Shown here: positions 1 to 64,000 of the stretch, piece by piece
Layout: every line of letters begins with the position of its first letter
How positions within the stretch are numbered: position 1 is the first letter of the stretch
Origin: Nitrospira sp.
GTDB lineage: Bacteria > Nitrospirota > Nitrospiria > Nitrospirales > Nitrospiraceae
Reading direction: 5' to 3'
Assembly (NCBI GenBank): GCA_024331045.1
Contig: JANDJC010000001.1
Span: 1-64,000, forward strand
DNA: 64,000 nucleotides
Position numbers and translations under genes: made by a program
The notes under the pieces: generated by a model
What the model saw: only the letters and a program-made list of their open reading frames with translations
What the model was told of the DNA's origin: nothing
The model's database searches: none

Positions 1-1790
1 AGCGACTTGGGATCGAGGGCGACCCCCGCGCGCGTGATCATGACGCGCATCAAAAACTTGCCCGCGACGTCGTACGGATCGAGTTTCGGATCAAGATGAG
101 CCGTCGCCAGTTGGACTTGCGCCAGCGCCTTGGCGGCGAGCGTCAGCGAAGCCGGCAGCGGGACCCCGTGTCGAAACGCGATGGCGCTCATTTCCTGCAA
201 CAGCGGTCCGATCTGCATCTCGGCGAGCGCCGCCTTGCGGTACTTGGCCATCACGTCGCCGATCTCGCTCTGAAACCGCGGAACGTCCAGATCGCTTCGG
301 TCGATCGAACTCGTCATCATCAGCGTGACGTCGGTCAGAAACGCCGCGTCCTCTTTCCACAACGCCATGAGCATCAACAAGAGATGCTCGCGCAACCCGG
401 CGTCGATCGCCCCGACCATTCCGAAGTCGAGCAAATACACGCGGTCCTTCCACCACATGAGATTGCCCGGGTGAGGATCGGCATGAAAGAAGCCCTCGAC
501 GATGATCTGTTTATAGAAACCTTCCAACAATTGGCGCGCCGCCTCGATCCGTTCCCGGCCTTCCGGCGCCTGCGCGATCGGAATCCCTTGAATCTCCTCC
601 ATCACCAACAAACGGGCGGTGGACAACTCCTGATGGACGGCGGGGACCGCTAATCGGTCATAGTCCGCCAGCACGGTCCGCATCCGTTGGATGTTGTCGA
701 TCTCCTGGCGAAAGTCGAGCTCGCGCTGGAGCGACGTCGAGAGGTGCTTGAACACCGCCTCGATATCCACGACCTGATGAAGAGCGGGACGTCGCCCGAC
801 TTGGCGGGCAAAGATCTCGAGGAGGGCCAGATCCTGCTCAATGTCGGCCCGAGCGGTCGGTCGCTGAACCTTGACGACGACTCGGTCTCCGTTTTCGAGG
901 GTCGCCCGATGGACTTGCGCGATGGTCCCGGCGGCGAGCGGTCGGGGATCGATCGACTCGAACACGTCTTCCCACGGCACCCCCAGCTCCTGCTCCGCCA
1001 CCCGAACGACTTCACTTTCCGGCATGGGAGGCACGCGACTCTGCAACAAGGCCAGCTCTTCAATATACTCGGCGGGCAGAAGATCCGGACGAGTCGACAA
1101 GATCTGTCCCAGCTTCGAGAAGGTCGGGCCCAGTTCCTCCAACGCCGAGCGGAGACGCTTCGCCTGTTGACGACGAATGGACACGTCCGCTTGATCGGGC
1201 CGGCTGAAGAGTTCCTTGACGCCGTACTTCGCCATCACCGTCGCAATGCGCACGGCCCGCCCCCCTAGCCGAGGTTCTGGGGAGGAGGCGTCGGCGGAAG
1301 GCCGAGGGATCGGCGCGGCTTCGAGACCTGGCTCACCGACGGCCTGAAGGGTATTCACAATGATGACAGTGCAACGGGCATTGTGACTGATGCGGTTCGG
1401 AACGTTCCCGAGCAAGAACTCCTTTCGTCCCGCCATGCCCGAATTCCCGACCACCAGCACGTCGATCGCTTCGCGTTCGGCGGTACGGACGATAGTCAAC
1501 GCCGGATCGGAATCGATGACGACAAGGGCGCGTCCCCGTTCTCCGGCCAGTTGCGTCACGATGTGGGTAAGTTCCTCGCCGGCGGCTTCGGCCTTCGTCT
1601 GTTCGGCCGCGCCGAATTCCGTGACGGTCGGATGTTGCGGCACGATAACCTGCACCACAAACAGCTCCGCTCCATAACGATTTGCGAACTCAGCGGCCCA
1701 CCGGACGGCATGGTCCGCCGTTTTGGAACGGTCGGTTCCCACCATCACACGTCGTATGGAGGTGGTGGATAGAGGTGAAGGAGGGGTCAT
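1..1790 (-). CDS. Universal stress protein (UspA) domain fused to ABC1/AarF/UbiB-family atypical kinase (runs off left edge)
   Basis: Reading the minus strand from ATG at 1790 gives one open frame: MTPPSPLSTTSIRRVMVGTDRSKTADHAVRWAAEFANRYG...VVGNSGMAGRKEFLLGNVPNRISHNARCTVIIVN (UspA ATP-binding signature), a proline-rich linker, then VMAKYGVKELFSRPDQ...GFFHADPHPGNLMWWKDRVYLLDFG (ABC1 kinase). Codons checked at 1790, 1235 and 485 share the same frame. Absent from the ORF track because it has no stop inside the window. Confidence 0.85.
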   Translation of the reverse strand, partial: MTPPSPLSTTSIRRVMVGTDRSKTADHAVRWAAEFANRYGAELFVVQVIVPQHPTVTEFGAAEQTKAEAAGEELTHIVTQLAGERGRALVVIDSDPALTIVRTAEREAIDVLVVGNSGMAGRKEFLLGNVPNRISHNARCTVIIVNTLQAVGEPGLEAAPIPRPSADASSPEPRLGGRAVRIATVMAKYGVKELFSRPDQADVSIRRQQAKRLRSALEELGPTFSKLGQILSTRPDLLPAEYIEELALLQSRVPPMPESEVVRVAEQELGVPWEDVFESIDPRPLAAGTIAQVHRATLENGDRVVVKVQRPTARADIEQDLALLEIFARQVGRRPALHQVVDIEAVFKHLSTSLQRELDFRQEIDNIQRMRTVLADYDRLAVPAVHQELSTARLLVMEEIQGIPIAQAPEGRERIEAARQLLEGFYKQIIVEGFFHADPHPGNLMWWKDRVYLLDFGMVGAIDAGLREHLLLMLMALWKEDAAFLTDVTLMMTSSIDRSDLDVPRFQSEIGDVMAKYRKAALAEMQIGPLLQEMSAIAFRHGVPLPASLTLAAKALAQVQLATAHLDPKLDPYDVAGKFLMRVMITRAGVALDPKS

Positions 1791-1935
1791 CGCCTCTCAG
1801 GGTGCTCCACAGGCTGTTGATCAGGCTGTCGATCCGCCACAGGGGGTCGGAAGAGCCGACACCGCAATGGCCGGCATCACGCCATTACGACAGGAGGCTT
1901 ACCATTGTGCCCCATGGTGAATCCCGGCCGCAACC

Positions 1936-2442
1936 TCACCGGTCTCGGTTGAAACTGTCCCTGATTCGCAGAAGGAACGAGCGCGCCTGCTCCACCTCCT
2001 GCGGAGTCAAAGCCCGCTCGAAAAACGGACGGATGAACGCGGTATGGGCGCTGAACGTTTTGCGAAATAACGCATCGCCCTTGGCCGTCAGTGAAATTTT
2101 CGTAAATCGCCGGTCCCCTTGAATCGCCTCGCGCTTGATCAACCCTTTCGCGGCCAAGCGATCCAACACGCCGGTCAAGGTGCCTTTGGTCACCAGTGTC
2201 TGGCGGGACAATTCCGAACAGGTCATCCCGTCCGTATCGCCCAAGGTGGCGATCACGTCAAACTGAGAAGGCGTCAATCGAAGAGACTGTTTGATGTGCC
2301 GACTACTGGTTCGCCAGAACGCCAAATAGGCCTCCACCAGCGGCCGAACCAGTTTCAAATAGGGATCGTCGTGGGGCTGTGGCAATGTCACGGCCGGAGC
2401 ATAGTGAGAAGACCATACGTCGTCAAGATGGCGGGACCACAC
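1936..2442 (-). CDS. MarR-family transcriptional regulator (start uncertain)
   Basis: LTPSQFDVIATLGDTDGMTCSELSRQTLVTKGTLTGVLDRLAAKGLIKREAIQGDRRFTKISLTAKG is a typical MarR winged helix. Confidence 0.85.
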   Translation of the reverse strand: MWSRHLDDVWSSHYAPAVTLPQPHDDPYLKLVRPLVEAYLAFWRTSSRHIKQSLRLTPSQFDVIATLGDTDGMTCSELSRQTLVTKGTLTGVLDRLAAKGLIKREAIQGDRRFTKISLTAKGDALFRKTFSAHTAFIRPFFERALTPQEVEQARSFLLRIRDSFNRDR

Positions 2443-2550
2443 GGGTCGTCACTTGCTAGCAGAAACTGCATGGCATTGGGCCGCCCTGGCCGGCCTTTAC
2501 TCCGGCTGACCTCGTTGACCAACCATTCGGGATGTCCGTAAGATCCTCCC

Positions 2551-3210
2551 ATGCAACAGCAACAACCGACAGAGCGGAGTCCCATTCAGGTGATCGCCAT
2601 TCTTGTCCTTCTAGGACTCATCGTCGCCGCAGTCTGGGTATGGAAACGGCTTCCGATCGACACTCAGATTACGGTGATCGACCACGCCGTTCCCATCGCG
2701 GCAGGAGCGGCGGCCGTCGGGGCGATGGTCCTGCTCACGATCCGGCACATCCGCCGACGGATCGCACGGCGACGCAAGCGGGACCGTTTGCTGGCCGCAT
2801 TCCGCGACGAAACCGATCCGCAAAGAAAATTGGACCTGTCCTTTGAGTTGATCGAATGCAACAATTATCGGATTGATGGCCTCGAATCCATCGCGCCAGA
2901 TCTACGAGATCTCTGGGCACACATCCTGCGCCACTGGCTAGGCGACAAACGCCATCGGTGGCGAGGCTTGGCAGCCAGTCATCTCGGCCTACTACGGGAC
3001 AAGTCGGTCATGCCCCTCCTCCTTCAGGCACTGGAAGACGACCATGCCTACGTGCGCGCGTGCGCGGCCCTGGGTCTAGGACGGTTGCGGGCCGTGGAAG
3101 CAAGGCCGAAGCTGGAATATCTTGCCAAAGAGGATTGGGACCAAACCGTGCGGAGTCGATGCCGGGAAGCGCTGGACCAATTGCGCTACGTGAGTCCGCA
3201 GAAATCCTAG
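2551..3210 (+). CDS. Membrane-anchored HEAT-repeat protein
   Basis: N-terminal TM segments, then HEAT-type repeat LLQALEDDHAYVRACAALGLGRLRAVEARPKLEYLAKEDWDQTVRSRCREALDQL. Confidence 0.65.
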   Translation: MQQQQPTERSPIQVIAILVLLGLIVAAVWVWKRLPIDTQITVIDHAVPIAAGAAAVGAMVLLTIRHIRRRIARRRKRDRLLAAFRDETDPQRKLDLSFELIECNNYRIDGLESIAPDLRDLWAHILRHWLGDKRHRWRGLAASHLGLLRDKSVMPLLLQALEDDHAYVRACAALGLGRLRAVEARPKLEYLAKEDWDQTVRSRCREALDQLRYVSPQKS

Positions 3211-3344
3211 TTGTCGGTTGCCAGTGGTCGGTGCTCGATCGATAGATCTTCTGACGACTGAATGGCGTCCTTTTCCGACAACCAGGCACTGAACACCCGA
3301 CAATTCGACCCTGAAAAGGAACACAGCCCCTCTCACACGACCAG

Positions 3345-4412
3345 ATGATCGGCCCCTACTTGACGAGTGCAATTCCCGGCATCGGTGGGCAAATCCGTGT
3401 GGTACCGGAAGATTTTTGCGTGGAAGAGTTGCCACTGTATCTCCCCTGTGGCACCGGCGAGCATCTCTACATCAAGGTCACCAAGCGGCTCCTGTCCACG
3501 CCCGATCTCATCAGGCTCATTTCGAATACGACGGGCCTGAAAGCCAAAGCCATCGGCATGGCCGGCCTCAAAGACGCACGGGCCATCACGACCCAGATGC
3601 TGTCTCTCCATCTCGTCACGCCCGAACAGGTGGCTCGTCTCAAGACCAACGAGCGGATTCTTTCCCTCGAGGTCCTCGGACACCATCGGAATCGGCTGCG
3701 CCCCGGCCACCATGCCGGAAACCGGTTTCGCTTGGTGATTCGGGACGTGGCGGCCCATGCCAAGGACACAGTCCCGGCCATTGTCGAGATTCTTCAGCGC
3801 CGAGGCGTGCCGAATTATTTCGGCCCCCAACGGCAGGGACGGGACGGAAGCAATTATCGGATCGGCGCGACTTTGCTGACCGATCAAACCAAACGGGCCT
3901 CGATGAGTCGCGCCAAACGCCTGTGGTACTTCCACGCCTTTCAGTCCCATCTGTTTAACCGCATTCTTGCCAAGCGGATCGACTCGCTTGATCATGTCTT
4001 TGCCGGCGACTGGGCGATCAAGACCTCGACTGGCGGCTGTTTCTTGGTTGAAGACGAGGACGCGGAACAACCCCGAGCCAACCGGTTCGAGATCAGCCCA
4101 ACGGGGATCCTGTTCGGTTCACGCGTCTCATGGGCTGGCGGCGGGCCGGGACGGATCGAGGAAGCCACCGCCGCGGAACTGGGGATGACGAAGGATCGGC
4201 TGATTCAAGCAGCCAAGGCTTGCGGATTCCGTGGCGAGCGCCGGGCCTTGCGGGTGCCCCTCAGGGACCTCGAGTGGTCGCTCGACGGATCAACCCTAAC
4301 TCTGGCCTTTACCCTTCCTCCCGGCGCATACGCCACCAATGTGCTGAGAGAACTGATGAAAACTGATCAGTCTTGTTCTCCTGCCGATCCTTTCCTCCTG
4401 GAAGAGAAGTGA
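3345..4412 (+). CDS. truD: tRNA pseudouridine(13) synthase TruD
   Basis: AGLKDARAITTQ active-site motif; NYFGPQRQGRDGSNYRIG; overall TruD fold signature. Confidence 0.9.
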   Translation: MIGPYLTSAIPGIGGQIRVVPEDFCVEELPLYLPCGTGEHLYIKVTKRLLSTPDLIRLISNTTGLKAKAIGMAGLKDARAITTQMLSLHLVTPEQVARLKTNERILSLEVLGHHRNRLRPGHHAGNRFRLVIRDVAAHAKDTVPAIVEILQRRGVPNYFGPQRQGRDGSNYRIGATLLTDQTKRASMSRAKRLWYFHAFQSHLFNRILAKRIDSLDHVFAGDWAIKTSTGGCFLVEDEDAEQPRANRFEISPTGILFGSRVSWAGGGPGRIEEATAAELGMTKDRLIQAAKACGFRGERRALRVPLRDLEWSLDGSTLTLAFTLPPGAYATNVLRELMKTDQSCSPADPFLLEEK

Positions 4413-4449
4413 TAGAATCAGCAACACTCGTCTCCCCTTTGGAGAACCT

Positions 4450-5694
4450 ATGAATATTCATCAAGAAACCGTCGTCTTGAACGGCCACATCATCGACTCG
4501 TTGTTGCTCGCCAAGGTACTGGACCTGATCCTCATGATGGGCGGAGATTTCGACCTCGAGGATGTTCAGATCGGCAAGACGCGAGAGGCATCTTCTCGCG
4601 CCCGTATCACGGTTCGGGCCCCTTCCCAAACGCTGTTGGATGATATCCTCAAGGCCATTCAGCCGCACGGCGCCTCCGTCGAGCGCGAGGCGGACTGCCG
4701 ACTCGAAGCCGCTCCAGCCGACGGCATTTTCCCTGAGAATTTCTACGCCACCACCCATTTGCCGACTCAAATCAGACTCAACGGCCGATGGATCGACGTC
4801 GAGCACATTGAGATGGACGTCGGCATTGTGGTGGACCGACGGCGGGAGACTGCCCAAGCCGTTCCCATGGGTGAAGTACGGCAAGGAGAACTCGTCGTGA
4901 CCGGCCGAGAGGGGGTGCGGGTGATTCCCTTGGCCCGTCCCCGCGAGCGTGACGTCTTCGGTTTCATGGAATCCCACGTGTCGGCCGAACGGCCACACGG
5001 CCACGTCATCGCCGATATCGCGTCCAGAATGCGCCGCCTTCGTGAACAGCACAGACAGGAGGGCGCCGCCTGTCGAGTCTTGCTGGCGGGAGGGCCGGCC
5101 ATCATCCATGCCGGTGGACGGGACGCCTTGGCCTGGCTGATCGAGGAAGAATTTATTCATGTGTTGTTTTGCGGCAATGCCCTGGCCGCCCACGATATGG
5201 AAGCAGACCTGTACGGCACATCCTTGGGCTATGGACTGACCGCCGGACGCACGATTCCCCACGGCCATGAGCATCACTTGCGGACCATCAACCGGATTCG
5301 CGCGATCGGCAGCATCGAACGAGCTGTGGCCTCTGGCATCGTAAAAAACGGTATCATGGCCGCCTGCATTCGGAAGCACGTCCCAGTCGTGATGGCCGGC
5401 ACCATCCGCGACGATGGCCCCCTGCCCGGCGTCATCACCGATTCCATTCAAGCGCAACGGGCCATGCGCGCCGCAATTAGTGGGGTGAAACTGGCACTGC
5501 TGGTGGCCTCCACATTGCACGCCGTCGCCACGGGCAACCTGCTACCGGCCACGATCCCCACGGTCTGCGTGGACATCAATCCCTCCGTGCCGACCAAACT
5601 CGCGGATCGTGGGAGTTTTCAAGCCGTCGGCCTCGTGATGGACGCCGCGTCGTTTCTCAATGAACTCGCCAGACGGTTGGGAAGACCGGCATGA
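4450..5694 (+). CDS. LOR/SDH-type (TIGR00300-like) protein, homologous to the C-terminal ornithine cyclodeaminase-like half of cyanobacterial AgrE/ArgZ
   Basis: N-term VVLNGHIIDSLLLAKVLDLILMMGGDFDLEDVQIGK...; DRGSFQAVGLVMDAASFLNELARRLGR; ATGA overlap with the next gene. Confidence 0.7.
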   Translation: MNIHQETVVLNGHIIDSLLLAKVLDLILMMGGDFDLEDVQIGKTREASSRARITVRAPSQTLLDDILKAIQPHGASVEREADCRLEAAPADGIFPENFYATTHLPTQIRLNGRWIDVEHIEMDVGIVVDRRRETAQAVPMGEVRQGELVVTGREGVRVIPLARPRERDVFGFMESHVSAERPHGHVIADIASRMRRLREQHRQEGAACRVLLAGGPAIIHAGGRDALAWLIEEEFIHVLFCGNALAAHDMEADLYGTSLGYGLTAGRTIPHGHEHHLRTINRIRAIGSIERAVASGIVKNGIMAACIRKHVPVVMAGTIRDDGPLPGVITDSIQAQRAMRAAISGVKLALLVASTLHAVATGNLLPATIPTVCVDINPSVPTKLADRGSFQAVGLVMDAASFLNELARRLGRPA

Positions 5695-6494
5695 CCCGCC
5701 TCCTTGTCTGTCCACCGGACTTTTTTGGGATTGAATATGAAATCAACCCCTGGATGCGACTCAACAATCAGGTGGATCATGAACGGGCGATCCTCCAATG
5801 GAATAACTTGATGGCGGTCTTCGAACGGGACATCGGGGTGACGCTCGAACGGATGACACCGGTCCCCGGTCTCCCCGATTTAGTCTTTACAGCCAATGCG
5901 GGCATCGTGGTTGGCCGCCAAGCGGTTGTCAGCCGCTTTCGCTATCCCGAGCGACAACGGGAAGAGGCTTATTTCGAGAACTGGTTTCGCGACCATGGGT
6001 ATGAAATCTTGACGTTGGAACCAGGCCTCTTCTTTGAAGGAGCCGGCGACCTGTTGGGATTTCCCGATTGCTGGTTCGGCGGCTATCGTCAACGGTCCGA
6101 TGTCCGCGCATTTCCAATCTTGAGCGAATGGTTTCATCGTGAGATTCTTCCGCTCGAATTGGTGGACCGCCGTTTCTATCATCTGGATACCTGCTTCTGT
6201 CCATTAAGCGGAGGTGATCTCTTATATTTTCCACCCGCGTTCGATCACTATGGCCAGACCGCCATTGCCGAGCGAATCCCCCCAACCAAGCGACTCGTGG
6301 TCCCCGAGCACGACGCCCTGCGATTCGCTTGCAATGCGGTCTGCGTCGGCAACCATGTCGTGCTTCCGGCCGGCTGCCCAACGACCGAGCAGATGCTCCG
6401 GGAGCACGGGTACCAACCCCACGCCGTGTGGCTGGATGAATTTATGAAATCAGGTGGCTCGGCCAAGTGTTTGACCCTGCGGTTGGAGGAGTGA
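5691..6494 (+). CDS. Amidinotransferase/arginine dihydrolase-like guanidino-group modifying enzyme
   Basis: FTANAGIVVG, FEGAGDLLGFPD, FYHLDTCFCPLSGGDLLYFPPAF and C-terminal GGSAKCLTLRLEE (candidate catalytic Cys) match the GME superfamily. Confidence 0.75.
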   Translation: MTRLLVCPPDFFGIEYEINPWMRLNNQVDHERAILQWNNLMAVFERDIGVTLERMTPVPGLPDLVFTANAGIVVGRQAVVSRFRYPERQREEAYFENWFRDHGYEILTLEPGLFFEGAGDLLGFPDCWFGGYRQRSDVRAFPILSEWFHREILPLELVDRRFYHLDTCFCPLSGGDLLYFPPAFDHYGQTAIAERIPPTKRLVVPEHDALRFACNAVCVGNHVVLPAGCPTTEQMLREHGYQPHAVWLDEFMKSGGSAKCLTLRLEE

Positions 6495-6583
6495 GGGGGC
6501 CGCGGCAAGGCTGGAAGGTCTGTCGCCTCTGACGGAGCCATCCGTCCAACCTGTCCGTGCGTGGGCCAAGCCCGCCGCTTCTT

Positions 6584-6940
6584 TTATTTTATTCGAAAGA
6601 GAAAGGATGCGTAGAGACCGGCCATGGCGATCGTGACCAATTCGATCGTGAGCAACATCCGACTCACCACTGCATCCGGCGTAGGAGGAGAAAGGACGAA
6701 GTGCAGGCCCAGGAATTCCGGCGGCTGGTCCGGGGGCGTCTCCCACGGTGGAAATAAGAGAGCCAGCACCAGCATCACAACCATTCCGTATAACACCTGG
6801 ATGTTCAACTGCCCCCGTTCGTGGGAACGGAGCTCCGAGTCACGTTCTAAGCGAAGTTCTTCTCCCAGCCTGCTTCCGCAAGCCGTGCAAAATCGATTGA
6901 TCTCCGGCTGAACCAATCGACAGGTAGGACACCTCTGCAT
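6584..6940 (-). CDS. Zinc-ribbon membrane protein of unknown function
   Basis: MQRCPTCRLVQPEINRFCTACGSRLGEE (double CxxC), then TM segments. Confidence 0.6.
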   Translation of the reverse strand: MQRCPTCRLVQPEINRFCTACGSRLGEELRLERDSELRSHERGQLNIQVLYGMVVMLVLALLFPPWETPPDQPPEFLGLHFVLSPPTPDAVVSRMLLTIELVTIAMAGLYASFLFRIK

Positions 6941-7153
6941 CGTTCACCATCCTCCACTGGACACCTGACCACGTTGCGCGTTCAAAAGCAAAGGCTACAC
7001 CGATCCCGCCACGATCCGCCAGGGACGGTTGCCCGTTGATTGACAGGGGAAAGACGCGCTTCCTATAATCCATCGACTTCGAGCGATGGCCTATTCTCCA
7101 CCTTCGTGACCTTCCGCCGTTCGTCGCCACCTATCGACCCATGCATCTCTACC

Positions 7154-8173
7154 ATGCAGCCACTGACTAACATAGCCGTCATCGGCGCAGGGGCATGGGG
7201 AACGGCGCTCGCCAAGTTGTTGGCCGAAAAGGGATTGACCGTTCGCCTGTGGGCCTATGAGCCCGAGGTGGCGCACGCGATCAATACCCTCCATGAAAAT
7301 CCCGTTTTTCTCAAGGGCATCTCGCTTCCCCTCTCTCTTACCGCCACATCTTCCCTCGCCGAGGCCGTGGAAAATTGCGAGGCATTGCTGTTCGTGACCC
7401 CCTCTCATGTCGCGCGCTTGGTTCTTCAACAGCTCGCCCCTTATCTTTCCAAACCGGTTCCTATCATCAACGCCACCAAGGGGATTGAAGAAGGCACCGC
7501 CTCTCTCATGACCCACGTGATGGAAGAGGTCCTTGCCCCTTCGCTCCATCGATCCATAATGGTCCTCTCCGGGCCCAGTTTTGCCGAGGAGTTGAGCTCG
7601 GGGTGCCCGACGGCCGTGTGTCTGGCCGGTTCGGACGATCAGCTGGTTCGACGATTTCAGCAGATCCTGATGACGCCAACCTTCCGGGTCTATGCCGATT
7701 TCGATGTGATCGGTGTCCAGTTGGGCGGAGCCCTCAAGAACGTTATCGCTTTGGCAGCCGGCATCGTGGATGGCCTTGAGCTTGGCCTCAACGCACGCGC
7801 GGCGCTCATTACGAGGGGACTGGCCGAGATTGTTCGCCTAGGCTCGGCCATGGGAGCTGATCCCCGTACCTTCTACGGCCTCTCCGGCGTGGGGGATCTC
7901 GTGCTGACCTGTACCGGCACACTGAGCCGGAACCATACGGTCGGGATGCGTATTGGGAAGGGCGAGTCGCTGGAGACGATTCTCGGTACCATGCATACGG
8001 TGGCGGAGGGGATCAGAACAGCGCGGGCGGCGTGGCAACTGGCCCAACGATATGGAGTGGACATGCCCATTACACAAGAGACCAACGCGGTCTTGTTTGG
8101 CGGCAAGTCCTGCCGCAAAGCCGTGAGTGACCTGATGGAGCGTGACGCCAAGATGGAGAAATCGCCCCTATGA
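7154..8173 (+). CDS. gpsA: NAD(P)H-dependent glycerol-3-phosphate dehydrogenase
   Basis: MQPLTNIAVIGAGAWGTALAKLLAEKG; NATKGIE; GPSFAEEL; GALKNVIALAAGI; start moved from ORF-track 7040 to the in-frame ATG at 7154. Confidence 0.93.
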   Translation: MQPLTNIAVIGAGAWGTALAKLLAEKGLTVRLWAYEPEVAHAINTLHENPVFLKGISLPLSLTATSSLAEAVENCEALLFVTPSHVARLVLQQLAPYLSKPVPIINATKGIEEGTASLMTHVMEEVLAPSLHRSIMVLSGPSFAEELSSGCPTAVCLAGSDDQLVRRFQQILMTPTFRVYADFDVIGVQLGGALKNVIALAAGIVDGLELGLNARAALITRGLAEIVRLGSAMGADPRTFYGLSGVGDLVLTCTGTLSRNHTVGMRIGKGESLETILGTMHTVAEGIRTARAAWQLAQRYGVDMPITQETNAVLFGGKSCRKAVSDLMERDAKMEKSPL

Positions 8174-8943
8174 GATCAGAACGGATCGCGCGACTGCTTC
8201 GCCAAGTTCGCCAAGGGCGCCTTAGCATCGAGGCCGCCTTCCGGCAATTACGATCCCTGCCGTTTGAGGACTTGGGGTTCGCCTCCCCCGATCACCATCG
8301 TTCGCTACGCCAAGGATTCCCCGAAGTGATTTTATGCGAGGGTAAGTCGATCGCCCACATCAGGGCTATCGCCCATTCCCTCCTTCGGCATGGCGGTCCC
8401 TTTCTTGCCACCAAGGCCACTCCCGCCATTGCCCGCGCGATTCGGCGATTGGCGCCCCGTGCGCGATTCTACGCCGAGGCTCGCGTCGTCGCCATCCCGC
8501 CACGGCCGTGGACGAGACGGGGCCAGGTCCTGGTGATCAGCGCCGGCACCGCTGACATTCCCGTCGCGGAGGAAGCTCGCGTTACGGCGGAAGTCATGGG
8601 GAGCAAAGTCGAACGACTGTATGATGTCGGGGTAGCGGGACTTCATCGACTCTTAGGCCACACAGACCAGCTCTTCGATGCCAGAGTGATCATCGTGGTC
8701 GCAGGCATGGACGGTGTCCTGCCGAGCGTGGTGGGGGGCCTCGTCCAATGTCCCGTGATCGCGGTCCCCACCAGCCAGGGCTACGGAGCCAGTTTCGGCG
8801 GGCTCTCAGCGCTCCTCACCATGCTGAATTCCTGCGCGGCGGGCGTCGGGGTGATGAACATTAACAACGGCTTTGGAGCTGGTTGCCTCGCTCACCGGAT
8901 TAACATGATGGGGATAACCACCCCCAAAACGGCGGAAGCCTGA
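8170..8943 (+). CDS. larB: Nickel pincer cofactor biosynthesis protein LarB
   Basis: FPEVILCEGKSIAHI...VISAGTADIPVAEEA...VVAGMDGVLPSVVGGLVQCPVIAVPTSQGYG. Confidence 0.88.
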   Translation: MRSERIARLLRQVRQGRLSIEAAFRQLRSLPFEDLGFASPDHHRSLRQGFPEVILCEGKSIAHIRAIAHSLLRHGGPFLATKATPAIARAIRRLAPRARFYAEARVVAIPPRPWTRRGQVLVISAGTADIPVAEEARVTAEVMGSKVERLYDVGVAGLHRLLGHTDQLFDARVIIVVAGMDGVLPSVVGGLVQCPVIAVPTSQGYGASFGGLSALLTMLNSCAAGVGVMNINNGFGAGCLAHRINMMGITTPKTAEA

Positions 8944-8991
8944 TTCTCCGTTCGTCATCAAGGATCCATTGGCATCCATCGCAACCACCGG

Positions 8992-9630
8992 CTATTTCAC
9001 TTCCAACGTCCCTCGCTTGGGCCATGCTACCATGATCGTGCGCGGTCCCTTTTCGCTATCGGCCAGCAATTTTGTCCGGACTTCGTAAGAATAGATGCCC
9101 GCTGCGGCCTGTTGTTTCCGATGGTCCTGCCCATCCCAGAAGAGCTCAACCGAGAGAGTAGGCCGAGCCGTGACCTCTTCGCCAGGCGGCAGAACCTCAA
9201 CAGGCTGGCGGTGAGTCAGAAAACGCAGCGACGTTTTGGACGGCGAGGTGATCAAGGATGTGACTTCAAGAATGGTCGCACCATCCAGTTCCTTGGGCAG
9301 TTGAACAGTGACCAGAAATTGCAAGGGGCCGTTTCCTGGTTCAAATGGAAGGGGATCAATTTTGAGATCAACGATTTTTAGTTCCGGCTCCGGACGCGGC
9401 GCACGGTCAGGCTTGGGCCAGGCCTCATGGCTCAACATCATCACCATGCCGCAACAGAGACCGAGAACCATCGTCGCCTGCAGAGAGATGCGGCGCAAAA
9501 GAAGAAACGATCGCCCCCTGCGGTGGGTTGGCAGTCGAGGCCTCCACCGTTTGAGCGAGAGCCAAGCCGGAACGGTCTTCATGAGACAAGCAAGGTGGCC
9601 GTTGCGCAAGCGTGCTGATTCGCATAACAC
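8992..9630 (-). CDS. Hypothetical exported/membrane-anchored protein
   Basis: Open frame with a hydrophobic N-terminal segment and extended soluble domain; antisense between larB and larC. Confidence 0.5.
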   Translation of the reverse strand: MLCESARLRNGHLACLMKTVPAWLSLKRWRPRLPTHRRGRSFLLLRRISLQATMVLGLCCGMVMMLSHEAWPKPDRAPRPEPELKIVDLKIDPLPFEPGNGPLQFLVTVQLPKELDGATILEVTSLITSPSKTSLRFLTHRQPVEVLPPGEEVTARPTLSVELFWDGQDHRKQQAAAGIYSYEVRTKLLADSEKGPRTIMVAWPKRGTLEVK

Positions 9631-9742
9631 AGCGTGTGAAGCCTGTCAACGAGACGACGGAAACAAATTGCCGCGCGCCGCTCGCTTGGGTAAGATGTCC
9701 GCCCGTTCCGCGATGATTTCGCAACGAGAAACCCACAAAGCC

Positions 9743-10993
9743 ATGGAGCGCCATCTACATTTCGACTGTTTTTCCGGCATCAGTGGCGACATGGTACTAG
9801 GCGCGCTCGTCGACGCTGGATTGTCGTGGACGGCCTTGGTGACGGGACTCCGAGGATTGAAGCTCAATGGGTACCGATTGCGACGACGAACCGTGCGACG
9901 GGGAACGGTGAAGGCCACGAAGGTTGACGTGATCGTCCAACGAGGATTCGAGCGTCCCCTTTCCCTTGCTCGCATTCGCCACATTGTGACAGCCGGCGCC
10001 CTGCCGCCGGAGGTCAAGGAACGGAGCCTCGCTGTGTTCCATCGGCTGGCCGAGGCGGAAGCAACGGCTCATCGCTTCGCCGCTCACCGGGTCCAGTTCC
10101 ATGAAGTGGGAGTCTTGGATTCCTTGATCGACGTCGTGGGTTGTATGCTCGGATGCCATTTCCTAAACATCGTCAAGACGACCGCGTCCGCCGTGAACGT
10201 GGGAAGCGGAATGGTGCAGACCGATCATGGACTCTTACCGGTGCCGGGGCCGGCCGTGGCAGTCCTGGCCAAGGGAATTCCCGTCTATTCGGATGGACCA
10301 CGTTGTGAACTGGTCACGCCAACCGGCATCGGCCTGCTACGAACCCTTGTTTCGGATTTTGGTCCCACTCCCCTCATGACCATCACCTCCATCGGGTACG
10401 GCGCCGGTGACCACAACCCAGAACATTGGCCGAACGTGTTGCGCATATTCCTCTCCGAGTCCACAACCGGCAGCCCGCTGGTAGAGCGGGTCATGCAGAT
10501 CGAGACGAATGTGGACGACCTGACGCCACAAGCTTACGAACATGTGATGGACCGTTTGTTTCGCGCGGGGGCCTTGGACGTCGTGCTGACCCCCACCCTC
10601 ATGAAACGGGGCAGGCCAGGCATGATCATCACCTGCCTGGCCTCGCCAGAACGAGCCGACCCTCTGCTCAACGTGTTGTTTAAGGAAACCCCCACGCTCG
10701 GCGTGCGCGTGCAAGAACTGTCCCGCCATGTGCTGCCTCGTCGGATCGTCCCAGTGACGGTCCGCGGGAAGACCGTTCGGATGAAGGTCGCCACGATGAA
10801 AGACGGAACCGAGAAAGCGGCTCCTGAGTATCGCGACTGTCAGGCCATCGCCGACCAGACGGGGCTGCCCCTGCGACAGGTAATGGAGGAAGCCTGTCTC
10901 ACCTATCGGGCCAATCAGAGGGTCGAACGAAATGACGCGCGCCTCTCTCCGTCCCAGCGAAGCCCCCGGAGGGCGAGACGAACCCCCTCATAA
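9743..10993 (+). CDS. larC: Nickel pincer cofactor biosynthesis protein LarC (single full-length ORF)
   Basis: MERHLHFDCFSGISGDMVLGALVDAGL...HEVGVLDSLIDVVG...QIETNVDDLTPQAYEHVMDRLFRAGALDVVLTPTLMKRGRPG; in-frame ATG at 9743 is a better start than ORF-track 9308. Confidence 0.88.
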   Translation: MERHLHFDCFSGISGDMVLGALVDAGLSWTALVTGLRGLKLNGYRLRRRTVRRGTVKATKVDVIVQRGFERPLSLARIRHIVTAGALPPEVKERSLAVFHRLAEAEATAHRFAAHRVQFHEVGVLDSLIDVVGCMLGCHFLNIVKTTASAVNVGSGMVQTDHGLLPVPGPAVAVLAKGIPVYSDGPRCELVTPTGIGLLRTLVSDFGPTPLMTITSIGYGAGDHNPEHWPNVLRIFLSESTTGSPLVERVMQIETNVDDLTPQAYEHVMDRLFRAGALDVVLTPTLMKRGRPGMIITCLASPERADPLLNVLFKETPTLGVRVQELSRHVLPRRIVPVTVRGKTVRMKVATMKDGTEKAAPEYRDCQAIADQTGLPLRQVMEEACLTYRANQRVERNDARLSPSQRSPRRARRTPS

Positions 10994-11004
10994 GTGTTCG
11001 AAGT

Positions 11005-12012
11005 ATGGAAGCCTTGCTCTATACCCTGTTGTTTCTCGTCTCCATTGCCGTCACACTGGGCGCCTGCGCGTTATTTACCAACGGCATCGAATGGCTCGGC
11101 AAACGATGGGGCTTCGCCGAGGGTGCCGTAGGCAGCATTTTCGCAGCCATCGGCACGACCCTGCCCGAAACGTCCATTCCAATCATTGCCATCTTCTTTG
11201 GAGAAAGCCAGGATGAGGTCGATGTAGGACTCGGCGCCATTCTGGGGGCGCCGTTCATGCTCAGCACCCTGGTCCTCCCCCTGCTGGCGCTTCTGTTGCT
11301 GTTGTACGCCTGGGCGGGAAAACGTACGGCGCGGTTCCATTTGAACTACAGCGAAGTGGTCACCGACCTGGGATTTTTCCTGGTCGGCTACATCATTGCG
11401 TTGGGGTGTATCTACAGTTCATACCGATTGGTTCACCTGATTGCGGCCGTTGTGCTCATCGGTCTCTACGCCTACTACATGAAGCTCAAATTAAGTGCGC
11501 CGGAGGAAGATGGCGCGGGCAGCGAGCTTGAGCCCTTGATCTTCGCCAAGTCCAAGGCGACGCCTCCCCGCTTGATGATCGGATTACAAACGTTGACCGG
11601 CCTCGCCGGGCTGATTTTGGGAGCGCACCTGTTCGTGATGGCGACGGAGTCGATGGCCGGTGCCTTTGACATCTCTCCCTTGTTGCTGGCGCTTCTGATC
11701 GCCCCGCTTGCGACCGAATTGCCCGAGATGTCGAATAGTTTCCTGTGGCTCTATCGCAAGAAGGACCGCCTGGCCGTCGCCAACGTCACGGGCGCGATGG
11801 TGTTTCAAGGAACCATCCCGGTTTCCGTTGGTTTGATCGGCACCGATTGGGTGATTACCGCCTCGGCCAGTTCAACGATGGTGTTGGCGCTGCAAGCGGT
11901 GACGTTTTATCTGCTCCAACTGTTCATCGGCGGCTATTGGCGTGCCTGGCTGCTCGGCAGTGGCTCCTTGATCTACATTGGCTATACGCTGTACCTTGCT
12001 CTTCGTCCCTGA
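11005..12012 (+). CDS. CaCA-family sodium/calcium exchanger-like cation antiporter
   Basis: GSIFAAIGTTLPETSIPIIAIFFG and LLIAPLATELPEMSNS duplicated alpha-repeat-like motifs; ~10 TM segments. Confidence 0.75.
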   Translation: MEALLYTLLFLVSIAVTLGACALFTNGIEWLGKRWGFAEGAVGSIFAAIGTTLPETSIPIIAIFFGESQDEVDVGLGAILGAPFMLSTLVLPLLALLLLLYAWAGKRTARFHLNYSEVVTDLGFFLVGYIIALGCIYSSYRLVHLIAAVVLIGLYAYYMKLKLSAPEEDGAGSELEPLIFAKSKATPPRLMIGLQTLTGLAGLILGAHLFVMATESMAGAFDISPLLLALLIAPLATELPEMSNSFLWLYRKKDRLAVANVTGAMVFQGTIPVSVGLIGTDWVITASASSTMVLALQAVTFYLLQLFIGGYWRAWLLGSGSLIYIGYTLYLALRP

Positions 12013-12015
12013 AGA

Positions 12016-13080
12016 TTGACTATGGTCCCATCACCGCCCAGTACGACAGCCCCGCCCCTGCTTGGCATTACCATGGGGGATCCAGCCGGTATCGGTCCGG
12101 AAATCATCGCCAAGACACTTGCTGACCAACAGATCCTTACGCTTTGCCGACCCATTGTGATCGGATCGGCAACCGTGATGGAACAGACCATAGGACAACT
12201 GCGCCTGCCTCTGACCGTTCACCCGATCAAGGACCCGGCGTCATTTCAACCACTGGACCGCACGGTGGCCGTGCTGGACCCCCTGGACGACTCCTTGGGA
12301 CCGTTTCCGCTAGGCGTCGCTTCAGCCGTCGCTGGCGCCGCTTCGGTTTCTTTTATTAAGAAAGCTGTCGCGTTGGCGCTGACCGGTGCTCTGGACGGCA
12401 TCGTCACTGCGCCAATCAATAAGGAGGCGATTAACTTGGCCGGGTGTCATTACCCTGGCCACACGGAGCTGCTGGCTGACCTGACTCATGCTCAAGAATC
12501 CGGCATGATGATCGTCGGTGGCCCCTTGCGCGTCATGTTCACCACCACCCACCTCGCCATCAAGGATCTCCCAGCCTCCCTCACCCAGGCCAAGATCGAA
12601 CGGGCCATCCGACTGGCCCACTCTGCGCTCATTACTCTGTTTGGGATTAAGACCCCTCGCATTGGCGTCGCGGCACTCAATCCCCATGCGGGCGAACATG
12701 GACTGTTTGGTGACGAGGAAGACCGCGTGATCCTTCCAGCGTCGCAGGCAGCCAGAGCCCAAGGCATCGAGGCTAGCGATCCCCTGCCAGCGGACACCCT
12801 TTTTGGAAAGGCGGCAAAGGGACTCTATGATGCTGTGGTCGCCCTCTATCACGATCAAGGGCTGATTCCGTTAAAACTGGTGGCGTTTGGCCGCTGTGTG
12901 AACCTGACGGTCGGTCTCCCGATCATTAGGACATCCGTCGATCACGGAACGGCATTTGATATCGTGGGGAAAGGCATCGCAGACCACGGTAGCCTGCTCG
13001 AAGCCATCAAGCTGGCCGCGACGATTGCTGCCCACCGCATCTCTTCTCCCCAGAAACAGAAGGAGGTTGTCTCTTCATGA
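12016..13080 (+). CDS. pdxA: 4-hydroxythreonine-4-phosphate dehydrogenase
   Basis: LGITMGDPAGIGPEIIAK; TAPINKEAINLAGCHYPGHTELLA; YHDQGLIPLKLVAFGRCVNLTVGLPIIRTSVDHGTAFDIVGKG. Confidence 0.93.
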   Translation: MTMVPSPPSTTAPPLLGITMGDPAGIGPEIIAKTLADQQILTLCRPIVIGSATVMEQTIGQLRLPLTVHPIKDPASFQPLDRTVAVLDPLDDSLGPFPLGVASAVAGAASVSFIKKAVALALTGALDGIVTAPINKEAINLAGCHYPGHTELLADLTHAQESGMMIVGGPLRVMFTTTHLAIKDLPASLTQAKIERAIRLAHSALITLFGIKTPRIGVAALNPHAGEHGLFGDEEDRVILPASQAARAQGIEASDPLPADTLFGKAAKGLYDAVVALYHDQGLIPLKLVAFGRCVNLTVGLPIIRTSVDHGTAFDIVGKGIADHGSLLEAIKLAATIAAHRISSPQKQKEVVSS

Positions 13081-13394
13081 GGGATAACAGATCACAAGCC
13101 TTGGCTGTGATCAGGCAACAGCTCGCCGAACTTGACCAGTTGCAGCAGCGAACACTGAGTGACCTCAATACCGTCGCGGGAACCGAGCGGGTCACCCAAT
13201 GGAAGACTAAGACCGCCGCCTTGATAGCCGAAACCGTTGGTCGGCAAGAAGGTTTGGCGTTTGCCGCAATTCAACCCGGTCCGTCCTTTACCAATGATTT
13301 GCTCGAAGAATTCACCGAGTTGGTAGACTGTTACCGCTCTTCCTTGCTGGCCTTGGCTAGCCGCCTCACCCCCTTGTCTCATCTCGGAGGTTAA
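13077..13394 (+). CDS. Conserved hypothetical small protein, translationally coupled to pdxA
   Basis: 105-aa ORF overlapping the pdxA stop (ATGA) and closely followed by ksgA. Confidence 0.6.
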   Translation: MRDNRSQALAVIRQQLAELDQLQQRTLSDLNTVAGTERVTQWKTKTAALIAETVGRQEGLAFAAIQPGPSFTNDLLEEFTELVDCYRSSLLALASRLTPLSHLGG

Positions 13395-13397
13395 CTG

Positions 13398-14195
13398 GTG
13401 AACGGAACGAGGCCCCCCCCTCCGCTTAAACGCCTGGGCCAGCACTTTCTGATCGATCCCAATATTGCTCGCAACATTGTCTCTCTGGCGGCCCTGGCCC
13501 CTACGGATACAGTGTTGGAGATCGGACCAGGCCGTGGAATTTTAACTGCCGAGCTTTGTCAGGTCGCCGCTCATGTCACGGCCATCGAGATCGACACCCG
13601 CCTTTCCAACTACTTAGCCGAACGATGTGGAACCAGCCCCAACCTCCACCTGGTCTGGGGAGATGCAATGAAGTACCCCTTGGAGCAGCTACCCGTCGGG
13701 ACGGTGGTGGTGGCGAATCTTCCGTACTATCTGTCCACCCCTCTCCTCTTCAGACTGTTGGAACAGCGTGGGCGCTTCTCCCGCATGGTGCTGATGCTGC
13801 AGAAGGAAGTGGTGGACCGCGTGGTGGCCCAACCAGGCACGTCTCACTACGGGATCCTTTCGGTCATGATTCAATACGCAGCAACGGCGACGAAATCCTT
13901 GACTGTCCCGGCCCATTGTTTTCGGCCCCGGCCGGAAGTGGAGTCGGCTGTTCTGCTCTTGCAGATGAAAAGGGATCAGCTCCTCACGGCGGAAGACGAA
14001 CGCCGGTTTGCCTCCTTGGTCAAAGCCGCCTTTGCCCATCGGCGGAAGACCCTCGTTAATTCCCTCAAAAATCAAGGCTACCCCCAGGAGGTAGTGCTGA
14101 GAGCCCTGCGGACGCTGGCCCTTCCTTTGGCAATCCGAGCTGAAGCTCTCTCGATGGAGCAGTTCATTGCATTGGCCCAGTTGCTCCCTCCATAG
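13398..14195 (+). CDS. rsmA: 16S rRNA (adenine1518-N6/adenine1519-N6)-dimethyltransferase
   Basis: LGQHFLIDPNIARNIV; VLEIGPGRGILTAEL; VVANLPYYLSTPLLFRLL; FRPRPEVESAVL. Confidence 0.93.
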   Translation: MNGTRPPPPLKRLGQHFLIDPNIARNIVSLAALAPTDTVLEIGPGRGILTAELCQVAAHVTAIEIDTRLSNYLAERCGTSPNLHLVWGDAMKYPLEQLPVGTVVVANLPYYLSTPLLFRLLEQRGRFSRMVLMLQKEVVDRVVAQPGTSHYGILSVMIQYAATATKSLTVPAHCFRPRPEVESAVLLLQMKRDQLLTAEDERRFASLVKAAFAHRRKTLVNSLKNQGYPQEVVLRALRTLALPLAIRAEALSMEQFIALAQLLPP

Positions 14196-14234
14196 AGCGC
14201 GCTGAGATCACAATGCTATACTTTAAAAGTATCT

Positions 14235-14591
14235 ATGCGTTGCCCAAAACCCAGAGAGACAAGAAGCCGGCTGGCATGCTGGCTGATGGTGGCAATGGCT
14301 TGCCTCACCGGCTGCGCCGATGAATATGTCATGTTTCACGGAGAGTCCGGCGATCCCATTTTGATTGCGCGCCGTGCCTACTCAGCAGATGCTTGTATCG
14401 AGAAAGTAAAAGCCGACGCCGTTCGCCTCGGCGTTACGTTTCGATACATCCACGTGCGAGGCAATCTGGCTGGCCGTTCACTGCTCTGGCCCCTGGAGCC
14501 GGGCTATGCCTGCGAAGCAGCCATCGGCCCCGAACAGCCACCCTTCGGCGCCTATCCGAACGGGAAGAGGCTTTCTCTAAAGGGCTCCTAA
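14235..14591 (+). CDS. Putative lipoprotein
   Basis: N-terminal basic region, hydrophobic core and LTGC lipobox-like motif. Confidence 0.55.
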   Translation: MRCPKPRETRSRLACWLMVAMACLTGCADEYVMFHGESGDPILIARRAYSADACIEKVKADAVRLGVTFRYIHVRGNLAGRSLLWPLEPGYACEAAIGPEQPPFGAYPNGKRLSLKGS

Positions 14592-14721
14592 TCGATCGGC
14601 GTGACCTACCATTCTCCACGAGTTCCTTTCGTTTTCCACTGAGCCACTCCACGAGCTGGCCAGAGTGCTGTTCCCACGGATCTCGCCTCCCGCTTGCTTC
14701 AGTCCCAATTACGCCATTGCT

Positions 14722-14749
14722 TTGTTGAGGGAGTCCCTTGGGCTATACT
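14722..14749 (+). promoter_or_regulatory. Candidate sigma70-type promoter for the GGDEF response regulator
   Basis: TTGTTG - 16 bp - TATACT, about 60 bp upstream of the ATG at 14811. Confidence 0.35.
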
Positions 14750-14810
14750 TGCAAGAAAAGAGGTCAGGGCCTGGTTGCTTCCGGCAGGCCTGCGTCCTTT
14801 GAAACGAGCC

Positions 14811-15761
14811 ATGCTGAAAATCTTATTGATTGAGGACAATGAAACCGACGCTCTGCTGACCCAGGACATCTTGGCAGACCAGGACATCTTGGCAGAATGG
14901 AACACCGATCAATTTGAGGTTAAGCGCGTCGCGTGCCTCCACGAGGCCCTTGATCAGATCACCCGTGGCCGCTACGATGCGGTTCTGCTCGATCTCTCCC
15001 TCCCTGATGGATACGGGCTTGCTTTGCTCGAACAAATCCAAGCGGCGAATCCCAGAATCCCCGTGATCGTCCTCAGCGGATTGAGCGATCAAGGCATGGC
15101 GCTTCAGGCCGTCCATGCCGGCGCCCAAGATTATCTCGTTAAGGGACGGTGTCATGGCGAACTGCTGGCCCGATCGATCCGTTACGCCATCGAACGCAAG
15201 CGAGCCGAAGAACGATTGACCTATCTCGCTCAATACGACCAGTTGACGGGCCTCGTCAACCGGACGTTGTTCCGCGACCGGCTGCTTCATGCCATAGCCA
15301 GGAGCAAACGGCTCCAGCAAGGGATCGGCCTCATGCTGCTCGACCTTGATCGTTTCAAGACCGTCAACGATACATGGGGACATGAAGCTGGTGACCAGGT
15401 CCTGCAGGCCGCCGCCGACCGAATCAAAGCCTGCGTGCGCGAAGTCGATACGGTGGCCCGCATGGGCGGCGATGAATTCACAGTCATTGTGGAGGGCCTC
15501 TCTCAAGAAGAAGATCTCGCTCACATCGCCGAACGGATCATCTCATCCATGATCGAGCCGTTTTGTCTGTCATCGGGACAGGCCGTGATCGGCGTCAGCA
15601 TCGGCATGACCGTTTACCCATACGACGACCACGACATCGACGATCTCTTGCGACACGCAGACGCCGCGATGTACCGTGCCAAACAACGGGGCGGCAACTC
15701 CTTTGAGTTCCACGTGGCAGCCCATTCGCTGACTCCTCCCTTCCAGAGCAAACCGCCCTAA
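14811..15761 (+). CDS. Response regulator diguanylate cyclase (REC-GGDEF)
   Basis: REC domain MLKILLIEDNETDALL...VLLDLSLPDG...GAQDYLVKG; GGDEF catalytic motif ARMGGDEFTVIVEG with intact RxxD (REVD) inhibitory site five residues upstream. Confidence 0.9.
   Translation: MLKILLIEDNETDALLTQDILADQDILAEWNTDQFEVKRVACLHEALDQITRGRYDAVLLDLSLPDGYGLALLEQIQAANPRIPVIVLSGLSDQGMALQAVHAGAQDYLVKGRCHGELLARSIRYAIERKRAEERLTYLAQYDQLTGLVNRTLFRDRLLHAIARSKRLQQGIGLMLLDLDRFKTVNDTWGHEAGDQVLQAAADRIKACVREVDTVARMGGDEFTVIVEGLSQEEDLAHIAERIISSMIEPFCLSSGQAVIGVSIGMTVYPYDDHDIDDLLRHADAAMYRAKQRGGNSFEFHVAAHSLTPPFQSKPP
14861..14896 (+). repeat. Perfect 18-bp tandem duplication inside the REC domain
   Basis: ccaggacatcttggcaga repeated exactly twice, encoding QDILADQDILAEW. 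Confidence 0.95.
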
Positions 15762-16068
15762 TTCTCCTTGTTGCCTGAGCCGGCAGTTTCCACGGCCTTC
15801 TTAACGTTCTCCCTCCACAGCCGGATACTCGCCGATCTTCTGATCCGAACACCCAGTGCTTCGTCGTAGCGTGGAGAGCAGCGTTCCTTAAAAAGGACCC
15901 TCCTGTACAATTCTGTCTCCTTGACCGCCAGTGGAGACCTCCCATCACGAATTGCCGCAAGCAGGAAAGTTAACAGCTGATTTTTTATTAAGATCCTACA
16001 CTGCCAACCTGGTCGGTATTGCGAAGGATTGCTCGTAAGCCTGGAACAATGCACACGGAGGCTCATCC

Positions 16069-16585
16069 ATGGCACACATCATGGTCGGTATTGCCCTGCT
16101 GCTTTCTCTTGTTTTTCACCCGCCGAGGAGGCCGTCGGAGCCTCCGGTCACATGCGTGACACATCACGGCGCCTCGATGACCGAATCATGGAGGAATTCC
16201 AGCAACAGGATTATGAAGCAGCCCTGGCGGGATTTCGGCTGTTCATCGAATTGCACGGCCACTCATCGCTTGCCGCCAATGCCCACTACAATGCCCACTA
16301 AATGCCCACTATTGGATCGGCGAATGCCACCTTCGCAAGAGACGATACCACGAGGCGCTGGATTCCTTTTATAACGTTCTCTCGTTTTATCCGTTCGGTT
16401 CCAAACTTCCCGCTTCGATACTCAAGCCCGGGCACATCTAGGTTAAGTTGGGAGACCATGAAAAGGCCCGCCTGATGTTCGAGCGAGTCATTGATCAGTA
16501 CCCAGACGACCCGGAAGCGGAACAGGCAACAAGAGCCCTTCGGGAGGCGAGCACAGATGGCGCCGATCTCCGGGAGACAGACTAG
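16069..16585 (+). pseudogene. Degraded YbgF/CpoB-like TPR periplasmic protein
   Basis: Signal peptide MAHIMVGIALLLSLVFHP in one frame; AEEAVGASGHMRDTSRRLDDRIMEEFQQQDYEAALAGFRLFIELHGHSSLAANAHY in a second; WIGECHLRKRRYHEALDSFYNVLSFYPFGSKLPASILKPGHI*VKLGDHEKARLMFERVIDQYPDDPEAEQATRALREAS in a third, with in-frame TAG at 16439-16441. Confidence 0.85.
16278..16312 (+). repeat. Triplicated 11-12 bp unit (aatgcccacta) causing a frameshift in the pseudogene
   Basis: aatgcccactac|aatgcccacta|aatgcccactat; removing 23 bp restores ANAHYWIGEC. Confidence 0.85.
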
Positions 16586-16604
16586 ACACCAGATGCCGTT
16601 GTTC

Positions 16605-17204
16605 TTAGAAATCTTCTTCCTGCTCGGCCATGCCGAGGAGGCAAGTCAGTTCCGGGATGCTGTACAAGCGATCCGACCGGACCTTGACGACCTTGATCCC
16701 GGCGGCGGACGCCACTGACTCCACCGTATAGTCACGCTCCCGTTGCATGGCCGTCGATGGCTCCTCATGCAGCAACACCACCAGTTCCACCTTGCGTGAG
16801 CCGGGATGGACCAATACGAAATCGACTTGTGTCACCATAAGACGTTTGAGAACTGGCAACCGATCTTTCCTCAGTCCTTGCACGGATACAAACGCCCAGA
16901 GCGAAAGGCCGGCAAAGACGAGGTACTGATCCCGTACCGCCAACTGCAATTGGTTGTAAAGCGCGCTTTCTTTTTCTGTCAGGAGCGGTAGAGATACCAC
17001 GTTCACGGTGGTCGGCAAGATAAACGGCGGCGGAGCGGCGGCTGGTCGCTTGAACCTGGCAATCAACCACCCGGTGACGGTTATGGCTACAACCGCGCCC
17101 CCTATCACCACATCCTTCATCGACCGGCTCCTTCTTTTTGCTACGTTTTGCTGACACGGCCCCGTAGCCGCTTGATCCATCCCGGTCCAGCAGGGACAAT
17201 ACAT
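16605..17204 (-). CDS. Membrane-anchored DUF2726-like domain protein
   Basis: LLTEKESALYNQLQLAV...VDFVLVHPGSRKVELVVLLHE...RDYTVESVASAAGIKVVKV resembles DUF2726 (restriction endonuclease-like fold). Start probably at the internal MKDVVIGG. Confidence 0.6.
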   Translation of the reverse strand: MYCPCWTGMDQAATGPCQQNVAKRRSRSMKDVVIGGAVVAITVTGWLIARFKRPAAAPPPFILPTTVNVVSLPLLTEKESALYNQLQLAVRDQYLVFAGLSLWAFVSVQGLRKDRLPVLKRLMVTQVDFVLVHPGSRKVELVVLLHEEPSTAMQRERDYTVESVASAAGIKVVKVRSDRLYSIPELTCLLGMAEQEEDF

Positions 17205-18331
17205 CCCAACAGGACCGGATGCGCCGCCCCCGTCACCGATGGGACATTGCCATATTGGTCTGTCGCCGTTTGATAGGCCAGGACTGCAAAGGCCACCGCT
17301 TCGAACGCCTTGCTGTCCCAGCCGTAGGATTCAAACGGCACCACCGGCGCCGGGGCAAATACCTCGGTGAGATGGTGCATGAGGGCGCGATTGCGCACAC
17401 CACCGCCCCCGACCATCACTTCATCGATTCCTCCTGCAATCCACCGCCGAACCGTCCCGACGGCCTCGGCGGTCCACCGACTGCATGTTGCCAGCAGGTC
17501 CTCGATCGTGAGCCGTTGGGCCTGGGGCATTGCGGTCAACTCTTCAATCATCTTGGCGCCGAACAGTTCTCGCCCCGTGGACTTAGGTGGCGGCTGGGAG
17601 AGGTAGGGATGGGCGAGGAGTTTGGCCAACAGCCTGCCGTCAACCTTACCCTTGGCCGCCAATCGGCCATCGCGGTCCATCGCCATCCGTCCGTTGGAAT
17701 ACCATGCCATTAGGCCGTCCAGCACCATGTTGGCCGGCCCGGTATCGAACGCAACGATCCCCTCATAGCCCGCCCCTCTCGGCAAATAGGTCACGTTGCT
17801 GATACCGCCCAAGTTGACAATCAGCCTGGCTCGGCGAGGATGGCGAAACAGAAGGGCATGGACCGCCGGAGTCAACGGTGCCCCCTGGCCTCCGGCCGCG
17901 ATATCTCGTGGGCGGAAATCGGCAATGGTTGTGATGCCGGTGCGTTCCGCAATGACGGCCGGCTCTGCAATCTGAAGAGTGGAGCGGATCGCACTGCCCC
18001 CCCCATCTTTGATTCCTTGCGGCAAATGATGCAGAGTTTGGCCATGGGAGCCGATCAAATCCACGTCTCGCGGCTGTACCGAGGCGGCACGGATCACCCC
18101 CAGCGCGGCATTGGCAAACCATTCGCCCAACAGGACATTGAGATGACATACCTCCGCAACCGTTCCCGACACCGACGCGGCTAAAATCCTCTGTTGGAGC
18201 GACCGAGGATACGGTAGCGAATGCGCTGCGATCATGGTAACGCGAAGTCCCCCCTTGCCGCGCTGAATCTCCACCAAGGCGGCGTCCACTCCATCGCCTG
18301 AGGTTCCCGACATCAATCCCACAACTTTCAT
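17141..18331 (-). CDS. anmK: Anhydro-N-acetylmuramic acid kinase
   Basis: MKVVGLMSGTSGDGVDAALVEI; GSHGQTLHHLP; LNLGGISNVTYLP; FDTGPANMVLDGLM; GGGGVRNRALM. Confidence 0.92.
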   Translation of the reverse strand: MKVVGLMSGTSGDGVDAALVEIQRGKGGLRVTMIAAHSLPYPRSLQQRILAASVSGTVAEVCHLNVLLGEWFANAALGVIRAASVQPRDVDLIGSHGQTLHHLPQGIKDGGGSAIRSTLQIAEPAVIAERTGITTIADFRPRDIAAGGQGAPLTPAVHALLFRHPRRARLIVNLGGISNVTYLPRGAGYEGIVAFDTGPANMVLDGLMAWYSNGRMAMDRDGRLAAKGKVDGRLLAKLLAHPYLSQPPPKSTGRELFGAKMIEELTAMPQAQRLTIEDLLATCSRWTAEAVGTVRRWIAGGIDEVMVGGGGVRNRALMHHLTEVFAPAPVVPFESYGWDSKAFEAVAFAVLAYQTATDQYGNVPSVTGAAHPVLLGCIVPAGPGWIKRLRGRVSKT

Positions 18332-18488
18332 GAGCCTGCTACCTTCCCCCTTCCGTTGCCCAACACACGTTCGGCTGCTTTCGTTCTCCGCTACGCTAAT
18401 GGAACTCCTCCGGCCGGTCAAGCAATCCTGGTTCAGGTGGAATGAGCAGACGAATCCTGATGCGTTCCGTTGACATCTTGCGGGTCGG

Positions 18489-19445
18489 ATGTTACGGTCC
18501 TCTCCCATGTTGGGTGCGGGATGTCGACGGTTGTTGTTCGCCCTTCTCGTTTCCGTCACAGCCACCAATTTCGCGGGTTGTATGTCGGTTGCGGGGGCCG
18601 AGCCTGTCATCGAAATTGTGACCACCATTCCCGTCCTCAAGGACCTAGCGGAGCAAGTGGGACGGTCCCATGTACGGGTCAAATCGTTGCTCACTGGATT
18701 AGAGAACGAACACACCTACTCCCCGAAACCCACCGACTTGATCGCGGTGCGCAAGGCCAGGCTGTTGTTTGAGATCGGCCTCGGCCTTGAAGTGTGGGTC
18801 TCCTCGCTCGTCAAGAATGCCGGAAGTCCGTCCCTCTCTGTGATCACGACCTCGCGGGGTGTTCCTCTGATCCACGACGACGCCGAAGGTGATCATGATG
18901 CTCGGCCACCGGACGGCGTCAACGCTCACCGGTCGGGCAATCCTCACATTTGGATGGACCCGAACAACGTTGAAATCATGGTACGTCATATCGCTGATGC
19001 GTTGATCGCGGTCGATCCCGCTCAGGCGGAGGACTATCGTCGAAACCTCGCCGCTTACCTTGAACAAGTGGACAAGCTCCGACGCGAACTGCTGGAGAGG
19101 GTGAGCCGGCTCCCGGACCGGCGCATCGTGGCCCATCATCCCGCCTGGCCATACCTGGCCAAGCGGTTCGGCTTCGAGATCGCCGCCACGATCCAAATCC
19201 ACGCGGGCGCGGAGCCTTCTGCTCTCCAGGTCCAACAGTTGATCGGCAAGATCAAAAAGGAACGGCTGAAGGTGATCGCCTCTGAAATTCAGTTAAGTCA
19301 ACGAATCCCTCATCTGCTTGCAAAGGAGACCGGAGCGACGGTGGTCCTCCTCACCACCCTCCCTGGAGGGTTGCCCGGCACCGAGTCATACCTCGACATG
19401 CTTCGCTATAATGTGCTCAAATTGGCGGAGGCGTTGGAAAACTGA
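18489..19445 (+). CDS. znuA: Metal (Zn/Mn) ABC transporter substrate-binding protein (ZnuA-like)
   Basis: EIVTTIPVLKDLAEQVG; NPHIWMDPNNVEIMVRHIADAL; His/Asp-rich loop; VVLLTTLPGGLPGTESYLDML. Confidence 0.85.
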   Translation: MLRSSPMLGAGCRRLLFALLVSVTATNFAGCMSVAGAEPVIEIVTTIPVLKDLAEQVGRSHVRVKSLLTGLENEHTYSPKPTDLIAVRKARLLFEIGLGLEVWVSSLVKNAGSPSLSVITTSRGVPLIHDDAEGDHDARPPDGVNAHRSGNPHIWMDPNNVEIMVRHIADALIAVDPAQAEDYRRNLAAYLEQVDKLRRELLERVSRLPDRRIVAHHPAWPYLAKRFGFEIAATIQIHAGAEPSALQVQQLIGKIKKERLKVIASEIQLSQRIPHLLAKETGATVVLLTTLPGGLPGTESYLDMLRYNVLKLAEALEN

Positions 19446-19473
19446 CCCATCTTGTTCGCGACCCGTCCCCAGC

Positions 19474-20289
19474 ATGACCAGCCCGCAAGACTCCAAGGAG
19501 AATGCGTCTCGCCCTGCGATCATTCGCTTTGACCACGCCTGGTTCGGATTTCCCGGCGTGGTTGCGTTGGAGGATATCTCGCTATCCATTCACGCCGGCG
19601 AATTCATCGGCGTCATCGGTCCCAACGGTTCCGGGAAAACCACCTTATGCCGAGCCGTGTTGGGGCTGCTCTCTCCCCTCAAGGGACAACTCCATATCTT
19701 TGACTGCGCCTGTGAAGAACTCCGATGTCACCATCGGGCCCAGATTGGCTACCTGCCACAAAAAGGTGTCGTGGATCGCGATTTTCCAGTCACCGTCCTT
19801 GAGACGGTCATGATGGGGCGATACGGCGCCCTGGGTCTTTTTCGCCGCCCCGGGCCAGAGGATCGCCGGATCGCCCTTGAGTCGCTTGCCCTCGTGGCCA
19901 TGGAGCGCTACCGCGACGTCGCCTTGGGCAGCCTGTCGGGGGGCCAACAGCAGCGAGTGTTCATCGCCAGGGCACTGGCCCAACAGCCTAAGGTCCTCTT
20001 GTTAGACGAACCAACGACCGGCTTGGATCTCCCCATGCAACACAATGTCCTCGATCTAATCCAGCACCTGCACAAGACCCTGAGGCTGACCGTGCTGTTG
20101 ATTACCCATGACATCAACATGATCCGCTCACGGGTTGATCGCCTGGTTCTGCTTAAGACCCGCCTGTACGCCCAAGGCCCTCCTGCTGACGTCCTTAAGC
20201 CAGACATCCTTGAACAGGTGTACGGCAGGGGCCTGATCTTTTCGGACCGCGACCTGGTGTTTGTCGAGGATTATCATCATTCCCACTGA
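19474..20289 (+). CDS. znuC: Metal ABC transporter ATP-binding protein (ZnuC-like)
   Basis: GPNGSGKTTLCRAVLGLL Walker A; LSGGQQQRVFIARAL; LLLDEPTTGLD; start at in-frame ATG 19474. Confidence 0.88.
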   Translation: MTSPQDSKENASRPAIIRFDHAWFGFPGVVALEDISLSIHAGEFIGVIGPNGSGKTTLCRAVLGLLSPLKGQLHIFDCACEELRCHHRAQIGYLPQKGVVDRDFPVTVLETVMMGRYGALGLFRRPGPEDRRIALESLALVAMERYRDVALGSLSGGQQQRVFIARALAQQPKVLLLDEPTTGLDLPMQHNVLDLIQHLHKTLRLTVLLITHDINMIRSRVDRLVLLKTRLYAQGPPADVLKPDILEQVYGRGLIFSDRDLVFVEDYHHSH

Positions 20290-21142
20290 CCACCATGAAA
20301 TGATTCCGGCGATGTTGGACCTTTTCGCGTATGATTTCATGCAGCGGTCGTTGCTCGCTGCGGCGATAGTGGGCGCCCTCTGTTCACTGATGGGGGTGTT
20401 CGTGGTGCTGCGAGGCCTGGCGTTCGTCGGAGCCGGCACCTCCCACGCCGCCTTTGCTGGTGTCGCTCTGGGCTACCTTGTCGGATGGCCGCCTCTCCTC
20501 TTGGCCATTGTGTTTGGGATTGCCACCGTCTGGATCACAGGATGGCTCGAGGAGCGAGGCCGGATGAAATTGGACGTGTCAATCGGCATCCTATACACCA
20601 CCACAATGGCGCTGGCTATCGTGTTCATCGGTTTAATGAAAACGTACAACCCTGAGGTGTATGGGTACTTGTTCGGCAGCGTGTTGTCGGTCACTGGTGA
20701 AGAGGTGTTGCTCATCGGCGGATTGGCCGTGCTGGAGCTGGGCCTCTTGGCTTTGTTCTGGAAGGAATTGTTGTTTATTGCTTTCGATCAAGAAATGGCG
20801 GAAGCCTCGGGCGTTCCGGCTCGCGGCATTTTTTTCCTGTTGTTGACGCTGATCGCTCTTACCGTGGTGGTCGCCCTGAAAACCGTCGGCGCCATCTTGG
20901 TGTTCGCCATGATCCTCATTCCCGCCTCAACAGCGTATCAGCTTACACACAGCCTGACGACACTCACCCTGTACTCGGTGATCATCGGAACTACGACGGC
21001 TGTCACAGGTGTCATTGTCTCAACAGTGTGGGATATTCCTTCCGGACCATCCATTGTCCTGCTGGCCACGGCGGTGTTCTTTCTCTCTTTATTGATCTCT
21101 CCCAAACGCTTGAAACAACCTCTCGGCTCTCGCCATCCCTGA
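20261..21142 (+). CDS. znuB: Metal ABC transporter permease (ZnuB-like; start may be the ATG at 20300)
   Basis: ABC-3 family: LMGVFVVLRGLAFVGAGTSHAAFAGVALGYL; ALKTVGAILVFAMILIPASTAYQLT. Confidence 0.87.
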   Translation: MSRIIIIPTDHHEMIPAMLDLFAYDFMQRSLLAAAIVGALCSLMGVFVVLRGLAFVGAGTSHAAFAGVALGYLVGWPPLLLAIVFGIATVWITGWLEERGRMKLDVSIGILYTTTMALAIVFIGLMKTYNPEVYGYLFGSVLSVTGEEVLLIGGLAVLELGLLALFWKELLFIAFDQEMAEASGVPARGIFFLLLTLIALTVVVALKTVGAILVFAMILIPASTAYQLTHSLTTLTLYSVIIGTTTAVTGVIVSTVWDIPSGPSIVLLATAVFFLSLLISPKRLKQPLGSRHP

Positions 21143-21297
21143 ACCATTGCGGTCTTCGACAGGTCGCTCCCTTTCAACTCGCAAGAAGCGCCGCGGCCAC
21201 GGAACCCAAGCAGCGGGATTTGACCATCACCCGCCAACTATGCGACAACGGGCCTGCCATCTCGCTTGTCCACCATGTCTCAAAAGGAGGAACAACC

Positions 21298-21975
21298 ATG
21301 AACATCAACCGTCCCCTGGTGCGGCTGGCCATCTTCCTGTGCCTCGGTATGGTGAGTGGACTGGAGCCGAACGGACCGGCTCAGGCCGCTGATGGCCATC
21401 AATCATTGGGTGGCATCCAGCCCAGAACCTGGATACTAGGGGCTCGAGCCGGTTTTGCCGTCCCCACGCAATCTCTCTCGCACGATGTGGTTGGCATCGC
21501 AGGCTTTGACCGAGGATCTGCCATGATCGGCCCGCTTGTCAATGTACAGGCCCTCTATAGCCTGAACCGGTGGTTCTTGCTGGGCCTCATGGTGGAGTGG
21601 GAGCGACACGACGTCGATGTCGAGGATCGGCGGTTATCGCTAGATGTGGGGAGTCAACATACCGTCTCAGTGCTTCCAACGCTTGAGCTGCGTCCCGTCA
21701 CGCTGGGATCGTTCGTTCCCTATGTCAATATGAGTTTCGGCGTGAACGTGAACAGCTTCAGCGAAGGGATTTCTACCGAAATCAGTCCCAGCAACACGTT
21801 TGCCTGGAGATTGGGGTGGGGGGTGGATTACCTGATAAGCAGACATCTGGCACTCAATGCAGAGTGGGCCTACAAGCGGAACGACGGCCACGCCCACGTG
21901 AATGACCGTTTTCGCATTAACGACTGGAACCTGTCGTCTTTTGGATTTCTCTTCGGCGTGAGGGCTTTTTTCTAA
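21298..21975 (+). CDS. Outer-membrane beta-barrel protein (OmpW-like)
   Basis: Signal peptide and alternating strands ending in ...LSSFGFLFGVRAFF (C-terminal aromatic); strong AGGAGG upstream. Confidence 0.7.
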   Translation: MNINRPLVRLAIFLCLGMVSGLEPNGPAQAADGHQSLGGIQPRTWILGARAGFAVPTQSLSHDVVGIAGFDRGSAMIGPLVNVQALYSLNRWFLLGLMVEWERHDVDVEDRRLSLDVGSQHTVSVLPTLELRPVTLGSFVPYVNMSFGVNVNSFSEGISTEISPSNTFAWRLGWGVDYLISRHLALNAEWAYKRNDGHAHVNDRFRINDWNLSSFGFLFGVRAFF

Positions 21976-22039
21976 AATCAGCCCCCGCTCTTCAGGACGG
22001 GCCTCGCGTGAAAAGATGCGAAGATCGCATCACCGCTGC

Positions 22040-22465
22040 TTATTCGTTGCGGGCGTGGGGTGTTCTGGCCCACACCATCCCGGTCTGTTCTTTCGTGCTG
22101 AATCCCAGCCTTTCGTAAAAGCCAGGGCGCCTCGTGCAGAGCCAAAACAGTTCGACCCGCTGCAATCGCGGGTGGTGCAGGATCCGCCGAACGATCTCGG
22201 AGCCGATCCCCTGCCCCTGGTAGGACTGGTCAACGATCACATCCCAAATCGTTGCCCGGTAAACAAAGTCCGTCAGCACCCGCCCAAACCCAACTAGCCG
22301 CTCGCGATCCCACGCGCAGATGGCTAAGTCCGTGTGGCGGAGCATCTCCTCCGTGTCCGTAATCTTCCGACCCTTGGCCCAGGGTGCTTGTTGGAAGAGC
22401 CGAATCAGTTGGTCCGGCTGCGGAACCACATCATCGGCATAGCGGATGGCGGGCTTGAGGGACAC
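22040..22465 (-). CDS. GNAT-family N-acetyltransferase
   Basis: WDVIVDQSYQGQGIGSEIVRRIL...FYERLGFS. Confidence 0.85.
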   Translation of the reverse strand: MSLKPAIRYADDVVPQPDQLIRLFQQAPWAKGRKITDTEEMLRHTDLAICAWDRERLVGFGRVLTDFVYRATIWDVIVDQSYQGQGIGSEIVRRILHHPRLQRVELFWLCTRRPGFYERLGFSTKEQTGMVWARTPHARNE

Positions 22466-22534
22466 GCGAATCTTATACTACATTAGTAGGTTGCGTTCAG
22501 GCTGTCTTGCTTGAGGAAGTGTACGAGGAAGATC

Positions 22535-22714
22535 ATGTCAACGCAAGTCCGCACCTGCCCCAAATGTTTTCGGCTCATGTGGCTCAAGTCCGAACAATAT
22601 GAATTGGTGGACGATGTGACCATTCGCACCAAATGTCCCCATTGTCACGCCACAGTTCGGTTCACCCTCATCACGCAAGGAGCAAACGCCACGGGGCCAA
22701 AGATGGGGCATTAA
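22535..22714 (+). CDS. Small zinc-ribbon protein
   Basis: MSTQVRTCPKCFRLMWLK...RTKCPHCHATVRF: paired CxxC motifs. Confidence 0.55.
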   Translation: MSTQVRTCPKCFRLMWLKSEQYELVDDVTIRTKCPHCHATVRFTLITQGANATGPKMGH

Positions 22715-22749
22715 CCTTTTGGTTCCGAGGCCAGCGGGATAAAAGACCA

Positions 22750-23169
22750 TCAGGCTCTCCCTGACTCCTCCAACTCTGGCCTGTTGCCGGGCATAATCTT
22801 GCGCAGTGACCGGCGGTATTCAACCAGTCGCCCCTCGTCAGATGGTCTCGCTTCAATCCGGCCGTCCTTGATCATCTGCTCCATCTGATCCAGCAGAACC
22901 AGCAGCGGCTGGATCGCCCCTAGCAATCGTCCAGACTCGAATGCCTCAAGAGACTCAAGCAACGGCGCACCGAGATGTTTATAGGGCGTTCCAGCGATTC
23001 TGGCCCTCAGGCGCATCACCATGTCGTCATACGCCTCGATGGCGGCTGCAGAGGGCTTGACACCGGTGGGGGCGACGGCCAAATGGACGACGGCAGGCAG
23101 CTTGGCCGCATAATCTTTGAGCCGCGCGATGAGACCGCCGATTGCATCCAATAGGTCTCCGGTCTCCAT
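22750..23169 (-). CDS. Conserved hypothetical protein
   Basis: 139-aa ORF, same strand and adjacent to rluD-like gene; no recognised domain. Confidence 0.5.
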   Translation of the reverse strand: METGDLLDAIGGLIARLKDYAAKLPAVVHLAVAPTGVKPSAAAIEAYDDMVMRLRARIAGTPYKHLGAPLLESLEAFESGRLLGAIQPLLVLLDQMEQMIKDGRIEARPSDEGRLVEYRRSLRKIMPGNRPELEESGRA

Positions 23170-23190
23170 TTGTACGAAGGAACTCCTCCT

Positions 23191-24150
23191 TCACCCATTC
23201 TCTTGGTCTGATCCGAGCCCCTCGAGGACTTGCGCGACGGCCTCCATATCCGCCGGCCAACCATGGCTGAACTCGCGAAACTCACCGGTAGAGGGATGGT
23301 GAAATCCCAACGTTCTCGCATGGAGCATCACCCGTGGAATAAGGAGAGTACCGATTTTTTTGACCTTGGTTCCACCATACGTCGGGTCGCCCAGAACCGG
23401 ATGCCCCAACGACTGAAGGTGTACTCGCAATTGATGGGTTCGGCCCGTTCGAGGGTACAGCAGGAGGCGAGCGGCGACATCACCATAGCGCCGCTCAACG
23501 TGATATTCCGTGATGGCTTCCTTGGGTCGAGCTGTTCGCGCCGAGAATTTCTTGCGTTCTTTCACATCTCGCCCGATCGCCAATGTAATTACACCTCGGC
23601 TTTTCTTCGGCACTCCCCACACCAGTGCCTCATAGACCCTGGTAAGAGTATGCCGTTGAAATTGCGAGGCCAAATGTCGGTGGGCCTGATCGGTTTTGGC
23701 CACTACCATGACGCCGGAAGTTTCCTTATCGAGACGATGGACTAGCCCTGGCCGTTCCTTGCCCCCAATGGTAGAGAACGTGCCTCCCGAAACGGCGAAA
23801 TGATGGAGCAATGCATTCACCAAGGTACCATTCCAGTTGCCCGGCGCCGGATGCACCACAATTCCCGCCGGTTTGTACAAGACCAGCACCACATCGTCTT
23901 CGTATAGCACCCGCAGCGGGATCGGTTCCCCCTTGATCTCCAACGGTTCCGGCTTGGGGATCTCCATCGTGATAGTATCCCCTGGCCTGATCTTGTGGCT
24001 TGGTTTGACCACAGCCTGATTGACCCGGATACGGCCCAGTTCGATCAACCGTTGCAAGGCCGACCGAGAGATTGCCCGTTCATGGTTGGCAAGAAAGACA
24101 TCCAATCGCTTCGGTTGTTCACCAGCGGTAATGATGAACTCCGTGATCAT
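23191..24150 (-). CDS. rluD: RluA/RluD-family 23S rRNA pseudouridine synthase
   Basis: S4 domain RLDVFLANHERAISRSALQRLIELGRIRVN; GLVHRLDKETSGVMVVAKT; PRTGRTHQLRVHLQSLGHPVLGDPTYG. Confidence 0.9.
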   Translation of the reverse strand: MITEFIITAGEQPKRLDVFLANHERAISRSALQRLIELGRIRVNQAVVKPSHKIRPGDTITMEIPKPEPLEIKGEPIPLRVLYEDDVVLVLYKPAGIVVHPAPGNWNGTLVNALLHHFAVSGGTFSTIGGKERPGLVHRLDKETSGVMVVAKTDQAHRHLASQFQRHTLTRVYEALVWGVPKKSRGVITLAIGRDVKERKKFSARTARPKEAITEYHVERRYGDVAARLLLYPRTGRTHQLRVHLQSLGHPVLGDPTYGGTKVKKIGTLLIPRVMLHARTLGFHHPSTGEFREFSHGWPADMEAVAQVLEGLGSDQENG

Positions 24151-24322
24151 GGACGCGCCTCGTGATGCTGGGCCCACTAGGGAGTCTTCTTCCGCAGATC
24201 ACCCCTAGGCAACTGCAGGAATCTACGGTACACCGGAACCACCTGCTCTCGATGTCAGGGTATGAAGAAAGATGAACCGTCCCAGAGAAGATCTGAATAG
24301 CCGGTAAGCGCCGAGGCTCAAT

Positions 24323-24348
24323 CGAGAGATTGACGCGAGAGATTGACG
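24323..24348. repeat. 13-bp tandem duplication downstream of atpC
   Basis: cgagagattgacg repeated twice exactly. Confidence 0.9.
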
Positions 24349-24353
24349 GGCAA

Positions 24354-24776
24354 TTAGGCGCGGGCGACCTTTCGAGCCCGCTCCGCAATTTTTTTGCGCA
24401 GCCGGGCCTTCTCCAAACTGATTTGGGCTTCTTTGACATCGGACGGCAGTCCTCCCTGTTTCAGCCGGCGCTCCGCTTCCTCCAGCTTGGCGGTGGCCCG
24501 CTCAACATCGATGTCCTCGGCCTTTTCGGCAATTTCCGCCATAATGGTGACCTTGGCCGGTGTCACCTCTGCATATCCCCAGAGCACAGCCATGTGGTTG
24601 ACTTGCTCACCAACGCGATATCGCAGTTCGCCGATGCGCAACATAGAGAGGAAATGACAATGACCGGGTAAGACTCCGAAATCTCCTTCCAGCCCCGGTG
24701 CGATAACCTCATCCACCTGCTGGCTCAACAGCAGCTTTTCTGGTGTGACGACCTCTAAAAGGATTTTCCCCGCCAT
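24354..24776 (-). CDS. atpC: F1F0 ATP synthase epsilon subunit
   Basis: MAGKILLEVVTPEKLLLSQQVDEVIAPGLEGDFGVLPGHCHFLSML. Confidence 0.93.
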   Translation of the reverse strand: MAGKILLEVVTPEKLLLSQQVDEVIAPGLEGDFGVLPGHCHFLSMLRIGELRYRVGEQVNHMAVLWGYAEVTPAKVTIMAEIAEKAEDIDVERATAKLEEAERRLKQGGLPSDVKEAQISLEKARLRKKIAERARKVARA

Positions 24777-24818
24777 ATTTCCCTGAACTGTCTGTTCCCT
24801 CTGCACATCACCGGCTTC

Positions 24819-26264
<1,446 letters not shown>

Positions 26265-26382
26265 TCACCTTCTCCGCACAATGTCTAGTGTTCCGTCTCT
26301 CGTGATCGAGCGCGACTGCTCCCTCTCGCGACGGCGCTCGCTGCCGACTCCTTCCCTCCAGCACTGAAGATCGAGCCGTCCT

Positions 26383-27261
26383 TCACTTGAGCGCTTCCGC
26401 GCCGCCTACAATGTCCATCAATTCCTTGGTAATCGCTGCCTGCCTCGTTTTGTTGTAATACAGGGTCACCTTCTTGATCAGTTGCCCCGCGTTGCGGGTT
26501 GCCCCGTCCATGGCGGCCATGCGCGCCCCATGCTCGGCGGCAGCAGACTCCAACAGAATGCGATAGGTCTGGACTTGAAAATGTTTGGGCACCAGGACAG
26601 CCAGCAGCTCCTCCTCGCTCGGTTCATAGAGATAGCCTCCCCCCGCCATGCTTTCGACCGGTGCCACACCGAACTCGGCGGTTACATCGACGGGAAACAG
26701 TTTCTCGACAACCACACGCTGTTGAATCGCCGATTTAAACTCATTGTACACAACGTGCAGTTCGTCGAACGTTCCCCGAACAAAATGATCGGTGAGATCA
26801 CTACCGATGTCGATGGCGTGCTCAAAGCTCAACTTGTCAAAAATGCCTGTCCACTCCTGACGAATCGGCCACGCACGGCGGCGGAAATACTCCCGTCCTT
26901 TACGCCCCACGATACTCAAGTGAACCGCCACTCCTCGTGCCTCGCACTGCCTGATGAATTCAGCACTTCGCCGCACAATGTTGCTGTTAAATCCCCCGCA
27001 CAATCCCCGGTCGCTGGTAACCACCAACACCTCGACCGTTTTGCACTCCCGCTTTTGGAGAAGCGGATGGGCGGCGCGATTGACTCGTTGGCTCAAATTG
27101 CCCAGCACACCGCGCATCTTATGGGCATAGGGACGGGCCGCCAAGATGCGGTCCTGGGACCGTTTCAGTTTCGCGGCGGCCACCATCTTCATGGCCTTTG
27201 TGATCTTTTGTGTATTCTTAAATGCCGCGATTTTTCGTCGGAGCGATTGGAGGCTTGGCAT
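26383..27261 (-). CDS. atpG: F1F0 ATP synthase gamma subunit
   Basis: MPSLQSLRRKIAAFKNTQKITKAMKMVAAAKL; C-terminal LYYNKTRQAAITKELMDIVGGAEAL. Confidence 0.97.
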   Translation of the reverse strand: MPSLQSLRRKIAAFKNTQKITKAMKMVAAAKLKRSQDRILAARPYAHKMRGVLGNLSQRVNRAAHPLLQKRECKTVEVLVVTSDRGLCGGFNSNIVRRSAEFIRQCEARGVAVHLSIVGRKGREYFRRRAWPIRQEWTGIFDKLSFEHAIDIGSDLTDHFVRGTFDELHVVYNEFKSAIQQRVVVEKLFPVDVTAEFGVAPVESMAGGGYLYEPSEEELLAVLVPKHFQVQTYRILLESAAAEHGARMAAMDGATRNAGQLIKKVTLYYNKTRQAAITKELMDIVGGAEALK

Positions 27262-27353
27262 CGTCTTTTATCAGCTGTCGATCATGGGAAGGGACGCCTT
27301 TAGCCGACTCGCAAGAGCGGTTTTCGCATACTTCTGTCAGGCGGGCTCTCTGG

Positions 27354-28874
27354 TTAGGCCTTGGCCCCATATCCCATTTTCTGCTTAAAGGTCGTGATAA
27401 TGTCCTTGATGCGGCTGCTGATCTTCTCATCGATCTTGTTGATCGTGATGATTTCCTTCCTCAACTCAGGATGGTGTTGTTGGATGTAGTGCAGCAAGTC
27501 CGCCTCAAACTGCTGTACTTGATCAACGGCGACATCATCGAGAAATCCGTTGACGCCGGCGAAGATCGACAGCACCTGATCGGCCACAGGCATCGGCTGA
27601 TACTGCCCCTGTTTGAGCAGTTCAACCATCCGAACCCCTCGAGCCAACTGCATCTGCGTGGCCTTGTCCAATTCGCTTCCAAACTGCGCGAAGGCGGCCA
27701 TTTCTCGATATTGAGCCAAATCGAGCCGCAGCGTCCCCGCCACTTGCTTCATCGTCTTGATTTGAGCAGCCCCTCCCACCCTGGAAACAGAAAGTCCGAC
27801 ATTAATCGCCGGCCGAACACCGGAATAAAAGAGGTCGCTGCCCAGATAGATCTGACCGTCCGTAATTGAGATCACGTTGGTCGGAATATAAGCCGATACG
27901 TCACCAGCCTGCGTTTCGATGATCGGCAAGGCGGTCAAACTTCCGCCACCCAGCTTGTCGCTCAGCTTGGCGGCCCGTTCCAGCAGTCTCGAGTGCAGGT
28001 AAAACACGTCGCCCGGATAGGCCTCGCGCCCGGGCGGTCGGCGCAGCAACAACGACAACTGCCGGTAGGCAACCGCATGTTTGGACAAATCGTCATACAC
28101 GATCAAGGCGTGCATGGCGTTGTCCCGGAAGTACTCGCCGATAGCCGCACCAGCAAACGGTGCAAGAAACTGCATCGGGGCCGGATCGCTGGCCGTAGCC
28201 GACACCACGATGCTGTAGTCCATTGCGTGATGTTCTTCCAGCGTCTTAACAACCCGAGCCACCGTCGACCGTTTTTGGCCGATGGCCACGTAAATGCAAA
28301 AGACTCCCTGCCCCCGCTGGTTGATGATGGTATCGACGGCAATGGCCGTTTTCCCAGTCTGCCGATCTCCGATGATCAGCTCGCGCTGCCCCCGTCCGAT
28401 GGGGATCATCGCATCAATGGCTTTAATGCCGGTTTGTAATGGCTCTCGTACTGATTGCCGAGTGTGCACGCCCGGCGCCACCACTTCGACACGGGAAAAT
28501 CTTTTTGCGTTGATGGGACCTTTGCCATCAATAGGCTGGCCGATCGCGTTGACGACCCGTCCCACCAACTCCTCGCCAACCGGCACTTCGGCAATACGGC
28601 CCGTGCGCTTGACCGGGTCTCCCTCCTTGATGCCGACGTCTTCGCCCATGAGCACGACGCCGACATTGTCCTCTTCGAGGTTGAGCGCAATTCCATAGAG
28701 TCCTCCCGGGAACTCCAGCATCTCTCCTGCCATCGCCCCGTCGAGTCCGTAGACCTTGGCGATGCCGTCCCCGACTTGAATGACAGACCCGGTTTCTTTG
28801 ACATCGATCTGCTTGTCGAAGCCCCGAATTTTTTCTTTGATAATGGCACTGATTTCATCGGCCTTGATTTGCAT
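27354..28874 (-). CDS. atpA: F1F0 ATP synthase alpha subunit
   Basis: [55 protein letters not shown]. Confidence 0.98.
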
Positions 28875-28948
28875 GGATACTCCTTCGTCCACAGAACGGG
28901 GGATGCTCGTCGGTCAGTTGCATGGGGATCGGCTCCATCGTAAGGTGG

Positions 28949-29488
28949 CTACGCCTGCGCCAACAACGACCGGATGTCTTGCAAGCGGCCCCGGACCGTA
29001 CCATCGACCTCCTTGTTCTCAATTTGGACCCTTATGCCGGCAAGCAGACTGGCATCGGTACGAAACGTCACCGCCACTTCTCGCTTCAGAGCCTCTCGCA
29101 GCTTCGCCGTCATCTGCTCCTGTTCATCAGGGGAGAGCGCTCTGGCCGACGACACCGAAACCCGTTGCACTTTTCTTGCTTGATCAACCAATCTATTGAA
29201 CGCCTCGGCAATCTCCGGCAAAAACCCGATTCGATGTTTCCTGACCAACTGCCCGAGAAAAGCCCTCCCTTCCGGCGGACAATGGAACCGACCGCTCAAT
29301 TCAGCAAGAATAACTATTTTTTCATCCGCGGCAAACGTCGGCGAGGCTAGCACGTAACGAAGGTCCGCTGACTCCTTCAGCGCTCGCCCAAGTCCGTTTA
29401 GAGTCTCCTGGGTTGCTTCGATGGTGGCTGGATCGAGGAGCTCGAAGAGCGCCCGTGCGTAACGCCGCGCAACTGCCGTTTTAATCAC
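28949..29488 (-). CDS. atpH: F1F0 ATP synthase delta subunit (probable GTG start at 29488)
   Basis: VIKTAVARRYARALFELL...SARALSPDEQEQMTAKLREAL...LLAGIRVQIENKEVDGTVRGRLQDIRSLL. Confidence 0.88.
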   Translation of the reverse strand: MIKTAVARRYARALFELLDPATIEATQETLNGLGRALKESADLRYVLASPTFAADEKIVILAELSGRFHCPPEGRAFLGQLVRKHRIGFLPEIAEAFNRLVDQARKVQRVSVSSARALSPDEQEQMTAKLREALKREVAVTFRTDASLLAGIRVQIENKEVDGTVRGRLQDIRSLLAQA

Positions 29489-29659
29489 GTTGATCCACTT
29501 GTTACTTAGCCGGACATACTTCAATCACTCGCGCGAAACGCACGACAACCGGCCGGTCAACCTACCATTGCCGGCGATCGGCTGTCAATCCAGCACCCCA
29601 GTACCCTCGCACCTCAGCAAACCGCCCCCCGTCCTCCCTGGCAATCACCAGCCACCAGT

Positions 29660-29714
29660 CAATTCCGATCCAATTCCAATGTCTCCGATCCAATTCCAAC
29701 GTCCAATCCAATGC
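29660..29714. repeat. Short degenerate intergenic repeat (ccgatccaattccaa units)
   Basis: tcaattccgatccaattccaatgtctccgatccaattccaacgtccaatccaatgcc. Confidence 0.7.
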
Positions 29715-30026
29715 CGATGGTCTCTTCCAATGGCTTCTTTGTCTTTTCTTCGCCCCATGACCTCTACCCCATGAGCGGGAGTGACGTGTAGAGGCCGTGA
29801 ATACCGGATTCTTTTTTTCAGCCAATTTCACCTTCTTGTTTCGGTCACCGTCATCACCTCATTCTGCGAGATGCGAAGGCCTGAGCGTGAAAGGTATAAT
29901 GACATTTGTGTGTGGTGGAGGACCAAATCTATCCCCCCCTCTGCCCTAATATCCCCGGCGCATGTGCCTCTCGCCTCGGCGCACGTGCCTCAACATTCGC
30001 GATCATCGAACAGAAAGGGGGAAGCC

Positions 30027-31118
30027 ATGAACGCGTCATCACCTTCATCAACAGCAACAACGATCGCCTGTCTGCTGTCTTGCTCTTTGCTTGCGACACC
30101 GGGATGGGCCTATCGCGATTATTTCACGCCCGAGCAGAAATCCCAGTTGGCAAACATTCGAACAGTCCTCGTGGAGGTTCTCGCGCTGACGGACAAGGGT
30201 GAGGCGGATGCCGGCCCTCTTGTGCAAACCATCTCACGCCGGCTCCGCGAGATCGGATACACCGTCGTTTTGAACCGTGACGATCCCCACGATGTCGTCT
30301 TCCGTGTGAAGTGCGAACAACAGAAAACGTGGGAAGGCACGACAGCGGCTGGAGGTGATGCCGATCTCCCCGACGCTCCCTCACGGCTGTGGAAAGGGCC
30401 GGCCTGCCAATTGACCTATCTCTTGAGTGGGATGAAGATCAAATGGCAAAAGGAGGTGCGGACGGAGTTCGAGGACGCTGTCGCTGCAGCTCAAGCGGCC
30501 CATGTCGCCGATCCGGGGGCCTATGCCCTTGATCAGCTCAAGGAAGAACTGGAACGGCATGAATTCCCCCTCTTCCTAGCGGCGGAATGGGGTCAACCGG
30601 AACGTCTCCTGGCATTGCTGGACGCCCGTGACACCAGTCAGAAGAGGAAGATCCTGATCATCTCTCTGCTCGGAGAAATGCAGGCAGACGAAGCCCTCCC
30701 CAAGCTCAAGGAGGTGCTCAAAGACCGTGACCTTGCCACGCAAGCACTCGTCGCCATCGGCAATCTGGGGCGGGACAGCATCCCGCTTCTCATTAACATT
30801 TTAAACTCCTCGCCCCAGGTTGAAATTCAAGCCGCAGCGGCCAAGGGGCTTGGGCAGATCGGGGGCATCGCAGGGGACGCCTCGGTCGTTCCCCCCTTGT
30901 TGGCCAAACTGCAGGACCCTCAGACGGACTGGGTGGTGCTGACGGAGGTCGCCTGGGCGCTGGGCAAGATTCCCGACAAACGATCGATTCAACCGTTATA
31001 CGACCTAGATAGAAAACTCCAAGCCATCCGCGACCCAGACAACATGGTGCTCAAGAAGCTCAAAGAGGCGGTCTTTTGGGCGATCAAACAATGCGACACG
31101 TGGGATCAGTATAGTTAG
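30027..31118 (+). CDS. Exported HEAT-repeat protein with uncharacterised N-terminal domain
   Basis: Signal peptide (MNASSPSSTATTIACLLSCSLLATPGWA); HEAT repeats LLGEMQADEALPKLKEVLKDRD LATQALVAIGNLGRDSIPLLINIL. Confidence 0.65.
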   Translation: MNASSPSSTATTIACLLSCSLLATPGWAYRDYFTPEQKSQLANIRTVLVEVLALTDKGEADAGPLVQTISRRLREIGYTVVLNRDDPHDVVFRVKCEQQKTWEGTTAAGGDADLPDAPSRLWKGPACQLTYLLSGMKIKWQKEVRTEFEDAVAAAQAAHVADPGAYALDQLKEELERHEFPLFLAAEWGQPERLLALLDARDTSQKRKILIISLLGEMQADEALPKLKEVLKDRDLATQALVAIGNLGRDSIPLLINILNSSPQVEIQAAAAKGLGQIGGIAGDASVVPPLLAKLQDPQTDWVVLTEVAWALGKIPDKRSIQPLYDLDRKLQAIRDPDNMVLKKLKEAVFWAIKQCDTWDQYS

Positions 31119-31169
31119 GACGTCATCCTGACGGGGTTGCCTTCAACGAGATATGGCCGCGGAGACATG

Positions 31170-31194
31170 GCCGCGCCGATCCTCCCGGCGCGGC
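31170..31194. terminator. Hairpin between convergent genes (9-bp perfect stem, 7-nt loop)
   Basis: GCCGCGCCG-atcctcc-CGGCGCGGC; no clear U-tract. Confidence 0.4.
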
Positions 31195-31203
31195 GTATTA
31201 AAT

Positions 31204-33651
31204 TCAGAACGACTCGTCCAGCAAGCGGCGGAGTTGGGCAGCCAATTCGGTGGGCAGAAATGGTTTCTGCATAAAGAGAGTGCCCGGCGAGTTGAGAAAC
31301 ATCGGTTTGACCCGCTCCGTGTAACCGGACATAAACAGGACCTTTAAACCTGGCCACCGCTGCCGAAGCCGCTCCGCCACCATCGGCCCCGTCAAGCGAG
31401 GCATCACCACATCCGTCACAAGCACGTCGATCGGATGCGGCAGGACAGCCGCCAACCGAAGGGCCTCGTCCCCATTGGCCGCCTTGAACACCTGATAGCC
31501 GTATTCTTCGAGCGCAAGGCAGACGAGATCTCGCACCGCCTCTTGGTCTTCAACCAAGAGGACGCGCTCGCCTCCGCGCTCGGGGCTGGAGACAGCGGTG
31601 GAGGCCGTCTCCGTCTCCTCCTCCACAAAGCGCGGGAAATAGAGATCGAACGTTGTGCCCTTGCCTGGTGCACTGTCGACAAAAATCACTCCCCGGCTCT
31701 GCTTGACGATCCCATAGACGGTCGCCAACCCCAGTCCGGTTCCCTTGCCTTCTTCCTTGGTGGTAAAAAACGGCTCAAAGAGATGGGAACGTACGTCGTG
31801 ATCCATCCCGCAGCCAGTGTCCCGAACGGTCAATTGCACATAATCACCAGGCGTAAAGAGAGGGTTGGACACCGGCGTCCACGCATGCAAGACAAAATTG
31901 GCTGTCGATAGCGTCAGCTTACCGCCATCCGGCATGGCATCCCTCGCATTGACTGCCAGATTCATGACGACCTGATCAAGCTGGCCCTTGTCCACCTGAA
32001 TCGGCCAAAGGCCAGGATCAAGCTCGAGCACAACCTCGATGTCCTCACCCATCAGCCTTTTGAGGATGGAGGCGATGGCCCTGAGCGATTCATTTAAATT
32101 GACGCGCTGCGGCTTGAGCACCTGTTGACGGCTGAAGGCCAGGAGCTGCCTGGTCAGATCCGCAGCCCTGGCTCCAGCCTTGGAGATTTCATCGATCAAG
32201 TGATAGAGCGGATCCTCCCGTCTCACTCGGTCGAGCAACAGGGCGCTACAGCCATTAATGACCGTCAACAGATTGTTGAAGTCGTGGGCCACCCCTCCTC
32301 CCAGCCGGCCGATCGCTTCCATCTTTTGCGCCTGCCGAAACTGATGTTCCAACCGCTTTTGTTCCGTGATGTCGATGCAAAAAGCCATCGCCCCCGTGAC
32401 CCGCCCTTCAGAATTTCGGCGCGGCACTCCCCAGAAGCTCACCTCAACAACGGCTCCGTCCTTCCGCCGACGTCGCAACTCGACGTTTCGAACAGGAAGA
32501 CCGCCCATGATCGATTGCCAAAGATGGCGCGACTGTTCTTCATCCTTGTCACCATCAGGGATATAGGGCAACTCCCGGCCCATGACCTCTTGCTCCGTCC
32601 ATCCAAAGATGCGCGAGGCAGCGGTGTTCCAACTGACCACTTTGGCCTCTTCGTCCAGTTCGATGATCGCAAAGGGCGCTTCTTCGATCAGCGTTTGAAG
32701 CTGTGACGTCGTCTGACGCAACACCTCATTCGTCGCAAGCAACTCGCTGGTCCGTTCATTCACCCGATGTTCAAGTTGCTGATAGATTTCTTTGAGCGCC
32801 TGCTCGTGCCGTACCCGTTCAGAGATGTCTTGACCAACCACGAGCATGACAGCTCGGCCGTCGCTGCCCGGAACAACGCGCGTGCGCCCATGGACCTGGA
32901 GCGTGGTTCCGTCTTTCCGAACTTTCCGCAGCTCCCATTCGCGTTCCACGCTCGGGCTTGCCAGACAGACCTCCATCTGATTTTTCACGCTCGGGCGATC
33001 CTCCGCCACAAACACGTCCAAGATGGACCGTCCGACCAATTCGCTCACGGTATAGCCGAGCTGCTCGGCCCCGGAGCGGTTGACAGACAGGATCGTTCCC
33101 TCCCTATCCAACGTGAAATACATGATGGGGGCATCGTGGAAGAAACTCTGCAGCTTTTCCTCACTAGCCCGAAGTGCCTGTTCCGCCTGTTTAATCGAAG
33201 AAATATCCCGCACCACCGCCTGAAAACCGATCACTTCTTCGTCCCGCTGCAACAATTGCACGTTCTGGCCGACCCAGACTTCTTTCCCCGTTCGCGCAAT
33301 CAACGGCAATTCGAGATAACTGGACGGGCGGCCGCGCAGGAACTGTCGCACGTGGAACCACCAGACCTTGGCACGGTAGTCTTCCCGAATGAACTCCGCG
33401 ATGTGATGACCCAGCACCTCCACCATCGCGTAGCCCAGAATTCTGGTCACCGCAGGATTGATAAAGGTGATACGGCCGGAAAGGTTGGTGCGGCAGATGA
33501 TGTCGGAGGCTTGTTCGAGTGCAAACCGATAGTCCTCCCGATCGATGTCCAACATCAGTTCCATCTGTTGGTCGGCCTGTGGCGGGCGGGGGAAGCGGCC
33601 GCCTGTTTCGGACGGGGAGGAAGAAGAGTGGGAAAAGACGCGATCCACCAT
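31204..33651 (-). CDS. Soluble multi-PAS hybrid histidine kinase with C-terminal receiver
   Basis: At least three PAS domains; HisKA GRLGGGVAHDFNNLLTVI; HATPase motifs; REC VLLVEDQEAVRDLVCLAL...DVLVTDVVMPRLTG. Confidence 0.9.
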   Translation of the reverse strand: MVDRVFSHSSSSPSETGGRFPRPPQADQQMELMLDIDREDYRFALEQASDIICRTNLSGRITFINPAVTRILGYAMVEVLGHHIAEFIREDYRAKVWWFHVRQFLRGRPSSYLELPLIARTGKEVWVGQNVQLLQRDEEVIGFQAVVRDISSIKQAEQALRASEEKLQSFFHDAPIMYFTLDREGTILSVNRSGAEQLGYTVSELVGRSILDVFVAEDRPSVKNQMEVCLASPSVEREWELRKVRKDGTTLQVHGRTRVVPGSDGRAVMLVVGQDISERVRHEQALKEIYQQLEHRVNERTSELLATNEVLRQTTSQLQTLIEEAPFAIIELDEEAKVVSWNTAASRIFGWTEQEVMGRELPYIPDGDKDEEQSRHLWQSIMGGLPVRNVELRRRRKDGAVVEVSFWGVPRRNSEGRVTGAMAFCIDITEQKRLEHQFRQAQKMEAIGRLGGGVAHDFNNLLTVINGCSALLLDRVRREDPLYHLIDEISKAGARAADLTRQLLAFSRQQVLKPQRVNLNESLRAIASILKRLMGEDIEVVLELDPGLWPIQVDKGQLDQVVMNLAVNARDAMPDGGKLTLSTANFVLHAWTPVSNPLFTPGDYVQLTVRDTGCGMDHDVRSHLFEPFFTTKEEGKGTGLGLATVYGIVKQSRGVIFVDSAPGKGTTFDLYFPRFVEEETETASTAVSSPERGGERVLLVEDQEAVRDLVCLALEEYGYQVFKAANGDEALRLAAVLPHPIDVLVTDVVMPRLTGPMVAERLRQRWPGLKVLFMSGYTERVKPMFLNSPGTLFMQKPFLPTELAAQLRRLLDESF

Positions 33652-33889
33652 CGAGCCAGACAGGAGAGTTACGGCAACGCTCGTGTCGCCTTTACAGAGG
33701 GGCGTATCTTACTCCAAGTCTACAGGGTTTGACTAGCTACAGATATATACTTACCCTTCACTTTCTCAGAAGAAGATGGTGGGATACCGTCAAGTCCCTG
33801 CCTCCATACCGACACTCTCTGCCCCACGTGGTGGGTTTGTTCGCTTCAAAAGACGGCCGTGAGCCAACTTTGATGAGGAGAGCACCTCG

Positions 33890-35566
33890 TCAATGCTCGC
33901 TCTTGGTCATAGCCTCGACGGTCTTGAACAGCCCTTGCAGCCATCGCCGCCCCTGCCGCTTGATCGGCTCCGACATTGTCCCCTTCAGTAACTCTCCCAT
34001 GGCATCCACCGTTTCCCGTTGGATCTTACGCTGAATCCGCTCCGCAACACCGTTGAGATCCAGCCGATACGAAGGCTCTTGAAGTGTCCCCTTGATTGCA
34101 AGCGGAAGTACCACCCGACCGTCCTGCATCATCAGGTTGACGACCGACGAAACCCTTGCCAGCCGTCGGCTTAAATCAGGCGACAAGCTCAACCGTGCCG
34201 CCAAATCCAGCGTCTGATCGAAGCCGATTGTCCCGGCTGCGGTCGCTTGAACATCAGGGCTTTCCGCCAACAGCCGCTGCACGGTGATCATGCTGCCCCC
34301 CACAACGCCATCAGCTTCGAGGGTCTGAAATGCGACGGGATCGGTGACGCCGATCGAGATTCCAGCAGCATGAAGAAGGGCTCGCGTTTCACCAGGGAGA
34401 TCCACACCCCCGATCATCCCATTTTTCACGACGATCCGCCCTCCCCCCTCCAACGACTTGATGAGATCTTGCGCGGCAAACCCGCGGCCGTTGAATGTCA
34501 GGGTGACATCCGCCGTTCCACTGATCGAGACCTGAGCATCCGCGAAAGTCCTGAATGCCGTACCGAGTTGTAATCCTTCGAGGCTGACCGTTCCGTCAAA
34601 AGGCGGGGCGTCCGAACCGGCGACCACTTTGCCCCGCCCCTTCACCACACCGCCGAACATCCGACAGGAGAATGCCGTCAGTTCGACTTCCTGCCCCGTG
34701 ACTTCCACCGTCACGCTGCAATCGTTCATCGCAACCGGTTTCATGAACAGCGGGGCAAGAGGAAGCTCTGCCACATTAACGGTCGGCGCACGGAGGACGA
34801 TCGTGGCATCGTGACCGGCGACCTTTCCTGTCACAGTGACATGTGTGCCTCCCAGCCTCAATTGAAAATTGATCGCTTCGATGTCGGCTGTTTCTTTCAG
34901 CGGGCCAAACGTCCCCTCAAGGTTGAACGGCACATTGAGGGGCTGGATGACCGCCGTGAGACGAAGACGGGGGGTTTGGCCAATCCCCATTGATCGAAGC
35001 AACAGGTCAAGATCCTTTAAGGCATACTCAGTGGGACTCACGGTCGAGAGATCTCGATAGGCCAACCTGCCCCCCGAGACGGAGACCCGCTCAACCGCCA
35101 ACAGGCCCAGAATGTTCAACGGCCCCTCCAGTGAAGGAATCGGCGCCCGGGAGGGGGTCGTCGGCGCTTCTTTCCCAGATCGTCCCAGCGTCGCCACGTT
35201 CAAGACCCCACGCCGATTTTTAACGACGGTCATCACAGGATCGTGCAGCGTGATTTCTTCCACTTCAATCTTTCCCGTCAGCAACGGCAGCAGCCTCACC
35301 CCTACGTTCAAGGAGGCCACCGACACAAACGGTTTCATGCCGAATGCCGGATCGTCCAGAATGGAAAGACCCGTAACCCGCACGCCGATGGTGGGCCACA
35401 GAGCCAGACGGATGTCTTGAACCTGAATCGTTCGGTTCAGCGCACGTTCGATGACCGGCTTGTACTGATCTTGATACCGGTTCAGGTCAATGAGAACAGG
35501 CAAGGCCAACACAAGGCCGATGACCATCGCAGCGAGAATCAGCGCGCCCCCTGCAATTTTCATCAC
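33890..35566 (-). CDS. AsmA-family protein
   Basis: N-terminal TM then NRYQDQYKPVIERALNRTIQVQDIRLALWPTIGVRVTGLSILDDPAFG; C-terminal AsmA features. Confidence 0.85.
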   Translation of the reverse strand: MMKIAGGALILAAMVIGLVLALPVLIDLNRYQDQYKPVIERALNRTIQVQDIRLALWPTIGVRVTGLSILDDPAFGMKPFVSVASLNVGVRLLPLLTGKIEVEEITLHDPVMTVVKNRRGVLNVATLGRSGKEAPTTPSRAPIPSLEGPLNILGLLAVERVSVSGGRLAYRDLSTVSPTEYALKDLDLLLRSMGIGQTPRLRLTAVIQPLNVPFNLEGTFGPLKETADIEAINFQLRLGGTHVTVTGKVAGHDATIVLRAPTVNVAELPLAPLFMKPVAMNDCSVTVEVTGQEVELTAFSCRMFGGVVKGRGKVVAGSDAPPFDGTVSLEGLQLGTAFRTFADAQVSISGTADVTLTFNGRGFAAQDLIKSLEGGGRIVVKNGMIGGVDLPGETRALLHAAGISIGVTDPVAFQTLEADGVVGGSMITVQRLLAESPDVQATAAGTIGFDQTLDLAARLSLSPDLSRRLARVSSVVNLMMQDGRVVLPLAIKGTLQEPSYRLDLNGVAERIQRKIQRETVDAMGELLKGTMSEPIKRQGRRWLQGLFKTVEAMTKSEH

Positions 35567-35713
35567 GCCTCCCGAACCGTCTTAAGCACTCTAGGCAAGA
35601 GCCATCTATGAATCAACCAGCCAGAAAGGGAAGAAGCGAGCCGTCCAGGTGAGGGGCCTCCAGAGAGGCAGGCCCCTCAGTGGGCGATCCCATTGAGTGG
35701 GGAGCGATACGTG

Positions 35714-36862
35714 TCAACGTTTCTTTCGATTGCCCAGATGTCCCGATCGCACCTGACAAGCCAACACATCGCAGATGACACGGGTCGCCATCAGGCTGGT
35801 GATCTCCGCCGCATCGTAGGGCGGCGCACATTCCACGATTTCCATGCCGGCCAGCGGCTTCGCGTCGGCAATGATTTGGATGAACTTGAGCACCTCGCGA
35901 GGGAGAAAGCCTCCCGGCTCCGGCCAGCCCGTGCCTGGCACGAACGCGGCGTCCAAGCAATCGACGTCGAAACTGAGCCAGACCGCATCCACCCCATCCC
36001 ATGCGACTTCCAACGCCTGTTTGGCGGCGTTTTCGATGCCCATCTCCACACAGTCGGTTACGGTCATGATGGTCGTTTGCCGCTCCCGCCCCACTTTGAC
36101 ACCTGGTCTGGGCGCTTGCCAGCCGCCGATGCCAATCTGAACCAGATTTTTGGCTGGTACGTTGGGAATGTTCGTCGCGTGGAACCACGGCGTGGTATGC
36201 ATACGTTCATCGAGATCGGTATCCTGAGTATCGACATGCCGATCGAAGTGGAGAATGCCGAGCTTCCCCCCATTTAAATGCTGCGCGACACCGCGCACCG
36301 TGGCATAGCCCAGCGAGTGATCTCCACCCAGCACGACGGGAAAGGCCCCACTGGCAAAGATGTGGGCCACACCTTTGCTCACTTGATCGAACGTTTTTTC
36401 GATGTTGCTGGGGATCGTAAAGATATCGCCGACATCGCAAATGGAGATGGATTCCCGCAAATCCACGCCAAGTTCAAAACTATAGGTGCCATACAACGCC
36501 GAAATTTTCCTGATGCCTTGGGGACCAAAGCGGGTGCCGGACCGATAGGTCGTCCCGCCGTCAAAAGGGGCGCCAACAATGGCCACATCATACTGCCCGC
36601 ACTTACGGACATCCTCAAGATAGGGTGCTTTGATAAACGTGTTGATACCGGCGAAATGAGGAAGTTCCCCTCGGCTAAAAGTAGGGATGCGCCGATCCTT
36701 GATGGAATCGGCGCCGGGCAGGCCCAATTCCAGGCCGCGGGCAATTTCCTCCTCATGTTTGGCTGTCGGCAGTAAGGCCTCCGCCTCAACAGCGTATTTC
36801 GCCTCCGGCCCATAGTTGTCATGCAATGGAACCTTGCCTTGATACGTTCTCTTTTTCGCCAT
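35714..36862 (-). CDS. Ureohydrolase-family metalloenzyme, probable guanidinase (GdmH-like) rather than agmatinase
   Basis: VVLGGDHSLGY, LHFDRHVDTQDTDLDERMHTTPWFHATNIPNVPAKNLVQIGIGGWQ, SFDVDCLDAAFVPGTGWPEPGGFLPRE; long N-terminal extension; sits downstream of a guanidine-I riboswitch and APC permease. Confidence 0.75.
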   Translation of the reverse strand: MAKKRTYQGKVPLHDNYGPEAKYAVEAEALLPTAKHEEEIARGLELGLPGADSIKDRRIPTFSRGELPHFAGINTFIKAPYLEDVRKCGQYDVAIVGAPFDGGTTYRSGTRFGPQGIRKISALYGTYSFELGVDLRESISICDVGDIFTIPSNIEKTFDQVSKGVAHIFASGAFPVVLGGDHSLGYATVRGVAQHLNGGKLGILHFDRHVDTQDTDLDERMHTTPWFHATNIPNVPAKNLVQIGIGGWQAPRPGVKVGRERQTTIMTVTDCVEMGIENAAKQALEVAWDGVDAVWLSFDVDCLDAAFVPGTGWPEPGGFLPREVLKFIQIIADAKPLAGMEIVECAPPYDAAEITSLMATRVICDVLACQVRSGHLGNRKKR

Positions 36863-36948
36863 AGGTTCTCCTTTCGATGAGAATAGTAGGTGGTCTTATT
36901 GCTCGTGTTTTCTCCGATGACGAGACGGATAGCCTTTCTTTTGGTGCA

Positions 36949-38499
36949 TCATTCACCTCCCTCCGACTTGACCGTTTGCACGATGCGCCATCTCCCGTAC
37001 TCTCCGATCACCACCGACAGGGTCGTCGCAGCAAGGATACAGCCGAGCACCAGCGGAACGGCCCAAAGTTGCCACCAGGGAGCATCGGGCGCCACAGCAT
37101 AGGGACGTGGCCACGCGATATTGACGAATTCAAACACCGACCAGAGAAACGCCACCGTATTGATCAGAAGTCCCCACGAGCCCAACTTCAGGTGACCCAC
37201 CGAGGGATCCCACCGACCAGTCAGCCTGCTATAGAGCCCGACTCCCGTGGTCATCGCGAACATGGCGTAGAGCCCTCCCGTGCCAAACGCCAGCACCGTG
37301 GCAACCGCTTCGTCATTGAGCCCGAACAACAATCCGAGCGTGGCCCAGGTAACGGTGAAGAGGACGGCACGGCGCGGCGCGCCCTCCACGGTGAGTTGAC
37401 TCAAGGCCGCCGGAAGGCTTCCCTCGCGAGCCATCGAAAAGACGATCCGGGACGTGTAGCGGACCATCGACGCCCCACACGCCAGAAACGCCACCAGCAC
37501 GATGGCCAGGAACGGAGTTTCCGCCCAGGCTCCGAAATTGTCGACAATCACGGGCGTGACGGGGTCTGACGCGGCGCTGGTCACGGCCAAACGGTCTCGA
37601 TGCACACTGAGCGTGAGAGCAGCGGAATTGAAGAGCACCACGCTCCCAACCATGCAGAGCGAGAAGAAGATCGCGCGCGGCACCATCCGTTTGGGGTCGT
37701 GTGTTTCTTCAGCGATGGTCGAGCAGGCATCGAAGCCGATGAAGGCCCATCCCGATATCGCGAGCGCCGCCAAAAATGCGGCGGTTTTACTGGGCGCGGT
37801 CCCGGTCCCAAGATGCGCGAACAGCTCCGAGAATTCGTGCTGCCGGAAAAAGAGGAACAGCAGAAGCGCGACACCAAACGAACCGACGATTTCCGCATAG
37901 ACGCCGAGAGAGATGAGCAGCTTAAAGACCGAGACGTGGACCAGGTTGAGCACGGTACAGAGCAGCATAAACACTGCCCCCCACAGAACCAGGTTCAAGC
38001 CCGTTTCACTGTTGGATCCCCAAAAAATCGCCAGCCAGATCCCGCCGGTATAGGCGGTGGTGGTCAGCATCGCAATCGTGGAGCTGATATAAATGGCGCC
38101 GGCATACGTGCCTGTGATGTCGCCGCCGAGCTGCCTTGCCCACTTGTACGCACCTCCCGCAATCGGGATCTGCGAGGACAGTTCCGCGTAGACCGTCGCG
38201 ACCAGCAACTGCATCACCAAACAGAGGGCGAGGGCGGGAAACCATCCGCCTCCGGCGACGACCGTCTGAACGCCGATAATGGCGTAGAGCCCCGCCACCG
38301 GGGAGACCGTCGCAAACCCAATGGTCAGACTGTTCCAAAGACTGAGACTCCGATGGAGCGTCGGAGTACTCCTTGCTTCGGGGGGAGGAATATCCGATTG
38401 GTTTTCTTGGGAGAGCGCGCCAGCCCCTTTGATGGCAATCGTCCCCACCTCGGGCTCAGAAGACCTATCGGGGAAAGGATCGTTGGGCTGGATATGCAT
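36949..38499 (-). CDS. APC-superfamily permease, candidate guanidine transporter
   Basis: LSLWNSLTIGFATVSPVAGLYAIIG...AGGAYKWARQLGG...GWAFIGFDACSTIAEETHDPKRMVPRAI; in-frame ATG at 38499 preceded by GCAGGGAG Shine-Dalgarno-like sequence; ORF-track start 38529 is TTG. Confidence 0.82.
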   Translation of the reverse strand: MHIQPNDPFPDRSSEPEVGTIAIKGAGALSQENQSDIPPPEARSTPTLHRSLSLWNSLTIGFATVSPVAGLYAIIGVQTVVAGGGWFPALALCLVMQLLVATVYAELSSQIPIAGGAYKWARQLGGDITGTYAGAIYISSTIAMLTTTAYTGGIWLAIFWGSNSETGLNLVLWGAVFMLLCTVLNLVHVSVFKLLISLGVYAEIVGSFGVALLLFLFFRQHEFSELFAHLGTGTAPSKTAAFLAALAISGWAFIGFDACSTIAEETHDPKRMVPRAIFFSLCMVGSVVLFNSAALTLSVHRDRLAVTSAASDPVTPVIVDNFGAWAETPFLAIVLVAFLACGASMVRYTSRIVFSMAREGSLPAALSQLTVEGAPRRAVLFTVTWATLGLLFGLNDEAVATVLAFGTGGLYAMFAMTTGVGLYSRLTGRWDPSVGHLKLGSWGLLINTVAFLWSVFEFVNIAWPRPYAVAPDAPWWQLWAVPLVLGCILAATTLSVVIGEYGRWRIVQTVKSEGGE

Positions 38500-38553
38500 A
38501 ACGTCGGCTCCCTGCGGGCTTTTTCCCAAAAGGCCATGTACCGTCGTACATGA

Positions 38554-38652
38554 TCTCCCGGGCTTTTATCCCTCCGTGGAGCCCCGTTATGCGAGGCCGA
38601 AAACTCTTGGCCCAGACGCTTTCTTTTACGAGAAAGCCGGAACCCTAGTTTT
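38554..38652 (-). promoter_or_regulatory. Guanidine-I (ykkC-class) riboswitch aptamer
   Basis: Minus strand reads ACTAGGGTTCCGGCTTTCTCGTAAAAGAAAGCGTCTGGGCCAAGAGTTTTCGGCCTCGCATAACGGGGCTCCACGGAGGGATAAAAGCCCGGGAGA. The CTAGGGTTCCG, TGGnCCnAGAG and ACGGAGGGATAAAAGCCCGGGAGA blocks match the ykkC consensus in the right order and spacing. Confidence 0.9.
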
Positions 38653-38843
38653 CCTTTTGGATATGTTTCGCAGGATCTTATTGGTCCATCCCAACAAAGT
38701 CAAGCCCAACAAAGTCATGCCTTCCTTCCTTGGAGGTTTCTAGAGATGTACAAGAACGACTTTTACCGACGTACCACCTCGCCCGCATCAAGCGATTGTG
38801 CTAGCATGCCCCCTCCTTCTCATATCTCGCTTATGTCTCGCGC

Positions 38844-39902
38844 GTGAAGACCGTTGCGTCAAGGCCGACGATCATGACTTCGCTCTCTTCCGCCTCCGCT
38901 TCCGACTATCGGTTTCTGTTCCTCATGATCCCGTCACTGTTCATCCCATCGCTTGCGATCGGTTTGTTTGAATTCAGCTCCAACATCACGGTGGACAATT
39001 TTCACTATCTGACGAACCGGCTGATGCACCCTGACTCAGAACGCTCCACTCATTCTTTCAATCCCTCCCACTTTCTGGTGGAGGTCAAAGCACGGTACCT
39101 CTGGCTCACCACCGTCGTCATCATGCTGGTCGCCGGACTCTATGCCTCGATTCTCTGCGGGATGATTGTGTATCAATCTCATCCGCGACCACGGATGGCC
39201 GTGGTCGCGGGGGTCGGCACCATCCTCGCCGCAATGGGACTCTTCTCTCTCTTGGCGCTGGATGAAACCCATACGCTTTATCGGGTGGTGTTCGTCTTCA
39301 GTTACGAGAACCTGCGCCAAGCCGGCCCCGAGCGAATCAGCCCGGAACTCTTGCGCTATGCCAAGACCGTGGTTTCCCTCATCAATGTGGAGGCCGTCGT
39401 GGTGCCGGTGGTGGCGATTCTGGCCGCTTGCAGCACGCTCGCTCCTCCGCTCACGGGTGATCAAGCCGACCCTGATTTTTGTGCGACGCAGATGAAACGA
39501 CTGAAGGAAGTCCTGGGCGCGTCCTCGGCTGTCCTCGTGGCGGGAGTCCTCCCTATGGGGGCCTGGCTTCGATGGCCGGCGGCGTTGATCTCCGACAAGG
39601 CCGCGCACGAAGCGGTACTTGGAGCGGCTATGGCCGTCACGCTTTTTGGGGGCGTCACCTTCACCTTGATGTTGGTATCCACCTCCCTTCCCGCCGCCTT
39701 CATCCTGGCGAAACGAGCACAAGCTCTCTTACAAGCCGACCCCGACACCCGGTCTCCCTCGGCTCAGGAAGCGTGGCTCAAACAGCACGGTCTGTTTCTG
39801 TCGTTGCACGATCACGTTCCTCAATTCGGCCTGATGTTGGCTCCTCTGTTGGCAAGTCCCTTGAGCTCTCTTCTGCTCGCTCCCCTTGCCCCCTCCGGGT
39901 AA
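38844..39902 (+). CDS. Multi-pass membrane protein of unknown function
   Basis: Long ORF with ~6 predicted TM stretches; no recognised family. Confidence 0.5.
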   Translation: MKTVASRPTIMTSLSSASASDYRFLFLMIPSLFIPSLAIGLFEFSSNITVDNFHYLTNRLMHPDSERSTHSFNPSHFLVEVKARYLWLTTVVIMLVAGLYASILCGMIVYQSHPRPRMAVVAGVGTILAAMGLFSLLALDETHTLYRVVFVFSYENLRQAGPERISPELLRYAKTVVSLINVEAVVVPVVAILAACSTLAPPLTGDQADPDFCATQMKRLKEVLGASSAVLVAGVLPMGAWLRWPAALISDKAAHEAVLGAAMAVTLFGGVTFTLMLVSTSLPAAFILAKRAQALLQADPDTRSPSAQEAWLKQHGLFLSLHDHVPQFGLMLAPLLASPLSSLLLAPLAPSG

Positions 39903-39976
39903 AACCGACGCGGAGCGTCCGGCTCATCACCGACGACAAGGTGCGCAGGATGGACCTCGGTTCATGGCCGGTCATG

Positions 39977-41416
39977 TCACCGGCAGGTGAAGTGGCAATA
40001 CTCGACGGGACTTGGAGGAGCATGCAACACCATGCCGATGGCATCCGGGTCGTACCCGATCTCCTCTAGATCTTTCCGTGCGCGGGCAAGTTCTTCTTCC
40101 GTGACGTAGGCGACGGTGTCAGGAACTCCGTCGTCTTTCAAAGAACGCACAAGGGCGCTCAATGTTTCGCGCTCCTCCGGCGGGACGTCCTTCGGCAGCG
40201 GGAAATCAATCCGCCGGCGGTAGGGGCTCACGTATGTCTCGTTCAACGCCTTGATTGTTTTCAGCGCGAGTCGATCCTGTTCCCATCGCTGGAGCCTCGG
40301 GCCAGCGGACGGATGCACGGCCAGCAGATCCATGAGCGTGATAACATTGGTATTCAACGATCGGCCAATAAATTCACGCTGCGGCTCAAGCATCACCTCT
40401 GTGAATCCGAGATAGCGGGCCACTGCTTCCACCAAGGCAAAATTGATCATGAAACTGTACTGCCCGCCAAACTGGCCATAGCAGGGTTTGTTAGGGTCGT
40501 TGAGCACCTTGAGATCTCCCGCACCGGCGTCAAAGGCGCTGAAGCCGACGGCGTTGGGCGCCAGGAGCCGTTTGGCTTCCTTTAAGGTCGCAAAGGCGCC
40601 GAGGTTGACCGGCACCAACACCTGTGGGTCGATCGATTGGAAAAACTCCACAATGGTTTTTCGGTAGGGGACCTGCTTCCATTCGACCGGCCGAAGCTCT
40701 TTCTCCCACACCAGCTCATCAAGAAAGAGAGGATACCGTTTCAAGGAATCGATGTCTTTCGCTTCAAAGGCCCTAACAAAGGCTGACCACTCAGGCATGT
40801 TGCCATACAGCGTTCCGCTTACATTCGGCCGAACGTGCTCCTCTTCAAGGTCCCCACCGTTCTTGGCCAACAGCTTGGTTGGCAGATCGTTCCACAACTC
40901 GTTGCAGATGATCCGATCGACCGTTCCATCGCCCACCCCCGCCACCTGTTCGATTGAACCGCAATAAACCTCCACACGGTCCCGATGATCCGCCAGATCG
41001 GGGTGGGCCAATGCCCCTTCCAAAACAGCCTCGTCCCAATCGACCATGACATACCGGACGTGGGGATACACCCTGCCTTCTCGATCCAGGGTTTTGAGAT
41101 GGCAAAGAAAACATGCGGCGAGATTCCCATTGCCAGGTCCCAACTCCATCACCATCAAACATGAGTCGTCGTTTGTCACCCGACTGCTGGTCGATGGATG
41201 ACGATGGGCGGCCTTCTCGCGCCTCACGACTTTTTCATAGTAGTCAGCGGCGAGCGCATGGGCCAGACGATAGTCCGCCGAAGCGAATGTTTGATAATAG
41301 GATCGGAGCCTATCCCCTCGCAGCGCATAGAAGATGCGGTTCACATGGGCCTGCCACTGGTCAAGCGGCTTGAAGTCCCCGATTGGCTGCGGAAGGTCGT
41401 CGATCGCTTGTAACAT
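39977..41416 (-). CDS. SAM-dependent methyltransferase-like protein (MidA/DUF185-like)
   Basis: MVMELGPGNGNLAACFL (motif I), YVMVDWDEAVLEGALAHPDL, IICNELWNDLPTKLL. Confidence 0.6.
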   Translation of the reverse strand: MLQAIDDLPQPIGDFKPLDQWQAHVNRIFYALRGDRLRSYYQTFASADYRLAHALAADYYEKVVRREKAAHRHPSTSSRVTNDDSCLMVMELGPGNGNLAACFLCHLKTLDREGRVYPHVRYVMVDWDEAVLEGALAHPDLADHRDRVEVYCGSIEQVAGVGDGTVDRIICNELWNDLPTKLLAKNGGDLEEEHVRPNVSGTLYGNMPEWSAFVRAFEAKDIDSLKRYPLFLDELVWEKELRPVEWKQVPYRKTIVEFFQSIDPQVLVPVNLGAFATLKEAKRLLAPNAVGFSAFDAGAGDLKVLNDPNKPCYGQFGGQYSFMINFALVEAVARYLGFTEVMLEPQREFIGRSLNTNVITLMDLLAVHPSAGPRLQRWEQDRLALKTIKALNETYVSPYRRRIDFPLPKDVPPEERETLSALVRSLKDDGVPDTVAYVTEEELARARKDLEEIGYDPDAIGMVLHAPPSPVEYCHFTCR

Positions 41417-41647
41417 GGGTCAGGCTGGGAGCAGCATGTGGAGTAGTAAAATCCTAGCAAAGGGCCAGACGGAGCCGCAACGGGATTCCCGCGATCGCGT
41501 CCCACCCCCACGTTCTTCAGCCGCCAGATTCTCACAACAACGGCTGAACAACGTCGCGGCATCGTCGCGCAACCAACTAGGTTGACGACTCAGGCTGACC
41601 GCAACGCCCTTGACGGGTCGTACGATGGTCGGTATAGGTGGCCGAGC

Positions 41648-42220
41648 ATGATGGCTCACAAGAACAAGACTCTCCTCCTTAGCACCTTTGCCGTCATTAC
41701 CTGGGCTGGCCTGGTTGCTCCAGCATCAACTCAAGAACTGCCCCTGACTGAAAACGTTCCGATCTCGGAGTTCCAAAACCGCACCGAGGATGTTAAAGGT
41801 TATGACTTCGATGCGCCGCCGGAAGGACTGTTCCGCTCCATCACGACGGCGGAAAGCTTCGAAGAGGAGATCGGCCATCTGCGCACGCATGAGATTGTCC
41901 CCGTCCGGCCAACTGACCAGTTTCCGCCCGACATCCCAGCCGTTTTCATCGTATTTGCCCTCCATCAGCACTACCAAGGATTCAACATTTTTGGCCGCTG
42001 CTTTCCCGAAACCGTACCCGGCCTGTCGCGCGAAACGCTCATAAGCGAAGACGTCGTCCATATCACACTCGAAGACAATAGTGGCTATCTCTCCCTCCGC
42101 CGTCCTGCCGGAGGATGGCGCCCCGGCCGCTACAGAGTCGAGATCCATGTCGGCGAAGAAGTCAACGAATTGAGCTTGATGGGCACCATGCGGTTCACGA
42201 TCGTGAACCCATCCCCCTAA
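41648..42220 (+). CDS. Hypothetical secreted protein
   Basis: Signal peptide-like N-terminus (MMAHKNKTLLLSTFAVITWAGLVAPAST). Confidence 0.55.
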   Translation: MMAHKNKTLLLSTFAVITWAGLVAPASTQELPLTENVPISEFQNRTEDVKGYDFDAPPEGLFRSITTAESFEEEIGHLRTHEIVPVRPTDQFPPDIPAVFIVFALHQHYQGFNIFGRCFPETVPGLSRETLISEDVVHITLEDNSGYLSLRRPAGGWRPGRYRVEIHVGEEVNELSLMGTMRFTIVNPSP

Positions 42221-42336
42221 CGCCCCATGGGTCAGTGGCGTGGGGGCTCGTTTGACCCCTCCCCTCCCTTTCGTTAGAATGCGCGTCAAGTGATGGAAGG
42301 TCTCCCACGATCCACCGTCGGAGCGTCCCTGGCACC

Positions 42337-43074
42337 ATGGCACCGCCGCTCACACCCTGGGTCTCCGTCATCGTTCCCATCAAGGACGAACGGGACAATC
42401 TCTCGCCCCTGGCGACTAGCCTGCTGAAGGTATTGGATTCCCACGAACAGTCTCGGTTGAGACCGTTCGAAGTGATTTTCGTGGACGACGGCAGCACCGA
42501 CGGCAGTGCCGAAGAACTTGATCGGCTTGCAGCACTTCATCCCCAGCTCAAGGTGTTTCATTTTGATCGCAATTACGGCAAGACCTGCGCGCTGGATGCC
42601 GGATTCCGCCAATCCTCGGGGGACCTGATCGTCCAGATCGACGGAGATCTCCAGCAAGACAGCGAGGATATTTTGAAACTCCTGCCCTTGACGGCCACCT
42701 ACGACTTGGTCTGCGGCTGGCGGCAGGAACGGCAAGACGGCTTCGTCAAGAAAGTCTCCTCCCGCATTGCCAATATGGTCCGTAACTGGGTGACGCACGA
42801 CGGGGTGCATGACACGGGATGCCCGCTCAAAGTTTTTCGGCGTCCTGTGCTGGAACGTATCTGCCTCTACGAAGGCATGCATCGGTTTTTCCCAGCCCTA
42901 GCGTTGATGTATGGCTTCACCGTGACAGAAGTGCCGGTTCGGCACTATCCCCGTATCCACGGACGTTCGAAATATGGTATGGGCAATCGACTGTTTGCAT
43001 CCCTCTATGATTTGATTGCCGTGCGGTGGATGCAGCGGCGCATCTTACGGTACAAATTTAGAGAGCCGGTGTGA
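42337..43074 (+). CDS. GT2-family polyprenyl-phosphate glycosyltransferase
   Basis: WVSVIVPIKDERDNL; VIFVDDGSTDGSAEEL; DLIVQIDGDLQQDSEDI. Confidence 0.9.
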   Translation: MAPPLTPWVSVIVPIKDERDNLSPLATSLLKVLDSHEQSRLRPFEVIFVDDGSTDGSAEELDRLAALHPQLKVFHFDRNYGKTCALDAGFRQSSGDLIVQIDGDLQQDSEDILKLLPLTATYDLVCGWRQERQDGFVKKVSSRIANMVRNWVTHDGVHDTGCPLKVFRRPVLERICLYEGMHRFFPALALMYGFTVTEVPVRHYPRIHGRSKYGMGNRLFASLYDLIAVRWMQRRILRYKFREPV

Positions 43075-43167
43075 CACACCCTGTTGTTCTTTCTCTCAGT
43101 CTCGATTCCTCCGCCGATTTCCGAGAAACAGCCGGTGCAGCGCCTGGCCAGTGATGCCTCAACCTCT

Positions 43168-43482
43168 ATGTTGACCACGGACGCGATTTGGGTCGGGATC
43201 GGATTCTTAGGCCAAGGGCTATTCTTTGGCCGATGGGTGGTCCAATGGATTCTGTCGGAGAAACACGCCCGGAGCGAGGTGCCTCTGTCGTTTTGGTACA
43301 TGAGTCTGTTCGGGGGCTTGATCACGCTCGCCTACGCCCTCTATCGTCAGGATCCAGTCTTTATCGCAGGCCAAGGTCTGGGATCCGTCGTCTATATCCG
43401 CAATCTCATGCTCATCCATCGTGCCAACCGCCGTGCCAGCAACGCGCGACCTTCACCTGACACTCCATCTCCTCAAGCCTAA
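43168..43482 (+). CDS. Lipid-A-disaccharide synthase N-terminal domain (LAB_N) protein
   Basis: GFLGQGLFFGRWVVQWILSEKHARSEVPLSFWYMSLFGGLITLAYALYRQDPVFIAGQGLGSVVYIRNLML. Confidence 0.85.
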   Translation: MLTTDAIWVGIGFLGQGLFFGRWVVQWILSEKHARSEVPLSFWYMSLFGGLITLAYALYRQDPVFIAGQGLGSVVYIRNLMLIHRANRRASNARPSPDTPSPQA

Positions 43483-43495
43483 ACACTCCTTAGCT

Positions 43496-45361
43496 ATGAT
43501 CCCCGCGCAGCTTACCAATTTCACTCCCTCCGCTGCTTCGCCTTCCCCTCATCGAGAGGAGGGTGCTCCGCTCTCTGATCGTCCGTCCAACACGCTCATC
43601 CTAGCGGCCATTCTGCTCGCCCTGTCGCTTCTCCTTCTCTTTGCGGGATTAGGCGACATGGGCCTCACCGACCGCGACGAAGGGCGGAACGCGGAGGCCG
43701 GCCGCGAGATGTTTGTGTCCGGCGACCTGATCACGCCAACGTTCAACGGCGAACTGCGCGTGGCCAAACCGGTGTTCATCTATTGGCTTATGACCTTCTC
43801 CTATCAGCTCTTCGGCGTCAACGAATTCGCCGCAAGGGCTCCCTCGGCCATCTTTGGCGTCGCCTCGGTACTTATGCAGTTTTTTTTCCTCTCTCGGATA
43901 CGAGGACACGCGGTGGGGTTTGCCGGCGCCTTCATGTTGCTGCTGAACATCGAGATGTTGGCGCTGGGGCGCATGGCTATTACCGACAGTGTACTGATCT
44001 TTTTCACCACTCTCTCGCTCTACGGGTTTTGGCTGGGCTTGCACGGAACAGGCAGAGCACGCCATTGGATGTGGAGCTTCTATGGAGGCATGGCTATCGC
44101 AACCCTCACGAAGGGACCGGTCGGTTTCATTGTGCCACTGTTGGCAGGCGGACTGTACCTCTCAACGACACGGCGTTGGGGACAATTCTGGCGACACGGC
44201 CTGCCTGTGGCTGGCACGATCGTGTTTGCAGCCCTAACGATTCCCTGGTATGCCGCCATGGTGATCATCCACGGCGATGCCTACAGTTCGCAGGCTAAAC
44301 TTCACACCGTCGGCCGCTTCCTCAGTCCAATGGAAGGACACGGAGCGGGGCCATGGTTTTATTTCCCCGTGTTGCTGCTTGGGTTCTTCCCCTGGAGTAC
44401 CCTGTTGCCAGCCTCACTGTATCAAACCTATCTCGACTGGCGATCTCGACGACCAGCGATGGGGCCGGAGTCCACCACTCCCACGACAGCCATCCCACCG
44501 CATTGCCATTCCGCCTATTCCATGGGGGGCACAGCGAGGAGCGATGACCTGGAATGGTTCGCCGCCCTCTGGCTCATTGGAACGTTTGTCTTCTTTACCT
44601 TGTCATCAACCCGCCTGCCGCACTACATCGGCCCACTCTTTCCCGCCGCGTCGATCTTGGTCTCTTGTTATTGGTTCCGGTCAATGGACGAGCCGCTTGC
44701 CAAAAGATTCCGCTGGTCGCTCCACGCTATGACGTTCATTGGCTACCTCCTGGCGATTGGATTGGCCTCCCTGCCCATGATTTACGAAAAAATTTCCGGC
44801 AAGCTGGTCGGCGAATTTCCACTCGCCACCCAATTCCAACTGGGAATCGGTCCGTACCTCGCCGCGGCATCGGTGTTGATCGGCATGGGACTAATCCGAT
44901 TCTTCGGATTCCATCAGAACAAACGACAGGTGGTACTGGGAGTCGCCGGAGGAACGGTCGCGGTCGTGTTTCTGTTGACCATCTTTACCGTCATTCCAGG
45001 AATCAACCGCTATGCCATCGCCCCTCCTCAGGAATTGGCCGCCATCGCCGGCCTGAATCTCGGTCCAACCGATCAACTGATCGCCTATGGAACGACGAGA
45101 CCCTCGTTCACGTTTTACGCGCAACGCAAGGTCCTGTTTATCGCACGGGGTGAAACCGATCGGCTCGCGGCCACCTTGACCTACCCCGGTCGCATCATGA
45201 TCCTCTTGCGTGAAGATCTCCAGAGCGCACTGCCGGAAGAAGCTTCTGCTTTTCAACCGGTTCTAAAACGCCACGGCTACGTATTGCTGGCGAACCAACC
45301 GATGGTGTCGATCCCTGAATCCGCTCGGCAGGCCACACCACCTCCCATCCCGCCTCACTGA
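43496..45361 (+). CDS. GT39/ArnT-like membrane glycosyltransferase
   Basis: LTDRDEGRNAEAGREMFVSGDLITPTFNGELRVAKPVFIYWLMTFSYQLFGVNEFAARAPSAIFG; multiple TM. Confidence 0.85.
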   Translation: MIPAQLTNFTPSAASPSPHREEGAPLSDRPSNTLILAAILLALSLLLLFAGLGDMGLTDRDEGRNAEAGREMFVSGDLITPTFNGELRVAKPVFIYWLMTFSYQLFGVNEFAARAPSAIFGVASVLMQFFFLSRIRGHAVGFAGAFMLLLNIEMLALGRMAITDSVLIFFTTLSLYGFWLGLHGTGRARHWMWSFYGGMAIATLTKGPVGFIVPLLAGGLYLSTTRRWGQFWRHGLPVAGTIVFAALTIPWYAAMVIIHGDAYSSQAKLHTVGRFLSPMEGHGAGPWFYFPVLLLGFFPWSTLLPASLYQTYLDWRSRRPAMGPESTTPTTAIPPHCHSAYSMGGTARSDDLEWFAALWLIGTFVFFTLSSTRLPHYIGPLFPAASILVSCYWFRSMDEPLAKRFRWSLHAMTFIGYLLAIGLASLPMIYEKISGKLVGEFPLATQFQLGIGPYLAAASVLIGMGLIRFFGFHQNKRQVVLGVAGGTVAVVFLLTIFTVIPGINRYAIAPPQELAAIAGLNLGPTDQLIAYGTTRPSFTFYAQRKVLFIARGETDRLAATLTYPGRIMILLREDLQSALPEEASAFQPVLKRHGYVLLANQPMVSIPESARQATPPPIPPH

Positions 45362-45429
45362 CCCCCCCAGCTTCCAGGAACAGGTGCCCCGACTGCGTCG
45401 GCAAGGCTCGACGCTTTCTTTAGCCAACA

Positions 45430-46560
45430 TCAGCGAAAGGGCAGGACCCCCCTGGCACTCACGAGCATCAGCGCGACCGTCAGCACCCCGACTAGTAGAA
45501 GACTTTCCCGCACAGACCGTGGAAAAGAGCGGACCGTTTTGGTCTCTCCTTCGCCAGCTCCTTCGCATGTCCAGTGCGCGAGGCAGGTCAATCCGGCAGC
45601 CGCCACCACGTAGAACGACGTCGTCAGAGCGGCAAGACCGCAGACGATCACATGCAGAGAACCGGTTGAGACCCTGACCGCATCGTCTCCCCTCCAAGCG
45701 GCTCTTCGAACCCACAAGCCACCGGCTGTAACGGTCAGACCCAATATGATCATGGCTGCACTAGCAATCCCTCCTTCCGCAGGACGAGCCAGAGCCCACA
45801 GCAACGCCAACGCCCCACAGGACCCCCAGGCCGAGTGCAGCAGACCTTGCACAAGCGATATCCGCCATTGTTTGGAGGGGGCAGCGACCACCGCCCCACT
45901 GACGACTCCGATGACGGCCGCTCCCCACACATCGGTCGGGAAATGGGATCCTCGAAGAACCCGACCGACTACGACAAAACAGGCAACAGCCAGGGCAAAC
46001 GGACCTATCACCGGAAACCGTTTAGCCAGCACCGTGGCGACCGCAAAACTGATCGCCGAATGGCCCGACGGAAACGAATCGAATCCCGATGCCAGGGACG
46101 GCGCAACAACCCAATCACCCGAGTGGGTAAATTTGGGCCGAGGTCTTCCGACCAGATGCTTGAGCCCATTAGCGATCACGGCCGCGAGGCCGTGCGCCAG
46201 CAGGGTTTCGATGCCCGCTCTTTTGACTGTCTCCTTCGACCACAGCCATCCTGCTGCCGCCAGCACCAAGCTGAACACGACCAGGTGAGTCCCCTCTCCG
46301 ATATAATCTCCAGCATTGCTGGTAAAGGCCATCCAGGGGATAGCCAGATGTTCTCCTCCCGAGGAAATGGTGACGGAGCGGACATACCGGATAATGGGAA
46401 GGTCAAATTGAGAAAGGCCAGCGAACGACATACCGAGGGCGGCAAGGGAACAGGCTATGGAAACTAGCAGTTTGCCACCTTGCCACCGAGGCCGGTCATT
46501 ACCAGGACCGAGTGAGTCCCGCTCGGTTGAAAAATCCTCTGCGTCCCGCTCAGTGCTCAC
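45430..46560 (-). CDS. PAP2-family membrane phosphatase
   Basis: KHLVGRPRPKF...SFPSGHSAISFAVA...RVLRGSHFPTDVWGA (KxxxxxxRP / PSGH / SRxxxxxHxxxD variants). Confidence 0.88.
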   Translation of the reverse strand: MSTERDAEDFSTERDSLGPGNDRPRWQGGKLLVSIACSLAALGMSFAGLSQFDLPIIRYVRSVTISSGGEHLAIPWMAFTSNAGDYIGEGTHLVVFSLVLAAAGWLWSKETVKRAGIETLLAHGLAAVIANGLKHLVGRPRPKFTHSGDWVVAPSLASGFDSFPSGHSAISFAVATVLAKRFPVIGPFALAVACFVVVGRVLRGSHFPTDVWGAAVIGVVSGAVVAAPSKQWRISLVQGLLHSAWGSCGALALLWALARPAEGGIASAAMIILGLTVTAGGLWVRRAAWRGDDAVRVSTGSLHVIVCGLAALTTSFYVVAAAGLTCLAHWTCEGAGEGETKTVRSFPRSVRESLLLVGVLTVALMLVSARGVLPFR

Positions 46561-46569
46561 CGGCCCAGA

Positions 46570-47709
46570 CTAGGGGATCCACTCAGCCAGAAAGACATTG
46601 AACTCTCCTGGCTCTGTGGCATGACGATCCGACACCCAGACCAATCGTTTCCCGTCCGGAGAAAACATGGGGAAACTGTTGAAGTGACCTTCCGTGGTGA
46701 TTTGTTCCAACCCCGTCCCATCGTCGTTGATGAGATAGAGATGGAAGCTGGGGCGTCCCTTGTTACCTTGTGATCCCACATTGGACGAAAAAATAATCCG
46801 CCGCCCGTCGGGGTGAAAAAACGGTGCAAAGTTCGAGGCGCCGTTCGTCGTTACCTGCCGTTTGCCTGAGCCATCGGCATTCATGACAAAAATCTCGAGT
46901 TGATTCGGCTCAACCAATCCTTGCGCCAGCAAGCCTCGATACCGAGCCACTTCCTCCGGCTTGGTCGGGTGGGACGCACGATAGACGATTCTGGTACCAT
47001 CCGGAGAGAAAAACGCGCCCCCGTCATAGCCCACCTCGTCGGTCAATCGTCGAACGCCGGTCCCGTCAAGTTTCATCGTATAGAGATCCAGATCCCCATC
47101 CCGCACCGATGTCCAGACGATGGTTGTCCCGTCCGGCGAGAGAGTCGCCTCGGCATCGTAGCCCGGCGTCGCCGTCAGCCGCTCGAAATGTCCACCGTCA
47201 AGATCCACCGCATACAGATCATAGTCGTCAAGCGCCCACCGATAGGTGGCACCCCGCTTTGGTTTGGGAGGACAGTCTGGGCCGGCGTCATGCGTCGAGG
47301 CGTAGATGACGCGGCGGTCTCCCGGATAAAAGTAGCCGCAGGTGGTGGCCCCTTTGCCGGTGCTCACCATCTGAACGTGACCGGTCTCGATGTCCATCAC
47401 GTACATCTGATAACAGCCGAGCCCTGCTCCAGCCGGCTTGGTGGTGACCGCCAGCCCCTTGGTCCAATCGTTGGTCGATTGAAAAATCAGTTTTCTCCCG
47501 TCGAAGGAAAAATAGGCCTCCGCATTCTGGCGGCCGAAGGTCAACTGCCGGATCTGGCCAAGATGGCGCTCTGTCGGATTGGAAACGGAGGGATGTGTAA
47601 CGGCCCTCGTGGACTCTTTTCGAGCCTCGTTGGCCGTACAGCCTACGGACAGACACAACGCCGCCACCATCCCCAACGCGACACGTCGCCATGATCTACC
47701 GCGCCCCAT
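46570..47709 (-). CDS. TolB-like PD40 beta-propeller lipoprotein
   Basis: LCLSVGC lipobox; repeated YDAEATLSPDGTTIVWTSVRDGDLDLYTMKLDGTGVRRLT-type repeats; start at 47709. Confidence 0.8.
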   Translation of the reverse strand: MGRGRSWRRVALGMVAALCLSVGCTANEARKESTRAVTHPSVSNPTERHLGQIRQLTFGRQNAEAYFSFDGRKLIFQSTNDWTKGLAVTTKPAGAGLGCYQMYVMDIETGHVQMVSTGKGATTCGYFYPGDRRVIYASTHDAGPDCPPKPKRGATYRWALDDYDLYAVDLDGGHFERLTATPGYDAEATLSPDGTTIVWTSVRDGDLDLYTMKLDGTGVRRLTDEVGYDGGAFFSPDGTRIVYRASHPTKPEEVARYRGLLAQGLVEPNQLEIFVMNADGSGKRQVTTNGASNFAPFFHPDGRRIIFSSNVGSQGNKGRPSFHLYLINDDGTGLEQITTEGHFNSFPMFSPDGKRLVWVSDRHATEPGEFNVFLAEWIP

Positions 47710-49912
47710 CGACGTCGACCTCCTTCGTTTCTGGCCCATCTTGCCACACTCCCCGCTCCACCACGGTTCCGTTTTTAAAGACCACGTAGCTATGCCAGCC
47801 ATAATAAAACAGATAGTGTGCGACCCTCTCAACCGCTCCTGGAGCCATACCATAGAGGACCGTGACCACGCTCCCTGGCGTGGCGGGACGACGGCAAGTG
47901 AAGAGCACGGCTGTCTCCAGACCTTGATATCGACGGCCTTTGATCTCGAGTCCGTCATCACTGAACCGCATCAGATCACCACAGGGTTCCTTCACGAGCC
48001 GCTCCAGACTCTTCTTCTGATCCCCCGTTGCTAAGATCAACACGGACCCAGCCTGTGGTACTGTATCGCCCCCGAACGTCACGACCGTCTTGCTCGATGC
48101 TGGCCATTGAGATTCTCGCTCGGCGATCCGATCCAGAATCGGTTGAAACGAGCTGTCCCCCTCCCTGCTAAACGGCACCACTGTTCTCCGGCTGTCGGTC
48201 ACATATCCATTCAACATCGGTGTCAAGTGGCGGCGTGGGATCCGGCGGAATACCATCCATTGTGGATCCAGCTGCACCGCAAGGGGGCGTGCGGAGACTG
48301 AGAACTCTGCGGTCGTCGTAGCGACGGGACCGAGCCTGATCCATTTGGTCTCCGTTCCACGATCGAATACCACATGGAGGGGAATGGCCAGTCGAAACGG
48401 CCGTCCAGTCTGACCCACTCGAACCAGCACCCGCCATCTGTCCGGCTCTTCGCTAGCCTGGAACCGATAGGCACGGACCTCATCCAACGACACGAGAGGG
48501 GCCCCGCCCTGCTCTACCCACTGGTCAAAAAACCAACGGAGATCGCGGCCGCTTTCCTGCGTAAAGACGGCTTCCAGATCCGTCCAATCTGCAGGCCGAT
48601 TGCGATACCGCTGAACAAACGTTTTGATGCCCCGCCAGAATGGCTCCTCGCCCAGTTCATGGCGGAGGTGATGAAAGATAAAGGCGGCCTTGTGATAGCC
48701 GATCGCATTGTCTTTTTCGTCTTCTTTCGCAAAAAAGCGGGAGACCGGATAGTCCCGCTCCGGCTCCACATAGAGGCTATAACCTTCGACCATCAGGCGC
48801 CGTTGCTCGGTCGCCTGCCGCTCGTCACCTGTGAGTTCATGCCAATAATAATTGGCTAGATAGGTCGTCAGCCCCTCGACCCAGTTGCCGGCTCCGTGGC
48901 GATTGAATACGGCATTGCCAATCCATGAATGGACGATTTCGTGGCCAAGGGCGTAGGGTTGAACATAGTGCCGCTTGATACTCCCGCTGCCCAGCAGGGT
49001 AAACGACGGCATGCCCAGTCCGCTGGGAAAGAAGTTTTCCACCACCGCAAACCGATGAAACGGATAATCGCCCAGAATCCGAATGTAGGCGTCAAGATAG
49101 GTTGCCGTCGCATCAAGGTACTCATCGGCTAGATCTGCATTCTCTGGAAAGAAGTAGGTCGCCAATTCGATCCGCTGTCCGGTTCGACTCGTCCAGTTCC
49201 TCGATTTGACAACGAACCGATTGGCCACGAGCGTCAGGGCCTCGGACGGTTCGTTTACCACCCACGTGGAGGAGGCCCACCCGTCCTGAACCCTGTTATG
49301 TTGACGGAACCCCTGGGTCACAACCGTCCACCCCTCAGGAACCTGAACGTGAAGGCGATAGGTGCTGTACGATCCGTCAATGTCCGGATACCACAGGCTT
49401 TCGCCACTGAGATAGACCCCCTCATTACCAATATGCCCGGCTGTGTCGCTCGGAGTAACGAAGCGCAGATGGCGTGGCTCTTTGGGCGGGTCATTGATGA
49501 CGCCGCGGTATGTCCAGATGACCGTCACGTGCCTATCATGTCCCGGTGGCACGGTGACGATCACCCGCTGCCCCCGCTGACGAGCGGGACGTTCGATTGA
49601 AAAAGTGAGGGGCTGCGGGCGATCTTGGCCATCGTACGTTCCATGGTCATCACCCAGCAGGACGGATTCCACTTGCAAGGTGGGCGCAAGCACGAACGAA
49701 ACGGTCTCAGCCTGTAAAGGCAGAGTTACCACCGTTTGATCGCGCACGATCAACTCGTGGGTTGCGGGGTTGATCGTGGCCTTGATCTCATGGCTCAGGA
49801 CAGAGGGTTGAGCCGAATGATGTGAATCGGCCGCTGCTGCGTGCCCCCACAACCCGGTCGCAACCAGAACGAACCCCCCGTACCACACCCCCCATAGGCT
49901 CCTCATTAGCAT
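47696..49912 (-). CDS. M1-family metallopeptidase
   Basis: GHEIVHSWIGN (HExxH) and downstream NWVEGLTTYLANYYWHEL; signal peptide. Confidence 0.85.
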   Translation of the reverse strand: MLMRSLWGVWYGGFVLVATGLWGHAAAADSHHSAQPSVLSHEIKATINPATHELIVRDQTVVTLPLQAETVSFVLAPTLQVESVLLGDDHGTYDGQDRPQPLTFSIERPARQRGQRVIVTVPPGHDRHVTVIWTYRGVINDPPKEPRHLRFVTPSDTAGHIGNEGVYLSGESLWYPDIDGSYSTYRLHVQVPEGWTVVTQGFRQHNRVQDGWASSTWVVNEPSEALTLVANRFVVKSRNWTSRTGQRIELATYFFPENADLADEYLDATATYLDAYIRILGDYPFHRFAVVENFFPSGLGMPSFTLLGSGSIKRHYVQPYALGHEIVHSWIGNAVFNRHGAGNWVEGLTTYLANYYWHELTGDERQATEQRRLMVEGYSLYVEPERDYPVSRFFAKEDEKDNAIGYHKAAFIFHHLRHELGEEPFWRGIKTFVQRYRNRPADWTDLEAVFTQESGRDLRWFFDQWVEQGGAPLVSLDEVRAYRFQASEEPDRWRVLVRVGQTGRPFRLAIPLHVVFDRGTETKWIRLGPVATTTAEFSVSARPLAVQLDPQWMVFRRIPRRHLTPMLNGYVTDSRRTVVPFSREGDSSFQPILDRIAERESQWPASSKTVVTFGGDTVPQAGSVLILATGDQKKSLERLVKEPCGDLMRFSDDGLEIKGRRYQGLETAVLFTCRRPATPGSVVTVLYGMAPGAVERVAHYLFYYGWHSYVVFKNGTVVERGVWQDGPETKEVDVDGAR

Positions 49913-50133
49913 GATGTTCCCTCGTTGGATCGGGCAAGGGGACCTGCCCCACGACGTCCGCCCCACCATCCCCAGTTGCCTGTTCCGAGGCGACCGCCCC
50001 CTTCAGTTGTTCATCCGGATCAAAGCCGGTGGCGCTTCCGTCTGTTTTCACCACTCCTCCACCAGGCGGTTCAACAGTGAAAAGCAAGGGAGGTGAGCAT
50101 AGCATGGACGGGAAGAAACCAGAAGAATGGGGT

Positions 50134-51069
50134 TTACGGGCCGACGGCCGGTTCCCCGAAAAGAGCCGCCACGAAAGCCTCGGGATTGAAGTCTTGGAGG
50201 TCCTCGGCTCCTTCTCCAACACCGATCAAACGAACAGGTATTTTTAGCTCCTCGGCGATGGCCACGACGATACCGCCCCGCGCCGTCCCGTCCAGCTTGG
50301 TCAACACCAGCCCCGTGACCCCCACCGCTTCATGAAACTGCCTGGCCTGAGCCAGGGCATTTTGGCCGACCGTCGCATCCAGTACGAGCAGCACTTCATG
50401 GGGAGCACCGGCCAATTCTCGACCGACGACACGCTTGACCTTCGCTAACTCCTCCATCAGGTTGGACTTGGTATGCAATCGACCAGCCGTGTCGATGAGC
50501 ACGACATCGATGCCGCGGGCCTTGGCGGCAGCGATGCCGTCGAACGCGACGGACGCGGGATCGGCCCCCTGACGCTGGCGGATGATCGGTACGTCCAATC
50601 TGTCAGCCCACACCTGTAACTGCTCGATCGCCGCAGCACGAAAGGTGTCCCCGGCAACCAACAACGGCCTCTTCTGAGCCTGCACAACGCGTCGAGCCAG
50701 CTTCGCAATCGTCGTGGTCTTTCCCACCCCATTGACACCAACAGCCAGGATGACAAAGGGCTTGGGACCCCGCTCGATCAGATCGAGTAACGGAGGGCCG
50801 GCAACGGGGGTGAGGATCTCATAGAGAGTTCGGCTCAACACATGCTGCAGACCACGAACGGACGAGGCCGCCTCTCCGCGCGCCTCGTCGTTGACCCGGC
50901 GAATCAACCGTTCCACCACTCGGGCGCCGAGATCGGCCCCAAGCAACGAGGCCTCCAGTTCTTCCAACAGAGCCGGGGTGGGAGTTCGTCCCAGCATCCG
51001 ATCGAGCGAGTGACGCACGGCATGCCGGGTCTTCCCTAATCCCTCTTGGAGTCGCTGAAACCATCCCAT
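50134..51069 (-). CDS. ftsY: Signal recognition particle receptor FtsY
   Basis: GVNGVGKTTTIAKLARRV; GDTFRAAAIEQLQVWADR; DTAGRLHTKSNLMEEL; TKLDGTARGGI. Confidence 0.95.
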   Translation of the reverse strand: MGWFQRLQEGLGKTRHAVRHSLDRMLGRTPTPALLEELEASLLGADLGARVVERLIRRVNDEARGEAASSVRGLQHVLSRTLYEILTPVAGPPLLDLIERGPKPFVILAVGVNGVGKTTTIAKLARRVVQAQKRPLLVAGDTFRAAAIEQLQVWADRLDVPIIRQRQGADPASVAFDGIAAAKARGIDVVLIDTAGRLHTKSNLMEELAKVKRVVGRELAGAPHEVLLVLDATVGQNALAQARQFHEAVGVTGLVLTKLDGTARGGIVVAIAEELKIPVRLIGVGEGAEDLQDFNPEAFVAALFGEPAVGP

Positions 51070-51071
51070 TG

Positions 51072-51548
51072 TCAGAGCCTCCTCCCGGATCGTCGCCGCC
51101 TGACAAGCCGACAGAGAGCGACGTTCAGCGAGCGCAGCACGGCCGTTTCGCGCCGCTTCATGCGCAACGCCTCCCGTTTGTTTTTTTCGTGGTCATAGCC
51201 GCACAAATGCAGCACTCCGTGCACCAACAACGAGGCGAGCTCCTCGTTCAGCGACCGCCCAGCTTCCTTCGCCTGCCGCATAGCCGCCGGCACCGAAATG
51301 ACGACGTCGCCCAACAGTCGCCGACAGGGCGAGCGAGCTTCCCGCATGGCAAACGCCAACACATCGGTCGTCCGATTGTTCCCCCGATACTCTCGATTCA
51401 AGCGGCGCATGCGGCCGTCGCCTACCAATTCCAAACTCAATTCCGCCCCTGGCTCTCCGACCGCACGGAGAACAGCCTGCGCCGCTCGCACTAAAGAATC
51501 CTGTCGCGCCGACAGTTGCCTGAGTCGAACACGCAAGATGACAGCCAT
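51072..51548 (-). CDS. ybeY: Endoribonuclease/rRNA maturation factor YbeY
   Basis: LNREYRGNNRTTDVLAFAM; LGDVVISVPAA; LLVHGVLHLCGYDHE. Confidence 0.93.
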   Translation of the reverse strand: MAVILRVRLRQLSARQDSLVRAAQAVLRAVGEPGAELSLELVGDGRMRRLNREYRGNNRTTDVLAFAMREARSPCRRLLGDVVISVPAAMRQAKEAGRSLNEELASLLVHGVLHLCGYDHEKNKREALRMKRRETAVLRSLNVALCRLVRRRRSGRRL

Positions 51549-52657
51549 CAGTGGGGTTGGCCCGATCCCTCTTCCGACGCGGGGTGGGACGATGGAGTGC
51601 GAACGGTCCCTCCCCGGCCTGGGCCGGAAAGGGGTTGAGGCGGGGACACGCGCCGTCGGTTTGGACCGCCTGCCTCGGCATTCACGGCGTGATAACGATC
51701 GTAGGCCTTGATGATCTGTTGAACCAGACGATGGCGCACGACATCTTTGTCATTGAAATGCACGAACGCGATGCCGTCCACGTCGCGGAGCACGTCCTTG
51801 ACTTCGATCAACCCCGACACCCGGTCATTCGGCAAGTCCACCTGCGTGATGTCTCCCGTCACGACCATCTTGGAGTGGAACCCCAATCGCGTGAGGAACA
51901 TTTTCATCTGCTCGGCGGTGGCATTTTGTGCTTCATCCAAAATGACGAACGAATCGTTCAGGGTGCGCCCCCGCATGAACGCAAGTGGCGCAATTTCGAT
52001 GTCGCCCCGCTCAATCAGCCGATTGGCTCGATCCACGTCCATCATGTCAAACAGGGCGTCGTACAAGGGGCGAAGGTAGGGATTCACCTTCTGGTAAAGA
52101 TCGCCGGGGAGAAATCCCAGCTTCTCCCCCGCCTCGACGGCGGGACGTGCCAGGATAATCCGGCTAACTTCTTTTTTGAGTAGTGCGCTCACCGCCATCG
52201 CCATGGCCAAATAGGTCTTGCCTGTTCCGGCCGGCCCGATGGCGATGACGATGTCGAACTCGTTGATCGCGTCGATATAGCTTTTTTGGGTGGGGGATTT
52301 CGGGACGATGAGCCGTTTTTTCGTGACGATGGTCGCCGGCCCGCAGAGGATATCCCTAATGGCGGCATCCGGCTCCTGTCGCAACGCATGCAGCGCATGG
52401 GTAATGTCCTCCGTTTGTAGAACAATCCCTTCGTTCGCCAATGCCGCCAGCTCGAGCATCACCCGTTCTGCCTGGCGCACAGCCTCCGGCTGCCCATCCA
52501 TGGTCACTTCTTCGCCTCGAGCCGACAACCGCACTCCCAATTCATGCTCGATCAGCTTGAGATGCCGGTCGTGGTGACCAAAGAGAACGGCGGTATTGGT
52601 GCCTTCTCGTAGCTTCAGCTTCCGCACAAGCGAGGGATGGACTCCTTCATCCGACAT
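51548..52657 (-). CDS. phoH: PhoH-family protein
   Basis: [69 protein letters not shown]. Confidence 0.95.
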
Positions 52658-52720
52658 GCGTCCGTGCTGTCATCTTACCAGACTGGAAAATGGCCGACAA
52701 TCAGGAGCGCAGCACCACCG

Positions 52721-53776
52721 TTAGGTTCCGACCTGTGAAGCAGGAGACTGAGGAATAAGCTGCAGGTCGAATTCTTGTGAGGCGACTCCTCCCCGTCCGT
52801 CTGTGACAATGATGGTGACGTGGTGGACTCCTAGGCGATCGTGAGACACACGCCAGTCGATTCGGCCGTCCTCGCCGATTGTCATCCCTGGTGGAGCGGT
52901 TTGCAACACATACGTTAACGGATCCCCATCATCGTCGATTGCCTGAACCTTATAGAGGTATGAGTCAGCAGACCGGGGAGGCGGGGGGATGGAAACGATC
53001 CGAGGCGGGCGGTTCTCCATCATCCAGGGAGCGGATTGCGCCGTACTCTCTGTGCCACTCGGGTCTCTCGCTGTCACCTCAACAGCGACTAGATCGCCCG
53101 CGACGACTCCTTCTGTTTCGAGGAACGCTTCGTCTCCCTCTTTCACCAAAACTCGATTCCTGTACCACTGGAAGGTCAGCGTCAGCGGATCACGATCGGG
53201 ATCACTGACATCGACGCTGGCTTCGAGCCTCTTGCCCGGCAAGGTGTCTCGACGGACAATGGTCACCGAATGAATAACTGGTGGGCTGTTGACCACCACG
53301 GTGGGAGGCACTCGATAAACAGGGCCCTTTTGCTTGGCGTCGGCGGGCGTAATCTCGACACTCACTCGCTGGCCCCGGCGGAACTTGGTGGGAGACAGGG
53401 TCGGCCCGGTCTCCCCCACCAGGGGCACTCCCTCCACATACCATTGATACCACAGCGTCACGGCTTCATGGTCTGGATCTTCAGCGATCACCTGAACGGC
53501 CGCTTCCTCCGCTGACAACAAGGGGTCGTTGAGAAACCGAGCCGACGTGATGACGGGAGGCCGGTTCCCAGCCGAAGACACCGGCGAGAGGAACGAGAGT
53601 GAAGAAGGAGAAGGCTCCGTACAAGCCGTCAGCGTCCAGAAACTGGCAATCGCCACCGTGGAGGCCCATCTGAGGAGACCGCTGCTCTCCTTTTTTCGGC
53701 CGGCGGCGGACCCTATCCGCCGGTTGACATACCGTGCCACGAGGAGCCGGGAGGAAGATGGAACGCGCTCGGTCAT
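52721..53776 (-). CDS. Secreted protein with Ig-like/cadherin-like repeats
   Basis: Repeated NRPPVITSARF...DPDHEAVTLWYQWYVEG / SDPDRDPLTLTFQWYRNRVLV / DDDGDPLTYVLQTAPPGMTIGEDGRIDW. Confidence 0.75.
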   Translation of the reverse strand: MTERVPSSSRLLVARYVNRRIGSAAGRKKESSGLLRWASTVAIASFWTLTACTEPSPSSLSFLSPVSSAGNRPPVITSARFLNDPLLSAEEAAVQVIAEDPDHEAVTLWYQWYVEGVPLVGETGPTLSPTKFRRGQRVSVEITPADAKQKGPVYRVPPTVVVNSPPVIHSVTIVRRDTLPGKRLEASVDVSDPDRDPLTLTFQWYRNRVLVKEGDEAFLETEGVVAGDLVAVEVTARDPSGTESTAQSAPWMMENRPPRIVSIPPPPRSADSYLYKVQAIDDDGDPLTYVLQTAPPGMTIGEDGRIDWRVSHDRLGVHHVTIIVTDGRGGVASQEFDLQLIPQSPASQVGT

Positions 53777-53821
53777 GGTCTTCCCTCACCGATCTCTGCT
53801 CATTCTCTCACCCCCCACCAC

Positions 53822-56800
53822 TCAATCGCGTTGATGAACCCAGCTCACATAGCGGCTATAGTAGTCTCCCGTGCTCGCGCAGGGCTGAGCCGCAGCCCCG
53901 GTACTCATTTGCACCGCACCAGTCATGCCACCGGAGCACCCGCTGCCCCCCGTGCCGCTGGTCCCCAGGTTGCCGGCTCCTTGCGATCCGATCTGGACAG
54001 ACATCGACGAGGCCAACCCAACGCCCAGCGCGACCTTTGTTTGGACATTGACGTTGGCGCCGACTGTCGTGGTGCCGACCACCGGTGTTGTCGCAGCCGT
54101 GCCGGTCTTGTAATAGAGGGCGTAGAGATAACTCTGGCCGGTTGAAGCACAAAAGTCATTCGTCGGAACGAAGGTCGGGAAAAATACCGTGCCGCCGATT
54201 AAGGTGGGGCTGACCACCGACCGTTCCGCCGCGTTGGTGCCAGAGCCGACGGGCAGGGTGACACGCCAGCCGTCTCGCTGGTCAACAAGCCCGATCATGG
54301 AAGTGGTTCCTGTTCCATGGAACGTCGTGACGGTCGGGTTCGTCGGATCCGTCACTTGGTTGGTCCCACCGCTACACACTAAACAAATGGTCGCATTGGT
54401 CACATCCACGAGGTTATTGTTGAGACAACTGACGGTGCTGGTTTGTGTGCACGTGTTATTCATCACGGAATCCTTGATGCCGAACAGACGCTGCACATTG
54501 TTATTGACCTTGTCTGAATTGCCGAAGTACCGCCCCGTGCCGAAAAAGACCCAGAGTTTATTCGCATCGTCGATCGTCACCGTCGGCGCGGCAGTGATGG
54601 GGCCGACCTCCAGGAGTCCTAGCACTGGATCGGAAAACGTATCGATGACCTCGGTGGGGATTCGGCTGGAGCCGCTGGAAATCCCCCATGTGGTCGGAAC
54701 ACAGGGACTGGAGGGACACCCCATCGTCAGGCGGTACAGCTTGCCCCTCCACGGCAACGTTCCATCATGAATAGTTCTTCCCACATAGGCGACATCGCCC
54801 CGCCAATCGAGATCCTTGTCCACTGTGATGATATGCCCCATGAAGGAGCGCCAGGTCCCAACTGGCATCGTCGTCACCAGACTATTGGCCACTCCAGGGC
54901 CTTGGGCCAGATCCACCACATACAACTTGGCAGTTTGGGCTGGTGTTGCAGGAAGATCGGCCTGGTAGCCGTTCGGACCAGACCCAAAAATCACATACCA
55001 CTTCTCATTGGTCTTGCTGGTCCATACATCAGTCGTCGGATTGACCCTTGTGACGGCCGGATAGGCCGTGGTGAGGCCTAAACCACTGTCGGTGAATACC
55101 CACAGGAGTCTTGGTTCAACTTCTGGATTGGTAATGTCCAACACAAAATAGGCGCTATAAAACGTCCGGTTCGTGCCCCCGATATTGACCGTCATGGGCG
55201 GGGCTCCGGTCGAGGCCGTGCAGTTACCGCAACTGCCTCCCATGCGGAAGCCACCGATCAAGATCGTTCCCCAGCCGTCGGGATGGTCGGCATCGGGCGT
55301 AAAGATCCGTACGTCCGTCACCTTGGGTTTCAGATCGACGTAATACACATGGCTATAGTCGGCCCTCGCGAGCCACTGAAGCTGGGGCAAGAGCTGATAG
55401 GGGATAAAGGCCCAGAGTTCCGCGCCCAAATTGGGCCCCCCTGAATTGTCATTGGGTGTTCTGGTGAACCAACCATGCTCGATTACATTGGTCGTGGCGG
55501 GATTGTCCCCTCGGTGGTAGAACCCGGCGTTGAAAGCATGGAGCATCCCGTCATTGGCCCCGACATAGGCCACTTGCCGACGGTTTCGATACTGTCGATA
55601 AAACGTGTTGTAGGTGGCGTCGCCATAGATCAAGTCGTACCGTTCTTTCGGGGGCCCGACGATCGTCGGCGTCGAGTGGATCGGATCGCCGAGCTTCCAG
55701 ACGTGATAGGAGCCGCTTCCGACCGGCACCTCGATCATGCGCGTGCGGAGCCCGCTGATTTCTTCTCCCCGGATAAAGCGGATGAGGTTCATTGCGTTGC
55801 TGCTGCCCGTGCAGGTATCGCCGGCGTAGCGCAGATAGTCGCGCAGAGTCATGCAATTGGCGGTGCTGAAGTCCATCTGCTCGGCCGGATCGACGAGACC
55901 GTTATTGTTGACATCGACCCAGGTGAGGATTCGTCTGGAGGCTGCAGAGGTCAACGCCAGTTCTTTGCCCGCCTCCCAGATCGGAATGATGGATTTCAAG
56001 CTTCCACCCAGCACAATGGGCGTCGTACTGTCGGCCAGGCCATCGCCATTGAGATCTTCATACTTGTCCACGAGCACGCTTCGATACGTCGGGCTGGCTG
56101 GGTCATTGTCGTACCTGGTCGTTACGATCCGATCGACACGGTAGTCCAATACGCCATCCTGATTGGTGTCTTCGCGGAAATTGCCGAACGAGTCGATGAA
56201 CAGCGCGTGGGTGTAGCCCATCCATTTGACCGTGCTTCCGTTCTGGCCGATGTCGCTCGTAAAGAAGTAGGCTTGATAAATGGACCCTTCCCCGGAGGCA
56301 GAGGTGGCCAAGACGGAGATCGAGGTCCCGGAAGCGCTCCGTCGCAAAATCGACGTGATCGTGGCCATGAGCCGTTCTTGGAGATCATCCACGTTGGCTG
56401 ATTCAAAATAATTGTCGGGGATCCCGTCGCTGCCTGGTGCGCCGGTTGCGTTGATCACCCTGTCCCATTCATGGACAAGGTCCGGCACATTGTTGCCGTT
56501 CGTATCCTCAAACCCGCCGAGAAGGGCCGCCTTCATGAGGATCTCACGGCCCGTGATGTTTCCAAACGCATAAAAGGTGTACACCGTGATATTCTGCAGT
56601 CCCTCTAGACAGTGACCCGTCACATTCAGCACAGGGATCGTGCCATCCGCCGTGCCGTTGCAAGGCCGCAGATCGTTAATATGAGCCCAATAGGCGACAT
56701 CGTCCAAATAGTGGGAACCGTCGCTCGGATAGTCAGTCCGATGCTGCATCAGCAACACATTGGGCGGTGTCGCGGGATCGTTATTGCACGTCGCGCCGGG

Positions 56801-58243
56801 AGGATTGGCATAGGGGACACCTCGATTCCCCGTGCAGAGGGTGCCCACATAGGACGGCGCGTTTGTCACGGCGTACGTATTGAGGCCTGAGGGAATATTG
56901 AGGTCTTGGGTGGGTTCTCCATCGGTGAAGACAATTACAAACGTCTTGCAGCACCGGACTTGAGTGGAGCTCACAGCCCAAGCCGGCGTGTGATTGCTGC
57001 CGTAAAAGAACGGATCACGGCCGCAGGCATTGGGAATGTAGCCGGATGGACAGGTCTCGGATCCCGTGAGCACGCTGATTTCCGACGGCCCAACGCTACC
57101 TCTCCCGTTTGCCCCAAAAAAAACAGCGGGGGAATAGGCAAGGGGATAGACATAGGTGTCAGGATAATAGGCCGAATTGATTTGGGCCACATACCGAGTG
57201 ATGTCATAGAGCGACTCCGCCAGTGGCGTCCAGGTGGCGGGGTAGGATTCCTCAACCGCATCTACCATGGCCGCCATATTATCATTAAATGTTTCCACCG
57301 TGGACCCGTTGAAATCGATCGATTGGCGGCTGCCAGCCCCGACTAACACCCGCATGCCGTTGTACGATGAGCTGGAATTGAAGACCGCCAAGGCAAATCG
57401 GGCCTGCGCGCCGATCTGTTGGATGACGCCGGTCGGTTGGGAAGAGACCGCCAAACGGAGTCGGTACTGGCTTTCGGCGAATCCATCGGTGTCGTTACAG
57501 GATGTGGCGCTGGAAGCGGGAGCCGCGTCGTCATTGTCCACACAAAACGTTCCCTGCATCCCGGAAGTGCCGCCGCGCAGGTGAATGTACAGATTCGAGG
57601 GAGACCCTCCAGTGGCAGAGGTCGGAACGCGACCGCTATAGCCGTTGGCACCGCTGCGTGGGACAGCAGCGGTTGTATGATGTTGGCAACAAGCGCTAGT
57701 GCTAAAGACATCTTGGCCAACCTTGATGGTGATCCGGGCCGGCGTCCCGCTCGGCGGACAGGTGCCGTCCGCCGCGCGGGTGACCGCGCAATCGCCGCCG
57801 ATCAGGGCTTTTTTTACCGCGTCAAAGCGGCGGAAGGTTGCCCAGTTCAGAAAGTTCCCGTCCCATTCATTTGTCCCACACGCAGCAGTGAGCGAGGATT
57901 TACTGGAAGCCGCCTCAAATCGAGTGTTCGTCGTATCATACGTATAGCAAGTGCTCGAATTGAAAAAACCGCTGTAGGTCGTACTTGCCACGAAATTTTG
58001 GTTAACTGGTGTGGTTCCCCCGCTGGCCAGCACGCCACACCAGGTCGGATCACACGCCCGGTCTCCCATGCTGCCGGAATTATCCATGAGGAGGATGATG
58101 TTCGGCGGGACCTGATCCGCCACGAAGGGCGGTACACTGTGGTACTGATCCATCGTCTGCGCCGCAAGCGGCTGCGTTGACAAGAAACCGGCGAGCAGGA
58201 TCAGGGCCGTGGCTCCACGACATGCGATGTTCCGGCTGTTCAT
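53822..58243 (-). CDS. pilY1: PilY1/PilC-type pilus tip-associated beta-propeller protein with N-terminal VWA-like region
   Basis: IILLMDNSGSMGDRAC (MIDAS-like DxSxS); VIFTDGEPTQD; C-terminal propeller YVGANDGMLHAFNAG; 1473 aa. Confidence 0.9.
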   Translation of the reverse strand: MNSRNIACRGATALILLAGFLSTQPLAAQTMDQYHSVPPFVADQVPPNIILLMDNSGSMGDRACDPTWCGVLASGGTTPVNQNFVASTTYSGFFNSSTCYTYDTTNTRFEAASSKSSLTAACGTNEWDGNFLNWATFRRFDAVKKALIGGDCAVTRAADGTCPPSGTPARITIKVGQDVFSTSACCQHHTTAAVPRSGANGYSGRVPTSATGGSPSNLYIHLRGGTSGMQGTFCVDNDDAAPASSATSCNDTDGFAESQYRLRLAVSSQPTGVIQQIGAQARFALAVFNSSSSYNGMRVLVGAGSRQSIDFNGSTVETFNDNMAAMVDAVEESYPATWTPLAESLYDITRYVAQINSAYYPDTYVYPLAYSPAVFFGANGRGSVGPSEISVLTGSETCPSGYIPNACGRDPFFYGSNHTPAWAVSSTQVRCCKTFVIVFTDGEPTQDLNIPSGLNTYAVTNAPSYVGTLCTGNRGVPYANPPGATCNNDPATPPNVLLMQHRTDYPSDGSHYLDDVAYWAHINDLRPCNGTADGTIPVLNVTGHCLEGLQNITVYTFYAFGNITGREILMKAALLGGFEDTNGNNVPDLVHEWDRVINATGAPGSDGIPDNYFESANVDDLQERLMATITSILRRSASGTSISVLATSASGEGSIYQAYFFTSDIGQNGSTVKWMGYTHALFIDSFGNFREDTNQDGVLDYRVDRIVTTRYDNDPASPTYRSVLVDKYEDLNGDGLADSTTPIVLGGSLKSIIPIWEAGKELALTSAASRRILTWVDVNNNGLVDPAEQMDFSTANCMTLRDYLRYAGDTCTGSSNAMNLIRFIRGEEISGLRTRMIEVPVGSGSYHVWKLGDPIHSTPTIVGPPKERYDLIYGDATYNTFYRQYRNRRQVAYVGANDGMLHAFNAGFYHRGDNPATTNVIEHGWFTRTPNDNSGGPNLGAELWAFIPYQLLPQLQWLARADYSHVYYVDLKPKVTDVRIFTPDADHPDGWGTILIGGFRMGGSCGNCTASTGAPPMTVNIGGTNRTFYSAYFVLDITNPEVEPRLLWVFTDSGLGLTTAYPAVTRVNPTTDVWTSKTNEKWYVIFGSGPNGYQADLPATPAQTAKLYVVDLAQGPGVANSLVTTMPVGTWRSFMGHIITVDKDLDWRGDVAYVGRTIHDGTLPWRGKLYRLTMGCPSSPCVPTTWGISSGSSRIPTEVIDTFSDPVLGLLEVGPITAAPTVTIDDANKLWVFFGTGRYFGNSDKVNNNVQRLFGIKDSVMNNTCTQTSTVSCLNNNLVDVTNATICLVCSGGTNQVTDPTNPTVTTFHGTGTTSMIGLVDQRDGWRVTLPVGSGTNAAERSVVSPTLIGGTVFFPTFVPTNDFCASTGQSYLYALYYKTGTAATTPVVGTTTVGANVNVQTKVALGVGLASSMSVQIGSQGAGNLGTSGTGGSGCSGGMTGAVQMSTGAAAQPCASTGDYYSRYVSWVHQRD

Positions 58244-58288
58244 GGCATCCTCCTCGTTTGTTGGGCGGCCCTGCGGCCGATTGCATCA

Positions 58289-58693
58289 CTATCGCGCCAA
58301 ATAAACCATGATCTTGTCGATCTTGTGGGTATTATCCCGTTTCACTCGAAACCGCACCTCCGCGCTCCGTGTCACAGCGGACAGATCAACTTGATGCCCT
58401 TCGTCATCAAAGACCTCCACGTGTTGGTCCACTTCATACGCCCGGCCATCGATAACGATGGTCTGTTCGGAGAGATCGGTCACGATACCGCGCTCCGTCA
58501 GCCCAGCCATGACCCCAGCCATTACCATGGGGCGAGTCTGAGCTAGGGCGATGGGCGGTATCCCACCATACCCGCCCACGATGCTCACAGTGACTGCAAC
58601 GTAGCAAACCACAAGACCTCTTGTTGTTCCCGCACGTTTTATTCCGGTCGCTCCGTCCCTCTTTCTCGGTCTCTGTATGAAAGCCGTTTTCAT
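58289..58693 (-). CDS. Exported hypothetical protein in pilus cluster
   Basis: Signal-like N-terminus; RGIVTDLSEQTIVIDGRAYEVDQHVEVFDDEGHQVDLSAV small beta domain. Confidence 0.6.
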   Translation of the reverse strand: MKTAFIQRPRKRDGATGIKRAGTTRGLVVCYVAVTVSIVGGYGGIPPIALAQTRPMVMAGVMAGLTERGIVTDLSEQTIVIDGRAYEVDQHVEVFDDEGHQVDLSAVTRSAEVRFRVKRDNTHKIDKIMVYLAR

Positions 58694-58736
58694 TGTTGAC
58701 CTCTTTCAATCAGTCGGTTCGCCAGTCAGCCGGTAC

Positions 58737-58807
58737 ATTGATTGCTTATGAACCGGTCCATTGATTGCTTATGAAATTGATTGCTCATGAAATTGATCGC
58801 CTATGAA
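58737..58807. repeat. Four copies of a 16-bp direct repeat (attgattgcttatgaa)
   Basis: Copies at 58737, 58760, 58776 and 58792; the last three are exactly contiguous with 16-bp period. Confidence 0.9.
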
Positions 58808-58817
58808 AACCCCTCTG

Positions 58818-59459
58818 CTAGTAGGTCCGCCTAGTGCAGCCATCACCGGTCGCCAGACAGTCATAGACGGCGATCACGCGGCTCGTAGCCCCTGTCGCCG
58901 CGTTCTGAGCCGTACAGTCGATGCGATAGAACATGTTTACCGACGCCGCGCCCGTGCCTGCTCCATCGTAACCGGAGGCTAAACTCGCCACTCCGCCGCT
59001 CTTTTGCTTGCGGTACTGAAAGTCGATATCCCCGTTGACCATGTAATTATTGACGTTCATGACGATGTTCGGATTGCCGCCGGCGCCGACGGCGACATCT
59101 GGATCATTCGCCCGCACACCATTGATTTCCTCGCCAAGAAACGCGGCGTTGCCAGCCGGCACAGGCCCGCTCGGCGCGATAAGCGTCGCGGGCACTGTTC
59201 CCGCATCGATACTTTGCTGGATCACGTTGACCGATGCCCCGATGCAGGATTCAGCCGCGTGGGTTCCTTCCTCGACCATACGGACGGCCCCGGCCATGGA
59301 ATTTTCCATGCTAGTCATGGTCAAGGCCGCCACGCCGAGCACACCAACCATCAGCAGGATGATCATCATCGCCAGGAGGGCAAGCCCGCGCTCATCCTTC
59401 TCCCCCACGCAATCACGCTGAACAGCACGCCGGACAGGGTGTTGCTGATCTCTGGCCAT
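58818..59459 (-). CDS. pilX: PilX-like pilus assembly protein
   Basis: DERGLALLAMMIILLMVGVLGVAALTMTSMENSMAGAVRMVEEGTHAAESCI. Confidence 0.8.
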   Translation of the reverse strand: MARDQQHPVRRAVQRDCVGEKDERGLALLAMMIILLMVGVLGVAALTMTSMENSMAGAVRMVEEGTHAAESCIGASVNVIQQSIDAGTVPATLIAPSGPVPAGNAAFLGEEINGVRANDPDVAVGAGGNPNIVMNVNNYMVNGDIDFQYRKQKSGGVASLASGYDGAGTGAASVNMFYRIDCTAQNAATGATSRVIAVYDCLATGDGCTRRTY

Positions 59460-60761
59460 CTAATACCTCTGATTTCTCAACTCGACCGTCCGGGTGAGGA
59501 TGCGCCGCCGCAATTGCAAATAGGCCTGTCGTTGGGCCGGCGTGCTGTTGTCTCCAGCTGTGAACAGACCATCCTCATGGTTGTGATCGCTCACCGTAAG
59601 GATCCCACCGTTGATCCCGCCACCCATCGCGCCACTACTCAAGCCCGTGTGAGTGACAACCTGAGTAGCCTCACCAAATCCTTGATCAGGGGTGAGCTGA
59701 CGGGCCACCAGCGTCACGCGCACCAATTTGATTTTGTCGGGCGTCATGTACGTCCCAAAGGGAGCTGCGGTCCCAAACCAATCACGGTTCGTGATGAAGT
59801 CCCCTTGATCGAAAGAATTGCTGCCATTGAGGTCGTCGATCTGGCCGTCGGGGTTGCCTCCGTTGACCAGAGGACTGCATCCATCACACGCATAGGCCAG
59901 TTGCAAATCTTCCACTCCATCCATGATGGACACGCAGGTGGAGCCAGCCTGGTTACAGTTGGGAGCCGTGCCTGCGGGAACTAACGCGATCGGCACGGCC
60001 CCCCGAACCAGACAGGGCGCGTTGCCTTGACAGAGATTGAGATTGTCGGGCGGTGGGATGACCTGATAGGTGATGCACTGCAACAGATAGACTTGCGTGC
60101 CGGTTCCAAACTGAACCGGCGCGGGGATCGGCGGATTGAGCACCAGCCCGCCCCCTCCGGCGTTCTGGATCACCGATCCCGCGGTGCCGGCAATGGACAC
60201 ACTCATGCCGGGGAGTAACGCTGCCCCTCCCACCGCCTGTTCCATAGCTGGAATGGCGCCCGCAGGGAGCGGAACATTCGTAATGGGACTGTTCGGCCCG
60301 CCAATGGTTCCAGCGGGGGGAACCGAGACCTGCCACAGGGGGCCAGCCGCCGCCACGGAATTGGTCATTGGCACGACGATCGAAATTCGGTCAGGACCAG
60401 TGTCCGGCCCGGCTGGATTGTTGTCTGTCGGAACCACTGCCACCGGAGTATTGTTGATGCGACAGCCCCCCACCGTGCCCGGCCCTCCCCCCGCTCCTAT
60501 CAGACCTTGAAGACCGAACCCCGCCACTTTGAGATCCGCCGCAATCATGTCGAGTGCGTTCCGCACCGTCGCTTGGGTTTGCCCCACCTGACTGGTTGAG
60601 CGCGTGGTTTTCTGCGTCATCGTGACGGCAGCAAATCCCGCGGCCAAGATGGCCGCCGTCATGGCCGTGGCAACCATTACCTCTGTCAAGGTGAAGCCGC
60701 GCTGGTCCGGCTGCCCCTTTCGACGATCGAGGGTTCCTTCGTGAACTTCGGCACATCGCAT
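59460..60761 (-). CDS. pilW: PilW-like prepilin-type minor pilin
   Basis: QRGFTLTEVMVATAMTAAILAAGFAAV prepilin cleavage motif; start at in-frame ATG 60761. Confidence 0.82.
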   Translation of the reverse strand: MRCAEVHEGTLDRRKGQPDQRGFTLTEVMVATAMTAAILAAGFAAVTMTQKTTRSTSQVGQTQATVRNALDMIAADLKVAGFGLQGLIGAGGGPGTVGGCRINNTPVAVVPTDNNPAGPDTGPDRISIVVPMTNSVAAAGPLWQVSVPPAGTIGGPNSPITNVPLPAGAIPAMEQAVGGAALLPGMSVSIAGTAGSVIQNAGGGGLVLNPPIPAPVQFGTGTQVYLLQCITYQVIPPPDNLNLCQGNAPCLVRGAVPIALVPAGTAPNCNQAGSTCVSIMDGVEDLQLAYACDGCSPLVNGGNPDGQIDDLNGSNSFDQGDFITNRDWFGTAAPFGTYMTPDKIKLVRVTLVARQLTPDQGFGEATQVVTHTGLSSGAMGGGINGGILTVSDHNHEDGLFTAGDNSTPAQRQAYLQLRRRILTRTVELRNQRY

Positions 60762-60769
60762 CGCGTCAC

Positions 60770-61297
60770 TTACTCCGGCACGACCTGGGTTTGAAACACG
60801 ACCTGTCGTAATCTCTGTCCCTGAGCCCGTTCGTTCCACTGCACGCGAACCGTGACAAGCATCGCACCCGAGTCCGCCGTGAGCGGTACCACCGGGGTCA
60901 CCGTCACGGTTCCCAGCACATTAAGCAGATTGGAGTCCTGCACCAGTTGTCGCCATTGCACACAGTCGCCCTGAACCTTTCGCGCCGCCGCGACTGACAG
61001 CGGCGCAGCAGGAAACGGCGGAGCCGGTTGCGCGGCGGGAATCGCCCCCGTTAAGCAATTGCCTCCGCCCGCCGTGGTGATGGTGTTGTAGGCCCATGCA
61101 ATGCGCCGGCTGTTTTGTATGCGCTCCACCATGTCCGACGCCAGGTTGGTCACAATGGAGAGGTCGTGAGCATCCACATTTTTGCTCAGTGCCATTCCCT
61201 GCATGGCTGCCATCCCGAGCACCCCAATACTGAGCACCGTGGCCGAGACCACGGCTTCGACCAACGTGAACCCCGCCTCCCGATATTGACTATCCAT
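60770..61297 (-). CDS. pilV: PilV-like prepilin-type minor pilin
   Basis: MDSQYREAGFTLVEAVVSATVLSIGVLGMAAMQG. Confidence 0.85.
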   Translation of the reverse strand: MDSQYREAGFTLVEAVVSATVLSIGVLGMAAMQGMALSKNVDAHDLSIVTNLASDMVERIQNSRRIAWAYNTITTAGGGNCLTGAIPAAQPAPPFPAAPLSVAAARKVQGDCVQWRQLVQDSNLLNVLGTVTVTPVVPLTADSGAMLVTVRVQWNERAQGQRLRQVVFQTQVVPE

Positions 61298-61340
61298 ACT
61301 TTGTTGCCACTCCTCTTGCCCTCTTCGCTCCCTCGCGTCA

Positions 61341-61853
61341 TTACCCAGACTGAACTAGGCAAGGATTGACCGCTTGGTTGCACCACGTGACCTTGCCTGC
61401 TGGGGTCAATGAAATCGTGTAGATCAAGTTCGGATTTCTGAGGCTCTGGAGCTGAATGGTCTGGGTTGCGAACGGCGTTGTGCTCAACCCACGAGAAGTA
61501 AAGCCGATCGGTTGCGCCGGCGGGGGGAGGACGAAGCCCACCGTCAGCGGAAATGGCTCGGCTGTCACAACCGTGTTGAATGTCACTTGCCCTTGACCGT
61601 TGGGAAGATTCGACAGCGTTGCCGTAATGACCGTGTTGCGGGCAATGGCCGCCGAGCGAGCCATCAACAACGTCCGATGGAGGGAGGTGGTTGTCTGATA
61701 GAGTTCATAGCGAGCGTACAGGCTCATCAGATTGGGCCCTGCCAGCGCCGCTGCAATGCCGATGATGGCCAGCACAATGGCAATTTCAATCAGCGTGAAG
61801 CCACCATCCCGCGCATGAGAAGACACGATGTTTGCCACTTTCGGTCGCACCAT
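61341..61853 (-). CDS. fimT: FimT/GspH-like prepilin-type pseudopilin
   Basis: DGGFTLIEIAIVLAIIGIAAALAGPNLM. Confidence 0.85.
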   Translation of the reverse strand: MVRPKVANIVSSHARDGGFTLIEIAIVLAIIGIAAALAGPNLMSLYARYELYQTTTSLHRTLLMARSAAIARNTVITATLSNLPNGQGQVTFNTVVTAEPFPLTVGFVLPPPAQPIGFTSRGLSTTPFATQTIQLQSLRNPNLIYTISLTPAGKVTWCNQAVNPCLVQSG

Positions 61854-62132
61854 GGCTCATGATCGAGAGAGCAAGCGGTATGCCCCACAAGCCTCTTGAG
61901 GATGTGGTGCGCAAACTCTTGATTTTCTGAAGAAAGATTGTCTGTCGCCCAAGCGAGTTAGAGAGCAGGATGGGGCCTGGTGGCCGATTTTCGTGCAGCA
62001 GGACAAGAATTGTCCGGTTCGCGATGAACGAGGCACGGAGGAGCAGAGAACCTTGCCATGGGGAGTACTGCTCACTATCCGGCAACAACCCAACAAAACG
62101 AGGAGTAAGCGACAGGTCTTCCCGCCCATGAC

Positions 62133-62231
62133 GTTACGCTTCGTCTTGTTAGCATCCGTCAACCTCCTTCGGTCGCAGCCGCTTAGTTTGCGGCTGCACG
62201 AGCAACGAGGTAGCAGGGCACGAAGCGTAAC
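62133..62231. other. Nested inverted-repeat (structured) element in pilus operon leader
   Basis: Outer arms gttacgcttcgt (62133-62144) / acgaagcgtaac (62220-62231), perfect 12 bp; inner hairpin gcagccgc-ttagttt-gcggctgc (62175-62197), 8 bp. Confidence 0.75.
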
Positions 62232-62373
62232 AGGGATGACGCTACGCATCCATAGGCAACTGGAGGCAACTGGCCGCAAAGGGAGGATGTTTCAACGCGT
62301 GGAGCTGGCCTCTGAGAGAGTCTCTGTTGGGGGAACCCCTTCTCTGCATTCTTGTAGGTGACTCAGAAGGACA

Positions 62374-63735
62374 TTAGGCTTGAAGCGGGGTGGAAAATGC
62401 TGATGGTGCGATCACAGATTCACAATCTCTCATGGTGACGGCCCTGACTTGCCGATAGGTCGTCACCCCCTGAATGACCTTCTCAATACCATGTTGAAAT
62501 AGCGTGACCATCCCCTGATTCCTCGCCATCGACAACAGGTCCGCCGTGCTTGCCTTCGCTCGAATCAACCGTTTAATTTCCCTGGTTCCAATCAATACTT
62601 CATGAAGTGCCACCCGCCCGCTGAATCCCCTGCCGTGACAGCGATCGCAGCCGACTGGTCGATACAATATCCAATCATCCGAATAGGGAACTCGCACTAT
62701 CTCCCACTGCGATCGTCCGTACGCCTCGACTAATTCATCGTACTCTTGTTTGGAGGGGTGATAGGGCTCCTTGCATGACTCGCACAGCCGTTTGCAGAGG
62801 CGGACGGCGAGCACCCCCACAATCGTATCGGCAACGTTCAGGGCATCACACCCCATCTCAATCAATCTGGTGACTGTCTCCGCCGCGCTGTTGGTGTGCA
62901 ACGTGCTCATGACAAGATGGCCGGTCAGGGATGCCTCAATAGCAATATCGGCCGTCTCCCTGTCGCGCATCTCACCGATCATAATGACGTCCGGATCCGC
63001 CCGCAGAAATGCCCTCATGGCAGCGGCAAATGTCAAACCAATTTTGGGATGGACCTGCACCTGGCGTAACCCTTCCTGGGTTATCTCGATTGGATCTTCG
63101 GCCGTCCAGATCTTCCGTTCATCGGTATTGATATGTTTTAAGATGGCATGAAGGGTGGTCGTTTTGCCTGACCCTGTCGGCCCCACACACAGAAACAGGC
63201 CGTACGGGAGTTCCGCCAAGGCCTTGACGGCTCGCAACACATCCGGTGAAAACTCCATCGCCTCCAGCGGCATGATGTCTTTCTGCGCCAACAGTCGCAG
63301 CACCATATCCTCGATCCCTCCGGACGTCGGAATCGTGGCCACGCGCAGTTCAAGGTCATGACCATGCGCCAGTGTTAACCGAATTTTTCCGTCCTGCGGC
63401 TTGCGCCGTTCGGCAATGTCCAAGTTGGCCATGACCTTCAAACGGGAGACGACGGCTCGGTGATACGCCGCCGGAATCTTCATACTGGTGAAGCACGTAC
63501 CATCCACCCGCAAGCGGACGATCGTTTCTTTCCCGCCAGTGGACGGCTCGATATGTACATCAGAGGCTCCCCGTTGGTAGGCCTCAGAAAGGATTTGGTT
63601 GACTAGTCGCACGACGGTAGAGTCTTGCTCTACTACGATGTTCATCATGGTATCCCGTCGCCGCTCACGAACGTTTTCATCAACTGATTTGCAAGACATG
63701 GTCGCCTGCTTCATGGCCAAAACCGTCCTCTCCAC
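62374..63735 (-). CDS. GspE/PilB-family secretion/pilus ATPase (short N-terminus; start uncertain)
   Basis: GASDVHIEPS; CVGPTGSGKTTTLHAILKHIN; GEMRDRETADIAIEASLTGHLVMSTLHTNSA; CKRLCESCKEPY...CDRCHGRGFSGR tetracysteine. Confidence 0.92.
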   Translation of the reverse strand: MERTVLAMKQATMSCKSVDENVRERRRDTMMNIVVEQDSTVVRLVNQILSEAYQRGASDVHIEPSTGGKETIVRLRVDGTCFTSMKIPAAYHRAVVSRLKVMANLDIAERRKPQDGKIRLTLAHGHDLELRVATIPTSGGIEDMVLRLLAQKDIMPLEAMEFSPDVLRAVKALAELPYGLFLCVGPTGSGKTTTLHAILKHINTDERKIWTAEDPIEITQEGLRQVQVHPKIGLTFAAAMRAFLRADPDVIMIGEMRDRETADIAIEASLTGHLVMSTLHTNSAAETVTRLIEMGCDALNVADTIVGVLAVRLCKRLCESCKEPYHPSKQEYDELVEAYGRSQWEIVRVPYSDDWILYRPVGCDRCHGRGFSGRVALHEVLIGTREIKRLIRAKASTADLLSMARNQGMVTLFQHGIEKVIQGVTTYRQVRAVTMRDCESVIAPSAFSTPLQA

Positions 63736-64000
63736 GAATGACGTCGGCGCAGCGCCTCACCAACCGAAACTCCATCTTTGCCTCATCCATCGGCAACCTC
63801 ACTGGGCAACATCGCTGTGTACGCACCAGCACGATCGTCGAACGGTAGGGACCTGATTGTTCTCCTACCACGACCGTTCTCCTCTCTATTGCAACCAGTA
63901 CTCGCCACCCACCCAGAGCACTCAGCTCCTTGAACATGTGGCGAGGGAGAGCGCCATGCGAAGAGGGACCAGTTGAGGCTCAACGCGATTGATGCTCCCG

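Follow-up and report, generated by a model that had tools for sequence, protein, structure and literature searches.

The locus examined here raises the question of how an RNA element preceding a predicted guanidine permease gene controls the genes behind it, and at which step of gene expression. The locus lies in a window of 64 kb, a term used here for the whole stretch of DNA that was analysed, from a comammox-type Nitrospira MAG that is 85% complete. Ammonia monooxygenase subunit and urease alpha genes were found in the same genome, which is therefore taken to represent a comammox-type Nitrospira able, in principle, to carry guanidine through to ammonia. The initial annotation had proposed a guanidine-I aptamer on the minus strand and left the downstream genes, the organism, and the expression platform unidentified. 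The features on which the first part of the analysis depends are as follows.

38553..38659, minus strand: guanidine-I (ykkC subtype 1) riboswitch aptamer.
36949..38499, minus strand: APC-superfamily permease, predicted guanidine importer (PF13520, 114.8 bits; PF00324, 96 bits).
35714..36862, minus strand: Ni-dependent guanidinase, GdmH-like, of the ureohydrolase family (PF00491, the match to 9fek, and key residues).
38675..38703, minus strand: promoter-like site TTGACT-17-TAAGAT upstream of the aptamer, recognized from its sequence.
38321..38743, plus strand: antisense ORF of 140 aa, named in the initial annotation.

The Rfam scan that had been proposed as a check gave a covariance model match to RF00442 (Guanidine-I) at 38659-38553 on the minus strand, which covered model positions 1-107 of 107 and scored 92 bits against a gathering threshold of 63 (E = 2.7e-15 over the whole 64-kb window). 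The three ykkC blocks quoted earlier were all located in order on the minus strand. Of the conserved core blocks of the class, CUAGGGUUCCG, GUCUGGUCCGAGAG, and CACGGAGGGAUAAAAGCCCGGGAGA, each is present, the second with UGGGCCAAGAG instead of UGGUCCGAGAG. By sequence standards, the assignment of this segment to the guanidine-I riboswitches is certain, and by homology the aptamer very likely responds to guanidine. The earlier coordinates (38554-38652) pointed to the right site, the model match reaching 1 and 7 bases further at its ends. No Rfam family besides RF00442 was matched in the window, no other RNA family was detected in the region 37000-40000 at permissive thresholds, and no second guanidine-I copy was present elsewhere in the assembly.

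The genomic context bears out the identification, in that an APC permease and a guanidinase, genes for guanidine transport and degradation, follow the aptamer on the same strand. The permease start at 38499 is a prediction. The guanidinase (382 aa) begins 86 bases past the end of the permease gene; its best PDB match was 9fek, labelled 'putative agmatinase 2', over the full length with 858 bits, and the Synechocystis enzyme 7esr gave 572 bits. The residues for guanidine hydrolysis and metal binding in the Nitrospira inopinata guanidinase are listed in PMC11410670, where 9fek is also mentioned. The protein encoded in the window keeps 10 of 10 of them, namely T105, H222, W313, and E344 together with the Ni ligands H182, D207, H209, D211, D299, and D301.

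The plus-strand ORF 38321-38743, which had been called spurious, exists and lies antisense to both the aptamer and the start of the permease gene. It has no family match in Pfam or NCBIfam, so the description was fair and the ORF was rejected as a real gene. A divergent ORF of 352 aa (38844-39902, plus strand) adjoins the riboswitch and is likewise devoid of Pfam or NCBIfam matches. The promoter-like site recurs in relatives: of 53 Nitrospira loci, most have a TTGACTTTG..TAnnnT motif at almost identical spacing from the aptamer.

The arrangement in the window is already published. The triad of riboswitch, APC permease, and guanidinase was described in N. inopinata by Palatinszky et al. (2024, PMC11410670), who detected the riboswitch in 56 of 83 comammox genomes and reported that guanidine raised the expression of permease and guanidinase, with RNA-level changes in metatranscriptomes. 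The aptamer that had been presented as missed by annotation is real, but that framing adds little, since the riboswitch and its operon had been published for N. inopinata. What is added here is a reading of the mechanism. A text search of PMC11410670 found no mention of "leader" or "start codon". In the part of the open-access literature that was searched, no translational guanidine-I switch or coupled leader ORF was found described, and an earlier mention is possible.

The mechanism was approached through a set of 49 distinct leaders whose start could be identified, drawn from genomes within the window's family, and through a comparison set of more than 100 guanidine-I loci from other genomes. 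Three further segments of the window are needed at this point.

38578..38592, minus strand: P2 loop and 3' arm GCATAACGGGGCTCC, the proposed anti-Shine-Dalgarno and anti-start-codon strand (from the minimum free energy (MFE) fold, conservation, covariation, and the comparison with Firmicutes).
38496..38513, minus strand: start region of the permease, with its Shine-Dalgarno sequence (AGGGAG) and start codon; GGAGCC and CGTTATGC within it complement the P2 arm (from sequence and fold).
38525..38562, minus strand: proposed ligand-free hairpin CCCGGGAGATCATGTAC..GTACATGGCCTTTTGGG, which takes up the P3 3' strand (from the MFE fold) and is near-invariant in the alignment.

The sequence GCATAACG..GGCTCC, formed by the P2 loop and 3' arm, is complementary to GGAGCC..CGTTATGC, the Shine-Dalgarno sequence and start codon. 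In the MFE fold of the window leader (z = -4.4), two stretches of P2 pair with the start region: in the loop, GCAUAACG with CGUUAUGC, which covers the start codon, and in the 3' arm, GGCUCC with GGAGCC in the Shine-Dalgarno region. Across the 49 leaders, which are related to one another, 93.8% of the cells of this helix are paired; sliding the partner by 1-3 bases leaves 30-52%. A mismatch within the pairing occurs in some loci. Four pairs are doubly changed among these leaders, a number reached as high in 1 of 500 shuffles; examples are GCATAGCGA facing TCGCTATGC (L030) and GCATGGCGA facing TTGCCATGC (L026). Other measures on the 49 leaders, among them the covariation score, fell within the range of the shuffles (73 of 500). 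Because the double changes are few and the score is reached by shuffles, covariation taken alone gives moderate support. The P2 3' arm is also held by P2, and the Shine-Dalgarno sequence and AUG by the ribosome, and much of the complementarity could be kept for these other reasons; the argument as read from the alignment is carried by the CATAA:TTATG pairing of the loop and by the small number of double changes.

The strength of the pairing differed among groups. For the duplex between P2 and the ribosome binding site, the median energy was -21.1 kcal/mol among Nitrospira, -14.1 among nine ammonia-oxidising Betaproteobacteria, and -6.7 among Firmicutes. When P2 arms were drawn from foreign loci instead, the median share that did as well was 0%, 3%, and 68%, respectively. 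Other bacteria lay in between (duplex median -13.8, foreign arms equal in 13%), so the device may extend beyond nitrifiers. With the aptamer pairs enforced, the probability that the AUG is unpaired rose from 0.06 in the free fold to 0.55 (mean of 48), and the accessibility of the Shine-Dalgarno sequence showed no rise (0.35 to 0.26). The aptamer-enforced fold is less stable than the free one by about 20 kcal/mol, and a kinetic, cotranscriptional decision must therefore be assumed. A conserved pairing of an aptamer strand with the Shine-Dalgarno sequence and AUG, exclusive with the aptamer, is present in these leaders.

We conclude with good confidence that the riboswitch switches on an operon for guanidine uptake and hydrolysis, most likely at translation initiation, with guanidine probably turning translation on. 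In the proposed sequence of events, the P2 loop and 3' arm would leave P2 when guanidine is absent and pair with the Shine-Dalgarno sequence and AUG, while a second hairpin would capture the P3 3' strand. Binding of guanidine would stabilise P1-P2-P3 and release the start site, allowing the permease to be made; the guanidinase gene comes next, in the same orientation. Among relatives, the released start would mostly be that of a short leader ORF whose stop overlaps the permease start, and the permease would probably be translated by coupling. In the window's clade, where the leader ORF is fused to the permease, the switch would gate the permease directly.

The leader ORF is seen in 40 Nitrospira loci, in which the gated AUG opens a frame of 23-30 codons with its stop 1 to 8 bases past the permease-side start codon. 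Overlap of a stop and a start in this manner is typical of translational coupling. The pN/pS of the leader ORF was 0.69, compared with 0.65 in a non-coding frame, and a conserved functional leader peptide was rejected; what is preserved is the open frame with its overlap, selection on the peptide is not clear, and the likely purpose is therefore translation itself rather than its product. A CAGACCU/AGGUCUG hairpin over the permease Shine-Dalgarno sequence was seen in many of the leader-ORF loci and is suggestive, its predicted folds being only slightly stabler than codon-shuffled ones (mean z -0.7).

Comparison of leader ORFs and the permease tree showed that the first codons of the window permease are the counterpart of what in other Nitrospira is a separate leader ORF. 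In the window's clade (L001, L023, L024, L028, L037, L054, and L006, the last nearly identical to the window), leader ORF and permease form one continuous frame. Six fused loci form one clade of the permease tree with support of 100/100, and relatives in another genus (L026, L034) have a separate leader ORF, from which it follows that the fusion is probably derived. One locus outside the fused clade (L005) also has leader ORF and permease in one frame, and may reflect a frameshift or an assembly error. One MAG (G100) contains two guanidine-I loci, L006 and L054, of which one is near-identical to the window, and is possibly a mixed bin.

Taken by itself, translational switching would not account for the RNA-level changes reported in PMC11410670 unless decay or Rho took part. 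A version in which control is gated by translation and executed on the RNA, so that a hidden start leaves an untranslated message open to Rho termination or decay, shares the pairing evidence with the translational model and reconciles it with those transcript changes. Rho sites and decay are hypothetical at this locus, and we regard this version as unlikely, although RNA decay or Rho may contribute to translational control.

Still less probable, and to be given only a slight chance, is a classic transcriptional ON switch, in which a terminator forms without guanidine and is prevented by guanidine. PMC11410670 gives this mechanism for the class, carries it over to comammox, and terms the riboswitch a transcriptional suppressor with citation of work on the class; a review likewise describes guanidine-I riboswitches as usually acting by transcription termination (PMC12186494), and transcript levels do rise with guanidine (PMC11410670). 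One and the same terminator test was run on Nitrospira and Firmicutes loci, and terminator-like structures turned up in 0 of 53 of the former and 54 of 56 of the latter. In the window leader the test found no intrinsic terminator that would compete with the aptamer, and the spacing from aptamer to start is only 53 nt, with no U-run there longer than 4. A CATGTAC hairpin followed by GCCTTTT was considered as an intrinsic terminator and rejected, as it fails the test in every locus.

Two natural variants bear on the translational reading. In L035 (297-500) the aptamer is intact (89 bits) and the Shine-Dalgarno sequence and leader ORF start are deleted; to judge from its sequence, this permease may have escaped control. 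In L052 (369-620), a second guanidine-I copy in genome G142, the aptamer is decayed (48 bits, P3 broken) and ATA replaces the leader ATG; the permease ORF is intact and the downstream guanidinase is on the opposite strand. Both fit an aptamer and a leader start that work together, each as a single case. That the window copy is itself a decayed or non-guanidine variant (ykkC subtype 2) that has lost guanidine sensing is scarcely credible, for although this copy is known from sequence alone, its match is full length and 29 bits above threshold, the downstream guanidine-degrading enzyme keeps every key residue, closely similar leaders occur across many genomes, and the genuinely decayed copy in L052 looks quite unlike it.

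On balance, we lean towards the view that guanidine-I in nitrifiers (Nitrospira and some Nitrosomonadaceae) is a distinct translational variant, in which P2 pairs with the start of a permease-coupled leader ORF and a secondary fusion has taken place in the window's clade. If this is true, the term "transcriptional suppressor" used in print for the comammox riboswitch would need correcting. If control is translational, mostly through a coupled leader ORF, transcript counts would misread it, and terminator-based reporters and models would be wrong. In wastewater and soil, comammox bacteria use guanidine as a substrate for growth, and the timing of its uptake would be set by this RNA.

Among known systems, the guanidine-II and guanidine-III riboswitches are likewise translational according to the review PMC12186494, but they have different aptamers, neither of which was matched in the window. 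The guanidine-I riboswitches of the terminator type in Firmicutes have the aptamer core in common with the window. There the terminator, where found, directly follows the aptamer, and the pairing of P2 with the start is no better than chance, the reverse of the situation in the window.

Another group is formed by the guanidine-I riboswitches of ammonia-oxidising Nitrosospira and some Nitrosomonas (L073, L138, L082, L128), in which the P2 loop is also complementary to the start region and the permease is homologous to that of the window, whereas the loop sequence differs and the leader ORFs, of 53-63 codons, are longer than those of Nitrospira. In Nitrosospira (L073) the loop CATGACGAAG faces the start region CTTCGTCATG, a compensatory change. 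Pairing is weak in some Nitrosomonas (L102, L151). The seven Nitrosomonas leaders (L071, L082, L102, L128, L130, L151, L166) vary in this respect, with pairing of P2 loop and start in some and weak pairing in others, and several have leader ORFs of 43-63 codons.

The closest system is the operon of N. inopinata and other comammox bacteria, which shares with the window the riboswitch class, the gene order, and a 9fek-like guanidinase with all published key residues. That operon was read in PMC11410670 as under a transcriptional suppressor, whereas the comparison made here points to sequestration of the start site. It also brings out a leader ORF, which is separate in most species and has become part of the permease in the clade of the window.
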